Shown here piece after piece: positions 1 to 64,000 of a DNA stretch of 64,000 nucleotides. Position 1 is the stretch's first letter; each line of letters begins with the position of its first letter. The notes beneath the pieces are model-generated. The model was given only the letters and a program-made list of their open reading frames with translations, was not told the origin of the DNA and did not search any database. Position numbers and translations under genes: made by a program. The stretch spans positions 248,001 through 312,000 of the forward strand of contig JALDAJ010000001.1 in the NCBI GenBank assembly GCA_022729235.1. The letters run 5' to 3'. The stretch comes from Candidatus Nanohalarchaeota archaeon. Lineage in GTDB: Archaea > Nanohalarchaeota > Nanosalinia > Nanosalinales > Nanosalinaceae.

Positions 1-322
1 CTATGTAGCGTTCGAACAAGTCCTCTTTACGTCCCGGATACTCTCCTGACTCCGGGAGCGCTATCGCGTAGTGGAAGTCTCCCGGCTTTATCATTATCGC
101 GGAGCCACCGGTCAGCCTCCTGTTAAGCGGCAGACCGTCACCCTTTATCTCCCCCTGATTCACGTGATTCAGGGGTTCCGATCTTGCAAGAGAGATTCCT
201 TCTTTACTGAACTCCGAGACATCGACGACAGGCATACCTTCTCTCGCCCGGCTGAGATGGCGATTGTAAGCCGAGAAGACCTTCTCTATATCGCCTTCTA
301 TACTCTGTAGTTCCGCGTCCAT
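1..322 (-). CDS. Lipoate/biotin protein ligase family protein, 3' end outside window
   Basis: Reading backwards from the ATG at 322 gives the first 107 residues before the window edge. Residues 68-76 read RRLTGGSAI, followed by DFHYAIALP at 82-90. RRx(S/T)GG(G/S)A is the signature of the lipoate/biotin A/B ligase superfamily (LplA, LipB, BPL), which transfers an activated acyl cofactor to a lysine of a carrier domain. The true substrate cannot be told from this fragment, and no carrier-domain gene is visible in the window. The family assignment is fairly sure; the specific activity is not. Confidence 0.75.
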   Translation of the reverse strand, partial: MDAELQSIEGDIEKVFSAYNRHLSRAREGMPVVDVSEFSKEGISLARSEPLNHVNQGEIKGDGLPLNRRLTGGSAIMIKPGDFHYAIALPESGEYPGRKEDLFERYI

Positions 323-400
323 CTTTAACCGTAGATGAAAATAGGCGACACTACCTGTTAAAAAACTAGTCACCAACTCAGTTTACAGTATTCTCCATAC

Positions 401-415
401 GCGGGGGTAGCCAAG
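401..415 (+). repeat. Truncated copy of the tRNA-Leu 5' end
   Basis: The 15 bases GCGGGGGTAGCCAAG match exactly the first 15 bases of the tRNA-Leu gene at 467-481, 66 bp downstream. The copy stops after the 5' acceptor strand and the start of the D-arm, so it cannot make a tRNA. The DNA between the copies holds an inverted repeat, CTTGCC (421-426) with GGCAAG (449-454). Similar terminal duplications lie beside tRNA-Ala and tRNA-Phe in this window. Confidence 0.6.
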
Positions 416-466
416 AATAGCTTGCCAACCCCCTCCTCAAAAACAATAGGCAAGCCTTTACCCCAT

Positions 467-549
467 GCGGGGGTAGCCAAGTGGCCAAAGGCGCAGGATT
501 TAGGCTCCTGTCCTGCAGAGGTTCGCAGGTTCGAATCCTGTCCCCCGCA
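467..549 (+). tRNA. tRNA-Leu (anticodon UAG)
   Basis: Acceptor GCGGGGG (467-473) pairs with CCCCCGC (542-548), with discriminator A at 549. The anticodon stem CAGGA/TCCTG encloses the loop TTTAGGC, giving anticodon UAG. A long variable arm and T-arm GCAGG-TTCGAAT-CCTGT are present, as expected of a class II leucine tRNA. There is no intron and the CCA tail is not encoded. Confidence 0.95.
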
Positions 550-615
550 CTATTACATCTCGCTCAAGACAGCGACCTGCAAACATTCCATGTTTGCTCT
601 ATCTCAAAAGATGTC

Positions 616-1266
616 TCAGGAAGCCTCCGGCAACAGTTCTGGGAGAACATCTTGAGCGGTATAGGGTGATACTGCAAAGCCTGTGTCCGGTCCCTGTCTG
701 GCACTGATTATACCTGCTACTTCTCCTTCTTGAGTTATCATAGGTCCGCCTGAATTACCTGGTCGTATAGATGCCTCTATCCTCACCGCGTCCTCTATTG
801 TAACACCTTCCTGGGTCATGACGGAATGGTTTAAGCCACTTACTTCTCCTATAGTAGTCTTCTTCCCCTGTCCGTGCGGATTACCTATTATAAGCAGTTC
901 CTGGTTCTTTTCCGGAAGCTCTTCAGCTATCTCAAGTTCATCGGCTTCAGACGGTATTTCCTCCATTTCCAGCACTGCTAGGTCGCTGTCGTAGTCCCTG
1001 CCTACAATCTCCGCATTTTTCCATTCTCCCTCACCGAAGCTTACGTGTATTGTTCCCAGAGGATTGTTTCTAGGGGCTACAACATGGTTATTTGTAACGA
1101 TGTAGTTTGACTCGTAAACAAAACCTGATCCCATATTCAGCTCCTCCCCTCCCCACCCCTTGATTTCGACCACAGATTCGCTATAACTCTCGTCAAAGCC
1201 CTCAATCTCTGCTGCTGCAGGATACACCAGAAAAGCCACGATAACTAGGAGATAGACCGGTTTCAT
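616..1266 (-). CDS. Secreted trypsin-family serine protease (HtrA/DegP-like, no PDZ domain)
   Basis: This is a 216-residue protein with a signal peptide: a hydrophobic core at residues 4-15 followed by PAAAE near 20. The catalytic triad is readable: His61 in TNNHVV, Asp95 in DSDLAVL, and Ser172 in PGNSGGP. These are the family motifs of HtrA-like proteases, but the protein ends soon after the protease domain and lacks a PDZ repeat. It probably acts outside the cell on unfolded or host surface proteins. It stands alone on the reverse strand. Confidence 0.85.
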   Translation of the reverse strand: MKPVYLLVIVAFLVYPAAAEIEGFDESYSESVVEIKGWGGEELNMGSGFVYESNYIVTNNHVVAPRNNPLGTIHVSFGEGEWKNAEIVGRDYDSDLAVLEMEEIPSEADELEIAEELPEKNQELLIIGNPHGQGKKTTIGEVSGLNHSVMTQEGVTIEDAVRIEASIRPGNSGGPMITQEGEVAGIISARQGPDTGFAVSPYTAQDVLPELLPEAS

Positions 1267-1360
1267 TGTCTTATCTATCTATATTTCTCAGTTTTGAAGA
1301 ACTCCTGTAGCGTATGTAATATTTGACGCTATATCAATTCCAGAAGAATCATATAAACCC

Positions 1361-1687
1361 TTAATAGTCATCTTCATCCTCTCTTACCTCATCCCAGAGT
1401 TCATCGAGACCGTTCTCACGGTATACCTCTCCTACCCTGTCATGCATTCCATCCATTAAACCTTCAAGCCCTTTGGCACCTACCACTGCACCGAGCATGA
1501 ACGCGCTGACAGAGTTATAATCAGAATAACTGTATAGCAATCCTGTAGCGGCTACCGGCTGGTACGTTTCTTGTCCAGCATTCCCAGGAAGTTTCCCTGC
1601 ATCATCAAGCAACCGCAGGGAACCGGCTATGCTAGCTGAAATCGTGGCTCCGGCTAGAAAGCTCCCTGCATACACAGAATCCTCCAT
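1361..1687 (-). CDS. Small membrane-associated protein of unknown function
   Basis: This 108-residue protein has two glycine/alanine-rich hydrophobic stretches (about residues 8-24 and 61-75) and a very acidic C-terminus ending DEVREDEDDY. It begins 6 bp after the stop of the DUF502 membrane protein at 1694 and is read in the same direction, so the two are probably co-transcribed. I recognise no family. Confidence 0.6.
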   Translation of the reverse strand: MEDSVYAGSFLAGATISASIAGSLRLLDDAGKLPGNAGQETYQPVAATGLLYSYSDYNSVSAFMLGAVVGAKGLEGLMDGMHDRVGEVYRENGLDELWDEVREDEDDY

Positions 1688-1693
1688 CGGAAA

Positions 1694-2383
1694 TCACGGG
1701 TCGATGTGCCTCCCTTTTCCAGTCACCTGTTTCTGTTCAAACCCGGCGCCGAAACCGGCGCTCAGGACGCGGGTTATAGCCTCAGTTTTCGTCTCATCGG
1801 TTCTCGTCACCCATTGCTCATCTATCTCAACGAGGAAACCGGAGGTTATATTCGGGGAGGTCGGTATAAATACAAGGTTTTGTCCTCTTTTGCACCCGTT
1901 ACCAGTCTCAAACCCGGTGATTTTCATCCCTCCTAGGTCAACTTTAACCGGGTGCCCGAAGTCAGAGCTTCCGAGGACTGTGTCAGCAGTTGTCTTTGTT
2001 GCACTGTAAACCGTGCCCAAAATAGGCGTCTTACCGATTGTCCTGTCAACACCATCCTCTAAACGTGTACCATAACCAGTACTTGCAAACTTTCCTATAC
2101 CTGCGACCGCGATACCTCCAAGTACAGAGATAACTATCAGCTTTATAGCCTGGTTAACATAGTAATAAGAGGTAATTTCCAGGAAACCTGTCGCCGGTAC
2201 ACCGCTCATAAGTCCGAGAATCCAGAAAACGATAGCCAGCGTGATTATTATCGGCGATAAGAAAATTAGACCTGCTGCCATCGAGCTACTGCTTCTCCCT
2301 AGAAACCCTGGTTCCTTTCCAGACACCGTCTTTAATTCCCTGTTCTCATCCATTTCTACCCCCTCCTCTCCAAGCGTATTCAT
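1694..2383 (-). CDS. DUF502 family membrane protein
   Basis: This 229-residue protein has two transmembrane segments, at about residues 35-58 and 79-97. A soluble domain follows with the DUF502 hallmarks GTVYSATKTTAD, GFETGNG and VFIPTSPNITSGFLVEI. DUF502 proteins are widespread small membrane proteins of unknown function and are common in haloarchaea. The ATG at 2383 gives the longest form; Met11 is an alternative start. The small membrane gene at 1361 follows directly. Confidence 0.8.
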   Translation of the reverse strand: MNTLGEEGVEMDENRELKTVSGKEPGFLGRSSSSMAAGLIFLSPIIITLAIVFWILGLMSGVPATGFLEITSYYYVNQAIKLIVISVLGGIAVAGIGKFASTGYGTRLEDGVDRTIGKTPILGTVYSATKTTADTVLGSSDFGHPVKVDLGGMKITGFETGNGCKRGQNLVFIPTSPNITSGFLVEIDEQWVTRTDETKTEAITRVLSAGFGAGFEQKQVTGKGRHIDP

Positions 2384-2737
2384 TCTTACATGAAGACAAG
2401 GCTGGGTATCTCTGGATTAAAATAATAGTTACACCAGGAAATCCTCACTTTCAATATAGCCCTCTGAAAACCCTTGTATCCCTCCGCTTACCTCTCTATC
2501 CTCCGTCCCTCTAAAAGCTTTATACAGGCTCAGATATAGAAACAAAGAAGTAATAACAGGTTTAAAAGAATATAGCTGTAGTAAAATAGTTTTTATCATT
2601 AAATAGTTCAGTAAATAGCCTATATTAGGATTTAACTTTCTTTAAAAACTTCTTTGAAAGATAAAAGCTTTATACGTTCGGCAAAAGAGTCGAACAACCC
2701 AAAAACCACAGAAATAACTTTCATGAGGTGATACTAT
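2384..2737. other. AT-rich divergent intergenic region
   Basis: About 350 bp lie between divergent genes and are clearly richer in A+T than the flanks. The 13-mer AAAAGCTTTATAC occurs twice, at 2512-2524 and inside the longer stretch at 2661-2676. The second copy contains a TATA-like element about 65 bp before the ATG at 2738. A Shine-Dalgarno-like GAGGTGAT lies just before that ATG. I see no RNA gene or further coding sequence. Confidence 0.4.
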
Positions 2738-3499
2738 ATGACAGACGATACAGACAGTAGTGACACGATAGATGTAGGAGAAGATGTTGACACAGATGTA
2801 AAAGGCGTAGGAGAAGACGTTGATACAACTAAAACCGAGGACAGAAATCTACGGCAACGTACCCGGGACTACTTTACAGCAGATGAAGATACAGAAGAAG
2901 GCTGGGGAGCACCCGCAGCAGGCACCCGATTCAGCAGAAGAGGATTTGTTACAGGTGCCGGAGCAGCAGTAATCGGTGCAGGAGTTCTAGGATACGGAGC
3001 CACGGAAGCAGATCTTCTAAACGAGGATCCGGCAGCACCAGCCCCTCCAGCAGTAGATGAAACACCGACACCCACCCCTGAGCCAGGAGTAGCTATAGAA
3101 AGGGAGAACGAATACCGGTTCGACTCCGAGCAAGAGTTAAAGGAAGCGACCCCGGAGGACTGGGTATGCAACCCTTCACCGGGGAACTACCTCGCCACAT
3201 TCAACTCTGACGAAGTAGAAGACTTGCTTACTGAGGGCGACCTCCACGGTACAGACCCAACTGGAACTCTAAACTCTGAAGAACGGGCAATGGACCTCGG
3301 CGACATAACGCCGCACCAAGGCCTTTACGCCCTAGACGTCGACCGGAGAAGTACCGACGATGGAGAAGAATACGGATTCTTTGTCCAGATTGTAGGTCAG
3401 GAAGAGGGAGGAGTCTACGCGACCAGGGGCGCAGCAGTCGAGATGATAGACGAACTTGAAAGACAGGACGATCTCGAAGGTTTCTACGAATGCACATGA
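2738..3499 (+). CDS. Tat-exported acidic protein of unknown function
   Basis: This is a 253-residue protein. A 65-residue acidic N-terminal extension, with GVGEDVDT and a similar upstream repeat, precedes a twin-arginine signal: S-R-R-G-F-V at 66-71 followed by a hydrophobic core to about 90. Then comes a proline/threonine-rich linker (TPTPTPEPG) and a compact C-terminal domain with two cysteines. Tat export of folded proteins is the main export route in halophilic archaea. The N-terminal extension ahead of the twin arginines is unusually long. It starts a three-gene run of exported proteins ending at 5561. Confidence 0.75.
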   Translation: MTDDTDSSDTIDVGEDVDTDVKGVGEDVDTTKTEDRNLRQRTRDYFTADEDTEEGWGAPAAGTRFSRRGFVTGAGAAVIGAGVLGYGATEADLLNEDPAAPAPPAVDETPTPTPEPGVAIERENEYRFDSEQELKEATPEDWVCNPSPGNYLATFNSDEVEDLLTEGDLHGTDPTGTLNSEERAMDLGDITPHQGLYALDVDRRSTDDGEEYGFFVQIVGQEEGGVYATRGAAVEMIDELERQDDLEGFYECT

Positions 3500-3516
3500 A
3501 GACGAGGTGAGAAGTA

Positions 3517-4824
3517 ATGAAATCTAGAAACCTCAGAGCCCCTCTTATTTTATTCTTAACCTTATTCCTGGCAGCAGGAGCTCTGGCTCTTGGAGAGGCA
3601 AGTACCTCCAGTTTCGGGAGCGACATGGAAGACAGAGACGTAGATGACGATCTCAGGTCAGGATTCGGAGATGACATCTACGATGAAGGACAGTCTGAAG
3701 AGTCAACCACGTCCAGCTCTGAGTCCACAGATTCGTCTACCCAAAGCACAGATTCAGAAAATGAAGAGACCACAGGAATCTCCTCTGAAGACTTTGGTGG
3801 AGACATAGATGACGAAGGAACATCAAGAGACGGATTCGGAGATGATATAGACGACGAGACAGGTGAGGAAGAAACCGAAGAAACAGAGGATACAGAAGTT
3901 ACGTCTGAAGACTTTGGTGAAGATATAGATGACGAAGGAACATCAAGAGACGGATTCGGAGACGACACAGATGATGAAGGATCACCAAGAGACGGATTCG
4001 GAGACGACACAGATGATGAAGGATCACCAAGAGACGGATTCGGAGACGACGTAGATGACGAATCGCCTGGCGATGGACCGGAAGATGAACCAGCTGACGA
4101 AGAGCAGGATGAAACAGAAGAAAACGAGGAAGAATCCGAGTCAGCTGCTGACGCTATAGACCCAGAACTCTCCTCTTCAGTCTGGCCCGGAACAGTGAAC
4201 ATAGGAGAGACTGTAACCGTTACAGGCAACGTCGTGGGAGTGGAAGATGAAGAGCTGACCGTCATGACCAACACAGGGATAGTCTCAACAGAACAAGTAG
4301 ATGGACAGCAGACCTTCCAGACCACGTTCACTCCTGAAGAGACAGGTACACACGAAGTAGAAGTTGTGGTAGGAGAACTCAGCGAGACCCACGATATCGA
4401 AGTACAGTCTACAGTAGATATCGAATCAATCACCTGGCCGAGTTCAGTTGAAGAAGGAGAGAGCTTCCAGGTATGCGCCGAAGTCTCTTCCGAGGAAGAC
4501 CCCGAGGTCAGACTGCTAAAGGATGGAGCACAGGTCGAGGTTAAGACAGGAGACGGCACGAAATGCTTCACGACACAGCTCCACCAGGTAGGCGACCACC
4601 AGTTAACGGTCGAAGCAGAAGTTGACGGGGACAGCGACACGGAGACAACAACAGTAAATGCCTACACAGTAGCGACCGGTACAGAACCTCAGAACAACCA
4701 GGGTATGATAGGAAGCTTCATGGACTCCATGTCCGCGAACCTCGGACTTGTGATTGCCGCTATACTGGCAGTCGCACTCGCAGGGTATGTCTACAGCAGT
4801 AGCAGAAGCCGGAGCAAAACCTGA
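3517..4824 (+). CDS. Repeat-rich acidic surface protein with C-terminal membrane anchor
   Basis: This 435-residue protein starts 17 bp after the preceding gene. It has an N-terminal signal peptide (about residues 8-25), then tandem acidic repeats of the type DGFGDD(T/I)DDEG (about 45-190). Two beta-rich Ig-like segments follow (about 205-295 and 300-385), and then one transmembrane helix near 412-428 with an Arg/Lys-rich tail SSRSRSKT inside. The order signal, stalk, Ig-like domains, anchor is typical of archaeal surface proteins. It may be part of the cell-surface layer or an adhesin; function unknown. Confidence 0.75.
   Translation: MKSRNLRAPLILFLTLFLAAGALALGEASTSSFGSDMEDRDVDDDLRSGFGDDIYDEGQSEESTTSSSESTDSSTQSTDSENEETTGISSEDFGGDIDDEGTSRDGFGDDIDDETGEEETEETEDTEVTSEDFGEDIDDEGTSRDGFGDDTDDEGSPRDGFGDDTDDEGSPRDGFGDDVDDESPGDGPEDEPADEEQDETEENEEESESAADAIDPELSSSVWPGTVNIGETVTVTGNVVGVEDEELTVMTNTGIVSTEQVDGQQTFQTTFTPEETGTHEVEVVVGELSETHDIEVQSTVDIESITWPSSVEEGESFQVCAEVSSEEDPEVRLLKDGAQVEVKTGDGTKCFTTQLHQVGDHQLTVEAEVDGDSDTETTTVNAYTVATGTEPQNNQGMIGSFMDSMSANLGLVIAAILAVALAGYVYSSSRSRSKT
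3952..4050 (+). repeat. 42-bp in-frame tandem repeat
   Basis: Two exact 42-bp units (3952-3993 and 3994-4035) and 15 bases of a third encode repeated GFGDDTDDEGSPRD units in the surface protein. Diverged units occur upstream (from about 3790). The identity of the two units at DNA level points to recent expansion. There are no unique spacers, so this is not a CRISPR. Confidence 0.85.
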
Positions 4825-4889
4825 CAACCCCCCATTTCCTTTTCATTTTCTCCAGACAGGTACAAAGAAGGTGAAACAGGTGACCGAAG

Positions 4890-5561
4890 ATGAGAGAATA
4901 CCCAGAAAACGACAGTCAAATCCAGGAAGAAAACCCGGAGATAAACCGGAGAGACTACCTGAACGACTACGTAAAGCCTGCAGGAAAGGCTGCTCTGACA
5001 GGGAGTCTTGCAGGATGTTTCCACAGACCGACCGCTCCCAGACTGGAGGAGCGTGTCGAAGAAGTCGAAACCAGTATACGCCGGAACTTCCCCATAGGAG
5101 ACTACAACTTCAACTTTGAATGGAATACCACCGAACTAGATCTTTACCACATAGAGGAGACCAACGTACAGGACGCCAGTAACTTCGGGCTTTACGCAGA
5201 AGTAGACCTTGCCGATGACTCAGATGACCTATTTGGATGGCTGGAAGGAGCCTCCAGGGAAAGACAGGAACAGTTTTTCGAAATCCTCTCAGAACCTATG
5301 TACGACCTGAAGAACGAGATATACAGCGAGCTAAGAGACGCTACAGACCCCCAGAGACCGTTACACCGCAACCGTATAACCGAATACGGCGTACGGATAA
5401 ACGGAAGAAAATGCTCATATATCGAAGACTTCGTGCAGGGAGAAGACATGGACGAAACACTCAGGAGCGCAAGCCACTACAGAGACTACATAGGTACAGG
5501 AGAGGAAGTCCATGTAGAACTTGACAGAGGATGGCCATTCGGACTAGGATGGGTCTGCTAG
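4890..5561 (+). CDS. Putative Tat lipoprotein of unknown function
   Basis: This is a 223-residue protein. Residues 19-43 combine a twin-arginine motif (N-R-R-D-Y-L) with a hydrophobic stretch ending in the lipobox-like LAGC, Cys43. That is the layout of Tat-exported, lipid-anchored proteins common in haloarchaea. The mature part is acidic with no family I recognise. It follows the repeat-rich surface protein on the same strand and probably belongs to the same surface cluster. Confidence 0.65.
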   Translation: MREYPENDSQIQEENPEINRRDYLNDYVKPAGKAALTGSLAGCFHRPTAPRLEERVEEVETSIRRNFPIGDYNFNFEWNTTELDLYHIEETNVQDASNFGLYAEVDLADDSDDLFGWLEGASRERQEQFFEILSEPMYDLKNEIYSELRDATDPQRPLHRNRITEYGVRINGRKCSYIEDFVQGEDMDETLRSASHYRDYIGTGEEVHVELDRGWPFGLGWVC

Positions 5562-5639
5562 AAATCCATCCCATAAACTTCTTGACATAATTAAAAAGAT
5601 TCACAACCTCACCCCTTATTGACGACCACGATACAACGT

Positions 5640-5714
5640 GGTGGGGGTAGGTTAGCTGGTCTATACTCCGACCTTGTGGCGGTCGGGACGCGGGTTCGAA
5701 TCCCGCCCCCCGCC
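5640..5714 (+). tRNA. tRNA-His (anticodon GUG)
   Basis: GTGGGGG (5641-5647) pairs with CCCCCGC (5707-5713), with one G-U pair. G at 5640 faces discriminator C at 5714, the G-1:C73 pair that marks histidine tRNA. The anticodon stem CGACC/GGTCG encloses TTGTGGC, so the anticodon is GUG. T-arm GCGGG-TTCGAAT-CCCGC. There is no intron. The gene ends one base before the stop codon of the converging malic enzyme gene. Confidence 0.95.
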
Positions 5715-6875
5715 CTACCTTTCAACACCTGTTTCTCTCGCCGCCTCCTCTACTTTCTCCGCGACATCCATCGCCAGCTCACGATCAAGCGTTTCAGGAA
5801 CTATCTTATCTCTTTCAGACTCTACAAAATTCTTTATCGCCTCAGAGGCAGCCAGCTTCATCTCCTCGTTGATATCTGTTGCTCGGGCATCAAGCGCACC
5901 CCTGAAGACGCCCGGAAATGCAAGCGAGTTGTTCACCTGGTTGTCGAAGTCGGAGCGACCGGTCGCGGTGATGAAAGCTCCCGCGTCCCTCGCATCTTCT
6001 GGCATGATTTCGGGTTCAGGATTGGCGAGCGCGAAAACAACCGGGTCTTCTGCCATGCTCTCGATCATCTCCTCCGAGATGACACCTGCCGTAGAAAGAC
6101 CGATCACGGCGTCAGCACCCTCCATCGCGTCCTCCAGGGAACCCGACTCCTCCCTCGCAAGAGTCTTCTCCGCGAGTTCTGCCTTGTACCCATTTCCGCT
6201 CTCTGGATCCAGTACCCCCGAGGAGTCAACCGGAACAACTTTCTCCGCACCCGCGTTCACGAGAAAGTTCGCGACCGCGATTCCAGATGCTCCCGCACCT
6301 ATTATCACAATCCTCGAATCCTCCAGCGACTTCTCGGCGAGTTCGAGAGCGTTCTCCAGCGCCGCCTTAACTACTATAGCAGTGCCGTGCTGGTCGTCGT
6401 GGAAGACCGGTATATCCAGCTTCTCCTTCAAATCTTCTTCTATCTCGAAGCATTTAGGCGCGGATATATCCTCCAGGTTGATACCTCCAAACGTCGGAGC
6501 CATCCTTTCCACTGATTCGATTATTTTGTCCGTATCCTGAACATCCAGAACAACCGGGAAGCCATCGACATCTCCGAACTTTTTCATCAGGTTTGCCTTC
6601 CCTTCCATGACCGGCATCGATGCCTCCGGACCTATATCACCCAGCCCGAGTACAGCGCTTCCATCACTCACAACTGCGACCAGGTTACCCTTGCTGGTGT
6701 ACTGGTAAGCGTTCTCCCTGTCCCTATCGATCTCGTGACAGGGTTCTGCGACGCCCGGAGTGTAGACCAGTCCGAGGTCTTCCGCGTCATCTATCTCCAC
6801 GGATGGTTCGACACTGATTTTCCCAGGGTTCTTTGAGTGAAGTTCGAGAGCTTCTTCTCTATCTACCATAGACAA
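5715..6875 (-). CDS. Malic enzyme (oxaloacetate-decarboxylating malate dehydrogenase)
   Basis: This 386-residue protein matches the short bacterial/archaeal malic enzymes. Substrate-side motifs are [11 protein letters not shown] (35-45) and [20 protein letters not shown] (70-89). The metal/catalytic region reads [15 protein letters not shown] and FHDDQHGTA. The nucleotide-binding motif is [10 protein letters not shown]. It converts malate to pyruvate and CO2 with reduction of NAD(P). With glutamate dehydrogenase next door (divergent at 6962) it links amino-acid carbon to central metabolism. Confidence 0.93.
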
Positions 6876-6961
6876 ACCTGATTATCCCAGGAATTTAATC
6901 ATACCTACTTTACCTTGAGGTCACCAAAACAGCTAAAAGATAATTTATATTACCATGTAAT

Positions 6962-8188
6962 ATGTCCGAACTGGAAGACGCGCGTCAGAACCTGGAAGAA
7001 GCATTAAACGCCATAGGTAAGGAAGAATACTACGATCACCTGAAGCACCCTGAACGTTTCGTTGAAGTGAATTTTCCTGTATCAATGGACGACGGCTCGA
7101 AAAAAGTTTTTACCGGCTACCGTTCACAGCACTCGACCGTCCGAGGTCCTGGAAAAGGAGGTATCCGTTTCTCACCCAATGTCAACGAGGAGGAAGTAAA
7201 GGCGCTGTCTATCTGGATGAGCCTGAAGTGCGCAGTAGCAGATATCCCCTACGGCGGTGCGAAAGGAGGAGTGATTGTAGACACAGAAGAGATCTCACAT
7301 GCAGAAGAAGAGCGCCTATCCCGCAGGTACATCGATGCAATAGCAGAAGTGATAGGCGTGAACCACGATGTCCCGGCGCCGGACATGAACACTACAAGCA
7401 AGCACATGGCGTGGATGATGGACGAATACAGCAGCGACAACCGGGAACACCGTCCAGGAGTAATAACCGGGAAACCCGTAGAAGCTTTCGGAAGCGAAGG
7501 CAGAGATGTCGCAACCGGATACGGTGCTGCATATGTTATAGAGAGGATAATAGAAGACGAGAATTTAAACCCTGATGAACTTACCGCTGCGATCCAGGGA
7601 TTCGGTAATGCGGCATCACCTGCGGTCAAGAAACTTATCGATATGGGTGTGAACGTCGTCGCGGTCTCCGACCACATCGGCGCCACCTACAACGAGAACG
7701 GGTTCACCCGGGAAGAGTTGACCAGCTGCGACAATGATCCGGGAATAGTATGTAAAGCCGGAGAAGACCTGGAAAACGGCGAACTCCTGGAGCTTGAAGT
7801 CGACTTCCTGGTACCCGCAGCTATCGAGAACGTGATAACGGAAGAAAACGCGGACAACGTCTCCGCGGACTACGTAGTGGAAATCGCGAACGGACCTACC
7901 ACTAGAGAGGCGGACGAGATACTGGAAGAAAAAGACATCACAATGGTCCCGGGTATCCTCGCGAACTCGGGCGGAGTAACTGTCTCCTACTACGAATGGG
8001 TTCAGAACCGGACCGGAGAGTACTGGACGAAAGAAGAAGTGCTGGAAAGACTGAGGGAAAACATCCAGAACGCCTACGAACAGTTCAGGCAGGTACAGGA
8101 GGAAGAAGATGTCTACGGACGCCAGGCAGCCTACATTATGGGTGCCAGAAAAATAGTCGAGGCACTTGAGTCACGCGAATACATGTGA
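6962..8188 (+). CDS. gdhA: Glutamate dehydrogenase (Glu/Leu/Phe/Val dehydrogenase family)
   Basis: This 408-residue protein has RGPGKGGIRF (61-70) and the catalytic-lysine motif PYGGAKGG (96-103). It also has APDMNT and a Rossmann segment around IQGFGNAASP, all diagnostic of hexameric glutamate dehydrogenases. It interconverts glutamate and 2-oxoglutarate plus ammonia. A TATA-like CTAAAAGAT lies about 25 bp before the start ATG, suggesting a leaderless transcript. Cofactor preference cannot be read reliably. Confidence 0.93.
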   Translation: MSELEDARQNLEEALNAIGKEEYYDHLKHPERFVEVNFPVSMDDGSKKVFTGYRSQHSTVRGPGKGGIRFSPNVNEEEVKALSIWMSLKCAVADIPYGGAKGGVIVDTEEISHAEEERLSRRYIDAIAEVIGVNHDVPAPDMNTTSKHMAWMMDEYSSDNREHRPGVITGKPVEAFGSEGRDVATGYGAAYVIERIIEDENLNPDELTAAIQGFGNAASPAVKKLIDMGVNVVAVSDHIGATYNENGFTREELTSCDNDPGIVCKAGEDLENGELLELEVDFLVPAAIENVITEENADNVSADYVVEIANGPTTREADEILEEKDITMVPGILANSGGVTVSYYEWVQNRTGEYWTKEEVLERLRENIQNAYEQFRQVQEEEDVYGRQAAYIMGARKIVEALESREYM

Positions 8189-8230
8189 CTCCCGTCCGAT
8201 CCACATCAAACATTCAAACGAGTCTAACCC

Positions 8231-8240
8231 TTTATAAGAT
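8231..8240 (+). promoter_or_regulatory. Likely rRNA promoter TATA box
   Basis: TTTATAAGAT follows CTAACCC in the gap between glutamate dehydrogenase and 16S rRNA, about 160 bp before the left arm of the pre-16S processing stem. It is the best archaeal TATA-like element in this leader. Downstream the leader has the inverted repeat AAACTCT/AGAGTTT (8311-8328). Confidence 0.5.
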
Positions 8241-8392
8241 TTAACGGCGACTGTAATCTTGCTCGCAGCGATACACAAGTTGCGGGCGTAAATGAAATGC
8301 CCAAGACATAAACTCTGTATAGAGTTTATTATCACAGGAGGCTCTCGACGAGTTTCCGGGAGGGCGAAGATGAGCGTCATATTTTTTGATGT

Positions 8393-8410
8393 GATGTAGG
8401 AAGAGACGGA
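8393..8410 (+). other. Left arm of pre-16S processing stem
   Basis: Positions 8393-8410 (GATGTAGGAAGAGACGGA) can pair with 10106-10123 downstream of the 16S gene over 18 bp with a single G-U pair. GATAGC (8416-8421) and GCTATC (10085-10090) extend the pairing after internal loops. Long flanking stems with a bulge-helix-bulge cut by the splicing endonuclease are the standard way archaeal 16S is released. Confidence 0.7.
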
Positions 8411-8467
8411 ACTTTGATAGCATCCATGCGGAGCTGTCTTATGTTTGACAGCTCCACGGTGTGTTCC

Positions 8468-8521
8468 ACGGCTTTCTCCGTTCAGGAGATAGCCGTTTGA
8501 GAAACCTGTTCTGCAGGTTTC
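8468..8521 (+). repeat. Two-hairpin A-B module, pre-16S leader copy
   Basis: Hairpin A pairs ACGGC (8468-8472) with GCCGT (8492-8496) and CTCC (8476-8479) with GGAG (8485-8488) across an internal loop. Spacer TTGA (8497-8500) leads to hairpin B, GAAACCTG (8501-8508) with CAGGTTTC (8514-8521), followed by GA. The same order, spacer pattern and GA flanks occur after 23S rRNA, inside RNase P RNA and in two tRNA introns. It lies between the processing stem and mature 16S; a further hairpin (CTCCAAC/GTTGGAG) sits just before the 16S 5' end. Confidence 0.6.
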
Positions 8522-8553
8522 GACGTCAGAACCCTCCAACATTTGTTGGAGCA

Positions 8554-10026
<1,473 letters not shown>

Positions 10027-10036
10027 AGAAAACTTA

Positions 10037-10123
10037 GCTTCTGCCACACAACCGGCAGAAGCCTCACACATCACTTCCAGGAACGCTATCAGCCTGGAAT
10101 GAGAATCCGTCTCTTCTTACATC
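10037..10123 (+). other. Pre-16S trailer: hairpin and right arm of processing stem
   Basis: GCTTCTGCC (10037-10045) and GGCAGAAGC (10054-10062) form a 9-bp hairpin just after 16S. TTCCAGG/CCTGGAA around 10076-10099 can form a second hairpin. Positions 10106-10123 pair with 8393-8410 to close the pre-16S. The next open reading frame starts at 10197. Confidence 0.55.
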
Positions 10124-10196
10124 CTTTACTTTTTGCTTTCTCTGAACTTTTTCCGAAAACTTTTAATACGCAGAAAAACAATGTTACTATGTTACA

Positions 10197-10613
10197 ATGA
10201 CAAAAATGAAGGATTATACAGAGCTAGCAAGTCAGGAAGAATCCGATTTGGAACTCAGAAGAGTAGAAGTAGCCGAATATAACTCGAAAGAGTGGGTATA
10301 TCAAATATGGAGAAACCAAGACACAGAGGAAGACTATGTCAGTGTCCTAGGTGAGCTAGAAAATACTAGCGAATACTGCAAAAATCACAGGTTTGAAGGA
10401 GACATAGAGGAACATATTCTGGAAGACGATAGGGTATACAAATGGAGTCCTTCAAATACTGAAACCGAAGCTACCGTAGTATCTGTCCACAAGTACGACG
10501 AAAAAGATAGACCTGAAACCGCAGCCAGCATCAAAGCATTGGACAAAAACGGAGAAGATGCCGAAGATTTAGAAACCATCTTAGAATCTAACCTAAATCA
10601 AGATCCTGTATAA
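10197..10613 (+). CDS. Hypothetical acidic protein in the 16S-23S interval
   Basis: This 138-residue, soluble, strongly acidic protein with no signal or membrane segment matches no family I recognise. It is preceded by an AT-rich stretch with TTTTAATACG about 40 bp before the ATG. Its position between 16S and 23S on the rRNA strand is unusual. The coding sequence is more AT-rich than most neighbours, which may indicate acquisition. Confidence 0.6.
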   Translation: MTKMKDYTELASQEESDLELRRVEVAEYNSKEWVYQIWRNQDTEEDYVSVLGELENTSEYCKNHRFEGDIEEHILEDDRVYKWSPSNTETEATVVSVHKYDEKDRPETAASIKALDKNGEDAEDLETILESNLNQDPV

Positions 10614-10684
10614 TATACCTGTACATACCTCTGCATCCCTCAGACTGTAAAGAAGGGTTTATAAACAGTCGAGAAACCCAGTGC

Positions 10685-11029
10685 ATGAGTCACGCCGATG
10701 CCTCGACCGAGCACTCTGGAAGATCAGCCGCGTATGAAGCAACTAGAAGCCTGGAAGAAGATCTTGATCCTCTCAGACCCTCTGAAACCGACATCAATCT
10801 TTCAAGAGAGTACCGATCCGATGAAAACACATTAATCCTCAGTTACGAGGCGATCCCTACCGAGTTCGCAGAACAAGAACTCGAGGACGCTGAAAAAGCT
10901 AGCGGAAAACGCCGACTGAAACCAAAAACAGAGGAGAAAGCAAAAAATCTCTACGAAGGATGGCTAGAGGCGTTCAGCGAACTTCATGCCAGGTCAATCT
11001 TATACGAACCTTGGGACTCCAACATCTAA
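10685..11029 (+). CDS. Hypothetical acidic protein in the 16S-23S interval
   Basis: This is a 114-residue protein with a mixed-charge helical C-terminal half (EKASGKRRLKPKTEEKAKNL). A clear TATA box, TTTATAAA at 10658-10665, lies about 24 bp before the ATG, so the transcript is probably leaderless with its own promoter. No family recognised. It sits between the 16S gene and a Nudix gene, all on the plus strand. Confidence 0.6.
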   Translation: MSHADASTEHSGRSAAYEATRSLEEDLDPLRPSETDINLSREYRSDENTLILSYEAIPTEFAEQELEDAEKASGKRRLKPKTEEKAKNLYEGWLEAFSELHARSILYEPWDSNI

Positions 11030-11170
11030 GGAAACTGATTACAACCGCGTACAAGAACCATTGCATAATATTTCGCCCCCCTCAAAATGAAGCACCTGTT
11101 TTACATATCGCTGTCAACCCTCGCCGCGTTCTCCACCTGGAAGAAGCGATCGGAAACATCATAACACCTC

Positions 11171-11617
11171 ATGATAACTTTCCAGTTAATGACAGAGGAG
11201 TTATGCCGTGTAGGTATAGTGGCCGTAATCCGTGACGAAAACAACCGCTTCCTGATGGAAAAAAGAAAGAATCCGGAAGAAGAGGACAACTACTGGGGGC
11301 TAATCGCGGGCGGTAAGAAAGCAGATGAGAACAGCCTGGAAGCCGCGGAAAGAGAGGTAATGGAGGAGACCGGTACAGACTTCCACCCAGAAGAAATCGT
11401 CGGGATAGTAGAGCACAACGACCAGAGAGGAGACAGCACCTCCTGGACCGTAGTAGTAGTTGAAGGCGCCATCAACGGCGAACCAGGAAATATGGAGCCA
11501 GAGAAACGAGAAGAAATCACCTGGAAGAAAGAAGACGAATTACCGGACAACCTGCACCCTACAACAGAACTGGCGCTCGATATACTCGAAAAAGACGCGA
11601 TGCATCCGGAACTATAG
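11171..11617 (+). CDS. Nudix hydrolase
   Basis: This 148-residue protein has a single Nudix domain. The Nudix box is readable as GGKKADEN followed by EREVMEETGTD, keeping the REVMEETG metal-binding helix. It is one residue shorter than the classic box between GG and RE and has Asn where the first Glu is usual. Nudix enzymes hydrolyse nucleoside diphosphates linked to another group; the substrate cannot be inferred. Met7 (11189) is a plausible alternative start. Confidence 0.8.
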   Translation: MITFQLMTEELCRVGIVAVIRDENNRFLMEKRKNPEEEDNYWGLIAGGKKADENSLEAAEREVMEETGTDFHPEEIVGIVEHNDQRGDSTSWTVVVVEGAINGEPGNMEPEKREEITWKKEDELPDNLHPTTELALDILEKDAMHPEL

Positions 11618-11634
11618 AAAAACAGCACAATTGA

Positions 11635-11653
11635 TGGACCCTCAGGGATTCGA
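11635..11653 (-). repeat. Truncated copy of the tRNA-Ala 3' end, fused to a hairpin
   Basis: Positions 11635-11650 are identical to 11730-11745, the T-loop-to-discriminator end of the tRNA-Ala gene, 95 bp away. Read on the minus strand, the copy begins in the T-loop (CGAATCCCTGAGGGTCCA). It is preceded directly by a hairpin, GAAAATC (11652-11658) with GATTTTC (11662-11668). The copy lies downstream of the real tRNA and cannot form one. It looks like an attachment-site-style 3' duplication. Confidence 0.6.
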
Positions 11654-11729
11654 AAATCGAAGATTTTCTTCTCCTCAGAACTCTGCCGAGTTCTTCAGTT
11701 TGAAGAAATCCCTGATGTAAACTGAAGAG

Positions 11730-11878
11730 TGGACCCTCAGGGATTTGAACCCTGGGCCTTCCGCTGTTTTGGCCTAATTCCGCCGTAGGCGGCGACCACC
11801 GAAGTGTGGTCCTTGCGTGCCGCACGAGCGTAACCAGGCGTGCAAAGCGGACGTTCTGCCAGGCTGAACTAAGGGCCC
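11730..11878 (-). tRNA. tRNA-Ala (anticodon UGC) with a 75-nt intron
   Basis: Minus strand: acceptor GGGCCCT (11878-11872) pairs with AGGGTCC (11737-11731), including the G3:U70 pair that defines alanine tRNA; discriminator A at 11730. Anticodon stem TCCGC/GCGGA; loop TT-TGC-A, then the intron at 11766-11840 in the canonical 37/38 position, then A38. TTTG of the loop pairs with CAAA at the intron end, as in a bulge-helix-bulge. It lies in the 16S-23S interval but on the opposite strand. Confidence 0.93.
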
Positions 11879-12259
11879 GAACGTATACTGTTGTAGTTGG
11901 TTGGTAGTTTTTTAAAGTGAAAAGTTATCCTGGAATGACATCTGGTTACCTTATTTAAAGGTTAAGTCTGATTCTTTGGATGCGGGACAATGAAATGAGA
12001 AGGATTATCTCGGATTCGTCTTTTTGCCTATAGAGTCCCGCTCTTGTCTTCCTTGCTTGATAGGCGGGGAGGATTATCTACCTATAAGGGGCGTCCCGTT
12101 GCGGATGTCCTTAGCACGAAAATGTCGCCTGACGCGAGGAGGATGGTGACAAGTAGTGCCACGCACGAGCAGATTTTTTGCGTGAAGCAGGTCCGGCCGC
12201 AATTTTACAAGTGATCCACCGGGCGTCTGTTTCTCGGCTCTGCCGAGAGATGGAGCATA
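11879..12259 (+). other. Pre-23S leader with related stem-loops and processing arm
   Basis: TATTTAAAG near 11953 is a likely promoter. GCGGGAC (11982-11988) pairs with GTCCCGC (12035-12041); inside is GGATTATCT (12002-12010) followed by CCTATA. A second, weaker structure repeats GGATTATCT (12071-12079), CCTATA (12081-12086) and CCCG. Positions 12186-12199 pair perfectly (14 bp) with 15332-15345. Positions 12209-12220 pair with 15314-15325 (12 bp), and CTGTTTC (12227-12233) pairs with GAAACAG (15301-15307). This is the pre-23S processing stem. No protein gene is visible here. Confidence 0.65.
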
Positions 12260-15235
12260 TCAAGTTGGTGCCTGACGTTGGATTGCTGGTACACAGCCGG
12301 TTAGCGAATGGCTCGGTTCGAGAAGCCGATGAAGGACGTGGCAAGCTGCGATAAGCTTGGGTAAGGCGCATGCAGCCCTAGAGCCCAAGATTTCCTAATG
12401 CGACCTCGTAGGTCGCTTCGGCGACCTAGCCCGCAAGGGCAGGGAACGCGGTGAACTGAAACATCTTAGTAGCCGCAGGAAGAAAAATCAACTGAGATCT
12501 CCTTAGTAGTGGCGAACGAAGGGGAGATAGCGCAAACTGAATCCGCATCTGTGAAGATGCTGGACATGTGGTTCGGCCGTCCGTAGGGACCGCGTCGTGT
12601 AGTCGAAGTCCTCTGGAAAGAGGCGCCGTAGAGAGTGATAGCCTCGTAGACGATCGCGACAACGTTCTGGGACGTGCCAAGAGTAGCATGGGTTGGAAAT
12701 CCTGTGTGAACTGGGAGGCACTACCTTCCAACGCTAAATACTTCTCGAATCCGATAGCGCACTAAGTAGTGTGAACGAAAGCTGAAAAGTACCCTTTACA
12801 GGGGGTTCAAAGACCCTGAAACTAACCGGTGATAGGCTAGGCAGGGCGTGGAAGCTTCGAAACCTTTCAACGAGCCAGTCGAGAGACTGTAGTAGGACAA
12901 GGTGGAGCAGCGTCCTGTCATCCGTTTTGAAAAACGGGGCAGGGAGTGTACTGCCGTGGCGAGACTAAGTCGTTTACGCGATGGAGTCGTAGCGAAAGCA
13001 AGAAGCCCGCAGTTTACGAGGGGTCACGTGTTAACTCGCGTGAAGTCACCGCAGTACGATCCGAAACCGGTCGATCCTGGCCTGGGCAGGTTGAAGCGCA
13101 GCGAAAGCTGCGTGGAGGACCGCAAGCGGTGCTGTGATACAAGCGCTCGCGTGACCTGGGTCAAGGGGTGAAATGTCAATCGAGATCGGTGATGGCTGGT
13201 TCCTCTCAAAATGGGCCGAAGTCCAGCCTTGGACGAGCCGGCTAACGAGGTAAAGCGACTGATTCCGACTCCCTAGGGTTTCCCTAGGGCCGGAGTCAAA
13301 CTCTGAACTCGTTAGCGGTGTAGACTCCAGGAGTCAGGGACGGTGCGTAAGGTACCGTTCCGAGAGGGAAACAACCCAGAGCAAGGTTAAGGCCCCCAAT
13401 TCCTGACTAAGTGCCCATGAAGGGCGTCTCAGTTCTCAGACAGCGGGAAGGTTAGCTTAGAAGCAGCTACCCTTTAAAGAAAGCGTAACAGCTCACCCGT
13501 TGAGGACCGAGGCACCTAAAATGGACGGGGCTCAAGTCAGGAGCCGATACCTTGCCATTGTTTCTACAATGGATAGAGAGGCGATCCGTTCGGACGGAAG
13601 CATGGACGTGAGTTCGTGTGGACCGTGCGGATACGAAGATCCTGCCGGTAGTACCAGCGTCAACAAGAGTGAGAATCTCTTGCGCCGCAAGAGGAAGGGT
13701 TCCTCGGCAATGATTATCAGCTGAGGGTTAGCCGGTCCTAATCCCGCTCCTAACTGGACGCGGGAGAATTGGGAAGCAGGTTAATATTCCTGCGCCTACC
13801 CACGATAACCGACGTTTCGGGATAGCGGAAACTGCGCCTTCGCGCAGTCTAAACTGTTAATGCGGGCGAGCGTAATGCTTCGACCCCGTGAAACAGTGAA
13901 TGGCCTGGGAATTATCCCGGGTTTCCGTGAGTCCTGGAACCTTTGAAAAGGTGTGGGAGTCCGTACCCAGAACTAGCACAAGTCCTCTGGCTGATTAGGC
14001 TAAGGCGTTTCGGGCACAACTCGGCTCAGGGAATTCGGCAAGTTAGCTCCGTACCTTCGGAAGATGGAGTGCCTATCCTCTCGATAGGATAGGTCTCAGT
14101 GACCAGGGGGGCTCGACTGTTTACTAAAAACACATCCGACTGCCAGTCCGAAAGGATTTGTATAGTCGGAGACCCTTGCCCAGTGCCAGCACCTGAACAC
14201 CCCGTACATGGGGACGAAGGGCTGGTAAACGGCGGCGGTAACTATGACCGTCTTAAGGTAGCGTAGTCCCTTGCCAGTTAATTACTGGCCCGCATCAATA
14301 GGGCAACGAGGTCCCCACTGTCCCGAGCCGTGGCCCGGTGAACCCGCCGTACCGGCGCACAGGCCGGTGACTCCCGGTGGGAAGCGAAGACCCTGTGAAC
14401 CTTTACTGCAGTCTGTCGTTGCTGCGGGGGTCCAGGTGTGAAGTGTAGGTAGGAGACGTTACAGAGACGCAGGCGCTAGCCTGTCGCCCAGTCGACCATG
14501 GGACACTACCCTCTTGGAACCCTGCGGCTTACGTCTACGGACGGACAGCGGCAGCTGGGCAGTTTAACTGGGGCGGTATCCCTCTGATAACGAATCAGAG
14601 GGGTCCAAAGGTAGGCTCAGCCCGGTCAGAAATCGGGCGTAGAGTACAAGGATAAAAGCCTGCCTGACTGGAATCTTACCAATACGGATTCCAGGCGCGA
14701 AAGCGTGGCCTAGCGAACCTCTGTGTGCCAATTAGTGAGGCCCAGGTATGACAGAAAAGGTACTCCAGGGATAACTGGATTGTCTCGGGCGCGAGCTCAC
14801 ATCGACCCCGAGGCTTGTTACTTCGATGTCGGCTCTCCGTATCCTGGCTGTGCAACAGCAGCCAAGGGTGGGGGTGTTCACCCATTAAAACGGATCGTGA
14901 GCTGGGTTTAGATCGGCGTGAGCCAGATCGGTTGCTATCTGCCGGGAGTGTTTATGCGGTTTGAGAGGAAAGTCCGGACAGTACGAAAGGAACCCTGGAC
15001 TGAGGCCTCTGGTGTACCTGTCATCCGAGAGGGTGTTGCAGGGTAGCTACGCCTCACAGGCCTAAAAGCTGAAAGCATCTAAGCTTGAAGGTCTCCTCAA
15101 ACAAGAAACCGCATCCGCTCTCGTACAAGACGAGTTGATAGAGTGGCGGTGTAAGCACCAAGGCAACGAGGTGTTCAGCCGACCACTACTAATCGCGGGT
15201 TTCACAGCAATTCCACACGGACGGCACCAACTTGA
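12260..15235 (+). rRNA. 23S ribosomal RNA
   Basis: The ends are set by helix 1: CAAGTTGGTGCC (12261-12272) pairs with GGCACCAACTTG (15223-15234). Archaeal 23S landmarks are clear: GATGAAGGACGTGGCAAGCTGCGATAAGC near 12325, the peptidyl-transferase segments around 14230-14290 and 14760-14800, and the sarcin-ricin AGTACGAAAGGAACC near 14978. Length is about 2.98 kb. No 5S gene follows within the window. Exact mature ends are estimates. Confidence 0.95.
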
Positions 15236-15247
15236 GCTCTAACAACT

Positions 15248-15300
15248 ACGACTTACTCCCGTCAGGGAGTTGGTCGTCTGAGAAGACCTCTTTGGTCTTC
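15248..15300 (+). repeat. Two-hairpin A-B module, pre-23S trailer copy
   Basis: Hairpin A pairs ACGAC (15248-15252) with GTCGT (15273-15277) and ACTCCC (15255-15260) with GGGAGT (15265-15270) around a TT/TG internal loop. Spacer CTGA leads to hairpin B: GAAGACC (15282-15288) with GGTCTTC (15294-15300), then GAAAC. It is strikingly similar to the RNase P insertion at 20028-20083 and lies between mature 23S and the right processing arm. Confidence 0.65.
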
Positions 15301-15345
15301 GAAACAGGTGCCTGGTGGATCACTTACCCAACGGCCGGACCTGCT
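15301..15345 (+). other. Right arm of pre-23S processing stem
   Basis: GAAACAG (15301-15307), GGTGGATCACTT (15314-15325) and CGGCCGGACCTGCT (15332-15345) pair with 12227-12233, 12209-12220 and 12186-12199 in that order. The GTGCCT/GGGCGT segment between the first two helices could supply the short central helix of a bulge-helix-bulge. Exact cleavage sites need a fold. Confidence 0.75.
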
Positions 15346-15425
15346 AAGGTATACTTTTTCTGTATTTCTATCTCTATTTACCAGATAGAGAAAGATTTTT
15401 CTGCTACAATAGGACTAAACATACT

Positions 15426-16523
15426 ATGGAAGATGTTCTGAAGGATTATCCTCATCTCTATCAATTTCTACCCGACAACTTTGTGAAAAAGGCTAAACAG
15501 AAAGAAAGAGACGTGGAACACTCCATTATAGTATCTATAAAAAATAATTCCAACTATTTAGAGGTTTTGAATGACAGAATTGAAAGCTTGAAAGGGACTC
15601 CTGGTGAGAATATACTTGACAGATATTCCTCACAAGTAGATTCAAACAAAAAGTTTCATAGCTTTCTAGCAGAAATGAATTGCTATCTTCTGCTAAATGA
15701 GATTTTTGAGGACTTAGAACCCGTTAACGAAGATAGCTTCGATGAAGGTAAAAAACCTACCGATTTCTACTCAGAGAAACACGAAATTGACATCGAAGCT
15801 ACCTCTATTAACAAACACGAACCAGAGAGCAAACTATTCAGTTTAATTAGAGACTGGATAGAAGGTTTTGAGGAAAGCTATGAAGTGAGATTAATTAAGA
15901 AAGATAACTACAACAAATTCCCTTCCAACTATAAGGAAATAGAGGAAAATAGCAAGGAAGTAGAAGAAGTAAAACGTCTCATTGAGAACACGCCTCAACC
16001 TGAGACAATTGAAACAGATGCCTTCAAGATAACAGTAGAAAAATCTGATTTTGAAGAATCTATCTTCAAAGGTTCTGGTTGGGAATCTGCTGAATTTATT
16101 CCTGAAGATCCATCAAATTCTATTCGGAATCAGATAGATTCCAAAACAGACAAAGACCCTATATCAGACCACATGCTAATCTATCTAGATATAGATGGGT
16201 TTTTCCAGATGGATCATTCTTTGACAAAAATACTTCAGGGAGGAATTACTCATTTCGAACCGCCTATAGAACCAGAAGTGTCAAAGAAACTCAACACACA
16301 ACCAGAAGCGCTGAGAAAATATATGGAGGAGAATGGATTAATTCCCTCAGAAAATCAGCCTAGTGCTATACCTCCTGACGAAGAAGGTCTGTTTAAAGAA
16401 ATCGATGACTCGATAATTGGAGTAATCGCTTATCTACCCAATAGAAAACTAGTATTTCTACCAAATGTGTATAGTCAGAACCAGAAAGTTACTGAGATAC
16501 TAAATACCTTAGAACCAGAATAA
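15426..16523 (+). CDS. Unknown protein, possibly a PD-(D/E)XK nuclease-like fold
   Basis: This 365-residue protein has markedly AT-rich coding unlike the flanking genes. Around residues 78-130 the order is a helix with Glu (FHSFLAEMNCYLLL), then KKPTDFYSEKHEIDIEAT. This resembles E...PD-x(n)-ExK of restriction-like nucleases, but Thr replaces the usual Lys (EAT). The rest is not recognisable. It follows 23S rRNA, a common insertion neighbourhood, and heads an AT-rich island to 17365. The nuclease idea is tentative. Confidence 0.5.
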   Translation: MEDVLKDYPHLYQFLPDNFVKKAKQKERDVEHSIIVSIKNNSNYLEVLNDRIESLKGTPGENILDRYSSQVDSNKKFHSFLAEMNCYLLLNEIFEDLEPVNEDSFDEGKKPTDFYSEKHEIDIEATSINKHEPESKLFSLIRDWIEGFEESYEVRLIKKDNYNKFPSNYKEIEENSKEVEEVKRLIENTPQPETIETDAFKITVEKSDFEESIFKGSGWESAEFIPEDPSNSIRNQIDSKTDKDPISDHMLIYLDIDGFFQMDHSLTKILQGGITHFEPPIEPEVSKKLNTQPEALRKYMEENGLIPSENQPSAIPPDEEGLFKEIDDSIIGVIAYLPNRKLVFLPNVYSQNQKVTEILNTLEPE

Positions 16524-16609
16524 GAGTCTAATATGTAGGCTAGGGGTATCTGAAAATTTCTTACAGAGATTCAGCTAGTTTTTTAGATTTTTCTGCACTA
16601 TATAGCAGT

Positions 16610-16762
16610 ATGAGCGATTCTGACGACTTTTGGAAAGTAGTGGCAGGAGCAGCAGGATTAGGAGGTCTTGCCTATCTGCTTTCTACGAAAAAGTGTCGTC
16701 AATGTGGTAAAAGAAATCCTAATGAAAACCAAAGATGCTCTAACTGCGGAGCATACCTATGA
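16610..16762 (+). CDS. Small membrane protein with C-terminal zinc ribbon
   Basis: This is a 50-residue protein starting at ATG 16610. A glycine/alanine-rich hydrophobic segment (about 8-25) is followed by CRQCGKRNPNENQRCSNCG, a two-CxxC zinc-ribbon knuckle. Its TGA overlaps the ATG of the next gene (ATGA at 16759-16762), which argues for real, coupled translation. This arrangement is common in small archaeal membrane proteins of unknown function. Confidence 0.6.
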   Translation: MSDSDDFWKVVAGAAGLGGLAYLLSTKKCRQCGKRNPNENQRCSNCGAYL

Positions 16763-17094
16763 CCTCTCTAAAAGAGCTTCTTAGGATATCCGATATAGAA
16801 TTCTGGAAGGAATTGAGACATAACTGGAACCACGGAAGTGTCAAAGACCAGATGCTTTTCTGTCTTCTTATTACTCCAATGCTAACCTTCCTAGTATTCT
16901 ATAACAATGGAATGCCAAAAATACAGCAGTATTTTGTAGGCGGAATGCTCCTAGTACTATTTGTTTCAATTTTCAATACTTGGGCGTTTGCCAAAGGCGA
17001 ATATGAAGAAAGAAATTATAAGTGCAACAACTGTGGAAACCCTATGGAACACAAGTTAATAGAAGACCATACTTGCCCTGAAGATACAGAATAG
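16759..17094 (+). CDS. Small two-helix membrane protein with zinc-binding tail
   Basis: This 111-residue protein has two transmembrane helices at about residues 32-48 and 60-78, and a C-terminal CNNCGNPMEHKLIEDHTC that could bind zinc. It overlaps the preceding zinc-ribbon membrane protein by 4 bp, so the two are probably made together. AT-rich like its neighbours. Function unknown. Confidence 0.6.
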   Translation: MTSLKELLRISDIEFWKELRHNWNHGSVKDQMLFCLLITPMLTFLVFYNNGMPKIQQYFVGGMLLVLFVSIFNTWAFAKGEYEERNYKCNNCGNPMEHKLIEDHTCPEDTE

Positions 17095-17143
17095 AATGAT
17101 CGCTCTGCAAAAGATTTTATATCCTTAAGAGAAACTTGAACGC

Positions 17144-17365
17144 GTGGAAGTTGCAGAAAAAGCCAGTATAGATGCTACTTTGGGCACAGGACTTATTATT
17201 TCAGCACTGTCTTTATGGCTAATAGTTTTTCAGCTAGAGGAGACATTGTATCTCATTCATAGATCAGCTCAAGCCCTCTGGATACTAGGCATTTTCTTTA
17301 TTAGCCATAGTGTGATTGCCAGATTTACGGGCAAAGGAATAAGGGATCTCCTCAAGAGAGACTAA
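17144..17365 (+). CDS. Small two-helix membrane protein
   Basis: This 73-residue protein has transmembrane segments near residues 14-29 and 43-60 and a basic tail GIRDLLKRD. The GTG start at 17144 lies 26 bp after TTTTATAT (17115-17122), the spacing expected of a leaderless archaeal transcript. No family recognised. It is the last gene of the AT-rich island. Confidence 0.5.
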   Translation: MEVAEKASIDATLGTGLIISALSLWLIVFQLEETLYLIHRSAQALWILGIFFISHSVIARFTGKGIRDLLKRD

Positions 17366-17492
17366 ACAAAACTAAACACCTCCTACCTCTAGTTAAACGC
17401 TCTCCTCTGTTTTTTGAACAGAATTAAACGGTCGTTCACGGATATGGCATTTAAGCACCGCCACCCACAGTTTTGGTCGAGGTGAAACACGA

Positions 17493-17813
17493 ATGAGAAC
17501 ATTACTAATCGCACTACTAGCAATCGGGTTAACTGCAGGAGCAGCGGCGATCCCTGCACACGCACAGGACAATATGCCAGATCAGGCAACGGAGAAGATG
17601 GAGGAACACATGCACGATGAAGCAGAGCATCAGGTCCAGGAGAACCAGCAGGAACTGCCTGAAGAAGTAGAGCAGGCAGGTGAGAGTTCAGAGGAAGCGA
17701 ACAGCGAACGGCAAGGATCTCCTGAACACGTCACACGGGGACCGCCCGCGTTTGTAGCGGATAAAGTTCCTGCTCACGTGCTTGATAGAGTGCCGGCGTT
17801 TGTCTTCGGCTAA
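17493..17813 (+). CDS. Small secreted acidic protein
   Basis: This 106-residue protein has a clear Sec-type signal peptide, with a hydrophobic core at 3-20 and AHA-Q near 25. A Glu/Gln-rich helical middle follows, then a distinctive hydrophobic tail with repeated P-A-(F/H)-V units (PPAFVADKVPAHVLDRVPAFVFG split over 84-106). The neighbour at 17913 has the same plan: signal, acidic helix, hydrophobic tail ending in IFG. Possibly a paired surface or secreted factor; function unknown. Confidence 0.6.
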   Translation: MRTLLIALLAIGLTAGAAAIPAHAQDNMPDQATEKMEEHMHDEAEHQVQENQQELPEEVEQAGESSEEANSERQGSPEHVTRGPPAFVADKVPAHVLDRVPAFVFG

Positions 17814-17912
17814 AAGAGTGGAGGAGCTCCCGATCCCTTCCCTTCTTTATTTTTGTCAGACTGTATACGCCTTTCTTAAGCAACCCCACCAAATTTGAGG
17901 ATGTGATTTAAA

Positions 17913-18464
17913 ATGAGACGAGCAATTGTCGCAGTAGCTCTCGCAGTATTTCTTGTCGCGGGAGCTACTACAGTTGCGGCGCAAGAAGAGCATAACGAGT
18001 CCGTTGAAGATCCAGTGAATGAGACTGAGGAAGAGATAGAAGCTCCAGTGAATGAAACAGAAGATGAAGTAACAGAGGCTGAAAGAGGTGAGTCCGCTCA
18101 GTTCGACGCTCGGTTGATGACCGCGATCAACACGGTCGAGGTACTTGTAGAAATCGCTCCAGACGAGGAATCGGAGCAAGCACTCCAGGATGTACTGGAC
18201 AGCCTTGAGGAAGTACAGGAGAACACTGATACAGCAAGCCTCGGACCTGAAGGAACACCGAGAGAAGTACCTGAAGACGCAGGAGAGCAAGACGGAGCAG
18301 AAGAGGAACCTGAAGAAGCAGATTCCGGAGAGGAAGCAGAAGAAGCTGGAGAAGAGACACCGGAAGAAGATGAACAACAGGGACCGCCTGAAGACCGTGG
18401 ACCTGAAGAGAACGAGAACCGGCCTGGATTCGTTAACCGGATGCTAGGCGGCATCTTCGGTTAA
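17913..18464 (+). CDS. Secreted acidic protein, same architecture as the preceding gene
   Basis: This 183-residue protein has a signal peptide (core about 4-22, cleavage near AAQ). It has two similar EDPVNETEEEIEAPVNETE units, a helical segment, a long Glu/Pro-rich disordered stretch, and a short hydrophobic C-terminus RPGFVNRMLGGIFG. The matching layout of the 106-residue gene upstream suggests a related pair, although sequence identity is low. No enzymatic motif is seen. Confidence 0.6.
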   Translation: MRRAIVAVALAVFLVAGATTVAAQEEHNESVEDPVNETEEEIEAPVNETEDEVTEAERGESAQFDARLMTAINTVEVLVEIAPDEESEQALQDVLDSLEEVQENTDTASLGPEGTPREVPEDAGEQDGAEEEPEEADSGEEAEEAGEETPEEDEQQGPPEDRGPEENENRPGFVNRMLGGIFG

Positions 18465-18528
18465 TCGACCCAGGAACCTCGGTAGCGCCGACAAACCTTT
18501 TTCTTCTTTTACTTCTCTAGTATACAGT

Positions 18529-19125
18529 ATGCCTGAGAGCCCAGAGGCGTTTTACTCACGCGGAGCCGAGAAATTTGCGGAGAAGAATTCTTTCGAGAAT
18601 ATGCCCCAGGAGTACATAGACCTTCTTGACCAGTTCATCGAACTCGTTCAAGGCGATGAAGTCTTGGACGCAGGCTGCGGGCATGGTAGAGATACAAACT
18701 ATTTTACCGAGAACGGGCTTGACACTATCGGGATCGACGTAGCGGGCGGTATGCTAGAGTACGCTAGGGAGAACCAAAAAGGAGAATATCTACGGATGGA
18801 TGTCAGAGAATTAGAATTTGAGGATAACAGGTTTGACGGCTTATGGTGCAATACCGTTCTGCTTTTCTTCCCGATAGGCGAGATGAGAGATGTGATAAAA
18901 GAACTTTCCAGAGTTACAAAAGACGACGGCGTGATTTTTGTCAGCTTCAAAATCGGAGAAAGCCCTATAATGCGCGAAAAATACGGTAGTGAAGTTAAAC
19001 ACCATCTTATACCTGAGGAAAAAGCCATAGACCTGCTTGAATCAGAAGATTTGGAGATAATCGATGTTTACAGATACGAAACTGGCGGAGGATTCAAGGT
19101 CGCCGACATCTTCTGTCGAAACTAG
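18529..19125 (+). CDS. SAM-dependent class I methyltransferase
   Basis: This 198-residue protein carries motif I VLDAGCGHGRDTNYF (about 44-58) for SAM binding, an acidic end of beta-2 (TIGIDVA), and motif IV-like DGLWCNTVLLFFP. That is the Methyltransf_11/25 pattern of small Rossmann methyltransferases. The substrate cannot be predicted. It is preceded by a pyrimidine-rich promoter region and probably transcribed alone. Confidence 0.85.
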   Translation: MPESPEAFYSRGAEKFAEKNSFENMPQEYIDLLDQFIELVQGDEVLDAGCGHGRDTNYFTENGLDTIGIDVAGGMLEYARENQKGEYLRMDVRELEFEDNRFDGLWCNTVLLFFPIGEMRDVIKELSRVTKDDGVIFVSFKIGESPIMREKYGSEVKHHLIPEEKAIDLLESEDLEIIDVYRYETGGGFKVADIFCRN

Positions 19126-19163
19126 CACCAGATTTTAACGTTTCTCTCACCAATAACTCCTGT

Positions 19164-19580
19164 ATGTCAAGCCATGCCCCTCCTTTCCAGAACGGTGCAG
19201 GAGGCGTTGACCCTCTAGTATTTACAGCTCTGGGAGCCTTGATTGTGATCGTCATCATGTCTTTGGCGTATATCTGGTGGCTTCATAACAGGAGGGAGAC
19301 TATCCTGCCCGAGGAAGAGCTTGAGAAAGAGGATGAAACACAGGAAGACGTGAGAATCGACCGCATGGGATTGTCAAAACGGTCGGAAGATGTTCTGGGT
19401 GTCGTGATGGACGCCCCGATGCTGCAGAACGAGCTTCCAGACGAACTCGGTGTTTCGAAAGCCACAGTCAGTAACGCTGTAAGCGAGCTTTTCGACCGTG
19501 ATCTTGTGATGAAGAAAAAGAAGGCGAACACGTACCTTATCGAGCCTAACATGGATGAGATACGGGAACAGTCCCGCTGA
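19164..19580 (+). CDS. Membrane-anchored winged-helix regulator
   Basis: This 138-residue protein has one N-terminal transmembrane segment (about 17-40), an acidic linker, and a C-terminal winged helix. The recognition region is ELPDELGVSKATVSNAVSELFDRDLVMKK (split over about 92-120). Similar membrane-tethered MarR/TrmB-like proteins are common in haloarchaea. The ligand or signal is unknown. It lies just upstream of the RNase P RNA gene. Confidence 0.75.
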   Translation: MSSHAPPFQNGAGGVDPLVFTALGALIVIVIMSLAYIWWLHNRRETILPEEELEKEDETQEDVRIDRMGLSKRSEDVLGVVMDAPMLQNELPDELGVSKATVSNAVSELFDRDLVMKKKKANTYLIEPNMDEIREQSR

Positions 19581-19594
19581 TATCGGCGTTGAGC

Positions 19595-19602
19595 TTAAAA
19601 AT
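19595..19602 (+). promoter_or_regulatory. Likely TATA box of RNase P RNA gene
   Basis: TTAAAAAT begins 26 bp before the proposed RNase P RNA 5' end at 19621, the usual archaeal TATA distance. No protein start codon lies at that distance. Confidence 0.45.
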
Positions 19603-19620
19603 CTTGTCGTATAGGTTAGC

Positions 19621-20112
19621 GTGTTGGAGGCGGAGTGACCGCCACCGCTGGCGTTCGCAAATCAGAGATTTGCTTCCAACAGCGATCTCTGACGAGAACG
19701 CTGAGTGAGGAAAGTCCCGACACCGACTCAAACGTGGCAGCTGTAAGAGCTGTGGACCGGAAGGTCCTGGAGATCCATCGCAACCTCAGTAATATGAGGG
19801 TAGGTGGCTCATGGAGCAGCAGAAACGACACGTCCTGGTTCAAAGATGACGGCGTGAATGGTGGTAATGGCGTCAAAACCGACGCCACCAGCAAAAGCCA
19901 GATATTTACCAGGGATCGATGAAACGTGGCTCTGACACCCGGTGCAAGCCGAAAGAGCGCGCCGTGCAGGAACGAACCTGCCGGACCAGTCAACCTTCAC
20001 AGGTAGCCTGGTAGTTAAATGCGGTCCACGACTTACTCCTCTCGGGAGTTGGTCGTTTGAGAAGAGCTTTGCTCTTCGATAACAGAATCGGGCTTACTCC
20101 CGCCTCCACCAC
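19621..20112 (+). ncRNA. rnpB: RNase P RNA with an insertion in a conserved block
   Basis: The ends pair: TGGAGGCGG (19625-19633) with CCGCCTCCA (20100-20108), plus GTG/CAC outside. The catalytic-core block GAGGAAAGTCCCGACACC lies near 19707-19724, and the 3' core (GGTCCACGA ... CAGAATCGGGCTTAC) at 20023-20096. RNase P cuts tRNA 5' leaders. The length of about 492 nt is large for archaea, partly because of hairpin GCAAATC/GATTTGC (19657-19673) near the 5' end and a 51-nt insertion at 20033-20083. Confidence 0.92.
20033..20083 (+). repeat. A-B hairpin module inserted in RNase P RNA
   Basis: Hairpin A pairs ACGAC (20028-20032) with GTCGT (20052-20056) and ACTCC with GGGAGT inside. Spacer TTGA is followed by hairpin B, GAAGAGC (20061-20067) with GCTCTTC (20071-20077), then GATAAC. 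Removing 51 nt joins CCACGA to CAGAATCGGGC, which restores the universal CCACGACAGAA..CGGC block of RNase P RNA. It closely resembles the module after 23S rRNA. It may be an intron or a retained expansion. Confidence 0.65.
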
Positions 20113-20147
20113 TAATACTTTTGAAGGTAGACCACGAGGTTCCAAAT

Positions 20148-20309
20148 ATGGCAAAAGACAACGAAGCACGGATGCCGACTTCACAGGGAGGACTTGTCCA
20201 GTACTATGATGCAGATACAGGGATGGAGTTCGATCCCAAGGTAATCATCGGAGGAGTCATGACAGTAGCCGTTATCGGTATCGCGCTCAACACAGGAATC
20301 CTTATTTGA
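20148..20309 (+). CDS. Preprotein translocase subunit Sec61-beta (archaeal SecG)
   Basis: Starting at ATG 20148 gives 53 residues: a short polar N-terminus with GLVQYYDAD, then FDPKVIIGG leading into one transmembrane helix (about 35-52). The YY-D...DPKVV(I) pattern and single C-terminal helix are characteristic of archaeal Sec61-beta, the small third subunit of the SecY translocon. An upstream in-frame ATG at 20121 lies close to the RNase P RNA end and is less likely. Confidence 0.85.
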   Translation: MAKDNEARMPTSQGGLVQYYDADTGMEFDPKVIIGGVMTVAVIGIALNTGILI

Positions 20310-20378
20310 TTCTTCAACTATCCTCCCGAAGTCAACGTTATTTAAGAATTCTATCTGTAAACTTTTCACGTAGTTCAC

Positions 20379-20569
20379 GGGTCCGTAGCTCAGCCCGGAC
20401 AGAGCACTCGGCTTCTATTCCTCAAGTTCCCAGTAGGGAACGAGGACCGAGAAGACCGCAGGGTCTTCGAAACACACCTTCTCCCCGCGGAGAAGTGTGC
20501 TCGAACGGCTTTCGTCTCAAAGCCGTAGAAGACACCGAGATGTCGAGGGTTCAAATCCCTCCGGACTCG
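20379..20569 (+). tRNA. tRNA-Arg (anticodon UCU) with a 116-nt intron carrying the A-B module
   Basis: Acceptor GGGTCCG (20379-20385) pairs with CGGACTC (20562-20568), discriminator G. Anticodon stem CTCGG/CCGAG; loop CT-TCT-A, intron 20418-20533 in position 37/38, then A38. CTTC of the loop pairs with GAAG near the intron end. The intron holds hairpin A (20419-20446), spacer CCGA, hairpin B (20451-20468) and two more hairpins near 20474-20499 and 20502-20526. Confidence 0.93.
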
Positions 20570-20643
20570 TTATTTTTACTCATTCCAGTAACTGCGTTGT
20601 GGTGTAAATCAGGGTTTAAGACCGCGATACCATATCACTGCTC

Positions 20644-20922
20644 ATGGGGATAATACTTGAAGGAGAACTGGTCAAGAGAAGGGACAGACAGCCTATATGC
20701 GGAGGATGTAAAGAAGCTGTGAATAAGCAGGCGACTGTATGCCAGAGCTGTGGTATAAGACTTTACACGGTGAAAGGTAAGGTGTTCCGGGCAACAGGAA
20801 CTTTATTCGGCGCAGTATATCTTACATACGGTATCGCACAGGCATCGGTAATTTCTACCCTACTAGGCTCCACATTCATGACAGTAGCTGTCTACAGCTA
20901 CTTCTTCAGACCGATGTTATAG
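20644..20922 (+). CDS. Small zinc-ribbon membrane protein
   Basis: This 92-residue protein has an N-terminal zinc ribbon, C-GG-C and C-QS-C around residues 19-36 (PICGGCKEAV, VCQSCGIRL), followed by two hydrophobic segments (about 50-67 and 69-86). The plan resembles other short zinc-ribbon membrane proteins in this window. Function unknown. Confidence 0.6.
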   Translation: MGIILEGELVKRRDRQPICGGCKEAVNKQATVCQSCGIRLYTVKGKVFRATGTLFGAVYLTYGIAQASVISTLLGSTFMTVAVYSYFFRPML

Positions 20923-20963
20923 GGTTAGAATGATTAACTTTCTGAACATAACCTCTTTTAGAG

Positions 20964-21737
20964 ATGGAAACCAGCTCCCCTGAAGACGCTGACCTGATAG
21001 TCCAGAAGCTCCCGTGTGATAACGGTATCCACAGGAATCCGCGGAAAGGAACGCTGGACGCGCCGGAGAAGATACTGGAAGACTATGAGTTCGAAAGAAG
21101 TGTCCTCGTGGACGAGGTTTTCCCCGACGAGTTCTCACTGGAGAATACGCAGAGAAGAATCGAGGATAATACAGAGGAACTGATTGAGTATGGTAAGCCC
21201 CTACTTTCTATCGGCGGCGACCACTCCGTCTCCTACCCCGTTATCCGGGCATTGAAGCGGGAGTATCCGGACATGCAGCTGGTGTGGCTCGACTCCCACC
21301 TCGACCTAAAAGAGAAGGTCGACAATCATGTATCGCACGATGTCGTAGTGCGAGAACTGCTGGCAAGAGGTTTTTCGGAGGACGAGATATGGTTTGTCGG
21401 GATTACGAGAATCGATGACGACGAGGAAGAGTTCCTGGAAAAACACGACCTAAATATATATCGCAGCAGCGAGATAGAGGAATTCAAACGAGAGTTCAAA
21501 CCTGGCGAACAAACTGTGTACCTGTCGGTCGACATCGACGCGCTGGAGGAAGAGCTGGCTCCCGGAACAGGGTATCCCGACGGAGAACTGGGATTAGAGA
21601 CCGTAGAAAAGGTCATTGACATAGTTAATCCTACTCACGCAGACCTAGTAGAAGTAGCTCCTTCTCTTGATGAAAACGGCAAAACTATCGACAGCGCAAG
21701 AGACGTACTCTCCCAGATAGAAGACAGTCTTGGCTAA
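20964..21737 (+). CDS. Arginase/agmatinase family (ureohydrolase) protein
   Basis: This 257-residue protein keeps the ureohydrolase metal motifs: GGDHS (about 79-83), LDSHLD (canonical DAHxD) and SVDIDALEEELAPGTGYP (canonical SxDxDxxDP..PGTG). The third Asp of the last motif is Glu, and the SHG motif reads SHD. It may hydrolyse arginine, agmatine or a related guanidino compound. It neighbours an ACT-domain protein and argG/argH/argS, which supports a role in arginine metabolism. Confidence 0.85.
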   Translation: METSSPEDADLIVQKLPCDNGIHRNPRKGTLDAPEKILEDYEFERSVLVDEVFPDEFSLENTQRRIEDNTEELIEYGKPLLSIGGDHSVSYPVIRALKREYPDMQLVWLDSHLDLKEKVDNHVSHDVVVRELLARGFSEDEIWFVGITRIDDDEEEFLEKHDLNIYRSSEIEEFKREFKPGEQTVYLSVDIDALEEELAPGTGYPDGELGLETVEKVIDIVNPTHADLVEVAPSLDENGKTIDSARDVLSQIEDSLG

Positions 21738-22264
21738 AGCCTTTCCTGCAGGATTTCGAGAACCCGTGGTGCGTCCGACCTATCCACTACGAGATGAGTG
21801 TCTTCCCTGCAGGAGATAAGATGGTCTACGTTTATCCCTTCTGCAGCCAGGGAGGAAAGAATGAACTCGATAACTCCTGGCGTCTCCTCAAGCCTCACAG
21901 GGCTTACAAGAGTTACTAGTGACTGTTCTTCACCCTCGATCACATGAGTATAGCCATTCTCAGTCTTAGCCTTCACGACAGCATCCCTGTCTTCAGAGCT
22001 TTTCAACGCCTCAACGCCGTCCTCTATCTTCACCTCAGTTCTTTCAAGAACCTGTTCTACCCGCCCCCTTCTATCCGTCTGTACCTCAGATAGATAGTTT
22101 TCAAGGCGGGAAAGCGCAGCTTTTACTGCTTCAAAGCTGTCGATACCTTCATCCTCACATATCTTTCTGGCGAGAGCGCTGTAATTTACTACTCCCTGTG
22201 CCAGCGCCTCACGGAGGTACGGCTTCCTGGAAACGTAGAGTTCAACCTGAGATGCTACAGACAT
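21734..22264 (-). CDS. HTH-ACT domain protein, possible amino-acid-responsive regulator
   Basis: This 176-residue protein has an N-terminal helical region with a helix-turn-helix feel (LAQGVVNYSALARKICEDEG) and a C-terminal ACT-like fold (VTLVSPVRLEETPGVIEFIL ... GINVDHLISCREDTHLVVD, like aspartokinase ACT repeats). Such haloarchaeal proteins are thought to sense amino acids. Its stop overlaps that of the ureohydrolase gene by 4 bp (convergent). It is divergent from argG, so it could regulate the arg genes; that is inference from position. Confidence 0.7.
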   Translation of the reverse strand: MSVASQVELYVSRKPYLREALAQGVVNYSALARKICEDEGIDSFEAVKAALSRLENYLSEVQTDRRGRVEQVLERTEVKIEDGVEALKSSEDRDAVVKAKTENGYTHVIEGEEQSLVTLVSPVRLEETPGVIEFILSSLAAEGINVDHLISCREDTHLVVDRSDAPRVLEILQERL

Positions 22265-22367
22265 ATGTCTTATTTAGAACACTTATGTTTTATTTGTTAC
22301 GTTCTGGTGTTTCAGGTATTAAAGAAAGACCTTTCTTAGAGAATCTCGTGATCAACAATGACTGAAC

Positions 22368-23633
22368 TTGGAGCCCAAAAGGGTGAATACGAAAGACAGT
22401 ATCGATTATCTAGCAAAACCTGAAAACATCGACAAAGTCGTTCTTCTCTACTCTGGAGGATTAGATACCTCCTGCATGGTCAAGTGGATACAGGAAGAAT
22501 ATGACGCTGATGTAGTCACGCTGACAATCGACCTGGGGCAGCCCGGTGTCGATCTGGAAGATGTGAAGCAGAAAGCGCTTGATCTCGGTGCAGTTGAGGC
22601 GTACGTTGTTGACGCCAAGAAAGAGTTCGGCGAGGATTACATAGCGAAAGCAGTGAAAGCGAACGCCGATTACCAGGGCTATCCATTGAGTACAGCGATA
22701 GCTCGCTACTTAAAATGCGAGAAAGCCGTAGAAATCGCCCACAGAGAAGACGCGGACGCAGTAGCTCACGGCGCCACCGGCAAGGGTAACGACCAGGTCC
22801 GTTTCGAGGCAGGCATCCTCTCCATCGACCCAGACATCAAACTGCTGGCGCCGGTGCGCGAGTGGAGCATGACCCGTGATAAAGAGATAGAGTACGCTGA
22901 GGAGCACGGAATCGATGTGGAGGTAGAGAAAGACTCGCCCTATTCGACAGATGAGAACCTGTGGGGTAAAAGCTCCGAGTGCGGACCTCTCGAAGAACCG
23001 GATAAGGAGCCGCCAGGAGATGTCTTCCAGTTCGTGAATACGCCCGAAGAGGCGTCCGAAGAACCAGAGTACGTCGAGATAAAGTTCGAGAAAGGTGTCC
23101 CTGTAGCGCTTGACGGGGAGAAAATGATGGTTCACGAGCTAGTCGACAAGCTTAACTCGATAGCAGGAGAACACGGCGTCGGTATCATCGACATGATGGA
23201 AGACCGTGTAGTAGGGCTCAAGTCCCGCGAAGTATACGAGTGCCCCGCCGCGGTAACTCTCCTTGAGGCGCATGAACATCTGGAGAATTACTGCAGCACA
23301 AAGCACGAGAACCAGATCAAGAAATTCGTAGACCAGAAGTGGGCGGAGATGGCGTATTCGGGGCTCTGGTTCGACCCGCTGATAGACCATCTCAACGAAT
23401 TTATCGACTCCATGAACCAGAATGTCACCGGCACAGTAAAAATGAAACTGTACAAGGGTAAGGCGCAAGTCGTTGGACGCGAGTCAGAGAACGCGCTCTA
23501 CAACCATCAGCTCGCGAGCTACGACGAGGGAGAAACATTCAACCAGGAGGCATCACCAGGATTTATCCAGCTCTGGAGCCTACAGACCAAGCTCATCAAC
23601 GAACAGGTGAACGGAGATGCTCTGGGAAACTGA
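22368..23633 (+). CDS. argG: Argininosuccinate synthase
   Basis: This protein of about 420 residues has the ATP-pyrophosphatase loop YSGGLDTS, then HGATGKGNDQVRFE and the SPYSTDENLWG motif, all diagnostic. It joins citrulline and aspartate with ATP to give argininosuccinate. The start is uncertain: TTG at 22368 gives the longest form, while GTG at 22383 (MNTKDS) is closer to family length. An ATG at 22358 opens a different frame of only 21 codons. It overlaps argH by 17 bp. Confidence 0.95.
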   Translation: MEPKRVNTKDSIDYLAKPENIDKVVLLYSGGLDTSCMVKWIQEEYDADVVTLTIDLGQPGVDLEDVKQKALDLGAVEAYVVDAKKEFGEDYIAKAVKANADYQGYPLSTAIARYLKCEKAVEIAHREDADAVAHGATGKGNDQVRFEAGILSIDPDIKLLAPVREWSMTRDKEIEYAEEHGIDVEVEKDSPYSTDENLWGKSSECGPLEEPDKEPPGDVFQFVNTPEEASEEPEYVEIKFEKGVPVALDGEKMMVHELVDKLNSIAGEHGVGIIDMMEDRVVGLKSREVYECPAAVTLLEAHEHLENYCSTKHENQIKKFVDQKWAEMAYSGLWFDPLIDHLNEFIDSMNQNVTGTVKMKLYKGKAQVVGRESENALYNHQLASYDEGETFNQEASPGFIQLWSLQTKLINEQVNGDALGN

Positions 23634-24867
23634 CGAATTGGTGAAGGATAGCGTACTCTCGTACACCCAGGAAGAGACGATACTGGAGCAGAAGCTCCTT
23701 CCCTACGATCTTCTAGGTACTGCGGCACACGCGAAGATGCTGGAGAGCCAGGGCTACCTAGAAAAAGGAGAGCTTGAAGAGGTGATGGAGAAACTATCCG
23801 AAATGTACGATGAACAGCATGAAATCGAGGGCGAAGATGTCCACACGTTCATCGAGGAGAAGGTTACAGAGTATACGGACGCTGGGAAGAAGATTCACAC
23901 CGGTCGGTCGCGGAACGATCAGGTGGTTATCGCGACACGGTTGCTGATGAAGGACTCCTGTATCGAGATATCCCTGGAACTCCTGGAGCTCGTGAAAGAA
24001 CTTGGAGAATTCGCGGAAAACGAGAACCAACCCATACCTGGCTACACACACCAGCAGCAGGCAATGCCATCAAGCACCGGGCTCTGGGCGTCGAGTTACG
24101 TCGACGCGCTTGTAGATGACCTTAAACTCCTGCAGTCTGCCTACGAAGTAATCGATCAGAATCCACTTGGTGCGGCAGCAGGGTACGGAACCGTGCTCGA
24201 TATCGACCGTGATAAGACAACCAAGCTCCTAGGTTTCAAGTCGAAGCAGGAGAACCCCATTTACTGCGTTAACCGGGGGAAGCATGAGCTCATGCTTTTG
24301 CAGGCATTGAACCACGTGATGCTTGACGTCCAGAAGCTGTCGGAGGACCTCATCAACTTCTCGGAGGACCAGAAGTTCTTCGATATCCCGAAAGAATTTT
24401 GCACCGGAAGCAGTATCATGCCGCAGAAGAAGAACCCGGATGTACTTGAGATAGCGCGAGCGAAGGCAGACGAAGTAGCCTCTCACGAACACGCGATACG
24501 CTCGATAATAGGAAAGCTACCGCACGGCTACAACCGCGACACCCAACAGACTAAGAAACCCTTGGTAGAGTCGATAGGGACGACCCTGGCGACACTGGAG
24601 ATACTGGCTGACTTGGTAGCCGAACTGGAGGTTTCGGACAGCTTCGAAATACATGACGACATACACGCCGCCGATACAGCGAACAAAATGGTTGAAGACG
24701 ACCTTTCCTTCCGAGAAGCCTACCAAGAAGTGAAGCAGAAACAGGAATATTGCTCCGGAGACAGCATCAAAGAACCAGTACACCAACAGTATGTAGAACT
24801 AGAAAAATTCTGGAAAGCAGAGAAATCAAGTTTTGAGAGAACTAAGGAAAGCCTACTGGACTCGTAA
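23617..24867 (+). CDS. argH: Argininosuccinate lyase
   Basis: This 416-residue protein of the fumarase/aspartase superfamily has HTGRSRNDQV, TPGYTH-like PGYTHQQQAMP, and the signature GSSIMPQKKNPD. It splits argininosuccinate into arginine and fumarate. The ATG at 23617 lies within the end of argG, so the two are translated from one message. It is shorter than typical (about 460), with the C-terminal region compact. Confidence 0.95.
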   Translation: MLWETDELVKDSVLSYTQEETILEQKLLPYDLLGTAAHAKMLESQGYLEKGELEEVMEKLSEMYDEQHEIEGEDVHTFIEEKVTEYTDAGKKIHTGRSRNDQVVIATRLLMKDSCIEISLELLELVKELGEFAENENQPIPGYTHQQQAMPSSTGLWASSYVDALVDDLKLLQSAYEVIDQNPLGAAAGYGTVLDIDRDKTTKLLGFKSKQENPIYCVNRGKHELMLLQALNHVMLDVQKLSEDLINFSEDQKFFDIPKEFCTGSSIMPQKKNPDVLEIARAKADEVASHEHAIRSIIGKLPHGYNRDTQQTKKPLVESIGTTLATLEILADLVAELEVSDSFEIHDDIHAADTANKMVEDDLSFREAYQEVKQKQEYCSGDSIKEPVHQQYVELEKFWKAEKSSFERTKESLLDS

Positions 24868-24915
24868 GAACTCAGCAAGTTTACCTTATTAAGCATCACT
24901 GCGGAGAAGATAATC

Positions 24916-26742
24916 ATGAAAGAACTGAAACAAAAACTGGCAGAAGAACTCTCCGAAACACTGGAAACGGAAGTAGAAGTAAACGATATTGAAGTTCCAG
25001 AGCCAGAGCACGGGGACTTCGCCTATCCAGCGATGAGAGCTGCCTCACAAATCGGTAAGCAGCCACGAGAACTGGCGGAAGAATCAGCGGAAGAACTTCA
25101 AGAGAAAGAAATAGATCTCGTGGAGAAAGTAGAGGTTGCAGGACCGGGCTATCTGAACTTCTACCTTGACAGAGAAGAACTCGGTGCGGACATAATAGAA
25201 AACGTATCAAATCTCAAGTTCAAGGATAAGGGAGAAAAGGTGAGCGTTGAACATACCTCACCTAATCCTAACAAACCTTTGCACATGGGAACCATGCGTA
25301 CTGCTTTACTCGGAGACACCATCTCGCGTATAGCCGAGAAGATAGGGTACGATGTAGAAGTTATAGACCTTATCAATGACCTGGGTCGGCAAAGCGCCAG
25401 AACTATCTATGCATACAAGAACTTCCTGGACGAGCTAGACGATGAAGACAAGCAGAAGAAGGCAGATTTCTGGATAGGACTGCTTTACTCGAAGGCCGGC
25501 CAGTACCTGGAGGAAAACCCAGAGGATGAAGAAAAAGTCCAGCAGGTAATACAGGACATAGAGGAAGGTGATAATAAGAACTTCGAACTCATGGAAGACC
25601 TGGTATCCAAGTCAGTTCACGGGCAGCTGGAGACAGCATACCGGAGCAACGTGTTCTATGACCTGGTCACGTTCGAGAGAGATATCGTCGCCTCAAACCT
25701 GCTTAACGAATGTGTAGACAAGCTCAGGGATCTTGACAGGGTATACGAGATAGAGAACGGCGAGGATGAGGGATGTATCGTTATAGAGCTCTCGGATTAC
25801 GAGGACGAACTTGGAGGACTCAAGAAGCCATACAAGATACTGTTCCGGAGCGACGGCACCGCTACATACACCGCGAAAGATATCGCTCTGACTATGTGGA
25901 AATTTGGACTCCTCGAATCAAATTTTGAATACAAGGAGTTCGATCAGCAACCTAACAGTGAAACACTATGGAGCACAGGAGGAGACCGGGAGAAAGACTT
26001 CGGAGACGCCGACCACCACATAAACGTGGTCGGAGAACCTCAGAGCTATGTCATGAAGATTCTGGAGCTATCCCTGGAGGCGCTCGGATTCGAAGAAGAG
26101 GCGGAGAACTTCAGTCACATGAGTTTCGAGTTCGTCTACCTCCCCGGCAAAGAGTCGTACTCAGGTAGGAAAGGGAACTGGGTTGGCAAGCACGCTGACG
26201 CAGTCCTAGACAGAGCAAAAGACCTTGCCCTGGAAGAGATACAGGACCGGTACGATTTCAGCCAAGAAAAAGAGGAGGAAATAGCAGAGAAAGTCGCTGT
26301 AGCCGCGGTACGCTACTTCATACTCAAGTTCACACGTGACAAAGACATCAACTTCTCATTTGAAAAGGCGCTGAACTGGGAAGGAGACTCCGGACCATAC
26401 CTGCTCTACACTGTTGCGCGGGCATATGGGATAAAAGACAAGATAGACGCAGAGACTCAATTCACCACATATGAGAAAGATGTAGAATACGAGCTTCTGC
26501 GAAAAATGTCGGAGTTTGAGAAAGTCCTGGAGGAAAGCTTCGAGTCTCAGGAACCCGCCAAGCTGACCCATTATGTGAAAGAAACAGCAGAAAAGTTCAA
26601 CTCCTTCTACCACAAGTGCCCCGTAAAAGATGCGGAGACGGAAGAACTGAAGAAGTCACGGACCGCGATTATCGACACCTACCTAGAGGTTATGGAACAG
26701 GGTCTAGAACTCCTGGGGATCGAACCGTTGGAGGAGATGTAA
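24916..26742 (+). CDS. argS: Arginyl-tRNA synthetase
   Basis: This is a 608-residue class I synthetase. The N-terminal Add-1 domain is followed by SPNPNKPLHMGTMR (HIGH motif), DLINDLGRQ, and a C-terminal anticodon-binding helical domain (YLLYTVARAY, ALTHY-type). It charges tRNA-Arg. It sits directly downstream of argGH with a 48-bp gap holding a TATA-like TTATTAAG, tying arginine synthesis to its use. Two tRNA-Arg genes also lie in this window. Confidence 0.95.
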   Translation: MKELKQKLAEELSETLETEVEVNDIEVPEPEHGDFAYPAMRAASQIGKQPRELAEESAEELQEKEIDLVEKVEVAGPGYLNFYLDREELGADIIENVSNLKFKDKGEKVSVEHTSPNPNKPLHMGTMRTALLGDTISRIAEKIGYDVEVIDLINDLGRQSARTIYAYKNFLDELDDEDKQKKADFWIGLLYSKAGQYLEENPEDEEKVQQVIQDIEEGDNKNFELMEDLVSKSVHGQLETAYRSNVFYDLVTFERDIVASNLLNECVDKLRDLDRVYEIENGEDEGCIVIELSDYEDELGGLKKPYKILFRSDGTATYTAKDIALTMWKFGLLESNFEYKEFDQQPNSETLWSTGGDREKDFGDADHHINVVGEPQSYVMKILELSLEALGFEEEAENFSHMSFEFVYLPGKESYSGRKGNWVGKHADAVLDRAKDLALEEIQDRYDFSQEKEEEIAEKVAVAAVRYFILKFTRDKDINFSFEKALNWEGDSGPYLLYTVARAYGIKDKIDAETQFTTYEKDVEYELLRKMSEFEKVLEESFESQEPAKLTHYVKETAEKFNSFYHKCPVKDAETEELKKSRTAIIDTYLEVMEQGLELLGIEPLEEM

Positions 26743-26812
26743 TTCTTCCCGTGGAGAAAGATGCGTCAACCATTTCTATTATTAACAAGCCGGAGTAGTT
26801 TTTTACAGGGCT

Positions 26813-28750
26813 ATGTCTCTCCTAGGAAGTCTCAAGAACACGTTTGTATCCGGCGGTGAGGACAAGAGAGATCTTGCTTTCGAGACTTCAGAGGAACTGG
26901 ATTTCACGTTGAGCGAGAAGAAGGATGTAAAGATCACGGCCAAAGTCGACAAGCTGGCGGATGTAGACGTCAAGTATCCTCTTATCAAGCCTTTTGCGTA
27001 CGCACATATCAAGTGGGACGAGGAGAAAAAGGAGATTATCTATAACCTGGAGGAGCCTTCTCTCAGCGATGAAGAGGAGGATATGCTGGAAACTATAAAA
27101 GACAACTTATCCGAGAAGCTTGATGTCTCGCTGAGCTCGATGGGAGACAGGGAAAAGGTAATAGGGTTCTTGGAGGAAAAAATCAACGAGCTTCTTCTAG
27201 AACTTGGAATCGAGATGACCGAGAAACAGCACAACAAGATAATGTACTACATATACCGCGATTTTGTCGGATTAGGGAAAATCGAGCCTTTCATGCATGA
27301 CCCATACATAGAGGACCTAGGGGCGGACGGAACCGGCATCCCTATCTTCGCTGTTCACTCCGAATTCGGGTCTGTGAAAAGCGATGTTGTATTCAAAGAT
27401 CAAGAAGACCTGAAGAACCTGGTCATAAAACTGGCTGAGCGGTGCGGAAAATACGTTTCCTACGCCAACCCTCTGCTCGATGGTGCGCTACCAGACGGGT
27501 CCCGTGTCAATGCTTCACTGACGGAGGATGTAACCTCTCACGGTCCGACATTCTCGATAAGAAAGTTCCAGGAAACACCGTTCTCTGCAATCGACATAAT
27601 GGACCTTGGAACAGCAAACGCAGATCTCATGGCTTACATGTGGATACTGATGCAGTACCAGCAGTCATTGCTGATAGTAGGGGGTACCGCTACAGGTAAA
27701 ACATCGTTCCTGAACGCCTGCGTCTCGTTCATCCCGCCAGAGGACAAAATCGTGTCGATCGAGGACACGCGCGAGCTCAGGCTTCCGCACGAGAACTGGA
27801 TCCCCTCTGTCACAAGAGAGATGTTTGGTACACAGAACTCAAGCGATGTGGACATGAATCAGCTCCTGAAAGAGTCGTTCCGTGAGAACCCGGACTACGT
27901 CATCGTCGGAGAAGTCAGGGGAGAGGAAGCGTCTGTACTGTTCCAGGGTATGGCATCCGGGCACCCTTCAATCGGTACTATGCACGCCTCGGGACCGAAC
28001 GATGTCGTGAAAAGGCTCGTGACACCCCCTATCTCGCTTTCACCCGCTCTCGTAGAGTCGCTCGATGCTATCGTGGTCATGACACACGCGAAGGGTGTAG
28101 AAAAATCTGCTAGGAGAGCAAGGAATATACACGAGGTCCAGAAGATAATGGGTGACTCCCGGAGTGCAAGAACTAACACTGCTTTCTCATGGACTGCCAG
28201 AGATGATTCGTTCACGGGAGATGAAGACCCGTACCTTTTCAGCCAGATAAGCACGGATTTCGGCATAACAAAAGAGGAGCTCCGGCAGGAACTGGTAGAC
28301 CGGGCTGCGGTACTGGAGTGGCTGCAGGAGAAAGGAGTAAAGAACTTCAACAAGGTATCAAAGATAATAGCGGAGTACTACAAGAACAAGGACGAGATAA
28401 TGAAGATGGTTAATGCTGAAGCGGGAGAATACTCGTTGAAAGAAGTTATAGAAGCTGAAGACAAGGTAGATATCTCACACACGGAAAGACTGGACTCCGC
28501 GATGGAAAGAGAAAGCGATAGAGACGTACAGGAGCTTGAATCAGAACTCAAGGATATGGACAGGGATCTGGATGGAAGTGATAGTCTGGAGAAGAAGATT
28601 AGTTCAGAAGAAAACCCTGTTGAAGACCTCGAGAAAATCCTCAGGGATGAAAGAAAGAAGATAGAGGATATAAGAGGGAAGAAACCCGGAGAAGGAGACC
28701 CGTTCAACGACTCTGATGTCGAAGTCGAGACCGACCCCTTTGAGGCGTAA
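26813..28750 (+). CDS. Type IV pilus/archaellum-type secretion ATPase
   Basis: This is a 645-residue GspE/TadA/ArlI-superfamily protein. Walker A is GGTATGKTS (290-298), the Asp box SIEDTRELRLPHEN follows, Walker B is VIVGEVRGEE (363-372), and the His box is ASGHPSIGTMHA (381-392). The C-terminal approximately 130 residues are an acidic coiled coil absent from most homologues. It powers pilin assembly or rotation. It heads an operon with the KaiC/ArlH-like ATPase and two TadC-like membrane proteins. Confidence 0.92.
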   Translation: MSLLGSLKNTFVSGGEDKRDLAFETSEELDFTLSEKKDVKITAKVDKLADVDVKYPLIKPFAYAHIKWDEEKKEIIYNLEEPSLSDEEEDMLETIKDNLSEKLDVSLSSMGDREKVIGFLEEKINELLLELGIEMTEKQHNKIMYYIYRDFVGLGKIEPFMHDPYIEDLGADGTGIPIFAVHSEFGSVKSDVVFKDQEDLKNLVIKLAERCGKYVSYANPLLDGALPDGSRVNASLTEDVTSHGPTFSIRKFQETPFSAIDIMDLGTANADLMAYMWILMQYQQSLLIVGGTATGKTSFLNACVSFIPPEDKIVSIEDTRELRLPHENWIPSVTREMFGTQNSSDVDMNQLLKESFRENPDYVIVGEVRGEEASVLFQGMASGHPSIGTMHASGPNDVVKRLVTPPISLSPALVESLDAIVVMTHAKGVEKSARRARNIHEVQKIMGDSRSARTNTAFSWTARDDSFTGDEDPYLFSQISTDFGITKEELRQELVDRAAVLEWLQEKGVKNFNKVSKIIAEYYKNKDEIMKMVNAEAGEYSLKEVIEAEDKVDISHTERLDSAMERESDRDVQELESELKDMDRDLDGSDSLEKKISSEENPVEDLEKILRDERKKIEDIRGKKPGEGDPFNDSDVEVETDPFEA

Positions 28751-28752
28751 AA

Positions 28753-29391
28753 ATGGAAAGAGTAAAATCCGGTATAAACAACTTTGATCGCCTACTGGGA
28801 GGAGGTCTACCCAAAAGACAGCTGGTTCTAGTGGAAGGTGCGCCCGGATGCGGCAAGTCCAACCTGGGGCTGGAGTTCCTTTACAGAGGAGCTCAGAAAG
28901 GAGAGCACGGTCTGTATGTCTCATTCCAGGACACTCAACCTGAGGTTATCAGGACCACGACCTTTGACTGGGAGTTCGAGAAAATGGTTGAAAATAACCG
29001 GATAAACATCAGGAAATTCGATCCATACCGTTACGAGCATATAGCCGAGATGCTGCGTACAGCTGTCAAAGAGAATAACGCTGATAGAGTCGTTCTAGAC
29101 CCCATAACAGACCTTGATCTCTACATCGACACGAGAAAAGATCAGCGGAAAAACCTGTTGCAAATAAAAAAGGAAATCCGGGAACTGGACTGTACAACGA
29201 TTCTTATAGCGGAGAAAGAAGAGGCTACAGAACTCGAGGAAGAAGTCGCAGACGCTATCATAGAACTGGAGCTTTTGAGAGAAGAAGGAATGGTAAAAAG
29301 GCATATATTCGTGAAAAAGTTAAAGGGATCTGACTACAACCACGGCGTCCATAACTACATAATCAACAGCGACGGAATAAAGATACAATGA
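28753..29391 (+). CDS. RecA/KaiC-superfamily ATPase (ArlH-like)
   Basis: This 212-residue single-domain RecA-fold protein has Walker A GAPGCGKS (29-36), GLYVSFQDT, and a Walker B region RVVLDPITDLDLY. ArlH (FlaH) is the KaiC-like partner of the archaellum motor ATPase; position 2 bp after the secretion ATPase fits such a role. It may alternatively be a general KaiC-like switch. Confidence 0.8.
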   Translation: MERVKSGINNFDRLLGGGLPKRQLVLVEGAPGCGKSNLGLEFLYRGAQKGEHGLYVSFQDTQPEVIRTTTFDWEFEKMVENNRINIRKFDPYRYEHIAEMLRTAVKENNADRVVLDPITDLDLYIDTRKDQRKNLLQIKKEIRELDCTTILIAEKEEATELEEEVADAIIELELLREEGMVKRHIFVKKLKGSDYNHGVHNYIINSDGIKIQ

Positions 29392-29447
29392 CTGACCGAA
29401 TCCGTGAGTTGTTCGTACCAGTAAACACGGACGGTGTAACCGTATGA
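29388..29447 (+). CDS. 19-codon linker ORF between motor genes
   Basis: ATG at 29388 overlaps the TGA of the ArlH-like gene, and the ORF's own TGA at 29445-29447 overlaps the ATG of the following TadC-like gene. Both junctions are ATGA. The peptide is MTDRIRELFVPVNTDGVTV. The double overlap fits the coupling used elsewhere in this genome, suggesting a translated bridge rather than chance, but a 19-residue product is unproven. Confidence 0.35.
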   Translation: MTDRIRELFVPVNTDGVTV

Positions 29448-30367
29448 CATCAGACCCCTTCCGATCTACCGTTAGAAAACGGGTAAAAAACGCCCTCAAA
29501 ACAAACAGTTTGTCCGCGGCGTCAAACGCCCTTTTCGGGTCGACAGCTGATAAACACAGCGAACATTTTGAAGACCTCAAAGAAGACCTGAAAAAAGCGG
29601 ATATGGACGTTCTCTACCGCACCTACGTGTCAAAGATGTTCCTGTATACAACCCTCGCCTTCATTTTCTCCACGGTAATGGGTCTGGGATACAGCATGGT
29701 GAATAGCCTGGCGCCTCTACAGGCAGTAAGGTTCTCAATCGGATTACCTCTCGCATTTTCAGTTCTGGTATTCGGATTAATGTACCTGTATCCTTCCCAG
29801 AGAGCGAAGAGACGGAAGAGAAACATAGAGGAAAACCTTCCCTTCGCACTCAACCACCTCAGCGCCATCGCAACCTCAGGAATACCTCCCAGTTCGATGT
29901 TCCAGCTCCTGCACGGGTTCGAAGAATACGGGGCGATTTCAGAAGAGGCTGGAGAGATCTCCCGGCGTGTTAACGTCTTCGGGGAGGATCTTACAACAGC
30001 ACTAAGAGAAGTTGCTGAAAGATCACCCAGCCAAGACTGGAGCGAGATTCTATACGGTATGCTGTCAACGATAGAGACCGGAGGAAATATCGATGAATAC
30101 ATGAGACAGAAAGCAGACGAGGCACTCTTCGATCTTAAGATAGAGCGCGAGAAGGAGATCGAACGTATAAGCACCTATGCATCTTTCTATACCGCCATCC
30201 TGATTGCAGCACCAGTCTTCCTCGTAGTTATCCTTGCAGTGATGAACCTGCTCGGTGGTCGGCTAATGGGTTTCGAGATAAGAGACCTGATGTGGCTCGG
30301 CGTCCACGTGATTATCCCTGTGATAAACACCCTATTCATAATATTCCTGGCACTGAAGGTGGACTAG
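29444..30367 (+). CDS. TadC/ArlJ-like pilus assembly platform protein
   Basis: This 307-residue protein has two N-terminal transmembrane helices (about 66-86, 92-112), a cytoplasmic T2SSF helical bundle (LPFALNHLSAIATSGIPPSSM ... SIETGGNIDEYM, split), and two C-terminal transmembrane helices (about 245-268, 280-304). Such proteins form the membrane platform for pilin assembly. It is followed by a second, larger platform protein with no gap, as in archaeal Tad/EppA-type systems. Confidence 0.85.
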   Translation: MTSDPFRSTVRKRVKNALKTNSLSAASNALFGSTADKHSEHFEDLKEDLKKADMDVLYRTYVSKMFLYTTLAFIFSTVMGLGYSMVNSLAPLQAVRFSIGLPLAFSVLVFGLMYLYPSQRAKRRKRNIEENLPFALNHLSAIATSGIPPSSMFQLLHGFEEYGAISEEAGEISRRVNVFGEDLTTALREVAERSPSQDWSEILYGMLSTIETGGNIDEYMRQKADEALFDLKIEREKEIERISTYASFYTAILIAAPVFLVVILAVMNLLGGRLMGFEIRDLMWLGVHVIIPVINTLFIIFLALKVD

Positions 30368-31585
30368 ATGGAGAAAAGCACTAAAGAGAAGTACGAACTG
30401 AAGATCAAGAACTTCTGGCGGCGAAATGAGAGGCTGATAGTTCTTATCGCCGCCGCAGCTATCGCAGGACTTATGCTTGCATTAGCAAATACATGGTACT
30501 ACAACCATACGACAAACAAGTTCACGCTCGACCAGCCCCAGGTAATCGATAACGAGAACGACGCAACGTTCAGCTTTGAACTCGAAAACCCCAGGGTAAC
30601 CACTGAAACAATTATAGAACTTGAGTTACAGAACGTCAGGAGAGACTCTGATGTACATATCTCCGTGAATGGAGAGACACTGCAGCAGATAACAAGCGAA
30701 GAAACCGTTATCAGCGTCCCTCCCGAGTTACTTGAAAACAATAACCAGGTCAGAATCTACAGGGAAACTATAGGATTTGACACCCAGGAACTAGTCGCTG
30801 CAGAAGTCGTCTCACACACGAACTTTCAGCAACTGATGTTCGTACTCCTCAACCTCTCCGCTTTTATCCTGATATTCATCCCCCTGGGTTACGTAAAATA
30901 CCAGGAATACGTGGAAAGGAAGAAAATAGAAGACCAGTTCCCCTCCTTCCTCCGGGATATCGTCCAGGGTAACCGCGCCGGCATGTCACTACCCCAGGCA
31001 ATACAGAACACACAGAACAGTAGCTATGGTCCTCTAGACGACCATATACAGAAGATGTCCGCCCAGATAGAATGGGGTGTACCCTTCGACGAAGTACTCA
31101 AGAACTTTGGAAATGAAGTTGGCTCACCGCTCATAAAGAGGAGTGCTGACACTATAATACAGGCCTATACCTCCGGAGGTAACATACAGGATGTTCTGGA
31201 ATCCGTTGGAGAAAACATTCGCTCAATCAAGCAGTTGAAAGAGGAGCGTACAAGCCAGCTGTACGGCGAAATGATAACCGGGTACATAGTCTACTTTATC
31301 TTCATCGGCATCCTTGTCGCACTGATGACATTCCTTCTACCAAATCTTGCAGACGCATCCGAGGCAATGGGTGGCGGAATAGGCATACTTGGAGAAAGCG
31401 GAGGTGGAGATCTGCAGGAAAACATCTCTCTATACGAAGTCTGGTTCTCAAGACTAGTATTTATACAGGCACTCTTCTCCGGCGTAATAATCGGGAAACT
31501 CGCCGAGGGCGAACTCAAGGCAGGACTGAAACACTCCGCGATACTGTTCGCAGTAGGATACCTTTCCGTCACGTTCTTCCTGTGA
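30368..31585 (+). CDS. TadC/ArlJ-like platform protein with an external domain
   Basis: This is a 405-residue protein. The first transmembrane helix (about 20-40) is followed by about 110 residues of beta-rich extracellular sequence (TFSFELENPRV ... VHISVNGETLQQ). Then come a second helix (about 156-176), the T2SSF domain (QFPSFLRDIVQGNRAGMSLP) and further membrane helices. The outward domain between the first two helices is unusual for TadC proteins and may contact the pilus base. It abuts the preceding gene. Confidence 0.82.
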   Translation: MEKSTKEKYELKIKNFWRRNERLIVLIAAAAIAGLMLALANTWYYNHTTNKFTLDQPQVIDNENDATFSFELENPRVTTETIIELELQNVRRDSDVHISVNGETLQQITSEETVISVPPELLENNNQVRIYRETIGFDTQELVAAEVVSHTNFQQLMFVLLNLSAFILIFIPLGYVKYQEYVERKKIEDQFPSFLRDIVQGNRAGMSLPQAIQNTQNSSYGPLDDHIQKMSAQIEWGVPFDEVLKNFGNEVGSPLIKRSADTIIQAYTSGGNIQDVLESVGENIRSIKQLKEERTSQLYGEMITGYIVYFIFIGILVALMTFLLPNLADASEAMGGGIGILGESGGGDLQENISLYEVWFSRLVFIQALFSGVIIGKLAEGELKAGLKHSAILFAVGYLSVTFFL

Positions 31586-31625
31586 CACGTACCAAATAAA
31601 AACAAGCTCTCACAAACGCAAGTAT

Positions 31626-32051
31626 ATGCGAAAAGGTATTTCTCCACTGATAGCTTCCGTGTTACTCCTGGCAGTTACCCTATCGATTGCAAGCATCTTC
31701 TCGGGCTGGGGACCTGACATCGTAAGAACAGTAACTGACGAAACAGGAAACCAGACGGAGCAAACAATCAGCTGCAACCAGGCATCTCTAAGTATCGAAT
31801 CGGCAAAGTACTTCACGGGTGACGGTGAAACCTCCGTAGTAATCAGAAATACCGGTACATCTAATCTGGACGAAGTCCTGGTCTCCGCCTGGCAGGACAA
31901 TCTTCCGATGGAAGATGCAGAGGAGACAGTAGAAGTAGATCGGGGAGACTTTGAAACCATAAATCTGACAACTACGTCCGGTCCTGATAGAATTGAAGCA
32001 TTCTCCAGACAGTGTTCAGACGTATGGGATGATGAGGAAGAGATAAACTAA
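31626..32051 (+). CDS. Type IV pilin-like protein
   Basis: This is a 141-residue protein. Residues MRKGISPLIASVLLLAVTLS form a class III (prepilin) signal: a short basic leader with cleavage expected after KG, then a hydrophobic helix. The ISPLIA pattern is typical of archaeal pilins. The C-terminal domain has two cysteines. It follows the platform genes and is the likely major subunit or a minor pilin. Confidence 0.85.
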   Translation: MRKGISPLIASVLLLAVTLSIASIFSGWGPDIVRTVTDETGNQTEQTISCNQASLSIESAKYFTGDGETSVVIRNTGTSNLDEVLVSAWQDNLPMEDAEETVEVDRGDFETINLTTTSGPDRIEAFSRQCSDVWDDEEEIN

Positions 32052-32060
32052 AGTGATCCG

Positions 32061-32489
32061 ATGAAAGGTATTTCACACATAGTATCCGCAGTAATCGTGC
32101 TTGCAGTCGGCATCACAGCAGTATCCATATATGCAGAATGGGCTCCCTATCTAGCCGAGAATATCGCGGGAGATGCAGCTGAACAAACCGATCAAGAGAT
32201 AAAATGCCGGAACGCAGCTATTACAGTTGAAAACGCAGAATACAGCCAGAGCGGGCAAATAGCTTTCTTTGACCTGGAAAACACAGGTACAATAAGACTG
32301 TCAGATGGACTTAATGTTGGCGCCCTCACCTCATCAACCGTCCTGAACAGAACCACTGTGTCCTCCCTAGATGTCGGAGAGACACAGCACATAACCATCA
32401 GAACCGATAGAACTCCAGAACGTCTCATGGTCAGCAGCATTGACTGTCCAGAAATAAAAGCCGAGACAGAGAGAATCGATATAGATTAA
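32061..32489 (+). CDS. Type IV pilin-like protein
   Basis: This 142-residue protein begins MKGISHIVSAVIVLAVGI, a class III signal, with the same overall layout as the gene upstream, including paired cysteines (KCRNA and DCPE). The two are tandem pilins of the motor operon, separated by 9 bp. Whether they mix in one filament is unknown. Confidence 0.82.
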   Translation: MKGISHIVSAVIVLAVGITAVSIYAEWAPYLAENIAGDAAEQTDQEIKCRNAAITVENAEYSQSGQIAFFDLENTGTIRLSDGLNVGALTSSTVLNRTTVSSLDVGETQHITIRTDRTPERLMVSSIDCPEIKAETERIDID

Positions 32490-32544
32490 ATCTGAGCCGT
32501 CTACAGTAGTAAAAAATGTAAATACAAACCACATATCTTCTTCT

Positions 32545-32742
32545 ATGACAGAGAATTTCTGGATAATAGAGCTCTACAACGATGAAACAGCGAACATCTC
32601 AGTAACCTCTAAAGCAGAGATAGAAGCGCTGGAGAAAAACGGAGATATCGAAGACTGGCAGTGGGAACCTGCCTCAGAAGCCTCGGAGGACGACATGATC
32701 GAGAGAGCGGAAGACCACGGCTACGAACACGACCCGTGGTAA
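32545..32742 (+). CDS. Small acidic hypothetical protein
   Basis: This 65-residue soluble protein is rich in Glu/Asp and Trp (DWQWEP), with no signal or membrane segment. It follows the pilin genes with a 55-bp gap. No family recognised. Confidence 0.5.
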   Translation: MTENFWIIELYNDETANISVTSKAEIEALEKNGDIEDWQWEPASEASEDDMIERAEDHGYEHDPW

Positions 32743-32744
32743 CC

Positions 32745-32940
32745 CTATAGAAACTCAGTACCGTACTGCGCCATTATGTCCGCAGATTCGTGGTACATTC
32801 CAGGGTTCTCAAGATAGTGTTCTACCACCCCGTCAACTAAACCATCCACCCCATAAGCAATACCTTCAAAATATTCTAGACATGACTCCCCAAGAGACTC
32901 CTCTGTATATAACTCCAGTTCGACAAAATTCAGGACACGA
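32745..32940 (-). pseudogene. Possible 5'-truncated gene beside a tRNA-Phe duplication
   Basis: The minus strand from about 32940 to 32745 encodes about 62 residues with protein-like composition (VLNFVELELYTEESLGESC ... MAQYGTEFL). It has no in-frame ATG, GTG or TTG before the reading frame enters the truncated tRNA-Phe copy at 32941-32964. The only upstream ATG (33050) lies inside tRNA-Phe. The 5' end of this gene appears to have been replaced by the duplication. A non-standard start is the alternative. Confidence 0.4.
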
Positions 32941-32964
32941 AGTGTAGCCGAGCCCGGATTTGAA
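32941..32964 (-). repeat. Truncated copy of the tRNA-Phe 3' end, fused to a hairpin
   Basis: Positions 32941-32964 match 33011-33034 with one mismatch, exactly 70 bp apart. On the minus strand the copy runs from the T-loop through the acceptor strand into the trailer. Directly 5' of it (minus strand) is the hairpin GAAGAC/GTCTTC at 32968-32981, ending in TTCGAA, which runs into the copied T-loop. Same design as the tRNA-Ala copy at 11635. Confidence 0.65.
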
Positions 32965-33014
32965 TTCGAAGACAAGTCTTCTGCAACCAAATGCGGGCAT
33001 AGGCACACAAAGTG

Positions 33015-33132
33015 TGGCCGAGCCCGGATTTGAACCGGGGACAACTGCATAGCTGAACTACGTTCACCGAAACACCGACTGGATGTCGGCGTGTCTTCAG
33101 TGCAGCGCTCTCCCAGGCTGAGCTACTCGGCC
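33015..33132 (-). tRNA. tRNA-Phe (anticodon GAA) with a 44-nt intron
   Basis: Minus strand: acceptor GGCCGAG (33132-33126) pairs with CTCGGCC (33022-33016), discriminator A. Anticodon stem CTGCA/TGCAG; loop CT-GAA-G, intron 33051-33094 at 37/38, then A38. CTGA of the loop pairs with TCAG near the intron end. The intron starts ACACGCCGAC with GTCGG-TGT pairing. Trailer CACACTTTGTGTG is palindromic. Confidence 0.93.
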
Positions 33133-33225
33133 GCAAAACTCTCTGTAACTCTAGTTTGATAGGTGAGTTTTAAGAATTGAAAGCATAGCATCGTTCTCAT
33201 AAATCTTCTTCTTCAAAGCCCAATT

Positions 33226-34218
33226 ATGACAGAAGAAACCAGGGACCACGTCCTGCCGGGAACGGAAGAGGAGCATCTCGGAGAAGAAGTGAAGGGGTAC
33301 GACTTCAGAGGCGAGTTCGACCTTGAAGAGATGCTGGAGAGCTACGAGACCACCGGCTTCCAGGCCACACACCTGAAAGAGGCTATCGATCTCGTGAAGA
33401 AGATGCGAGAGGAAGATGCAAAGATATTCCTGACCTTTACATCCAATATAATCTCATCCGGTCTCCGGGAGACTATCGCATACCTTGCCCGTGAAGACTT
33501 TGTGGATGTAATGATAACCTCCTCTGGCTCCCATACAGAAGACGTTATCAAGACCGCGAAGGAGTTCAAGATGGGAGACTGGGACGCCAACGAGGCGGAG
33601 CTGCGCGAACAGGGCATCAACCGGCTCGGCAACATCTACGTAGAGTCAGACTGCTACGTCTGGCTGGAAAAATGGCTCAACGACGAGTTCTTCCCAGACT
33701 TCTTCGACGAAGAAAAAATCAGGACGCCTACAGAGGTCGCACAGGAGCTCGGTAGAAAGGTCGGAGCGGACAGCGACCTTGATGGAAGCGATTCCTTCCT
33801 CTACCACGCCTCCGAAAACGATATACCGGTCTACTGTCCCGCGCTAATCGATGCGGAAATCGGCGACTTCCTGTTCTACTACCGGCAGGAGGTCGATGCG
33901 GAGATAGGTATTGAGATACTTGATGACTGGGACTCACTTATCCACGAAGCCGTTGAAGCCGAAAAGACAGGTATTATCGCGGTCGGTGACGGCGTCCCAA
34001 AACACCAGGCAATCATGTCCAACCTGTTCAAGGGCGGCAGCGACTACGCAGTCTACATATCGACAGGAATGGAGGGAGACGGCTCCCTCTCAGGCGCACC
34101 ACCTAAAGAAGCCGTTTCCTGGGGCAAGATAAAGGAGAACACAAGGAACTACACGCAGGTCGAGGCAGAAGCAACGCTCGTGTTTCCATTACTGGTTGCA
34201 GCGGCGTTCAAGCGTTAA
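33226..34218 (+). CDS. Deoxyhypusine synthase
   Basis: This 330-residue protein has the NAD-binding core and the active-site stretch GSLSGAPPKEAVSWGKI near residues 285-301, where the Lys of SWGK is the catalytic residue. It also has ISTGMEGDG. The enzyme transfers aminobutyl from spermidine to a lysine of translation factor aIF5A. The aIF5A gene is not in the window. It starts 93 bp downstream of the divergent tRNA-Phe. Confidence 0.93.
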   Translation: MTEETRDHVLPGTEEEHLGEEVKGYDFRGEFDLEEMLESYETTGFQATHLKEAIDLVKKMREEDAKIFLTFTSNIISSGLRETIAYLAREDFVDVMITSSGSHTEDVIKTAKEFKMGDWDANEAELREQGINRLGNIYVESDCYVWLEKWLNDEFFPDFFDEEKIRTPTEVAQELGRKVGADSDLDGSDSFLYHASENDIPVYCPALIDAEIGDFLFYYRQEVDAEIGIEILDDWDSLIHEAVEAEKTGIIAVGDGVPKHQAIMSNLFKGGSDYAVYISTGMEGDGSLSGAPPKEAVSWGKIKENTRNYTQVEAEATLVFPLLVAAAFKR

Positions 34219-34267
34219 CAGGCGAAAAACTTAAAAAAATAGTCTTCTTTCCCGATTATTACGATAT

Positions 34268-35110
34268 ATGTCGACAAGTACATCTCAAGGTATAGAAGAG
34301 TCTGTAGAATTGCCCGAGGAATTAGAATGGCTTGAAGATAGAGACCGCTATCATTCGGAGTCTATTCTGTCTCCCGACAGCAACTTTCCAGACAGGATTC
34401 TAGTAGATGAAGACGTGTTCGAAAAGCTACCTCTATCCAGACAAGGACAAATGACACTCAGCTATGAGAATCCCGATTCTCAAGAGTTCTTGCAGTTTAT
34501 ACATCCCTTCCTAGATGATGAAGACCACAGTTATAAAGAAAGATTGCTGCAGGCAGTAGTAAGAATCCATAACAACGAAAAGATGAGAGAACTGGGAATC
34601 ACACCTCTGGTTAGATATGACGACGACAGTATAGAACATATACCATTTGGAATGGACAACTTCGTCGCAATACGTGGAGAACTAGTAAACGAGGATGACT
34701 TCTTCCACGATCCTCCCCCAAAATTAATAGGAGAGTACCGTGACGAATTCGAAGATGTAGGATGGAAGATGTATGACGCCATAAGGCAGGGAGAGATCGC
34801 ATATATAGAAGGAAAAGGGTCTTGGATTGAAGATCTTCTCAGCAACAGAGCTATTTACAACCAAAAAGTTGTAGTAACAGATATGGGCGAACTCGGTCCC
34901 GAGATGTTTAGATATTTCCAGGAGTTGGATTCATCAGTACGAGACTTCGTATTCGACGAATTTGACGAGGCACCATTTTACAACGAATTAGAATTTCTAG
35001 GAGAGCCTAACCTGATAGAAAGATTCCTTGAGCACTATAATACACCTATGGACCATAACAAGAATGCCATGTCTCTCCAAGAAGATCAAACTAGATCCCA
35101 CTTTTATTAG
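34268..35110 (+). CDS. Hypothetical acidic protein
   Basis: This 280-residue soluble acidic protein has no recognisable domain, signal peptide or membrane segment. Its coding sequence is more AT-rich than the flanking deoxyhypusine synthase and aldo-keto reductase genes. Function unknown. Confidence 0.6.
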   Translation: MSTSTSQGIEESVELPEELEWLEDRDRYHSESILSPDSNFPDRILVDEDVFEKLPLSRQGQMTLSYENPDSQEFLQFIHPFLDDEDHSYKERLLQAVVRIHNNEKMRELGITPLVRYDDDSIEHIPFGMDNFVAIRGELVNEDDFFHDPPPKLIGEYRDEFEDVGWKMYDAIRQGEIAYIEGKGSWIEDLLSNRAIYNQKVVVTDMGELGPEMFRYFQELDSSVRDFVFDEFDEAPFYNELEFLGEPNLIERFLEHYNTPMDHNKNAMSLQEDQTRSHFY

Positions 35111-35176
35111 AAGTCTTCAAGAACATACTCTTCTCCAACAACGAAATTAAATAGGGCTCTTCAGGATAAAAATACC

Positions 35177-35995
35177 ATGAAGTACGTCGAGATGCAGGGT
35201 GAGAAAGTCCCGGCGCTCGGGTTCGGTACGTGGCAGATAAAAGGGAGAAACTGTGTGGAAGGTGTAAAGGATGCGCTTGACATGGGCTACCGGCACATCG
35301 ACACGGCGCAGGCGTACGGCAATGAGGCGGAGGTAGGAAAGGCTATCGCGGAGTCGGATGTTTCCCGGGAGAACATCTGGCTGACCACCAAGGTATGGCG
35401 TGACAACTTGAACCGCGAGAACCTTAAAGACTCTGTTGAGAAAAGCCTTGAGAAACTGGGAACCAACTACGTTGATTTACTACTCATACACTGGCCCTTC
35501 CCGGAGATAGAACTTGAACCTGTCCTGGAAGAGATGAACGACCTCGTGGAAGAGAACCAGGCGTTCAACATCGGGGTCAGCAACTTTACTGCAGAGCAAA
35601 TAGAGAGGGTGCAGGAGTTATCCCGTGTAAAACTCCTGGCGAACCAGGCGGAGTATCACCCGTTCCTGAGTCAGGAAAAGGTTCTCGAAACATGCAGGGC
35701 GCACGACATGATGCTGACCGCGTATTCCCCGCTGGCGAGAGGCGACGTTATAGGAAACGAGACCCTGGAAGAGATAGGTTCGCGCTACGGTAAGACTGAG
35801 GCACAGATCGCTCTCCGTTGGCTGGTGCAGCAGGAAGGTGTCAGTGCGATACCAAAAGCTGCGAGCCATGTTCACCGGGAGGATAACTTCAATATCTTCG
35901 ACTTCGAGTTAACCAGTGAAGAGATGGAGCGTATCCATAACCTCACAAGAGGCGACAGGAAGGTAAATCCCTCGTTTGCACCCGACCGGGACTGA
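35177..35995 (+). CDS. Aldo/keto reductase
   Basis: This 272-residue protein has GYRHIDTAQAYGNE (about 37-50; catalytic Tyr), LLIHWP with catalytic His, IGVSNF, and IPKAASHVHREDN for NADPH binding, the standard aldo-keto reductase set. It reduces aldehydes or ketones with NAD(P)H. The physiological substrate is unknown. It is monocistronic, and the AT-rich upstream AAATAGG may be the promoter. Confidence 0.92.
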   Translation: MKYVEMQGEKVPALGFGTWQIKGRNCVEGVKDALDMGYRHIDTAQAYGNEAEVGKAIAESDVSRENIWLTTKVWRDNLNRENLKDSVEKSLEKLGTNYVDLLLIHWPFPEIELEPVLEEMNDLVEENQAFNIGVSNFTAEQIERVQELSRVKLLANQAEYHPFLSQEKVLETCRAHDMMLTAYSPLARGDVIGNETLEEIGSRYGKTEAQIALRWLVQQEGVSAIPKAASHVHREDNFNIFDFELTSEEMERIHNLTRGDRKVNPSFAPDRD

Positions 35996-36085
35996 GATAT
36001 ATCTCTGCACAGGCTAGCATCTGTCCTTCTATAGTTACCGAGTTAAGGAGAACCGGACCAGTTACATACCAGATCGAATTCAAGG

Positions 36086-36556
36086 GTGTCGCCATTGGAC
36101 AAGACCACTATCTCCGCGAGACTGCCGACAAAGCTAGTGAAGCTGATAGACAACATGTCAGACAACCGTACCGAGTTCTTGACAGAGGCTGTTATACGCA
36201 GAATCCACGACGAGGAACTCGTGAGAGAGGAAATCGAGAGGCAGAAAAGGGAGCGCGACCAGCTCATCAATGAGAAGCAGAGGATAGAGAAAGAGATAGA
36301 GGAGAAACGCGACGATATAAGGGAGTTGGAGAACATACTGACCGAGGTTCGGTCGCTTAACAAGGTCAGGGACAAGATACCTGACCAGGAGATACATAAG
36401 ATAAGGAAGATTGTCCGGAAGAACAAGTACGACAACGACCCGCGCAGCCTTTCTCCCCAGGCAGTTATCGAACACAACGCAGATAACCTAGCTAACCGGT
36501 ACGATGTTGAAAAAGAGAAAGTGGTGGAAATACTCAAGATACAGGCGTCTACGTAA
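36086..36556 (+). CDS. Ribbon-helix-helix-like protein with coiled coil
   Basis: This is a 156-residue protein from a GTG start. The N-terminus (TTISARLPTKLVKLIDNMSDN) looks like a ribbon-helix-helix strand and first helix, with RTEFLTEAVIRRI as the second. A charged coiled coil (about 47-95) and a small C-terminal helical domain follow. It could be a dimeric DNA-binding regulator or a structural protein. No partner toxin gene is adjacent. Confidence 0.6.
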   Translation: MSPLDKTTISARLPTKLVKLIDNMSDNRTEFLTEAVIRRIHDEELVREEIERQKRERDQLINEKQRIEKEIEEKRDDIRELENILTEVRSLNKVRDKIPDQEIHKIRKIVRKNKYDNDPRSLSPQAVIEHNADNLANRYDVEKEKVVEILKIQAST

Positions 36557-36831
36557 CACAGCCTCTTATCATTATTACATCACCGCATGATTCTCTCCCT
36601 AACCTGTTTTAGTCCAGAGAAACCGCGTCATAAATACAAGACCTCTTCTGTAATAGCTCCCGACCCTCGATGTAAAACATCTCTCTGTATTATTACGAAG
36701 AGTACCCGGTAATAATACACAACAAGATAATATCACAAGGTCAAGGAAACAACTCTACTCCCAGGAGAATTTAATACGAGATACCAAAGGTAATAAAGAG
36801 AGTTACGTGCAAAAAATCCGATAAAAACTTA
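36557..36831. other. Intergenic region with a palindrome
   Basis: This 275-bp AT-rich gap holds no gene that I can support. GTATTATTAC (36687-36696) and GTAATAATAC (36709-36718) form a perfect 10-bp inverted repeat with a 12-nt spacer, which could be a hairpin or an operator. It lies between a possible ribbon-helix-helix gene and an antitoxin-like gene. Confidence 0.4.
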
Positions 36832-36978
36832 TCAATCTTCCTGCGAGTCCTCGTACTTCTCCGCCTTTCTGATAAGCTCCTCGATAACACCGGAGAAGCT
36901 CTGTCCCGGTCGCTTCCTTTCCTTCAATCTCTCATAAATCTGGTTTTTAATCCCTATATTCGTTGTATACTTACCCAT
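36832..36978 (-). CDS. VapB/RHH-type antitoxin-like small protein
   Basis: This 48-residue protein starts at ATG 36978: an N-terminal beta-strand-like TTNIGI, then QIYERLKERKRPGQSFSGVIEELI. The ERLKERKRPG-SFS-VI pattern is typical of small archaeal VapB-family or DUF7557-like ribbon-helix-helix proteins. No PIN-domain toxin gene adjoins it, so it may be an orphan antitoxin or a general small regulator. Confidence 0.7.
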   Translation of the reverse strand: MGKYTTNIGIKNQIYERLKERKRPGQSFSGVIEELIRKAEKYEDSQED

Positions 36979-37066
36979 GAGTAATACTTAATCCGTTACG
37001 TAAAAAAGACCACAACAAAGACAGTTATAAACATACACGATTCCTTGTGTAGTTAAAGTGATCTAA

Positions 37067-37264
37067 ATGGAGTTCTCGAAACTATCGATGAGAAAAATCA
37101 TCCGTTCACAGGGTGACAAACGAATCTCGGAAAAAAGCACTGGAAAACTCGGAGAGGTACTGGACAGGTTCGCAGGCGATGTAGCTGAAGAAGCCATCGC
37201 AGTAGCCAGAGAGAATGGAAGAAAGACTGTCCGGGCTGAGGATATCAAGCAAGCGCTGAAATAA
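37067..37264 (+). CDS. Archaeal histone
   Basis: This 65-residue single histone fold has LSMRKIIRSQGDKRISEKST, a central helix with VLDRFAGDVAEEAIAVARENG, and KTVRAEDIKQALK. The RKTVRAEDIKQAL end is the diagnostic C-terminal strand-helix of HMf-type histones. It compacts DNA. A TATA-like GTTATAAAC lies upstream near 37023. With Alba at 57825 the organism has two chromatin proteins. Confidence 0.93.
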   Translation: MEFSKLSMRKIIRSQGDKRISEKSTGKLGEVLDRFAGDVAEEAIAVARENGRKTVRAEDIKQALK

Positions 37265-37340
37265 TTGTAATACAAAACCTCTTTTATTCAGCACTATACC
37301 TCTATATGTATTACAAGATAGCAGAACCAAGAGAATAAAG

Positions 37341-37525
37341 CGCCCAGGCCAGGGCTCGAACCTGGGACCACGACGTTGCTGTACCGAAGACCAGTGATCA
37401 CACCGTTTCCTAGAAACGGTGTTCGAGCATCGCTCTTGAAGAACGATGCGATCTTCTTGAACACCATTCTCGGCGAGAATGGCGTGTTTAACAGCGTCGC
37501 GCTCTACCTGCTGAGCTACCTGGGC
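37341..37525 (-). tRNA. tRNA-Asn (anticodon GUU) with a 112-nt intron
   Basis: Minus strand: acceptor GCCCAGG (37525-37519) pairs with CCTGGGC (37348-37342), discriminator G. Anticodon stem CGACG/CGTCG; loop CT-GTT-A, intron 37377-37488 at 37/38, then A38. CTGT pairs with ACAG at the intron end. The intron has three hairpins; the first has the same AACAC...TGTT base as the tRNA-Phe intron. Confidence 0.93.
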
Positions 37526-37669
37526 GTGGAACTGTAAAGACGAGATTGCTAGCTATTTTTTTAAACGTGAATGAAAGATAAAGGGAAAAATCCGGGACCG
37601 GTTAGTCCGTCGGATCAGCCGTAACTACTGATTAGCCCGGGAAACACATCACGAGTTTCGGACGGCAGG

Positions 37670-38800
37670 TTAGTCGAGGAAGTTCTTGTTCTCTATCTTC
37701 TCTGGCAGGTAGGTGTTAGCCACGAATTCAAGTGACTGCGAAGCAAGTGCCTGCTGTTCCACTCTTACACCCATGTCAATCATCTTCTGGAACTGGTTCT
37801 GCCATTCCTCGGTCTGCATCCAGTCGTACTCCATGACATCCTGGATTCTCTTGTAGTCCTTCGTCGGACCTCCTGCATCCTTCGGCTTGCCCTTTAGGTT
37901 TTCGGTGACGTTGTGGAGGTCGTACTCTTCTATATCCTCCATTGTCATACCGATGAGCTTGGCTTCCGGCGTCGCTAACCTATCCGACTGGAATGCTAGT
38001 GACATCGAACCGGATTTGAGGACTGAGTAGATGTAGTATCCCCATGGGTCGCCGTCCGTGAAGACGTAGACGGGTAGATCCAGCTCGTTATTCATCATGT
38101 TGATGAGTCTTCTGGCACCTCTTGCAGGCTGTCCTCCTGTCCCTATGATTATAGCGTTGTGGTCCTTGTGGAAGTCCTCTTCAACCAGCCTGTTAACCAT
38201 CGCCGAGGTCTCGACTACGAGGACGAAGTCTGCATTGCATTCTACGAACTCGAAGTGGTCAACGATAGAGTTGATAGCCATTCCGGAGGTTCCCATGTTC
38301 ATTCCATCGATTTCGTCACCGGAGTCATTGATGACTATAGGTCCGAAAAGCCGTCCTTTCGGCTCAGCGAATAGGTGCAGATCTTCCCTGATAGCTCCTG
38401 TCGCAGTCTCTATGTCAACAACAACGTTGTTGGACTCGTCCTGGTCATCGAACGTGTTTTCGTCCAGCCCAGGCACACTGTGCTTGAGCTGGTAGTATAC
38501 CTCTCTGATTGCCGCTGTTCTTCCCTGTTCGACCAACTCCTTGGTCTTTGAGGCAACCATCAGCGTCTGCATGAACTTTCTCGCGTGAGAGATATTCAGG
38601 AATTTCCTTGTTGAGTAGCTGTCTCCAAGCTCTAACCGTCCATCTTCTTCATCGTACTCGACGTTACTCTTGGACCTGACCTTTGTCTCTATCGTAAGGT
38701 TGTCCTCTTCAGGATCGTCAAGCTGTCTCTGGATTTTCTTTCCCAGCCGGGTCAGTTTATCTACCGTCCGTTCATCGTTCTCAAATTCTTTCTTTGGCAT
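37670..38800 (-). CDS. top6A: DNA topoisomerase VI subunit A
   Basis: This is a 376-residue Spo11-family protein. The 5Y-CAP domain has the catalytic tyrosine in REVYYQLKH (Tyr103 expected). The Toprim domain has Glu197 (VVETSAM) and the DGDPWGYYIY motif (249-258). It makes the double-strand break for decatenation and relaxes supercoils together with subunit B, encoded just upstream on the same strand. The 69-bp gap between the two genes holds a dispersed hairpin. Confidence 0.95.
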   Translation of the reverse strand: MPKKEFENDERTVDKLTRLGKKIQRQLDDPEEDNLTIETKVRSKSNVEYDEEDGRLELGDSYSTRKFLNISHARKFMQTLMVASKTKELVEQGRTAAIREVYYQLKHSVPGLDENTFDDQDESNNVVVDIETATGAIREDLHLFAEPKGRLFGPIVINDSGDEIDGMNMGTSGMAINSIVDHFEFVECNADFVLVVETSAMVNRLVEEDFHKDHNAIIIGTGGQPARGARRLINMMNNELDLPVYVFTDGDPWGYYIYSVLKSGSMSLAFQSDRLATPEAKLIGMTMEDIEEYDLHNVTENLKGKPKDAGGPTKDYKRIQDVMEYDWMQTEEWQNQFQKMIDMGVRVEQQALASQSLEFVANTYLPEKIENKNFLD

Positions 38801-38830
38801 TTCAGATACACCTCGTGTTTCTGAATCCGA

Positions 38831-38847
38831 GAAGATCTCTGATCTTC
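38831..38847. repeat. Dispersed hairpin B in the top6B-top6A spacer
   Basis: GAAGATC (38831-38837), loop TCT, GATCTTC (38841-38847). Positions 38827-38848 are identical over 22 nt to the reverse complement of 50082-50103, inside the tRNA-Arg(GCG) intron. The exact match, loop included, argues for recent copying rather than chance. It lies antisense to the operon but would fold on either strand. Confidence 0.6.
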
Positions 38848-38869
38848 GTTGTTCTCATTTTCATCACCT

Positions 38870-40477
38870 CTAGAGCTGTTCGGGGTTGTAGTCCCGTTCA
38901 ACTAGTTTCTGGATTTTGTTCTCCATCTCTTCTTCGTCACCTTCTCCAGCTAACTGGGCGATAGCCGGCGCCATCTCCTTCGCGTAGCTGGTAAGCTTTC
39001 GTTTCTTCTTCTCCTGTATCTTCTGTCTTTCCTTTCTTCCGATGTAGCGCCCGAGTTTTCTACCTGCTTCCTGTAGCGCGAGCCTCATCTCCTTCCTGAT
39101 ATCATCATAGTTCGCTACAGCTTCTTTACCTTCCGAAGTGAAAGGCACCCAGACCGAGGCGATGTGTACCAGAACGTATAGCGGTCCCTGAGGTCTACCT
39201 CCCGACTGGGATATGTTGTACCGGCTCCAGTCCACTTCTTCTATGGCTTTTGTCGTGACACAGGCAGATTTCTTGTATAGTAGAGGAACCTTGTTAGCGT
39301 ACCTGAGCTCGTCGAAGCTTCCTTCCTCTTCTATGTCGCCTCCCCATGCAAGTCCGACCTCTACAACGAACGGGTTGCCCTTGTATACCGTCGGCTTTCT
39401 CGTAATCGCAGTACTGAATTCCGGGTTAAGCTCCTTCTTCAGACCTTTCAGCACCAGGTCTTCACCAATCGGTGATAGGCAGTCCGTCGGCGGCGACTGG
39501 AGTTTTACGCGTTCTGCTGCGTTAAGAATCTGCTCGATCTCATCTTTTTCAAGCGTGTTAGGTCGCCTACCATCATCTACACCTGCCTCATCACATATCT
39601 CCTGCGCGCTCGTACGTCCAACACGGGTGAACTCCTGCTGCAGGAACGAGGATACCGTCCTTGCGCTTGAGCTTTCCACCATCCTCATCACGACACCGAG
39701 TTCGACGCCGTGAAGGTGTGGCTTGATCTCCTTCGGCTTCTCAGGAAGCTCCTTTGATACTCGCGGGTACTCTATCTTGTTCCCGCTCGGCTCCCTGAGC
39801 ACTATACGGGCGTACGGGTTCATGATAGCCGTGTGCTTCAGGTAGTTACGAACAGAGTGGTGTCCCTTCGTGTATTTTGCCTCGATATCCATTTCGATAG
39901 TCGTCCCGTGGTCGAAGTAGTAATCCTTGTCTCCAGGGAACTCGTCACTATCTTCATCGATAACCTCATCCTCAATAATTTCCGGCTCGTTTTCCTCCGT
40001 GTCAATCCGTACAACAAACCTGTGGCACGGTTCACCTTCCTGTTTTGACCATACCGTTACCGGTTCTCCCGTGGTCAGCTGGGCATACATGGCGGACGCA
40101 GAAATCCCGATACCCTGCTGTCCCCTTGACTGCTGGAGCTTGTGGAACTTGGAACCGTACAGGAGTTTACCGAATACCTTCGGAATCGTCTCTCTGTCCA
40201 GCCCGATCGCGTTGTCCCTGATTTCTACCCGGCACTTATCGTCTCCTATCTCATCTATCAGCACGTGGATCTCCGGGAGTATCTCATCCTCTTCACACGC
40301 ATCCAGAGAGTTGTCGACAGCCTCTTTTATTACAGTTATAATCGATTTTTGGGCATTTTCGAACCCTAGAAGGTGCTTGTTTTTCTCGAAGAACTCCGCC
40401 ACCGAAATCTCGCGGTGGTCTGAGCCTTCCTCTATCTCTGCTTGTTGTTCTACTCCGTTTGGCATTTCAAAAATCAC
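38870..40477 (-). CDS. top6B: DNA topoisomerase VI subunit B
   Basis: This is a 535-residue GHKL ATPase. The N box is KEAVDNSLDA (51-60), G1 is RDNAIGL, and G2 is RGQQGIGIS (118-126). The transducer domain follows with its conserved basic patch (KRKLTSYAKEM). ATP binding closes the dimer and drives strand passage. It is the first gene of the top6BA operon. A hairpin-containing leader (40478-40600) separates it from the KH-protein gene. Confidence 0.95.
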   Translation of the reverse strand: MIFEMPNGVEQQAEIEEGSDHREISVAEFFEKNKHLLGFENAQKSIITVIKEAVDNSLDACEEDEILPEIHVLIDEIGDDKCRVEIRDNAIGLDRETIPKVFGKLLYGSKFHKLQQSRGQQGIGISASAMYAQLTTGEPVTVWSKQEGEPCHRFVVRIDTEENEPEIIEDEVIDEDSDEFPGDKDYYFDHGTTIEMDIEAKYTKGHHSVRNYLKHTAIMNPYARIVLREPSGNKIEYPRVSKELPEKPKEIKPHLHGVELGVVMRMVESSSARTVSSFLQQEFTRVGRTSAQEICDEAGVDDGRRPNTLEKDEIEQILNAAERVKLQSPPTDCLSPIGEDLVLKGLKKELNPEFSTAITRKPTVYKGNPFVVEVGLAWGGDIEEEGSFDELRYANKVPLLYKKSACVTTKAIEEVDWSRYNISQSGGRPQGPLYVLVHIASVWVPFTSEGKEAVANYDDIRKEMRLALQEAGRKLGRYIGRKERQKIQEKKKRKLTSYAKEMAPAIAQLAGEGDEEEMENKIQKLVERDYNPEQL

Positions 40478-40526
40478 CTAAGGGATTTTTTGCAAGGCCG
40501 AAACCCTGCGGATTTCTAGTCTGTAG

Positions 40527-40569
40527 AAGACCTTTTTGGTCTTCGAGTCCCGAAATTCCTTGAATTTCT
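40527..40569. repeat. Dispersed hairpin B plus second hairpin upstream of top6B
   Basis: GAAGACC (40527-40533), loop TTTTT, GGTCTTC (40539-40545), followed by GAG, matches the stem of hairpin B after 23S rRNA and in the tRNA-Arg(UCU) intron. A second hairpin, GAAATTC (40553-40559) with GAATTTC (40563-40569), adjoins it. It sits in the 123-bp gap upstream of top6B and could affect the message or act as a terminator-like element. Confidence 0.5.
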
Positions 40570-40600
40570 GTCATAGTATCAGTTTTCGTAAGTTCAGTTT

Positions 40601-41107
40601 TCAATGTTTGATTTTGTCCTGGTTTTTCTCTATGTATCCGTAAGCCGTGGAATGCGAACTACCCTGTAGCAGCATCCTTATAGCCTCCATCGCAACTTCG
40701 ATGTTCCCTGGATCGCCTATCAGTCCTATCGTGGAGCCGTAAATCGATATATCGATATTAGCCTGTTTTTCGAGGTGTCGCCTTGTTTCCCCATCTCTCC
40801 CGATTACTCTACCTTTCAGTCGTTCACGGGAGTTGGAGGTTTCAGCATAGTCATTCACATCTATTATCTTCAGAGCCTTATCTTTCTCAGTCGCTAGCCT
40901 GAACGCCTTTTCGGGATTAAACCCTCTTCCGACAGCCCTGACTATATTAGCCGCACTCATCTCTTCTAATGGTTCACCATCGATCCTGGCTGTATTATCA
41001 TCTATCTCAAGTTCACATCCTGTCACGTCCTCAAAATCTCTCCTGGTCTCTCCTCCTTCTCCTATTAGAACGCCGACGCGATCTTCAGGTATTTTTACCT
41101 CTTTCAC
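40601..41107 (-). CDS. KH-domain RNA-binding protein (archaeal Dim2/Krr1-like)
   Basis: This 168-residue protein has two KH domains. KH1 has IPEDRVGVLIGEGGETRR with a GxxG loop (IGEGG); KH2 has LKGRVIGRDGETRRHLE. This length and motif order match archaeal Dim2-like proteins that bind the 16S 3' end during small-subunit maturation. It lies beside RIO1 and aIF1A genes in a ribosome-biogenesis run. Confidence 0.9.
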   Translation of the reverse strand: MKEVKIPEDRVGVLIGEGGETRRDFEDVTGCELEIDDNTARIDGEPLEEMSAANIVRAVGRGFNPEKAFRLATEKDKALKIIDVNDYAETSNSRERLKGRVIGRDGETRRHLEKQANIDISIYGSTIGLIGDPGNIEVAMEAIRMLLQGSSHSTAYGYIEKNQDKIKH

Positions 41108-41160
41108 CCTAATCCCTGTAAAGGGTAACTTTACAAACCTTTAAATACCTTAAATCCGAG

Positions 41161-41937
41161 TTACAGCGCTTCTTCGCCAGAAAAAATACGTTCAAAGGCT
41201 TTCTGAGGATCGGTTTCAGAACCCTGCTTTTCGAAGAAATCAGCCACCTGCTCGATGTCACGCCGCAGCAGCTCCTGTGCCCGCGGATGAGTCTTGTGAA
41301 TGCCCTGGGAGAAGTCAATCAACACCAGTTCATCCTCTTCAACCAGGATGTTATACTCGGATAGGTCGCCATGGACAAGCTCCTCTTGCCTCCATAACCG
41401 TTCGATACCATCAATAACACGCTCATAACCGAACTCCGGGTTCTCTATCTCGACGTCTTTCAGCTTGGGATACGGTCGGAAATCCTCTCCTATAAACTCC
41501 ATGACCAGTATGTTGTCCTCCGTATCGATAGGTTCAGGGCATCTGACAACGTTTCTCGCTTTCTGCAGGTTCCTGTACTCCTTCCGGCACCATTCAGTTA
41601 TAATCGACCAGCGGTCGTCTTTGACATTTCTGAAACGTTTATCACCCTGCAAGTACTGCTTCATCTCCCGGAAATTCCCTGCCCGGGTCATGTAGATTTT
41701 TACCAGCACACGTTCTCCATCTGGTGTGTCCGCAAGAAAAACAACTGATTCCTTACCCGACTCGATAGTACCGTACAACCTCTCCAGCACCTTCCTGTCC
41801 GCGAGTTTCAGTAATGCGCGCTGTGTCCTGTGGTCGAAAACGTTCTCAAAGGCTTTCTTCGCCTCGGAGGTATCAAACATGCGACGGGATTCTTCACGCC
41901 AGCGCTCCCGGAAATCAAAGTCTTCCTCATCCATCAT
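41161..41937 (-). CDS. rio1: RIO1-type serine/threonine kinase
   Basis: This is a 258-residue protein. A glycine-poor nucleotide loop SGKESVVFLA (60-69), a lysine near 80, catalytic HGDLSEYN (189-196) and the metal motif DFSQG (208-212) identify RIO1, an atypical kinase/ATPase that helps mature the small ribosomal subunit. It overlaps the small membrane protein upstream by 4 bp and is followed by the Dim2-like gene. Confidence 0.93.
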   Translation of the reverse strand: MMDEEDFDFRERWREESRRMFDTSEAKKAFENVFDHRTQRALLKLADRKVLERLYGTIESGKESVVFLADTPDGERVLVKIYMTRAGNFREMKQYLQGDKRFRNVKDDRWSIITEWCRKEYRNLQKARNVVRCPEPIDTEDNILVMEFIGEDFRPYPKLKDVEIENPEFGYERVIDGIERLWRQEELVHGDLSEYNILVEEDELVLIDFSQGIHKTHPRAQELLRRDIEQVADFFEKQGSETDPQKAFERIFSGEEAL

Positions 41938-42218
41938 TCAAGCTTTTCCCGGGCAATCCTCAAAACGTTAACCTGGTATCCTAGAGAGGTAGCGATGGCG
42001 ACTGCTCCAGATACAGCAACATACGGCAGATGCGTCGCAGCTCTTACCCAGTACTCCGTGAATGACAGGCATACCTCTGCGACAGGTCCGTCCTGGAAGT
42101 CTCCAAGCGACCCGCAGAACTCAGTTATCATGAAATCATTGTTGAAAAGTGTTATCAGGGTAACAACAGCTGCATAAGCCACAACTCCGATAAGCGTTGC
42201 CTTCCAGCTACGTTCCAT
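41934..42218 (-). CDS. Small two-helix membrane protein
   Basis: This 94-residue protein has transmembrane segments near residues 7-22 and 64-80 with two cysteines between (FCGSLGD, VCLSF). It overlaps the RIO1 start by 4 bp, so it is translated from the same message. No family recognised. Confidence 0.6.
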   Translation of the reverse strand: MERSWKATLIGVVAYAAVVTLITLFNNDFMITEFCGSLGDFQDGPVAEVCLSFTEYWVRAATHLPYVAVSGAVAIATSLGYQVNVLRIAREKLE

Positions 42219-42260
42219 ACGTACTATTTCTGCATCCTCCTATAAAAAGTACCCGAAAAG

Positions 42261-42569
42261 TTACAGGAACTCCGAGATTTCGCCGAGGTAGTCATTATCT
42301 TCCAGCCACTCCGTCTCCGCCTGCGAGTAGCTGTAGACGATATCTCCTTTCTCGTCGCCCTGTATATCCCACGGATTTACGAGAACTACGGAGTCTCTCT
42401 TCACCCAGATGCTTCGCTTCTTTGCACCTGGAATCCTGCAGATACGTTTATTCCCGTCAGTGCAGTAGACACGGTACTTTCCACCGCCTTCTTTCCTGAG
42501 CACGATCCCCAGTACTTCATCTCCTGATGGCTCACGTACTCTTCCGATACTTTCCTCTTCTTCACTCAT
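42261..42569 (-). CDS. Translation initiation factor aIF1A
   Basis: This 102-residue S1-like OB-fold protein has EVLGIVLRKEGGGKYRVYCTDGNKRICRIPG (split) and IWVKRDSVVLVNPWDIQ, the standard eIF1A/aIF1A landmarks. It binds the small-subunit A site and helps start-codon selection. It is part of the reverse-strand translation run with RIO1, Dim2 and NMD3. Confidence 0.93.
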   Translation of the reverse strand: MSEEEESIGRVREPSGDEVLGIVLRKEGGGKYRVYCTDGNKRICRIPGAKKRSIWVKRDSVVLVNPWDIQGDEKGDIVYSYSQAETEWLEDNDYLGEISEFL

Positions 42570-42619
42570 ATTTCCTCTTTGGGCTCCCTATATTTTTAAA
42601 CTCGGTATTCCTGAGCAAA

Positions 42620-43168
42620 CTATTCACCGACCCGGATGATAACCGGCGAACATCTCAGCCGTTCTCTCAGGCTCCGGACAGAGTCCTGAAGCCTTTCTTC
42701 CGGCATCTGCATCTCTTTTCCAGTCCACGAATCGTTGACAGTAAACCCTTCCGAAGCCGTGTAGTCGGAAAGTAAGACCCAGTGAGCGAAATGAGTGTAC
42801 ATATCTAGGTGCCACTTGTCAAGCAAGACTATAGCCACGTCGTTTCTAGCTGCCTCCCGGTAATCCTCCAGGTGAAGAGGTTTATGTACAGGATTCAGTT
42901 GCTCCTCCAGCTCCTCTGATAATTCGTGATACCTACGCTCTAGATAGGGTGATTCCACAAACACCTCTGCAGTGTAGTCTTTCTTGAGTTTGCTGATAAG
43001 GTACGGTTCGTAGCACTCTCTGTCAAACCTGAACGATTCATTCATGAGTCGGAACTCTTTCTCTTTATCCCACTCATAACTTTTTTCGTAGTGTGAGCGC
43101 GCCATCGCGTAACAGTTGATGAAGCAGCTGAAAGGAGCCGACTGCCTGAACGTTAAAACACCAGACAT
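42620..43168 (-). CDS. C39-like papain-fold protein (putative cysteine peptidase)
   Basis: This 182-residue protein has RQSAPFSCFINCYAMA near the N-terminus, a Q(S)..C pattern like C39-family peptidases. Further on come THFAHWVLLSDYT and VNDSW, placing His and Asp as in these folds. It could be a peptidase or a catalytically inactive relative. It is flanked by aIF1A and NMD3 genes with no obvious link. Confidence 0.6.
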   Translation of the reverse strand: MSGVLTFRQSAPFSCFINCYAMARSHYEKSYEWDKEKEFRLMNESFRFDRECYEPYLISKLKKDYTAEVFVESPYLERRYHELSEELEEQLNPVHKPLHLEDYREAARNDVAIVLLDKWHLDMYTHFAHWVLLSDYTASEGFTVNDSWTGKEMQMPEERLQDSVRSLRERLRCSPVIIRVGE

Positions 43169-43253
43169 AGTTTAAGAGAAGGTCTGAAAGCTTAAAAAGC
43201 TTGCTAAATTAATAATATCTAAAATAAGATAATTTAAACAACTTTCAGAATAT

Positions 43254-43931
43254 TTAATTCATCCTAACAGACACTACGTTCCTGTAGACCTCCTGCCCGT
43301 CTTCCTCACCTATAAGTTCATAGGAGCGCTTGATTTCCGGGTCGTACCGGTCTCTTAGAATGGACAGGATTTTCTTCGCCATCCTCTCCGTTGATATGTA
43401 GAAGTTATAGCCGTGGTCGGTGTCCTCCATGTTGGAGAGGAAGTCTTTCCGGCTCTCGTTTGTCATCTCCGCCGCCCTGTCGACTATCGTATCCCTTACA
43501 TGTTCGAGTTCATCACCTCTTAACTGTATCTTGACCTTGTAGAACCCGCCCGTGAACTTGGAGCAGTCGGGGCACTGATTGTTCTCGAACCTGACTTCGG
43601 TGTCGTAGTAGGCATTCATCTCGTCTTTCGAGGCATGTACCCGGGCGAACATGTCGTCGTCTTCCTCCCAGAACTGTATCTCCATCTCCACATCTGGTTC
43701 TGAGAACTCTTCGAACCTCGCGCCGAGCTGGTCCTGGACAGTGTATTCCTCTATCCATTCACCAGACTTCCTCATACGTCCGCAGACAGGACAGACTACT
43801 ATCTCCACTTTATCCGGTATATCAAGTAGTGCGTGTTTCTCAGGGTAACAGCGGGCGCATAGCTTCTTCTTGTCGCCGTAGAGTTCCTCGACCTCGCGGC
43901 CGCACCGGGGACAGAATTTTGTCAAGTTCAT
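43254..43931 (-). CDS. NMD3-family ribosome biogenesis protein
   Basis: This 225-residue protein has N-terminal zinc-binding CPRCG...CARCYPE and VCPVCGRMRKSGEW, then CPDCSKFTGGFYKVKIQLR, matching archaeal NMD3 proteins. In eukaryotes NMD3 escorts the large subunit; the archaeal form probably assists late large-subunit assembly. It is shorter than eukaryotic NMD3, as usual for archaea. Confidence 0.88.
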   Translation of the reverse strand: MNLTKFCPRCGREVEELYGDKKKLCARCYPEKHALLDIPDKVEIVVCPVCGRMRKSGEWIEEYTVQDQLGARFEEFSEPDVEMEIQFWEEDDDMFARVHASKDEMNAYYDTEVRFENNQCPDCSKFTGGFYKVKIQLRGDELEHVRDTIVDRAAEMTNESRKDFLSNMEDTDHGYNFYISTERMAKKILSILRDRYDPEIKRSYELIGEEDGQEVYRNVVSVRMN

Positions 43932-43955
43932 GGTCTGGTTTTGGCTTTCAAAGCT

Positions 43956-44282
43956 TTAAATCTCGAATTCCAGTCGGTCACCTTCCTCTAACTCGAGAGG
44001 TTCTGTCGATTCTAAGAGATATCTCGCTGGTTCTCCCGGTCTATAGAATCTCCAGGGCTTTGCCTCTTGGATATCAACCACTTTTTTCTCGCTGTCAAGG
44101 AACACGAGCTGTAGAGGTACGGGCACGAACATCATGTCGATTACCGGTTTTCTTTCGTAGAAGCTGAAAAGCATCTTTCCCTCACTCCTGAATCTCATCC
44201 CTCGTGCCTTTGAAACAGGGTCATCCGCCAGCTCTGCTTCTATAATACGGTGGCCGAGGTCGATTTCAATGACCTGAGACAT
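43956..44282 (-). CDS. DUF192 family protein
   Basis: This 108-residue protein has the DUF192 core: ARGMRFRSEGKMLFSF, a hydrophobic MMFVPVPLQLVFLD strand, and the closing EPARYLLE...EGDRLEFEI. DUF192 proteins are small beta-barrels of unknown function, often exported in bacteria; this one lacks a signal peptide. It lies 24 bp downstream of the NMD3 start, divergent in no sense but on the same strand run. Confidence 0.85.
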   Translation of the reverse strand: MSQVIEIDLGHRIIEAELADDPVSKARGMRFRSEGKMLFSFYERKPVIDMMFVPVPLQLVFLDSEKKVVDIQEAKPWRFYRPGEPARYLLESTEPLELEEGDRLEFEI

Positions 44283-44321
44283 ATGTTGCTACTTGATTTC
44301 ACATGCCTTTATCTTAATCGA

Positions 44322-44663
44322 CTAAAGATCCTCCATATCCTCGAAGTGGAGAAAATGTTTAACCGCGTTAGGATAGTTCTTTTCCAGTCTCTCGACAAGC
44401 TCCGGATAAACTTCCTCAAATAACTCTAACTCTAGATAATCTCCCTCAATCGACATCTCATATCTCCGGGTCCCTCCTACTTCAGACCGTCCCTGAAGAT
44501 ACATATCCAGCCTCCATAAACCGTCTTCCTCTGGCTGGTTCGGAGTCAGCACTATCCGTGTCCTATCCTTATCTAAGCCAAACTCATGGAACCTTTCTAC
44601 ATCACCAACATATTTTTCGATAAACTCTTCATAATCCATACTCAGTTTTAGAGGTTGAGCCAA
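44322..44663 (-). CDS. Hypothetical small protein
   Basis: This 113-residue soluble protein of mixed alpha/beta appearance has no recognised family. It is on the same strand as the DUF192 and PHP genes and is closely packed with them, so it may share their transcript. Confidence 0.55.
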   Translation of the reverse strand: MAQPLKLSMDYEEFIEKYVGDVERFHEFGLDKDRTRIVLTPNQPEEDGLWRLDMYLQGRSEVGGTRRYEMSIEGDYLELELFEEVYPELVERLEKNYPNAVKHFLHFEDMEDL

Positions 44664-44688
44664 GGATTAAAACCAAAACTATAGAGTA

Positions 44689-45459
44689 TCACAACTTACC
44701 GGTAAAACCGCGTCCAAACCCCGAAACCTTTCTGACCGTGTAAGCACCCTTCCTGGCAGTACCTTTCAGATAATGGTAAGCGCTCTTGTAAACAGGCACC
44801 CTCCGACCCTGTATATCCGTCCGGCCGTCTCTTATAGCCTTGACGACATCCGCAGAATCTATCTCGTCCAGAGAGCCCTTTTCCTCGAAAACTATCTCTG
44901 TATAGGCTCTCCCGACCGTAGCCACAGAGTGAGAATCGCTCGCCGCCACACCAGGAATCTCTCTCTTCCTCGCAAATTTTTTGGCTCTCCTGTTCCTGTA
45001 ACCCGTGAATAGCCAAGAATTATAGATCTCCAGAGCGTCCGGCCAGGGTTTGTTTATCCTCCTCTTCTTCACACCGTGTCTCGTTCTCTGGAACGGATGC
45101 GGTATAACCGCCGCACCTCCAAGCTCTCTTACCCGCTCTATAGTCTCCTTTAACGGCTTCTTTTTCTCCGGCTTCTTCTCTACACCGAGCGCTAGCAGGT
45201 GTCCTGCCTTCGTCGAAACCTCGACACCAGGAACCCCTATAAGACCGTAATCTTCCGCCATATCTGCCGCTTCCAAGGACTTCTCTATCTCATCGTGGTC
45301 AGTAATAGCGACCGCGTCAAGCCCGATATCCGCGGCGTGTTCAAGTATCAGGTCGACAGGCTCCTTTCCATCATAAGATCCTTCAGAATGCACGTGCGGG
45401 TCGATGCTGACTCTTACTTCTTCCGGCATACAAAACCTTTTTGCATACTCCACCTTCAA
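44689..45459 (-). CDS. PHP-domain phosphoesterase
   Basis: This 256-residue protein has the HxH motif DPHVHSEGSYDG (about 20-31), ITDHDE, GVEVST, IPHPFQ and ASDSHS, the five metal-binding motifs of the PHP family. Stand-alone archaeal PHP proteins hydrolyse phosphate esters or nucleotides; the substrate is not predictable. It is divergent from the DUF2062 gene at 45490. Confidence 0.88.
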   Translation of the reverse strand: MKVEYAKRFCMPEEVRVSIDPHVHSEGSYDGKEPVDLILEHAADIGLDAVAITDHDEIEKSLEAADMAEDYGLIGVPGVEVSTKAGHLLALGVEKKPEKKKPLKETIERVRELGGAAVIPHPFQRTRHGVKKRRINKPWPDALEIYNSWLFTGYRNRRAKKFARKREIPGVAASDSHSVATVGRAYTEIVFEEKGSLDEIDSADVVKAIRDGRTDIQGRRVPVYKSAYHYLKGTARKGAYTVRKVSGFGRGFTGKL

Positions 45460-45489
45460 AAAAGCGTTTACGGAATACTGGTATACCAG

Positions 45490-45966
45490 ATGCGGAGGCT
45501 GAAGAGTTACAGGGAAAAAGTCAGAGAGGAACTAAACAGGGCGCTCAGAGAGGACCACACTCCCAGAGAGACCGCCCTCAGCGCCGCGCTAGGAGCCTTT
45601 GTAACCACGCTACCCACCCTTGGTCTAGGCGTCCTCTTCTTTCTGGTTCTCGCAAAGATATTCGACAGCATCAACAAGCTGGCGCTATTCGCCTGCGTTG
45701 TGGTTTTCAACCCTGCGATGAAATACCCTATCTACATACTGAGCTACAAGGTCGGCGGGTTCCTCGTACATTCATCACCTCCGGAAGAGACCATCGAAGT
45801 GGCGATGACTACAAAGGCAGCAGAAGCCACCCAGACCATGCTGATCGGAAACCTCTTCCTCGCCTTCGTATTCTCGATATCCGCCTATTTCCTGGTCCTG
45901 AAAGCCGCGAGAACCTACGAAGAGAAAGACCTCCATCTAAGAGAAGAACTAGTAGAGAAGATGTAG
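45490..45966 (+). CDS. DUF2062 membrane protein
   Basis: ATG 45490 gives 158 residues. LREDHTPRETALSAALGAFV and GLGVLFFLVLAKIFDSINKLA, then further membrane segments, are the DUF2062 pattern (often called glycosyltransferase-like accessory membrane domain). A longer in-frame reading from 45199 would overlap the divergent PHP gene and lacks protein-like character. The gene ends two bases before the converging gene at 45968. Confidence 0.8.
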   Translation: MRRLKSYREKVREELNRALREDHTPRETALSAALGAFVTTLPTLGLGVLFFLVLAKIFDSINKLALFACVVVFNPAMKYPIYILSYKVGGFLVHSSPPEETIEVAMTTKAAEATQTMLIGNLFLAFVFSISAYFLVLKAARTYEEKDLHLREELVEKM

Positions 45967-45967
45967 A

Positions 45968-46450
45968 CTATTCATCCTCATCCGGATGCCTGTAGAACTT
46001 CACCGCCTCCTCGAACCTTTCCGTTCGAGTCACTTTACTCAAAAATTTCGCGAATCTTTCATGTCTGGGCACAACCACACTGAAAGCCGCAAACAGGCGG
46101 GCAAATCTACCGCCACGTGCGATAAGGTGAAGTATCTCCTGCGCCAGCTCACCGATTCTGATAGCGCCCTCAAGTAGCCGGAAAATCCAGAAGAACGGCA
46201 TAACCGCTATTATCTCAAGCCACTCTCTCCTGAGGAAGCCTCCCCAGCTCGCCGCGCGCCTGAACTTGAAAGACAGGTCACCAACGAAGATAGAAAGCAC
46301 AACCAGGTCGGCATAGAGGAAATAACGCTCGTACTCATACTTGAAACCAGTGAAGAATATATCCGCGATAACGATAACTAGCAACACCAAAAGAGCGGGT
46401 ACAATCATCTTGTCGAAAAACCATTCAAGCCTCGCCCAGAAACGCCTCAT
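45968..46450 (-). CDS. Voltage-sensor-like membrane protein
   Basis: This 160-residue protein has about four transmembrane segments. The fourth region LEGAIRIGELAQEILHLIARGGRFARLF places basic residues at intervals like an S4 voltage sensor, and WLEIIAVMPFFWIFRLLE resembles the S3-S4 region of ion-transporter proteins. There is no pore domain. It may be an isolated sensor domain; function uncertain. Confidence 0.6.
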   Translation of the reverse strand: MRRFWARLEWFFDKMIVPALLVLLVIVIADIFFTGFKYEYERYFLYADLVVLSIFVGDLSFKFRRAASWGGFLRREWLEIIAVMPFFWIFRLLEGAIRIGELAQEILHLIARGGRFARLFAAFSVVVPRHERFAKFLSKVTRTERFEEAVKFYRHPDEDE

Positions 46451-46561
46451 CTATAACCAGAATTATTGGATAGTCAATTTAAATTAATGCTCTCGGCGTG
46501 ACGGGTTGGCAACAGAGACAGGAGCAGATTTATACCCGTTAACACCACTGATAATGATGAA

Positions 46562-47203
46562 ATGATTGTAGTAGGGGTAGGAGGTGGCTCGGGAAGCGGG
46601 AAGACCTACATGTGCTCCCGGATAGAGGAGAAACTACCCGAGAAAACACTTATCTTCTCCATGGACCGGTACTACCGGCCGTTCAAGGACAAGGACGAGT
46701 TCGAGAGGAAACAGGTCAACTTCGACCTCCCAAAAGCGTTGGACTGGGAGCTGATGAAAGAACACCTCGGGAAACTGCAGGAACAGGAGAAAGTGATGAT
46801 GCCGGAGTACTCGTTCGAGAAGAACACCCGCGTAGGACACACCGAGGTCGAACCTCAGGAGATTGTTCTTGTAGAGGGGATACACGCCCTGCACGATGAA
46901 GAACTCAACCAGTTGATGGACCTGAAAGTCTTCCTCGACCCCGACCCGGACGTGAGAGCCGTGAGGAGGATGAAGCGCGACATCGCTGAAAGGAACCGCA
47001 ACCCGGAGTTCGCCGCCCGGCAGTACCTGGAGAAGACGAAACAGGCGCACCACGAACACGTCGAACCCACCAAACAGCGGGCAGACCTCGTACTCGACAC
47101 AGACCAGGCCAACCGGTTCATAGAAGCCGTCACACAAAAACTCCGGGAAGACGAAGCCTCGGACGCGGAAGACCTACACCGGTTCGCGAAAGAGAAAGTG
47201 TAG
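46562..47203 (+). CDS. Uridine kinase/phosphoribulokinase-family P-loop kinase
   Basis: This 213-residue protein has Walker A GGSGSGKT near residue 7-15, FSMDRYYRP, and NFDLPKALDW, the motif set of uridine kinases. The later EGIHALHDEELNQLMDLKVFLD follows the same order. It likely phosphorylates uridine/cytidine or a related sugar nucleoside for pyrimidine salvage. It is monocistronic with an AT-rich upstream region. Confidence 0.88.
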   Translation: MIVVGVGGGSGSGKTYMCSRIEEKLPEKTLIFSMDRYYRPFKDKDEFERKQVNFDLPKALDWELMKEHLGKLQEQEKVMMPEYSFEKNTRVGHTEVEPQEIVLVEGIHALHDEELNQLMDLKVFLDPDPDVRAVRRMKRDIAERNRNPEFAARQYLEKTKQAHHEHVEPTKQRADLVLDTDQANRFIEAVTQKLREDEASDAEDLHRFAKEKV

Positions 47204-47253
47204 CACTCAAGTTAAATCCTGTGCAAGCGAATTATTTCCTACAACGTTAACGA

Positions 47254-47724
47254 TTAAGTTCTCCGGTTGTTACGCAGTTGCTGTTGCTGAGACATATTCC
47301 TATCCTTCCCTGAACTATCCCTGTATCCACCGGCCATGAGTACAGCGCCTGCTGACATCAGTACGAATCCCAGTCCGCCGACAAGCAGAGCTCCGCTCAT
47401 ATCACCTTCTATAATACCTATAGGCATCAGAATACCGAAGAACAACCATCCGACCTTGACAGGTACTATACCGGACATCACCTGGAGCGCGTTTAGAGCA
47501 GATCCGGTCTCAGCCTTCACTCTCTGGTAACTCCTGTAGGTCTGCCTGTAGTTCAGGATAGAGCTAAGCACATCCCTGCTCCAGAAAACAAGAGCTGCAA
47601 AAGCACCTAGATAGACCAACCAGTACAGCGACTCCAGCCTGAGAACCGCTATAGGCAACGGCAAGAGAGCCAAAACATTCGGGCCATACCTTTTCAGATC
47701 CCTTCTAAAATCCGTCTTACCCAT
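47254..47724 (-). CDS. Multi-pass membrane protein of unknown function
   Basis: This 156-residue protein has four predicted transmembrane stretches (about 13-28, 31-48, 89-105, 112-131) and a Gln-rich C-terminus MSQQQQLRNNRRT. No family recognised. Confidence 0.6.
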   Translation of the reverse strand: MGKTDFRRDLKRYGPNVLALLPLPIAVLRLESLYWLVYLGAFAALVFWSRDVLSSILNYRQTYRSYQRVKAETGSALNALQVMSGIVPVKVGWLFFGILMPIGIIEGDMSGALLVGGLGFVLMSAGAVLMAGGYRDSSGKDRNMSQQQQLRNNRRT

Positions 47725-47995
47725 ACATACCTCTTAACAAACCCCGAACTTAAATTTACACCTCCCCGGAGAAGAGACAAGAGAATCCAAAGACTATAGA
47801 AAGACTCCTACGCCCCCTCAGAACACATAACCAACCATTCAGTGCCCCGATAAGAAACAGGGTATCTCGAAAGGGCTAGCAACCTAGACGTACTTATATC
47901 CCATCGGAAACACGGTTGAGGGCTCTGAACCAATGGTTCAAAGTCCCAGTTGAGCACTGAACCCCGCCAAACTATCGTATCCTGAGCACACCTGG
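47725..47995. other. Intergenic region with a palindromic segment
   Basis: This gap of about 270 bp lies between two reverse-strand genes. It has a TATA-like ACTTATATCC near 47891 and, about 35 bp on, a palindrome GAACCAATGGTTC (47928-47940) inside GGCTCT...GTCCC, followed by two CTGA tetramers. It may encode a small RNA, but no known family fits. Confidence 0.25.
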
Positions 47996-48982
47996 TTAGA
48001 GAACTTGCTTGTTATCTTCAGCAGATCGGTAGAGGCTCCGGATGTAGTGCATAGCTGCTAGAGCGTATTCGACTGCGACTTCCGGCTGAACATCCCACCT
48101 TTCCAGTGTCTTTGGGTTATAACCGTGACCGCCGCTCGGATTTCGCATTCCCCCGAGATAGTTGCCACCGTGAAGATGTCTCTTCATCGTCCAATTTTCT
48201 TTGTGTAGTTCTGTCGCGAGTTGACCTATACCTGAGGCGCTGCTATAGTTTCCGCTTGTACCATAGTCGTTTCCTATATCTCTTTGAAAATCTTCTACAG
48301 CTCTACCCGCTGCGGAAATAGAATTTCTTGGTGAGCTGTTGTGTTCAACTAAAGCAGTTGCTAGTTCATCTACATACTTGTCGTTCATATAAGCTACAAC
48401 ATCTTCACCAATCTGGTCTTCGATGAAAATACGAGCAGTAGCTTCGGATTTAAGAGCATCTTCCAACTCCTGGATGTACTCTTCGGATATTGGGCTATCC
48501 TTGGCAGAAACGGCGATGGTCCCGTTATCATTCTCAAGGAGATTCGAATAGGTTCCAAGCTTAATGAACTGCTTCTTTATCTTCTCTTCACTGATTCCTA
48601 AATCATACAGGACATCAACTTGTACCGCAGCACGATCTGGTTCATATCCCTTGGAAAGAAATGAGAGGAAGGCGATGAATGGTTTGTACCTTTGAAGATA
48701 CTTGTTTAGAATTACAAACCGCTGATCCGGAGACAGTTTCCTGACTTCCTCGGCTATATCAGAGTTTACTTCGAACCCGCTATCAACTTCTTGCATAAGG
48801 TTTAGTTCTTCCCCTAAGTGTATGACTGCCTTAGTATAGCGAGTTCCACAGTCGATGAACCGAGAAATTTCATCTCTTTCGAGTGGTCTTGGAGTCTGCG
48901 ATAGTCCAAATACAGCTTCCATCAATACCTCAGGGTTCACTACATTGGCCCGCAGAGATTGATGTACCTCCGACATGTTCAC
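47996..48982 (-). CDS. Candidate abortive-infection (Abi-C/TIGR02391-like) protein
   Basis: This is a 328-residue protein. The last about 55 residues read YLGGMRNPSGGHGYNP...VAVEYALAAMHYIRSLY. The RN...G.HG motif followed by a helix is the hallmark of Abi-C/AbiJ-type C-terminal domains used in phage defence and in TIGR02391 proteins. The N-terminal part looks helical with winged-helix features. GTG at 48982 overlaps the stop of the upstream partner (GTGA); ATG 48976 is an alternative. Confidence 0.6.
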   Translation of the reverse strand: MNMSEVHQSLRANVVNPEVLMEAVFGLSQTPRPLERDEISRFIDCGTRYTKAVIHLGEELNLMQEVDSGFEVNSDIAEEVRKLSPDQRFVILNKYLQRYKPFIAFLSFLSKGYEPDRAAVQVDVLYDLGISEEKIKKQFIKLGTYSNLLENDNGTIAVSAKDSPISEEYIQELEDALKSEATARIFIEDQIGEDVVAYMNDKYVDELATALVEHNSSPRNSISAAGRAVEDFQRDIGNDYGTSGNYSSASGIGQLATELHKENWTMKRHLHGGNYLGGMRNPSGGHGYNPKTLERWDVQPEVAVEYALAAMHYIRSLYRSAEDNKQVL

Positions 48983-49695
48983 TCAGGCAGATGTTCTTCC
49001 AGTATCTCTAGCTTCTCCTTGAGCTCGGTTTTGTCTATGTCAGCGAGATCAACTTTAACGTTGATTTCGACATTTTCTCTCGTTTCGGACGAGGTTCTGC
49101 TAGGAACGTCAGGCGTTTTATCTCCCTCAGAACCTGTCGTCGGCTGTCCTTGTTGATCCAAGCTGTCGTTCTCTTCCTCTTCCGTCTCGTCTAGGGATAG
49201 ACTTAGTTCCAGTTTTCCGCCCTCACCGGCCTCAATCACACCAAGTTCCTCGAATATCCCGACAAAACGCTCGACCTTCTCAATATCCTCTTCGAAGTAT
49301 TCTTGCTTGCCAGCGACCTTTTTGGCTATCTCTGATCGAGTGTAATCCGAGTTCTTGTTAAGTAGATATACCACTTCGTTAAACAAGTCGTTCTCTTCCT
49401 GAAGCTGTTTGACTAGTTTTTTCTTTGCACGCCTCTCCATTTCCTCATTTGATGCGTTTTCGAGCGAAACTAGGAATTTCGGAGGAGAGTAGTACCCTGC
49501 TTTCTCTCTATGGATCAGTCCGATTTTCCAGAGCGCCTTGTAACAGGTGGATGCGTTCTGGGTGTTAATATCGTCGGCCGCGTCTTTGTAGTATACGGCT
49601 TCCTCACCCTCATAGGTAAAGCGCTCAATGAGATTTTCAAGTGCTTTCTTATGGAGTTCTGGAGAGAATCTCCCCGGCAAATCATCTCGTTCCAT
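48979..49695 (-). CDS. Partner of the candidate Abi protein, DUF5343-like winged-helix protein
   Basis: This 238-residue protein has an N-terminal segment with two winged-helix-like stretches (NTQNASTCYKALWKIGLIHRE; SDYTRSEIAKKVAGKQEYFEE), reminiscent of DUF5343, then a Ser/Thr-rich linker and a short coiled coil. It is the first gene of a two-gene operon with overlapping stop/start. DUF5343 proteins occur beside TIGR02391-type Abi proteins, which supports a defence role. Confidence 0.5.
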   Translation of the reverse strand: MERDDLPGRFSPELHKKALENLIERFTYEGEEAVYYKDAADDINTQNASTCYKALWKIGLIHREKAGYYSPPKFLVSLENASNEEMERRAKKKLVKQLQEENDLFNEVVYLLNKNSDYTRSEIAKKVAGKQEYFEEDIEKVERFVGIFEELGVIEAGEGGKLELSLSLDETEEEENDSLDQQGQPTTGSEGDKTPDVPSRTSSETRENVEINVKVDLADIDKTELKEKLEILEEHLPE

Positions 49696-50037
49696 AAGTC
49701 ACATATTTAATAAAAAACTTTTTAAACTATTCTGTTATTCGCCGATTTTTAGTCAAATTGCAGAGATATTTTGTCACGAGGAGAAAATCCGGCAGGAGTT
49801 TCCGAGGGTATTACACCATAATACACAGCAAGCTTTAGATGAAGGAAATGATGACTAATAACTAACCAATATAAGCACAGTGTTCGCCTATCAAATACGA
49901 ATCAGCAGGCTGAGAAAGATATGATGTTGTATAATAGTACTATTTAAATGCTGAACACTAGATTTCTCTTGAAAATTCAAACGAAGCGAGGAGAACCGAG
50001 AAGAGCTTGAAAGAAAGGCTCTGAATGGACGAGAAGG
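49696..50037. other. Intergenic region between the candidate Abi operon and tRNA-Arg
   Basis: This AT-rich gap of about 340 bp has TATTTAAA near 49937. At 50000-50028 GAGAAGAGC and GGCTCT resemble a degraded hairpin B on the plus strand. A plus-strand frame ending at 49858 gives a short, Cys/Phe-rich peptide with no supported start. No gene is called here. Confidence 0.35.
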
Positions 50038-50171
50038 CGCCCCCTCAGGGATTTGAACCCTGGATCTGCACCTATTTGCTTCGAAGATCAGAGATCTTCT
50101 CGGTCCCCGTTCTCCCGTTGGGAGAACTTGAGGCTCCGCAAGGTGCCGTCTTTCCACTAGACCAAGGGGGC
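50038..50171 (-). tRNA. tRNA-Arg (anticodon GCG) with a 62-nt intron carrying the A-B module
   Basis: Minus strand: acceptor GCCCCCT (50171-50165) pairs with AGGGGGC (50045-50039), discriminator G. Anticodon stem GCACC/GGTGC; loop TT-GCG-G, intron 50074-50135 at 37/38, then A38. TTGC pairs with GCAA near the intron end. The intron holds hairpin A (50105-50133) and hairpin B (50083-50099) with a CCGA spacer. The D-arm GGTCTAGTGG is more like glycine tRNAs, so identity rests on the anticodon. Confidence 0.82.
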
Positions 50172-50255
50172 ACATTTGTGGTAGAGGGAGGCGAGTTTTA
50201 AAAATCGAGTCAGGTGCGAGAGGGTTTTTTAACTGTTTGTTGCGGGAAAGTTGGT

Positions 50256-50420
50256 ATGGAGAACGAAGAATGCACCAGCTGCGGTCGTAACCTGAGGGCG
50301 GCTGAAACTTTTGTCGAGTTTGACTGCCCGAAGTGCGGTGAGACGATTTCGCGCTGCGGGAAGTGCAAGAAACTCGCCCGTGAATATGAGTGTCCGGAAT
50401 GCGGCTTTACAGGACCGTAA
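50256..50420 (+). CDS. Zinc-ribbon RNA-binding protein (HVO_2753/DUF1610-type)
   Basis: ATG 50256 gives 54 residues with four CxxC pairs: CTSCGRNL, FDCPKCGETISRCGKCKKL, ECPECGFTGP. This exact plan, ending CGF-GP, is the widespread archaeal small zinc-ribbon protein typically encoded directly upstream of elongation factor 1-beta, as it is here. A longer in-frame start at 50214 is less family-like. Confidence 0.88.
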   Translation: MENEECTSCGRNLRAAETFVEFDCPKCGETISRCGKCKKLAREYECPECGFTGP

Positions 50421-50583
50421 CTTTTTCATTCTTGGAGAAACCGGACTTGAACAGGTGGTTGAAAATGGAGTTCCTAAGAAAGTTAAAGGAAAAACTCAGA
50501 AATCTTTTCTAGAGTGATTTTTCTCACAGCGTTTCTGTTTTTTAACTTTTTCTTTCTCATCCTGTTTTTAGGTGATACTTGAA

Positions 50584-50838
50584 ATGGGAAAGATTGCTGT
50601 TGTCCTGAGAATTATGCCGGAAGACGCTGAAACCGATCTAGATGAGATTGAAGATGGAGTCCGTGACAGGATTAACGTCGACGATGTTGAGAGAGATGAG
50701 GTGGCGTTCGGTCTGCAGGCGCTCATGGTCTCCACGATGACAACCGATGAAGAAGGTGGAACCGACCATATCGAGAACGAGCTGGAGGACCTTGAGGGCG
50801 TGCAGAGCATCGAGGTAGAGAAGTTCAACAAGATTTAA
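50584..50838 (+). CDS. Translation elongation factor aEF1-beta
   Basis: ATG 50584, preceded by the Shine-Dalgarno AGGTGATACT, gives 84 residues: MGKIAVVLRIMPEDAETDLD, FGLQALMVSTMT, and a C-terminal EGVQSIEV. These match archaeal EF1-beta, the nucleotide-exchange factor for aEF1-alpha. It forms the conserved pair with the zinc-ribbon gene upstream. Confidence 0.92.
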   Translation: MGKIAVVLRIMPEDAETDLDEIEDGVRDRINVDDVERDEVAFGLQALMVSTMTTDEEGGTDHIENELEDLEGVQSIEVEKFNKI

Positions 50839-50864
50839 ACCTTGAGCTCTATACAGCAGACGTT

Positions 50865-51338
50865 ATGACAGACAAAAAAGCAGTGGCGCTCGCCATATAT
50901 GAAAGCAGTGAGAAAAGTAGCATTCTAAGTGTTTTGAGACCGGAAGATGATGAGGACCATCCAGGAGTTTGGGGGATGCCAGCTACCTCTCTGAACGATG
51001 GAGAGTCTTGGGAAGAAGCGGTGCGCCGCGCAGCAAGAGAAAAGCTCAACGTTGAAATAGAAAGCATAGAGTTGTTGAGCGAAGGAAAACAGTCTAGAGA
51101 CGATTACGACATCACTCTTAGAAACTATCAGGCAGAAATAAAGGGCAATCAAACACCTGATGTTCAGGAGGCTTCAACTACAGGAACCAAATACGAGGAA
51201 TGGGACTGGAAACCAGTGAACCAGATGAAAGAAGCAGCGACAGAAACGGCAAGCCTCTGCACAACATTGATTTTAGATCTGCACGAAAAGGAGTTTGATA
51301 GGCCAGAGAATATAGAAAGAGTCAAGCATTACGCCTAG
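50865..51338 (+). CDS. Nudix-fold protein with a degenerate catalytic box
   Basis: This 157-residue protein has WGMPATSLNDGESWEEAVRRAAREKLNVEIE in the Nudix position. Compared with the standard box GX5EX7REUXEEXGU, the leading Gly is Thr, the Glu after Arg is Ala, and the later EE reads EK. Hydrolysis may be lost or altered; it may act as a binding protein. It overlaps the zinc-finger gene on the other strand at its 3' end by 4 bp. Confidence 0.65.
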   Translation: MTDKKAVALAIYESSEKSSILSVLRPEDDEDHPGVWGMPATSLNDGESWEEAVRRAAREKLNVEIESIELLSEGKQSRDDYDITLRNYQAEIKGNQTPDVQEASTTGTKYEEWDWKPVNQMKEAATETASLCTTLILDLHEKEFDRPENIERVKHYA

Positions 51339-51478
51339 AAAGTCGTCTCTCCACCGCCGCAGACCCTGCAGCCATATTCGAGCTTGTCCTCTCTGCATAC
51401 CTGGGAGCCGCAGACCTCACAGGTCGTTACCGCTGGCCTTTCGTTGCAGTAATCGCAGAGAGCGGATGTTTCTTGCAT
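51335..51478 (-). CDS. Small zinc-finger protein
   Basis: This 47-residue protein starts at ATG 51478: CDYCNERPAVTTCEVCGSQVC and CRVCGGGE give two or three zinc-binding CxxC/CxC sites, like small B-box/HIT-type archaeal zinc fingers. It converges with the Nudix-like gene and is divergent from FEN1. Function unknown. Confidence 0.7.
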   Translation of the reverse strand: MQETSALCDYCNERPAVTTCEVCGSQVCREDKLEYGCRVCGGGETTF

Positions 51479-51517
51479 CACGTTACTTGTTAAAGTTCTA
51501 GCGGTAAAATCTTTTGC

Positions 51518-52543
51518 ATGGGAGTTGATCTAGGTGACCTCGTGGAGCCGGAAGAAATCGAGTGGGCGGAACTACATGACAAGGAGCTTGCTATCGATGC
51601 GATGAACACGCTTTACCAGTTCCTGTCGATTATCAGGCAGAGAGACGGTACCCCGCTCAAAGACTCGCAGGGGCGTGTCACCTCCCATTTATCCGGGCTT
51701 TTCTACAGGAATATCAACCTGCTGGAGAACGGTATAAGACCGGTATACATCTTCGATGGCGAGACACCCGAGCTCAAGGAGAAAGAGTCTTCTCGAAGAA
51801 GAAAGAAGCGGGAGGAAGCCCGGGAAGAATGGAAACGCCTCAAGGACGAAGGTAAAGTCGAAGAGGCTTACACCAAGGCAACACAATCCTCCAGACTAGA
51901 CGGCGACATGATACTTGAGGCGAAGAAACTGCTGGACGCGATGGGAATACCCTACATAGATGCGGTAAGTGAGGGAGAAGCCCAGGCAGCCCACATGACC
52001 CGGTCGGACGAAGGTGATATATACGCGGTCGGGAGCCAGGACTGGGACTGCCTGCTGTTCGGCGCGGAAAAGATGGTCAGGAATCTTACAACGCGGAAGA
52101 AGCGGAAGACCTCTAGCGGCGGGAAGAAAGAGGTATCCGTCGAAAGAATAGAGCTTGAAGACGTCCTTGACGAACTCGAAGTTTCGCAGGAGAAGCTGGT
52201 CTGGATGGGCATCCTGATGGGAACCGACTTCAACCCGGACGGGGTCAAAGGTATAGGTCCGAAGACCGCGCTCAAGCTGGTGAAAAAATACGACAGTTTT
52301 GAAGAACTTTTAGAAGATGAAAAAGTCGACTTGGATATGGAAAGGGCGGAGAAGATACTAGAGCTTTTCATGGATCCTCCGGTCGAAGAAGTTAGCTACG
52401 AGTTCAGTTCACCGGATAACGGCAGGATAAAGGAGATACTTGTAGAAGAACATGACTTCTCAGAAGAGAGAATTGATTCAGGTCTTGACAAGCTTGAGAA
52501 GGCGCTTGAATCGAGACAGTCAGGGCTGGAAAGCTTTGTCTGA
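51518..52543 (+). CDS. fen: Flap endonuclease 1
   Basis: This 341-residue protein has its N-terminal Met-Gly-Val-Asp start, metal-binding YIFDGE and VSEGEAQAAH, GSQDWDCLLFG, and the helix-3-turn-helix GVKGIGPKTALKLV. The C-terminal QSGLESFV is a PCNA-binding (PIP-box-like) motif. It removes 5' flaps during Okazaki-fragment maturation and repair. Confidence 0.95.
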   Translation: MGVDLGDLVEPEEIEWAELHDKELAIDAMNTLYQFLSIIRQRDGTPLKDSQGRVTSHLSGLFYRNINLLENGIRPVYIFDGETPELKEKESSRRRKKREEAREEWKRLKDEGKVEEAYTKATQSSRLDGDMILEAKKLLDAMGIPYIDAVSEGEAQAAHMTRSDEGDIYAVGSQDWDCLLFGAEKMVRNLTTRKKRKTSSGGKKEVSVERIELEDVLDELEVSQEKLVWMGILMGTDFNPDGVKGIGPKTALKLVKKYDSFEELLEDEKVDLDMERAEKILELFMDPPVEEVSYEFSSPDNGRIKEILVEEHDFSEERIDSGLDKLEKALESRQSGLESFV

Positions 52544-52573
52544 CATCTTATCTCCCGAGAACTCTGATTTTCG

Positions 52574-54106
52574 CTACCGCTGCTCCCGTAGTTCCTTAAG
52601 CACTAACTTGGTGATTTCTCCTATCTCCTGGTACCCTTTACGCAGCTCCTCTATCTCTTCCTGCTGTCTCTCAATCTCCTCTATAAGAGGTTCTATATCT
52701 CTCCCATCACCTGATTCCTCTCTCTGTTCGAGCTGGTCGACCCGGCGCTCAACCCTTTCCAGCCCGGAGTCATTGCCCCCGACCTGTTGCTGGACGAGTT
52801 CGGACAGGTTCCTGTTGATCTCTTCTAGGACTTTTTCAGTATCGTTTTCCTCCTGCGCCAGTTCTTCGTATTCGTCGTGGGAAAGCAGTTTGAGGTGTGC
52901 CAGGTCTTCAAAGTCGTTGAAAATCCATTTGAAATCCGAAACAACTGCTTTCAGGTCATTCATTTCCTTCCTCAAGTCCGAGACCTCGGTTTCATCAAAT
53001 TCCTGCCGTAGTGACTCCAGTCTCTGGTTGAGATTCCTTATATCCGAGCGGAGTTCCTTCAAGTCGTCTTCTACCGATGTATCCGCCACTTCTTCCTCTA
53101 AATCCACCAGTTTCTCATCTGCCTCATCCTGTCTCTGAGAAAGATTGGCTCGGACTTCCCTGATTAAATCAGACTTCTCAGCGAGCGTGTCCTTGACCTT
53201 TTCCAGTTCTTTCTCCAGGCTATCAACTGCTTCTTCACTATCCAGGTCTTCTATCTGGGAATGTACCTGTTCAAATCTTTCTTCATATTCTTCCTCTACC
53301 TGTTCGATTCTTTCCTCTATATCAGATGCAGGGTCTTCAGGCATGGACTCCTGCAGTTCTTCCAGGTCCTGTCGGAGTTCGTCGAGTTCCCCGTCGTCAC
53401 CGTCATCATCTATGCGGTCTCGTAGCTGGTCGAGTTCTTCCCTGATTTCTTCCTCTACTTCGTCAACTCTTCCCTGGAGGTCAGAGCCTGATTCTTCGGG
53501 TATAGATTCTTCGAGACCCTCAAGTTCATCCAGTTTTTCCGAAACATCTTCTACCTGGCCCTGCAGAGACTCTACGGCATCATTATTTTCCAGTTCCTCG
53601 ATTCTGTCCTCGATTTCCTGGGACTCAGTATCTTCAAGCCGGGACTCAAGTTCCTCAATCCTTTCTCTGAGTTCGTCAACTTCTTCAGGAGCTTTCCGGG
53701 ACGTGTCTTCCCCCGAAGACTCTTCTTCCAGGGTTTCATCCCCGTCTCCTTGATCCTCTTCGCTCTCTTGATCTCCGAATATAGCGTCATCGCCATCGTC
53801 TTCATCGTCCAGTAGGACTTGTTCGTCGGAGCCATCCTCAGTTTCATCTTCTTCCGTGAACACTGTTCCGCCGTCTTCAGCCTCGTCATCGCCGAAGAGT
53901 GTGTCGCCTTCACTTTCATCCTCTACCTCTTCCTGTTCTTCATCATCTCCGAACAGTGTTTCATTCTCTTTATCATCCTCCGTAGAACCTGAGTCGTCTT
54001 CAAATATCTCTTCTTCCGCTTCTTCGTCATCTCCAAAGAGTACTTCCTGTTTGGAATCTTCCTCGTCGTCTTCTCCGAATATAACGTCGTCCGTCATCGA
54101 GTTCAC
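52574..54106 (-). CDS. Long acidic coiled-coil protein with repeated IFGDD motifs
   Basis: This is a 510-residue protein. The first about 130 residues contain about eight repeats of the type (V/T/A)(L/I)FG(D/E)DEE. The rest is heptad-rich coiled coil (about 150-440) ending in LKELREQR. It has no signal peptide. The repeats look like a multivalent short linear motif. It is paired with the similar gene at 54140 and sits near the pilin array, which suggests, without proof, a structural role in surface or motor machinery (compare archaellum ArlCDE coiled-coil proteins). Confidence 0.65.
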   Translation of the reverse strand: MNSMTDDVIFGEDDEEDSKQEVLFGDDEEAEEEIFEDDSGSTEDDKENETLFGDDEEQEEVEDESEGDTLFGDDEAEDGGTVFTEEDETEDGSDEQVLLDDEDDGDDAIFGDQESEEDQGDGDETLEEESSGEDTSRKAPEEVDELRERIEELESRLEDTESQEIEDRIEELENNDAVESLQGQVEDVSEKLDELEGLEESIPEESGSDLQGRVDEVEEEIREELDQLRDRIDDDGDDGELDELRQDLEELQESMPEDPASDIEERIEQVEEEYEERFEQVHSQIEDLDSEEAVDSLEKELEKVKDTLAEKSDLIREVRANLSQRQDEADEKLVDLEEEVADTSVEDDLKELRSDIRNLNQRLESLRQEFDETEVSDLRKEMNDLKAVVSDFKWIFNDFEDLAHLKLLSHDEYEELAQEENDTEKVLEEINRNLSELVQQQVGGNDSGLERVERRVDQLEQREESGDGRDIEPLIEEIERQQEEIEELRKGYQEIGEITKLVLKELREQR

Positions 54107-54139
54107 TTAATACTGAGAAGTACTCAAAACGTTAAAACA

Positions 54140-55615
54140 CTACTGGTCCATCGCCGCCTTCACGAGTTCTGTAAGCTCCACCATCGTCGACATCAGTTCG
54201 TCAACATCCACTTCATTCTCATGGACGCGGTCCTCAAGCGATAGTAGTTCTTCGTCCATCGCCTCCCATAGACGCTCCAGTTTCTCGTCCTCCGCGGTCT
54301 CCTCTCTAAACTCCTTGACATAGGACCGGAGTTCTTCCATAGAACGGTCTGCTTCTTTCTGGTCCTTTCCAAGCCTTTCTATCTCAGCTTCAAGCTTCTG
54401 TTTCTCGTACTTAACCGTTTCCTTTATTTCCTCTATTTCTCCGCGCAGTTCTTCATCGACTATATCCCGTATACGCCTGTCCGGATTCATAACCACGTCC
54501 TCCAGTTCAGTTAGCCGGTCATCAATCTGCTGCGGTGTCTTGATGGTCTCGATGCGGTCTTCCAGCCGGGCGATCCTTTCCTCGAGGTCGCTGTCGTCCT
54601 CGAGTTCCATCCTTTCCACTCTCTGCTCCAGTTCGTTTATCTTCCCGAGTTCCTGTGCTTCGCTCGAAACCATCTTTTCCTCAAGTTTCTTGATGCGCTC
54701 ATTTAGCTCTTCGTTTCTCGAACCCTTCTCTCTCCCGGAGATCTTCTCCTCCAGATCGTTCAGGTTCTTTTCCAGGGCATCTCTCTTCTCTGATGTGGAT
54801 TCAGGCGTAGTAGGAGCCGTATCAGTTTCAGCGGTATCTCGGGTTTCAGGCGCTTCCTCGCCTTCGACTTCCGGTTCTATGGCAGACTCTTCTCGATGTT
54901 CTTCATGCGTCGGTTCTTCCACAGGAACCTCTACTTCGACGTCCTCATCGGGCGTGACCTCCATCTCTGCTTCTCCATCATCCGGTTCAACTGTAGAGCT
55001 CCCAGTTTCCTGTTCCGACACGTCTGCCCTCTCCTCGCTCTCTGTCCCATCTCTTTCGTAATCACCTGTATCTATACCCAGTTCCTCTTGCAGGGCTAGC
55101 TCAGCCTCTACGTCTTCATCTTCTACTCCTGGCATCTCCTCGAGATCATCCAGGGATTCTATTTCTCCTATCTCCTCAGGAGAGTTAACGGTCTCATCAT
55201 CCAGAGCCTGTCTCTCGGCATCAAGCTCTTTCTCCAAATCCTCTGTATCAAGAACAGGGCCGCTATCAGTTTCATCATGAACCGGTTTCGCCTCCAGGCG
55301 AGCTGTGGTTTCTGTACTCTTACCTGTGAAAATAGATTTTATACGCGAGATAAGAGACCCAGAATGTTCATGCCTTTTTCGAGACACACTCTTCTCATCA
55401 GGTGCGCGGTTTCCAGAGCCTCCTATATCTGTGATCTGATCCTCGAGGTTTTCACCCTCTTCAGCCTCCACGCACTCCATTTCCTCATCGATAGAGCTTA
55501 CCGCCTTCCTGACTATACTTTTCTCAGGAGTCCTGACTTCTACCCCTTCCGACTCCTTCTTGGAGTGGAGCTCGTCTGTAGCCTCCTGAACTTTTTTCTC
55601 TATGGTAGAAGCCAT
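54140..55615 (-). CDS. Long acidic coiled-coil protein
   Basis: This 491-residue protein has an acidic, low-complexity N-terminal half followed by a long coiled coil (about 260-470) and a C-terminal VDELMSTMVELTELVKAAMDQ, which faintly resembles archaellum ArlC/E C-termini. It starts 34 bp upstream of the similar 510-residue gene on the same strand. The pair may scaffold the cytoplasmic side of a motor; this is inference. Confidence 0.65.
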   Translation of the reverse strand: MASTIEKKVQEATDELHSKKESEGVEVRTPEKSIVRKAVSSIDEEMECVEAEEGENLEDQITDIGGSGNRAPDEKSVSRKRHEHSGSLISRIKSIFTGKSTETTARLEAKPVHDETDSGPVLDTEDLEKELDAERQALDDETVNSPEEIGEIESLDDLEEMPGVEDEDVEAELALQEELGIDTGDYERDGTESEERADVSEQETGSSTVEPDDGEAEMEVTPDEDVEVEVPVEEPTHEEHREESAIEPEVEGEEAPETRDTAETDTAPTTPESTSEKRDALEKNLNDLEEKISGREKGSRNEELNERIKKLEEKMVSSEAQELGKINELEQRVERMELEDDSDLEERIARLEDRIETIKTPQQIDDRLTELEDVVMNPDRRIRDIVDEELRGEIEEIKETVKYEKQKLEAEIERLGKDQKEADRSMEELRSYVKEFREETAEDEKLERLWEAMDEELLSLEDRVHENEVDVDELMSTMVELTELVKAAMDQ

Positions 55616-55694
55616 CAGTAAAAATAATAGCCGAGCCGGTTAATAAAATCGCCCTACAGCCAGGATTAAATACGCGCCAGGTCAAGTAGTGGAC

Positions 55695-57161
55695 ATGCAA
55701 CCCGTAGTTCTCGTGGTTATGGACGGTGTAGGTTTACACGAAGAAGAGAAAGGTAACGCGTTCAGACAGGCGGACACACCTAACATCGATAGACTGATGG
55801 AAGAAAACGGTTACAAAGAGCTACAGGCATGGGGTCCTGCCGTAGGACTCCCCGAAGGATTCCAGGGCAACAGCGAGGTAGGGCATCTACACCTTGGCGC
55901 AGGTAGACGAGTACCCCAGAGACTCAAACGTATCAACGACTCAATAGAGAATGATGAGCTAGAGGAGAAAGAAGCACTGGCAGATGCGCTCGAACGCGCC
56001 GAGGAGAACGGTAATGCAGTACACCTCGCCGGCATCATATCCGACGGCGGCATACACGGACATATCGACCACCTTGAAGCACTGATGAGAACAACACAGG
56101 ACTATGAACTGGAAAAAGTGTGGCTCCACTGCTTTACCGATGGAAGGGACGTGGACCCGAAGAGCGCAGATAGATACCTCGATGAGATACGTGACTGCAT
56201 GGAAAAATATGACAGCGACTTCGGGTTCGCATCGATAATGGGCCGCTACTACTCGATGGACCGCGACCATAACTGGGACAGAACCCGCGATGCTTACAGG
56301 GCGATGACTCTCGGAGAGGGTTTCGGGTTCGAGAGACCAGAGGACGCAGTGGAAAAGACTTACGAGGACGGGGACTACGACTACTTTGTTATTCCCGCAG
56401 TGAATGAGTGTTACAATGGGATGAACAGCGAGGATGAACTTATCTTCTACAATTATCGCGCGGACAGAGAAGTAGAACTCTGTAAGGCGTTTCTATGGGA
56501 AGACTTCAGCGAGTTCGAGAACCCTGTCAGGCCGAACTTCACCTCGATGTTCCGGTACGAGAAAGATTTCGACAACCCTGTGATGTTCGAGAAGATGGTG
56601 GTTGAGGACACACTCGGGGAGAAGCTGGAGGACGCGGGACTGAAGCAGTTACGGATAACCGAGTCACAGAAAATCCCGCATATGACCTACTTCTTCAACG
56701 GCCAGAAAGAAATCGAATTCGAACACGAGGAAACGCACTTCGTGGAATCGGATAAAATCAAGGCGTACGACCAGAAGCCGGATATGCACGCCGATGACAT
56801 CACCGACATACTCGTAGAAGCGGTAGAGGAGGGCGAACACGACTTCATGATACTCAACTTCCCGAACGGTGACCTCGTCGGCCATACCGGCGATCTCGAA
56901 GCCGCTATAACCGCGATGGAGACCGTGGACAGGAACGTCGGCAGGATAGTCAACGCAGTAGAAGGTACCGACTACGCGTTACTGGTCACCGCGGACCACG
57001 GCAACTGCGAAGATATGGGAACAGAAGGCGAGCCAAGCACATCCCACACCTTGAACCCTGTACCATTGATACCTGTTAACTATGAAGGCGAGTTAGACAT
57101 TGAAGAAGGAGAGCTGTGGGAGGTAGAGAATGTTGTCGAGGATATAATGAAGCTAAACTAG
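55695..57161 (+). CDS. gpmI: 2,3-bisphosphoglycerate-independent phosphoglycerate mutase
   Basis: This is a protein of about 488 residues of the alkaline-phosphatase-like iPGM family. It has MDGVGL with a metal-binding Asp, the catalytic Ser in GNSEVGHLHLGAGR, and metal-binding TADHGN and D-G-E-P-STSHTLNPVP. It interconverts 3- and 2-phosphoglycerate in glycolysis. A TATA-like TTAAATA about 25 bp before 55695 suggests a leaderless start at that ATG; GTG 55689 is the alternative. Its stop overlaps that of the converging gene at 57158 by 4 bp. Confidence 0.95.
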   Translation: MQPVVLVVMDGVGLHEEEKGNAFRQADTPNIDRLMEENGYKELQAWGPAVGLPEGFQGNSEVGHLHLGAGRRVPQRLKRINDSIENDELEEKEALADALERAEENGNAVHLAGIISDGGIHGHIDHLEALMRTTQDYELEKVWLHCFTDGRDVDPKSADRYLDEIRDCMEKYDSDFGFASIMGRYYSMDRDHNWDRTRDAYRAMTLGEGFGFERPEDAVEKTYEDGDYDYFVIPAVNECYNGMNSEDELIFYNYRADREVELCKAFLWEDFSEFENPVRPNFTSMFRYEKDFDNPVMFEKMVVEDTLGEKLEDAGLKQLRITESQKIPHMTYFFNGQKEIEFEHEETHFVESDKIKAYDQKPDMHADDITDILVEAVEEGEHDFMILNFPNGDLVGHTGDLEAAITAMETVDRNVGRIVNAVEGTDYALLVTADHGNCEDMGTEGEPSTSHTLNPVPLIPVNYEGELDIEEGELWEVENVVEDIMKLN

Positions 57162-57403
57162 TCAGGAGGATCACAGTCATCCAGTTCATCCATTTTGTCC
57201 GTCAATTCATCCTGTTTCTCTCCAGCACCTTCTTCATCATCTTCAGGCCACTGCGACTGGTACAGACTGCACTGTGCACTTTCACTCTGCCCACCGACAA
57301 AGTCGGAGAAGTCACCCGCCTCTCCCGTCACCATGAACACCGCTATCCCCGCGACTACGGCTCCAACCGTCGCGACGAGAACCATCTGTATTGTCAGGTT
57401 CAT
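57158..57403 (-). CDS. Small pilin-like membrane protein
   Basis: This 81-residue protein begins MNLTIQMVLVATVGAVVAGIAV, a hydrophobic N-terminal helix, and ends with an acidic soluble tail with two cysteines. It lacks the KG class III site but resembles the minor pilin-like proteins around it. It is the last gene of the reverse-strand array, 6 bp after the pilin-like gene at 57410. Confidence 0.6.
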   Translation of the reverse strand: MNLTIQMVLVATVGAVVAGIAVFMVTGEAGDFSDFVGGQSESAQCSLYQSQWPEDDEEGAGEKQDELTDKMDELDDCDPPD

Positions 57404-57409
57404 ATCTAA

Positions 57410-57715
57410 TTATTCCTCTGTCTGGCTTCTGCAATCATATGTATCTTGACCAATTTGACCTTCAGCGTGTTCTATTCCCAGAACGTCAGCGCTCTGTCCT
57501 ACTATTCCTGCTCTCTCACAGCTTGAAGGCGTGCTATGCGTCCCGGAACTAAATCTACAGGTATTCTCGATAGTCGCGATACATTCCTGTTCGGCGCTGT
57601 CCCCGAAGATTCCTTGCAGGCTTCCCTGTGTCATGAAGATGACGGTCAGCGCGGTCATCATAAGTACTGATGCGGCAACGATCAGCGCCAGTGTCTGGGA
57701 CATTCCTTTACGCAT
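57410..57715 (-). CDS. Pilin-like protein with class III signal
   Basis: This 101-residue protein starts MRKGMSQTLALIVAASVLMM. The basic leader MRKG, expected to be cut after G, and hydrophobic helix mark a type IV pilin-like substrate. The external part has six cysteines (ECIATIENTCR and others), suggesting disulfides. It precedes the 81-residue gene in the same operon. Confidence 0.75.
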   Translation of the reverse strand: MRKGMSQTLALIVAASVLMMTALTVIFMTQGSLQGIFGDSAEQECIATIENTCRFSSGTHSTPSSCERAGIVGQSADVLGIEHAEGQIGQDTYDCRSQTEE

Positions 57716-57824
57716 ACTACCAAGTTTGCTTCCGCCAGTATAAAAGAGATGTGGAACGCCGGAGTTCGGTCGAATGATCTCAGGGGCTCATGAAAGAAAA
57801 ATAGAGAGAAATGTTCCAGGAACT

Positions 57825-58103
57825 CTACTCCTGGGTGATGTCGATCTGGATCGATGATACGTCCAGTTCCTCTCCTTCGTCAGTCTCGATCTGGTCTGTG
57901 TCGATCGAGATGTCATCAACTACTGCGTCCTCGATGAATTTTCTCTTGACCATTTCTGCGACGTCCACTGCCCGGGAGATAGCTTTTCCTCGAGCTTTAA
58001 CGTGGACAGGGTCCTGTCCTTCACTGAATTGGGTTACTACCGCGAGAACGTAGCTCATCGCGGGTTTGGAACCAACGTATACCGTGTTGTCGTCTTCTGC
58101 CAC
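57825..58103 (-). CDS. alba: Alba DNA/RNA-binding protein
   Basis: This 92-residue protein has [40 protein letters not shown], and [11 protein letters not shown], the recognisable Alba fold: a KARG basic loop, then an acidic strand. It coats DNA and binds RNA. It sits within the pilin array but is probably separately regulated, with gaps of 46 and 109 bp on its two sides. Confidence 0.9.
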
Positions 58104-58149
58104 TGGTGATCACCTAGCTCTATATTGGCAGATAACTGATAAAAATGGT

Positions 58150-59175
58150 TCAGTCCATGTCGTGGTCGTACTCGAAGATGAAATGTAAAGTATCTTCATT
58201 GGCGCTAGCACCCATAACTTCTTTCTCCGAATCAGAGAGGTCGAACTCCAGGGTAGCGCCGGTTACCTGTGAAGTTGCTTCAACATCGAATTCCTGCCCG
58301 TCAAACTCTTCCTTGCATTCACCATCCTCCTCAAAGATGTCCTCGTCCTGCTCTATCTCTTCATCCTCCGGACATTCTATCTCCTTTGTTCCTGTGCAAT
58401 CATCGATATCTTCATCAGTTATGGAGGTATCAAAATCGAAATCCGTGGAAGTATCCAGTTCTATCCATCCCGGTAAGTCAACTCCTCCCGAGATCCCGCT
58501 GGCAAGTCCATTGTTCTGGACAGCGCTGTTTTCCGCCCTTTCTCTTGCTGTGTCCCGGTAGGAGTCACTATCCAGATCTTCCTCACAGCTATCGGTAGAT
58601 GCGGGGCGAGTTGCCTCAGCCCATGAATCAGGGAGATCGTCCGTATCCATCTCTTCTCTCAGCTCCAGGGCAGCTTCCACGAGAAGCATGTACCGGTTCT
58701 CAGTATTGTTAACGGTTATCTCTTCTTCTAGGTATACCTCTGCCTGGGTCGATGTCGAGTCACAGATGACAGAGGAACGGCTGAAGGATAGCGTGATTTC
58801 TCTATCTTCATATTCGACACCGGCTAGTTCTGGATTCTCACATCCGAAAACCCGGTTTCTATCCTGGATTTTTGAGGCGATATCCTGCTCAAGTTCGCCA
58901 CGTATGCTCTCTATATCCGGGGCATCGTTCCAGCTCCTGGTCTGCTGTCCAAGTTCAAAAGCCACAGTATTGAAGGAGATATTGATGTCATCAGGAAGTT
59001 TCTCAGTGTAAATATCTGCTTTTACCTGCGACTCTGTAATCGTGTGTACGTCACCGCCGTAATATGAAACCGTCTCCCTCACCTCATGAGTCGAGTATAC
59101 CGATGATAGAAATCCTCCGAGCGTTATGGAAACCGCAGTCATAACCATCAGAAGACTTAAAGCCTCTCCCTTCAC
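58150..59175 (-). CDS. Pilin-like protein, large minor pilin
   Basis: This 341-residue protein starts with GTG: MKGEALSLLMVMTAVSITLGG is a class III signal and hydrophobic helix. The long external domain has several cysteines. The GTGA overlap with the upstream gene's stop shows coupled translation. It is the longest pilin-like subunit apart from the 808-residue protein at 61326. Confidence 0.75.
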   Translation of the reverse strand: MKGEALSLLMVMTAVSITLGGFLSSVYSTHEVRETVSYYGGDVHTITESQVKADIYTEKLPDDINISFNTVAFELGQQTRSWNDAPDIESIRGELEQDIASKIQDRNRVFGCENPELAGVEYEDREITLSFSRSSVICDSTSTQAEVYLEEEITVNNTENRYMLLVEAALELREEMDTDDLPDSWAEATRPASTDSCEEDLDSDSYRDTARERAENSAVQNNGLASGISGGVDLPGWIELDTSTDFDFDTSITDEDIDDCTGTKEIECPEDEEIEQDEDIFEEDGECKEEFDGQEFDVEATSQVTGATLEFDLSDSEKEVMGASANEDTLHFIFEYDHDMD

Positions 59176-59600
59176 GAACTCGGCACCTCCACTGTAACCC
59201 TTACTGGACCTTCAACAGTAGGGACGTATGCTGATGACCTTACAGAAGGATTTCCCTCCTCCACCTCTATATTTTTTTCATCCACAGCGAACCGGTATTC
59301 CTCATGCGCACTTCCCAGCACTTCTTCTGCACGTTCCTCGATATCCTGCCCGGCATCAGTTCTCTCGTTACCGCTCATCGCCGGGTAATAGAAGAGGGTG
59401 TCCATGACATCCGGGTTCTCTGACTTCAGGATATTATTCATGGCGATCGCGGACTGGAATTCCGCGTTCGAGTGGTGTAACTCGGCGTATATAGCTCCTT
59501 CTACCGGGGTAGATGCCATGATAAAAAGCAGGTAAAATATCAGTAACGACAGGACTGCACTCCCGACTATGACCGTTACCAAGTCTATACTGCCTTTCAC
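59172..59600 (-). CDS. Pilin-like protein with class III signal
   Basis: This 142-residue protein with a GTG start has MKGSIDLVTVIVGSAVLSLLIFYLLFIMAS, a class III signal and N-terminal helix. Its external part ends VRVTVEVPSS. It overlaps both neighbours by GTGA junctions, so it is one step in a coupled polycistron. Confidence 0.75.
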   Translation of the reverse strand: MKGSIDLVTVIVGSAVLSLLIFYLLFIMASTPVEGAIYAELHHSNAEFQSAIAMNNILKSENPDVMDTLFYYPAMSGNERTDAGQDIEERAEEVLGSAHEEYRFAVDEKNIEVEEGNPSVRSSAYVPTVEGPVRVTVEVPSS

Positions 59601-59995
59601 GGTCCCGGGAACACCTCCAGTTTCTTGACTTCTTCATCCTCTTCCTCCTCATACTGGACCAACACAGAAGTCTCGAGCGGGACAATATCAACCATCCCAC
59701 AGGTATCATCTATATCCAGTAGAAACTCTCCATCGGCGAACAACGGCAGGTCGGTCGTGCATCCGACTCCCTCGTCATCATACAGCAACTCCTGAATATC
59801 ATCTTCGACTGTCACAACTCCAAGACGTTCATCCCGGTTCAGGAAGTAGAAAGTCCCTGCGGCAGCTTCGCCGTGGAACTCCGAGATCTGTATGAGATCC
59901 TCTACCTGTGCCTGTATCCCGGTCAACATCAGGGTTATCATAAAAGTAATAGCCACTATCCCGACAATCCAGGGGAGAACCTTTCTGACGTTCAA
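59597..59995 (-). CDS. Pilin-like membrane protein
   Basis: The best start is TTG 59995, which overlaps the upstream stop as TTGA and follows Shine-Dalgarno-like AGGTGA at a good distance. It gives about 132 residues starting MNVRKVLPWIVGIVAITFM. GTG 60001 would place the ribosome-binding site directly on the codon. The hydrophobic N-terminal helix with a basic leader fits a pilin-like protein; the external part is acidic with two cysteines. Confidence 0.7.
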   Translation of the reverse strand: MNVRKVLPWIVGIVAITFMITLMLTGIQAQVEDLIQISEFHGEAAAGTFYFLNRDERLGVVTVEDDIQELLYDDEGVGCTTDLPLFADGEFLLDIDDTCGMVDIVPLETSVLVQYEEEEDEEVKKLEVFPGP

Positions 59996-60381
59996 CTGCA
60001 CTCACCTGTGCTTAGATGGGGTTGTAAACCGGATTTACTTATGCAGAGCTGGTCGAACTCCTCTCCGAGCTCATCTTCATCGTACCTGAAACGGATACCC
60101 GGGTCGATCATCTCAGAGCTATCTCCGGTGTTCAAGAAGAGATCTCCGTCAGATTCTTCCAGGACGAAATCTGTTCTGAAGTTCAGTGTTATATCCGCTT
60201 CATCCATAGAATCCGCCATATAGACCGCGTGGGACACCCTGTTAGTGATCATCGGCAGAGCCTCCTCTGCGATTGCATCTTCTACACCCATGACCGACTC
60301 TACTCCTATCCCCAGGACCGATACCGACATTATCGATCCCAGTACTATCAGGACTGTCGGTACAGTTGCAAATCCTTTCAT
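59992..60381 (-). CDS. Pilin-like protein with class III signal
   Basis: This 129-residue protein begins MKGFATVPTVLIVLGSIMSVSV, a class III signal and hydrophobic helix, followed by an acidic external domain with two cysteines. ATG 60381 overlaps the upstream TGA as ATGA. It is one of the run of tightly coupled pilin-like genes. Confidence 0.75.
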   Translation of the reverse strand: MKGFATVPTVLIVLGSIMSVSVLGIGVESVMGVEDAIAEEALPMITNRVSHAVYMADSMDEADITLNFRTDFVLEESDGDLFLNTGDSSEMIDPGIRFRYDEDELGEEFDQLCISKSGLQPHLSTGECS

Positions 60382-60776
60382 CCAAAACTTACCTCGCCCT
60401 CTGACTCATAATTAATCGTGACTTGAGTATTTTCACCGCCCTCGAACCCGTCTGAGCCAGCAACAGAGCAGTGAATATCCTCAGTCCTTTCTTGATTACC
60501 GTCTACCTTAAATATCGCGTTATCTCCGTCAATCTTTATCTCCTCGTCATCATCAAGATCTATGAGAACAGTATCGCTTCCTCCTTCATCACCGCAAACC
60601 TCGTTTATACTAGAGACAAGGTCGTTAAAAGGGCTTTGACCGCCGGAAAGAACATCTGCATCTCCCATCACACCCATCCATATCGACTGGAGTGCTGCCA
60701 GACCCATGGTCGCAGATATAGCGCTAGCTATCAATCCTGTAACTATTATAATCGACGCTGCCTCTCCCTTACGCAA
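60378..60776 (-). CDS. Pilin-like protein, TTG start giving MRKGEAAS
   Basis: The longest frame starts at GTG 60785, but the strong Shine-Dalgarno GGGAGGTG would overlap it. TTG 60776 lies 7 nt after GGAGGT and yields MRKGEAASIIIVTGLIASA, a textbook class III signal, about 132 residues. The external domain has three cysteines. It overlaps the upstream gene by about 31 bp and the downstream gene by ATGA. Confidence 0.75.
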   Translation of the reverse strand: MRKGEAASIIIVTGLIASAISATMGLAALQSIWMGVMGDADVLSGGQSPFNDLVSSINEVCGDEGGSDTVLIDLDDDEEIKIDGDNAIFKVDGNQERTEDIHCSVAGSDGFEGGENTQVTINYESEGEVSFG

Positions 60777-60991
60777 TCCGGACACCTCCCTGAAACCGAC
60801 CTTACATCAGAGTTTTGAACAACTGCTGAAACGTCTTCGGCATCATCTTCTGACTCTCCAACGTATTCATCGTAAAGCTCATCAATCGAGTCCTCACTCA
60901 ACTCAACGGTACCTGCTAAAACCGAGTAAACAGCTACGATAGCCAGGACTGCAAGTATAAAGGCGATTATTATGCCAGATTCCTTGTTCAC
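60746..60991 (-). CDS. Small pilin-like membrane protein
   Basis: This 81-residue protein has a GTG start (MNKESGIIIAFILAVLAIVAVYS): a short charged leader, one hydrophobic helix, an acidic tail and C-rich C-terminus. The GTGA overlap links it to the 40-residue gene upstream. Confidence 0.65.
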   Translation of the reverse strand: MNKESGIIIAFILAVLAIVAVYSVLAGTVELSEDSIDELYDEYVGESEDDAEDVSAVVQNSDVRSVSGRCPDCVRERQRRL

Positions 60992-61110
60992 AGGTTACCC
61001 CCCACAAACTCAAGCAGTGCGTCCGTATGGTTTTCCACCATTATAGCCAGGGCTACCAGTATAACAATTCCGATTACAAACGACAGCACAACCCATAGAG
61101 ACCGATCCAC
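60988..61110 (-). CDS. Very small pilin-like membrane protein
   Basis: This 40-residue protein from GTG 61110 has one hydrophobic helix (LWVVLSFVIGIVILVALAIM) and a short soluble tail. Its GTGA overlap with the next gene supports translation. Too small for a full pilin; perhaps a minor assembly subunit. Confidence 0.5.
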   Translation of the reverse strand: MDRSLWVVLSFVIGIVILVALAIMVENHTDALLEFVGGNL

Positions 61111-61149
61111 TAGTAAAGTCTTTAATCCTCAGGAGTTTAAATAAAATCC

Positions 61150-61335
61150 TTACTCCCCGTTCTCGCCGCCGCCCAGAACCTCCATGATCTCCCCTACACC
61201 CTGCTCCATACCCGAGGAAACCATACCATACAGCAGCGCTATGAACATCACTACCAGCACGATACCCGCCACTATATGAACCGGTCTAGTCTCACCCTTC
61301 ATCCTGGCGCTTCTAAGTAAGGTCTCTATGAGCAT
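61150..61335 (-). CDS. Small pilin-like membrane protein
   Basis: This is a 61-residue protein from ATG 61335, which overlaps the stop of the 808-residue gene by 10 bp. The helix IVAGIVLVVMFIALLYGMV spans about 22-40, preceded by RMKGETRP. An AGGTGA-type ribosome-binding site about 9 nt upstream supports 61335 over the later ATG 61302, although the later one gives a more standard MKGE signal. Confidence 0.6.
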   Translation of the reverse strand: MLIETLLRSARMKGETRPVHIVAGIVLVVMFIALLYGMVSSGMEQGVGEIMEVLGGGENGE

Positions 61336-63752
61336 CCTAACGGCTCACCTTCCACAGTGAAACTTGTTACCTCAGTACTCCCGCTTCTCTCTTCAAGCAT
61401 AACACTCTCTACTCTTTTCTCCGAAACCTCGAGCGTCCTCTCATAGCTCCGGTCACCTCCAGCTAAATCCACAAGTAACTCATCCTCATCATAGTTCTCA
61501 ACAATCAACTCAAACTCCTCCACATCAAAGAAAACCTGACCCCCAGTCCCTCTTATATCAGTCATAGCAAAATGATTCTCACTTATCGCCGCCGCATTAG
61601 TGTCTGCATCTAGAATATCTCGAGGATCCGTTACTGTCAGATCTACTTCAACCTGCAAGAAAGCATCTTCAGGACCTTTATCTAGTCTCTCTGTACCACC
61701 TATGGTAGGGCGTTCGATAGCAAAGTAAGTAGATAGGTCATGCGCTCCTGATGTATCAACGATCAAGTTTCCATTGTCATCTATCCGGTAGTCTATTTCT
61801 ATCCTAAATAAATCCTCTTGATCTTCGTCATCCTCATCTTGATCTTCCTGCTTTATACCTACGATAATCTCGCTGTCAGTACCTAAATCACTGACACTGC
61901 TGGGACTAGCGATATACGGTTCTAAGTCTATATCCACAAGAGGAATAAGCCGTAATGTCACATCATCCAGCGCTCCCAGCGAATCAGAAGGTTCTACAGG
62001 CGTGACTATAATATCCTGTCTACCGGTTGAATCAAACCTCTTCTCAAAGGTGTTATCCTCTCCGAATCTCTCAAGATTGTAAACGTATTCATCACTTGCT
62101 CCGCCCTGATACATTTCTGTTATATCGTATTCATCATGATCCAGGCTCAGACCTAGACAGTCCACCGGGTCGACCGCGAGTTCTGGACGGTAAAACTCTG
62201 TATCGATCCATTCTACGCCGAGAAGTTCCTGTGTATCATGCTGTTCGAGCGCGGTATAGATAGGTATTTCCTGCATCTCTCCATCAGCCTCTCCAAGCTC
62301 GATTATCTCTGGCTCTGGAACCTCAAACTCACCTTCATCATTTATATCAAACCGTGAAATACTTGGCTCCGGGAGTTCCTCTCCATCTGCATCCTTTAGA
62401 GAGGTGCCAATTCCGATATAACTTAAAACATCTTCCAAACAGTTGTCGGCACCCGATTCTACCTCAACCCTTGGATAGACTACGTCCCTGAATATCGGGT
62501 CATCATCGCTGTACTGTTTTCTCTCATGGTTGATATCCGCTCCAGCATTAGCCTGCACAAAGCCCTCAGAGCCTTCACATACTAGATACTCCAGATTATT
62601 AGCCAAGTACCTGTGCTCTTGTATTAAATCGCCCTTATCAAGAAATTCCTCTACGTCAAATTCGTCAGAAGTAATAGTTGGGACATTAACCATCCTTACA
62701 CGGAACGCGTTCATGCTCTCAGGCCATCCGCCTTCACCAAAGTTGTAATCGTATAATCCTGTTCCTCTTCCATCTCTAACATCAAGTTCAAATCTCCCTT
62801 CACCGATACTATATTTCCACGCTCTCTCCCCAAAGGATAGGAGCATCGGTCCTTTAACACGATAAGCTGTGTCAGAGGTAGTTTCCACTTCATCTTCTTC
62901 AGGGTCAACCCAGTGAGGATTATCGGAGTTCTCCCAGTACTCCAATGTCTCTTCCGTGGTTAAAACCCCTTCCGGATAGAAGACAGCTGCTCTCTCCGCA
63001 CGTGTGAAGTCAGGAGCATTTTCATCTGTAATACCGCTATCGACGAGTTTTTCGTTGAGATGCATAGCCATAAGCCCAATATCTTCTATCACAAATGTTT
63101 GTTCATTTTCAAACCCGGTTGCTCCGTAAATTCCTTGAGCTGAGTGTTCCTCCCATTCTGACAATCCTAAGTCATCCAGCGAAACCATTCCTGAAATGAA
63201 ACTCAACGGATCAGTGACTATAGGATCTGCTCCCATGCAGTCCCCCGTGAAGGAGGTTTCTTTAACTAGGGTCTTGAGCGGATCTTCTTTCTCCTCATCG
63301 TCTTTCTCACCCCATCCGAAGTAAGTAAATTGACCCCCATCATCACCATCCAACATGCTATCTAGTTCATCACCGCTTTCCGTATCCAAGTCGTCCACAT
63401 CTACATCGACAAGGTGCATCTGTAAGTCCTCCGGTCCCAATTCGTTCTCTCCTGAAGAGGCAGGCTCCGGATCAAATTCATCATGCTGGTAGACCATCGA
63501 CCCGTAGGCACACTGCTGGGCGGCGAGCATGTTCCAGACCACTAGTCCGCGGAACTGTTTTTCTGCCTCATACGGGTCTTCAACGTCTTCTCCTATCGTC
63601 ACCACGCCGTCCAGTGACTGGAGCTGTTCCATTAGATTATTCGTCCTTGGTTCGAGCGAGTGGTCGGTTATGGTTGTGAGGGCTCCGATAAACGCCGCTC
63701 CTATCATGACCGCGACCGCCATGACACCGACATTGCTGATGATTCCTTTCAT
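61326..63752 (-). CDS. Giant pilin-like protein (808 residues), possible tip adhesin
   Basis: The N-terminus MKGIISNVGVMAVAVMIGAAF is a class III signal and hydrophobic helix, as in the small pilins beside it. The 780-residue external part is acidic, beta-rich in appearance, with several cysteines and no domain I recognise. A pilin leader on so large a protein suggests a filament-tip adhesin or cap assembled by the same machinery. Reading frame is intact throughout. Confidence 0.75.
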   Translation of the reverse strand: MKGIISNVGVMAVAVMIGAAFIGALTTITDHSLEPRTNNLMEQLQSLDGVVTIGEDVEDPYEAEKQFRGLVVWNMLAAQQCAYGSMVYQHDEFDPEPASSGENELGPEDLQMHLVDVDVDDLDTESGDELDSMLDGDDGGQFTYFGWGEKDDEEKEDPLKTLVKETSFTGDCMGADPIVTDPLSFISGMVSLDDLGLSEWEEHSAQGIYGATGFENEQTFVIEDIGLMAMHLNEKLVDSGITDENAPDFTRAERAAVFYPEGVLTTEETLEYWENSDNPHWVDPEEDEVETTSDTAYRVKGPMLLSFGERAWKYSIGEGRFELDVRDGRGTGLYDYNFGEGGWPESMNAFRVRMVNVPTITSDEFDVEEFLDKGDLIQEHRYLANNLEYLVCEGSEGFVQANAGADINHERKQYSDDDPIFRDVVYPRVEVESGADNCLEDVLSYIGIGTSLKDADGEELPEPSISRFDINDEGEFEVPEPEIIELGEADGEMQEIPIYTALEQHDTQELLGVEWIDTEFYRPELAVDPVDCLGLSLDHDEYDITEMYQGGASDEYVYNLERFGEDNTFEKRFDSTGRQDIIVTPVEPSDSLGALDDVTLRLIPLVDIDLEPYIASPSSVSDLGTDSEIIVGIKQEDQDEDDEDQEDLFRIEIDYRIDDNGNLIVDTSGAHDLSTYFAIERPTIGGTERLDKGPEDAFLQVEVDLTVTDPRDILDADTNAAAISENHFAMTDIRGTGGQVFFDVEEFELIVENYDEDELLVDLAGGDRSYERTLEVSEKRVESVMLEERSGSTEVTSFTVEGEPLGCS

Positions 63753-63753
63753 G

Positions 63754-63936
63754 TTAGCACATCTCTATCCCTGTGGCTTCGGCTATCACGTTGTGGAGGT
63801 TTGTGCATCCAAGATATGATTGTTCGGCACCGGATATAAGACCAGGGATAATAGACAGTATGACCCATAGAAGGAATGCTGCAAGGAGGAATCCTACAAG
63901 TGTCCAGACAGAATAATCAGCTATACCCTTTCTCAT
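63754..63936 (-). CDS. Small pilin-like protein with class III signal
   Basis: This 60-residue protein begins MRKGIADYSVWTLVGFLLAAFLLWVI, a class III signal and hydrophobic helix, then a short external region with two cysteines. Its ATG overlaps the stop of the next upstream gene as ATGA. It is directly upstream of the 808-residue gene. Confidence 0.7.
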   Translation of the reverse strand: MRKGIADYSVWTLVGFLLAAFLLWVILSIIPGLISGAEQSYLGCTNLHNVIAEATGIEMC

Positions 63937-64000
63937 ACCGGTAAAGCCCCCGTCCAGAGTTTTAACAGCGCTGCAGCGATAACTACGGCGGCGACTATGC
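63933..64000 (-). CDS. C-terminal end of another small membrane (pilin-like) gene, cut by the window
   Basis: About 21 residues remain (IVAAVVIAAALLKLWTGALPV), strongly hydrophobic, ending in TGA at 63933-63935 that overlaps the ATG of the next gene. The pilin-like array therefore continues beyond the window. Confidence 0.55.
   Translation of the reverse strand, partial: IVAAVVIAAALLKLWTGALPV

What the first reader, a model, noticed from the sequence alone, without database searches (positions are those of the whole stretch)
47996..49695. Two-gene candidate defence operon next to a tRNA
An upstream DUF5343-like double winged-helix protein and a downstream protein ending in an Abi-C/TIGR02391-like RN..G.HG domain overlap by GTGA. 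They sit beside an intron-bearing tRNA-Arg and an AT-rich gap, a typical place for acquired genes. Known Abi proteins kill or arrest the infected cell; this pairing in such a small-genome lineage would be notable.
Basis: partly seen in the sequence, partly recalled or inferred. Interest (0 to 1): 0.6.

Follow-up and report, generated by a model that had tools for sequence, protein, structure and literature searches.

The report
Mobile two-gene RNase defence pair, archaea
Beside a tRNA gene in a tiny salt-loving archaeon sits a recently arrived gene pair, a DNA-binding-type protein and a predicted RNA-cutting enzyme; related pairs recur together in haloarchaea and in a Lokiarchaeia-like lineage, once with a different killing domain, so it looks like an uncatalogued, swappable-effector virus-defence or toxin system.

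Summary
Gene A (49695-48979, minus, 238 aa) overlaps gene B (48982-47996, minus, 328 aa) by GTGA, beside an intron-bearing tRNA-Arg(GCG). No Pfam, NCBIfam or PADLOC model recognises either protein. Homologues found de novo show a real family: all 12 scorable B homologues (9 haloarchaeal, 3 Lokiarchaeia-like, counting one effector-swapped member) have an A-type gene next door, in several orientations.

B's C-terminal domain is homologous to authentic Abi_C domains (profile-profile 92%, E 6e-7; shuffled controls >=0.24). It keeps the HEPN RNase signature (Rx4-5H in 13/13, Ex3R). B's N-terminus resembles A's winged-helix front end. In one Lokiarchaeia-like genome the same operon carries a TIR-type defence effector instead of HEPN, beside an A 44% identical to an A paired with a HEPN-type B.

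The pair is foreign: absent from 27 relatives, nested in a haloarchaeal clade, bounded by an 11-bp copy of the tRNA 3' end. Three relatives have near-empty sites; a fourth has an integrase at this tRNA.

Best reading: a horizontally acquired two-component effector module, B a HEPN RNase controlled by A. HEPN homology and pairing are shown; RNase activity, A-B binding and antiviral role are inferred.

The parts
48979..49695 (-). Gene A: 238-aa acidic protein (pI 4.6), predicted two winged-helix domains, disordered acidic linker and a C-terminal strand-helix tail; predicted sensor or inhibitor partner
   Evidence: ORF; homology to the Haladaptatus partner gene, 33% over 147 aa plus the C-terminal tail; secondary structure from a low-confidence model; family alignment A7
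49201..49677 (-). A residues 7-165: double winged-helix region, weakly DUF5343-like
48982..49080 (-). A residues 206-238: C-terminal tail (ENVEINVKVDLADIDKTELKEKLEILEEHLPE), the best conserved part across most A proteins; candidate partner-binding element
   Evidence: alignment A7; BLAST tail matches
47996..48982 (-). Gene B: 328-aa protein, winged-helix front end plus C-terminal HEPN/Abi_C domain; predicted RNase effector
48767..48934 (-). B residues 17-72: winged helix 1 (three helices and a hairpin), similar to the A2-type partner front end
   Evidence: (low confidence)
48503..48730 (-). B residues 85-160: central region with invariant P101-F102; the region kept in the TIR-effector homologue
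48014..48430 (-). B residues 185-323: HEPN/Abi_C effector domain
   Evidence: hhalign against Clostridial Abi_C: prob 92%, E 6e-7
48281..48295 (-). B E230-x3-R234 (EDFQR), HEPN Ex3[KR] motif; both residues invariant in alignment A6
   Evidence: motif definition in PMC3710099
48122..48145 (-). B R280-N-P-S-G-G-H286-G, HEPN Rx4-6H catalytic motif; R and H present in 13/13 B homologues
48979..48982 (-). GTGA overlap of the A stop and the B start
49718..49726 (-). TATA-like TTTAAAAAG at -31 to -23 from the A start codon, compatible with a leaderless operon transcript
   Evidence: sequence printed; inference from archaeal promoter rules
50038..50048 (.). attL candidate: CGCCCCCTCAG, the 3' end of tRNA-Arg
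47811..47821 (.). attR candidate: exact copy of the tRNA 3' end; only these two copies in 64 kb
   Evidence: 0.01 expected; 1/1000 block shuffles near the 3' end
50036..50171 (-). tRNA-Arg(GCG) with a 62-nt intron, the integration site

Best explanation
A and B form a horizontally acquired two-component effector module, most likely an abortive-infection-type defence system. B is a HEPN endoribonuclease: a winged-helix front end, a central adaptor and a C-terminal Abi_C/HEPN domain with the Rx5H and Ex3R active-site residues. A is its multi-winged-helix partner: variable N-terminal winged helices act as sensor or regulator, and the conserved C-terminal strand-helix tail, on a flexible acidic linker, docks on B and holds it inactive. 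When the trigger appears (viral DNA, a host-takeover signal or loss of A), B cleaves cellular RNA and growth stops before the virus spreads. The effector end can be swapped: a Lokiarchaeia-like homologue has a TIR-type domain in place of HEPN. The pair entered this nanohaloarchaeon-like genome at tRNA-Arg(GCG), from or alongside a haloarchaeal lineage. Shown: the pair, its conservation, HEPN/Abi_C homology, the effector swap, foreign origin. Inferred: RNase activity, A-B binding and inhibition, trigger, antiviral role.
For: Pairing: all 13 B loci that can be scored have an A-type gene adjacent: window, Haladaptatus, Halobaculum, seven further Halobacteria genomes (A interrupted or only partly readable in two), and Lokiarchaeia-like G119, G772 and G786; orientation varies (co-directional, convergent, divergent), so the link is functional and not only inherited gene order. 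B C-terminus vs Abi_C: prob 92%, E 6e-7, column-shuffled controls E >=0.24. Rx4-5H in 13/13, Ex3R invariant in A6, both defining HEPN RNase motifs (PMC3710099). Effector swap: L100 B keeps the central region (E 3e-14) but ends in a PADLOC TIR effector (E 8e-15), with an A 44% identical to the A of a HEPN-type operon. B front end resembles the A2-type front end (E 2e-5). Context: SF2 helicase beside two members, CRISPR-like array with cas1/cas4-like genes in Halobaculum, SLFN_AlbA_2 and weak OLD-type TOPRIM neighbours in G119. Mobility.
Against: No experiment. Structure models of A and B have low confidence (pLDDT 49) and the PDB fold search was uninformative, so the HEPN fold rests on profile homology and motifs. 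PADLOC has no model for the pair. No homologue was found in phage records or viral contigs. Clostridial Abi_C proteins show no evident A-type partner in their roughly 3.2-kb loci, so function cannot be carried over from them. The helicase and CRISPR links occur in two and one loci only. The effector swap rests on one locus. The A types are divergent (some hhalign comparisons not significant) and the Loki A tails align poorly with the haloarchaeal tails.
Confidence: 0.55

Rival explanations
1. Toxin-antitoxin addiction or stabilisation module of a mobile element: B is an RNase toxin, A the antitoxin and autorepressor; it persists because losing it is costly, without protecting against viruses.
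For: Two overlapping genes with the regulator-type gene first, a small acidic A with a winged-helix part and a tail, a 2.2-kb element at a tRNA with nothing else readable in it; a member on a 331-kb plasmid.
Against: The effector swap to a TIR-type domain, the winged-helix front end shared by A and B, A proteins of up to 506 aa with tandem winged-helix blocks and helicase/CRISPR/AlbA_2 neighbours fit an immune effector better; convergent and divergent arrangements are unusual for autoregulated toxin-antitoxin operons.
Confidence: 0.25
2. Non-toxic regulator pair: B's HEPN domain binds RNA without cutting and A/B act as transcription or RNA regulators of an element or host process.
For: Winged helices in both proteins; some HEPN proteins such as MtlR are non-catalytic (PMC3710099).
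Against: The catalytic R and H are kept in 13/13 diverse homologues while the rest diverges to about 20% identity; patchy distribution, 10/394 Halobacteria, 4/83 genomes of the class of G119, 1/28 in the phylum.
Confidence: 0.12
3. Decaying passenger: the pair is a remnant of a larger integrative element whose integrase and partner genes are gone, and no longer functions here.
For: No integrase within the 2.2 kb; the attR copy is only 11 bp; a related locus has an in-frame stop in A (L044) and another keeps only a B fragment (L046).
Against: Both window ORFs are intact, overlap exactly, and keep the active-site residues and the conserved tails.
Confidence: 0.08

Closest known systems
Abi_C (Pfam PF14355, 'Abortive infection C-terminus') of the HEPN superfamily
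   Same: B residues 185-323 align collinearly with authentic Abi_C proteins including the upstream conserved helix and RN..HG (prob 92%, E 6e-7)
   Different: B and its relatives do not reach the Pfam cut-off (best member 20.2 of 24 bits); Rx5H or Rx4H instead of the Rx6H of the 12 Clostridial proteins; B has a winged-helix front end and an A partner that the Clostridial loci appear to lack
HEPN toxins of Abi, RM-associated and toxin-antitoxin systems (Anantharaman et al. 2013, PMC3710099)
   Same: Rx4-6H and Ex3[KR] motifs, C-terminal position after variable N-terminal domains, defence-type neighbourhoods, pairing with a regulator
   Different: In the parts of that survey read here, no two-gene winged-helix plus winged-helix-HEPN unit was described
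TIR-type defence effectors (PADLOC PDLC00733 'Effector', TIR)
   Same: The Lokiarchaeia-like homologue L100 has this domain in the HEPN position (E 8e-15)
   Different: The window protein itself has HEPN; no cyclase or STAND partner is seen, the partner being the winged-helix A protein
DUF5343 (Pfam PF17278)
   Same: Consensus of window-type A aligns over model positions 6-129 of 140
   Different: E 0.015, 16 bits against a cut-off of 27; no member scores on its own

Membership tests
HEPN superfamily RNase (B) | Rx4-6H motif, polar residue after R | tested here: met
   R-x5-H (x4 in two members) in 13/13; N, T or S after R in 11/13, I in the two x4 members
HEPN superfamily RNase (B) | Second acidic residue as Ex3[KR] in helix 2 | tested here: met
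   E230DFQR234, both residues invariant in alignment A6, in predicted helix 218-240 (low-confidence model)
HEPN superfamily RNase (B) | Four-helix fold with the motif at the end of helix 3 | tested here: inconclusive
   AlphaFold2 with 2 sequences: helical C-terminus but mean pLDDT about 50; no PDB match with E below 0.001
HEPN superfamily RNase (B) | Metal-independent endoribonuclease activity | not testable with these tools
   needs the purified protein
Abi_C PF14355 (B) | Score above the curated cut-off of 24 bits | tested here: not met
   Window B: no match; best relative 20.2 bits, E 6e-4; so B is related to Abi_C but not filed as a PF14355 member
Abi_C PF14355 (B) | Profile homology over the whole domain | tested here: met
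   hhalign prob 92%, E 6e-7 over 138 columns; shuffled controls E >=0.24
TIGR02391/Ymh PF09509 (B) | Profile match | tested here: not met
   no match in Pfam or NCBIfam at E<=1
DUF5343 PF17278 (A) | Score above the curated cut-off of 27 bits | tested here: not met
   none for single proteins; consensus 16.0 bits, E 0.015
Known anti-phage defence system (PADLOC) | Match to the proteins of any catalogued system | tested here: not met
   window A and B: none; among A/B homologues only the TIR end of L100 gives a strong hit
tRNA-integrated mobile element | Direct repeat of the tRNA 3' end bounding the insert, and a relative without it | tested here: met
   11-bp repeat; membrane-protein gene 41-46 bp after the tRNA in three relatives against 3.6 kb here
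tRNA-integrated mobile element | Own integrase | tested here: not met
   none between the repeats; a tyrosine integrase lies at the same tRNA in relative G007

The most novel reading that the evidence does not exclude
A previously uncatalogued archaeal immune family, shared by haloarchaea, a nanohaloarchaeal-type symbiont and Lokiarchaeia-like archaea: a multi-winged-helix sensor (A) and a matching winged-helix adaptor (B) whose C-terminal killing domain is interchangeable (HEPN RNase or TIR-type), passed between haloarchaeal hosts and their tiny symbionts at a tRNA-Arg integration site.
Probability: 0.45. Interest if true: 0.75.

Novelty: new variant of a known kind. Interest (0 to 1): 0.58.

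Why it matters
Archaeal defence is thinly catalogued, and Pfam, NCBIfam and PADLOC all miss this pair. If it is a defence system, it adds a two-component architecture with swappable effectors found in haloarchaea and Lokiarchaeia-like genomes, and shows a small, probably episymbiotic archaeon carrying immunity of its hosts' lineage at a tRNA site. Haloarchaeal copies (Halobaculum, Haladaptatus) make it testable in Haloferax volcanii.

Tried and rejected
Pfam, NCBIfam and PADLOC on the single window proteins: nothing. Protein-to-contig scans of viral and genome collections with automatic patterns: nothing; a motif pattern for MRNPSGGHG found Halobaculum plus one chance Clostridial hit. AlphaFold2 with the permitted shallow alignments gave pLDDT 49 for both proteins and an uninformative PDB search. 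Family PF14355 in Halobacteria gave 0 of 195 although B homologues are there, so the Pfam model misses this branch. Idea that B is housekeeping: rejected, present in 1 of 28 genomes of the phylum. Idea of a structured RNA in 47870-47995: no Rfam match and no folding excess. Viral homologues for a co-occurrence analysis: none found.

Full report
OBSERVATION. B carries RNPSGGHG at residues 280-287. The neighbour is tRNA-Arg(GCG), about 50036-50171 (-), with a 62-nt intron; the gap between it and A is 36% GC against 48.8% for the window. A TATA-like TTTAAAAAG lies 31 bp before the A start codon (sequence; inference).

HOMOLOGUES. Single-sequence scans of A and B find nothing in Pfam, NCBIfam or PADLOC. 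tblastn found one plasmid homologue of B, in Haladaptatus sp. QDMS2 (52%, E 3e-109), with an A homologue convergent to it (33%, E 4e-14). A motif pattern found Halobaculum gomorrense. A profile search of 394 Halobacteria genomes then found B in 10, a profile search of 345 archaeal genomes found G119, and 83 genomes of the class of G119, which I take to be Lokiarchaeia from genome size and composition, gave 4. Only the window genome has B among 28 genomes of its phylum.

PAIRING. Every B locus that can be scored has an A-type gene beside it: window, G347, G673, G684, G700 and G119 with A then B on one strand, touching or nearly so; G772 likewise; Halobaculum with helicase, A, B and a convergent second A; Haladaptatus with helicase, B and a convergent 501-aa A; G410 with A and B divergent; G532 with an A interrupted by one in-frame stop; G648 with a partly readable A near a contig end; and the effector-swapped G786. 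G743 cannot be scored because the contig ends upstream of B, and G621 has only a B fragment. The A proteins are divergent, but A2-A3, A2-A4 and A1-A2 comparisons give E 5e-7, 2.5e-4 and 3e-4, and most share a C-terminal strand-helix tail.

WHAT B IS. A profile of B (residues 166-328) matches 12 genuine Abi_C proteins from Clostridia (found with PF14355) at prob 92%, E 6e-7 over 138 columns; column-shuffled controls against the full-length profile gave E 0.24 or worse. The HEPN motifs defined by Anantharaman et al. 2013 (PMC3710099) are present: Rx4-5H in 13/13 B proteins and Ex3R (E230-R234) invariant in alignment A6. B's N-terminal half resembles the A2-type winged-helix front end (prob 77%, E 2e-5; controls E 0.18 or worse); this similarity is seen with the pooled profile and weakens for subfamily profiles. 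Structure models were of low confidence and do not decide the fold.

EFFECTOR SWAP. In G786 the B homologue keeps the central region (E 3e-14) but its C-terminus matches the PADLOC TIR effector (E 8e-15) and weakly Nuc_deoxyrib_tr. Its overlapping upstream A is 44% identical over 381 aa to the A of G772, whose B has the HEPN motif. The same sensor-adaptor unit is therefore paired with two effector types, a hallmark of immune systems (inference). This rests on one swapped locus.

FOREIGN ORIGIN. The window B lies inside the clade of haloarchaeal class-I B proteins (support 99/97, midpoint root). The pair is bounded by CGCCCCCTCAG, the tRNA 3' end, at 50038-50048 and 47811-47821, the only two copies in 64 kb (expected 0.01); 1 of 1000 block shuffles places an 11-mer from the tRNA's last bases there, 31 of 1000 any 11-mer of its last 50 bp. 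The order FEN1, EF-1beta, tRNA-Arg(GCG) is conserved in relatives; in three of them the membrane-protein gene at window 45968-46450 starts 41-46 bp after the tRNA, whereas here 3.6 kb intervenes. The pair accounts for the stretch up to the repeat; the two genes beyond it (47254-47724 and 46562-47203) are also absent from the relatives' loci and may be a separate insertion. In G007 a phage-type integrase (PF00589, E 2e-11) starts 79 bp after the same tRNA.

MECHANISM. Shown: pairing, homology, motifs, swap, mobility. Inferred: A holds B inactive by its tail and senses a trigger with its winged helices; B cuts RNA and stops the cell. Addiction toxin-antitoxin is the main rival, because the anatomy of the window pair alone cannot separate the two; the effector swap and the defence-type neighbours (SLFN_AlbA_2 and a sub-threshold OLD-type TOPRIM in G119; a CRISPR-like array with cas1/cas4-like genes in Halobaculum, named from sequence reading) favour defence.

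NOVELTY. HEPN effectors of Abi type are known; this two-gene architecture was found in none of the libraries searched, and literature searches for PF14355, DUF5343 and HEPN with archaeal defence returned nothing describing it as far as titles, abstracts and the passages read show. The library holds open-licence papers only, so absence there is weak evidence.

Noticed in passing
L100:2678-3568 (-) and 3565-4938 (-): Lokiarchaeia-like operon in which the B homologue ends in a TIR-type domain in place of HEPN, with an A partner 44% identical to that of a HEPN-type operon.
   Followed up: yes
L078:5640-6929 (+): Phage-type tyrosine integrase (PF00589) 79 bp downstream of tRNA-Arg(GCG) in relative G007, so this tRNA is an integration hotspot in the phylum.
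   Followed up: partly
window 46562-47203 (+): Uridine-kinase-like gene with GC3 0.74 against a window mean of 0.55, absent from the same synteny block in relatives; possibly another acquired gene.
   Followed up: no
window 47254-47724 (-): 156-aa predicted membrane protein beyond the attR repeat with no Pfam match and no counterpart in the relatives' loci.
   Followed up: no
window 47870-47995: Non-coding stretch after B with a hairpin (minus strand) that may be a 3' end signal; no Rfam match and no folding excess.
   Followed up: partly
L027:137-679 and L002:6033-7925: XPB-like SF2 helicase (67% identical between the two) directly upstream of the module in Halobaculum and Haladaptatus; the Haladaptatus one is PADLOC PbeA-like (E 8e-33).
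   Followed up: partly
L044:8322-9191 and L046 about 9168: Related loci with an in-frame stop in A and with only a B fragment, suggesting turnover of the module.
   Followed up: no
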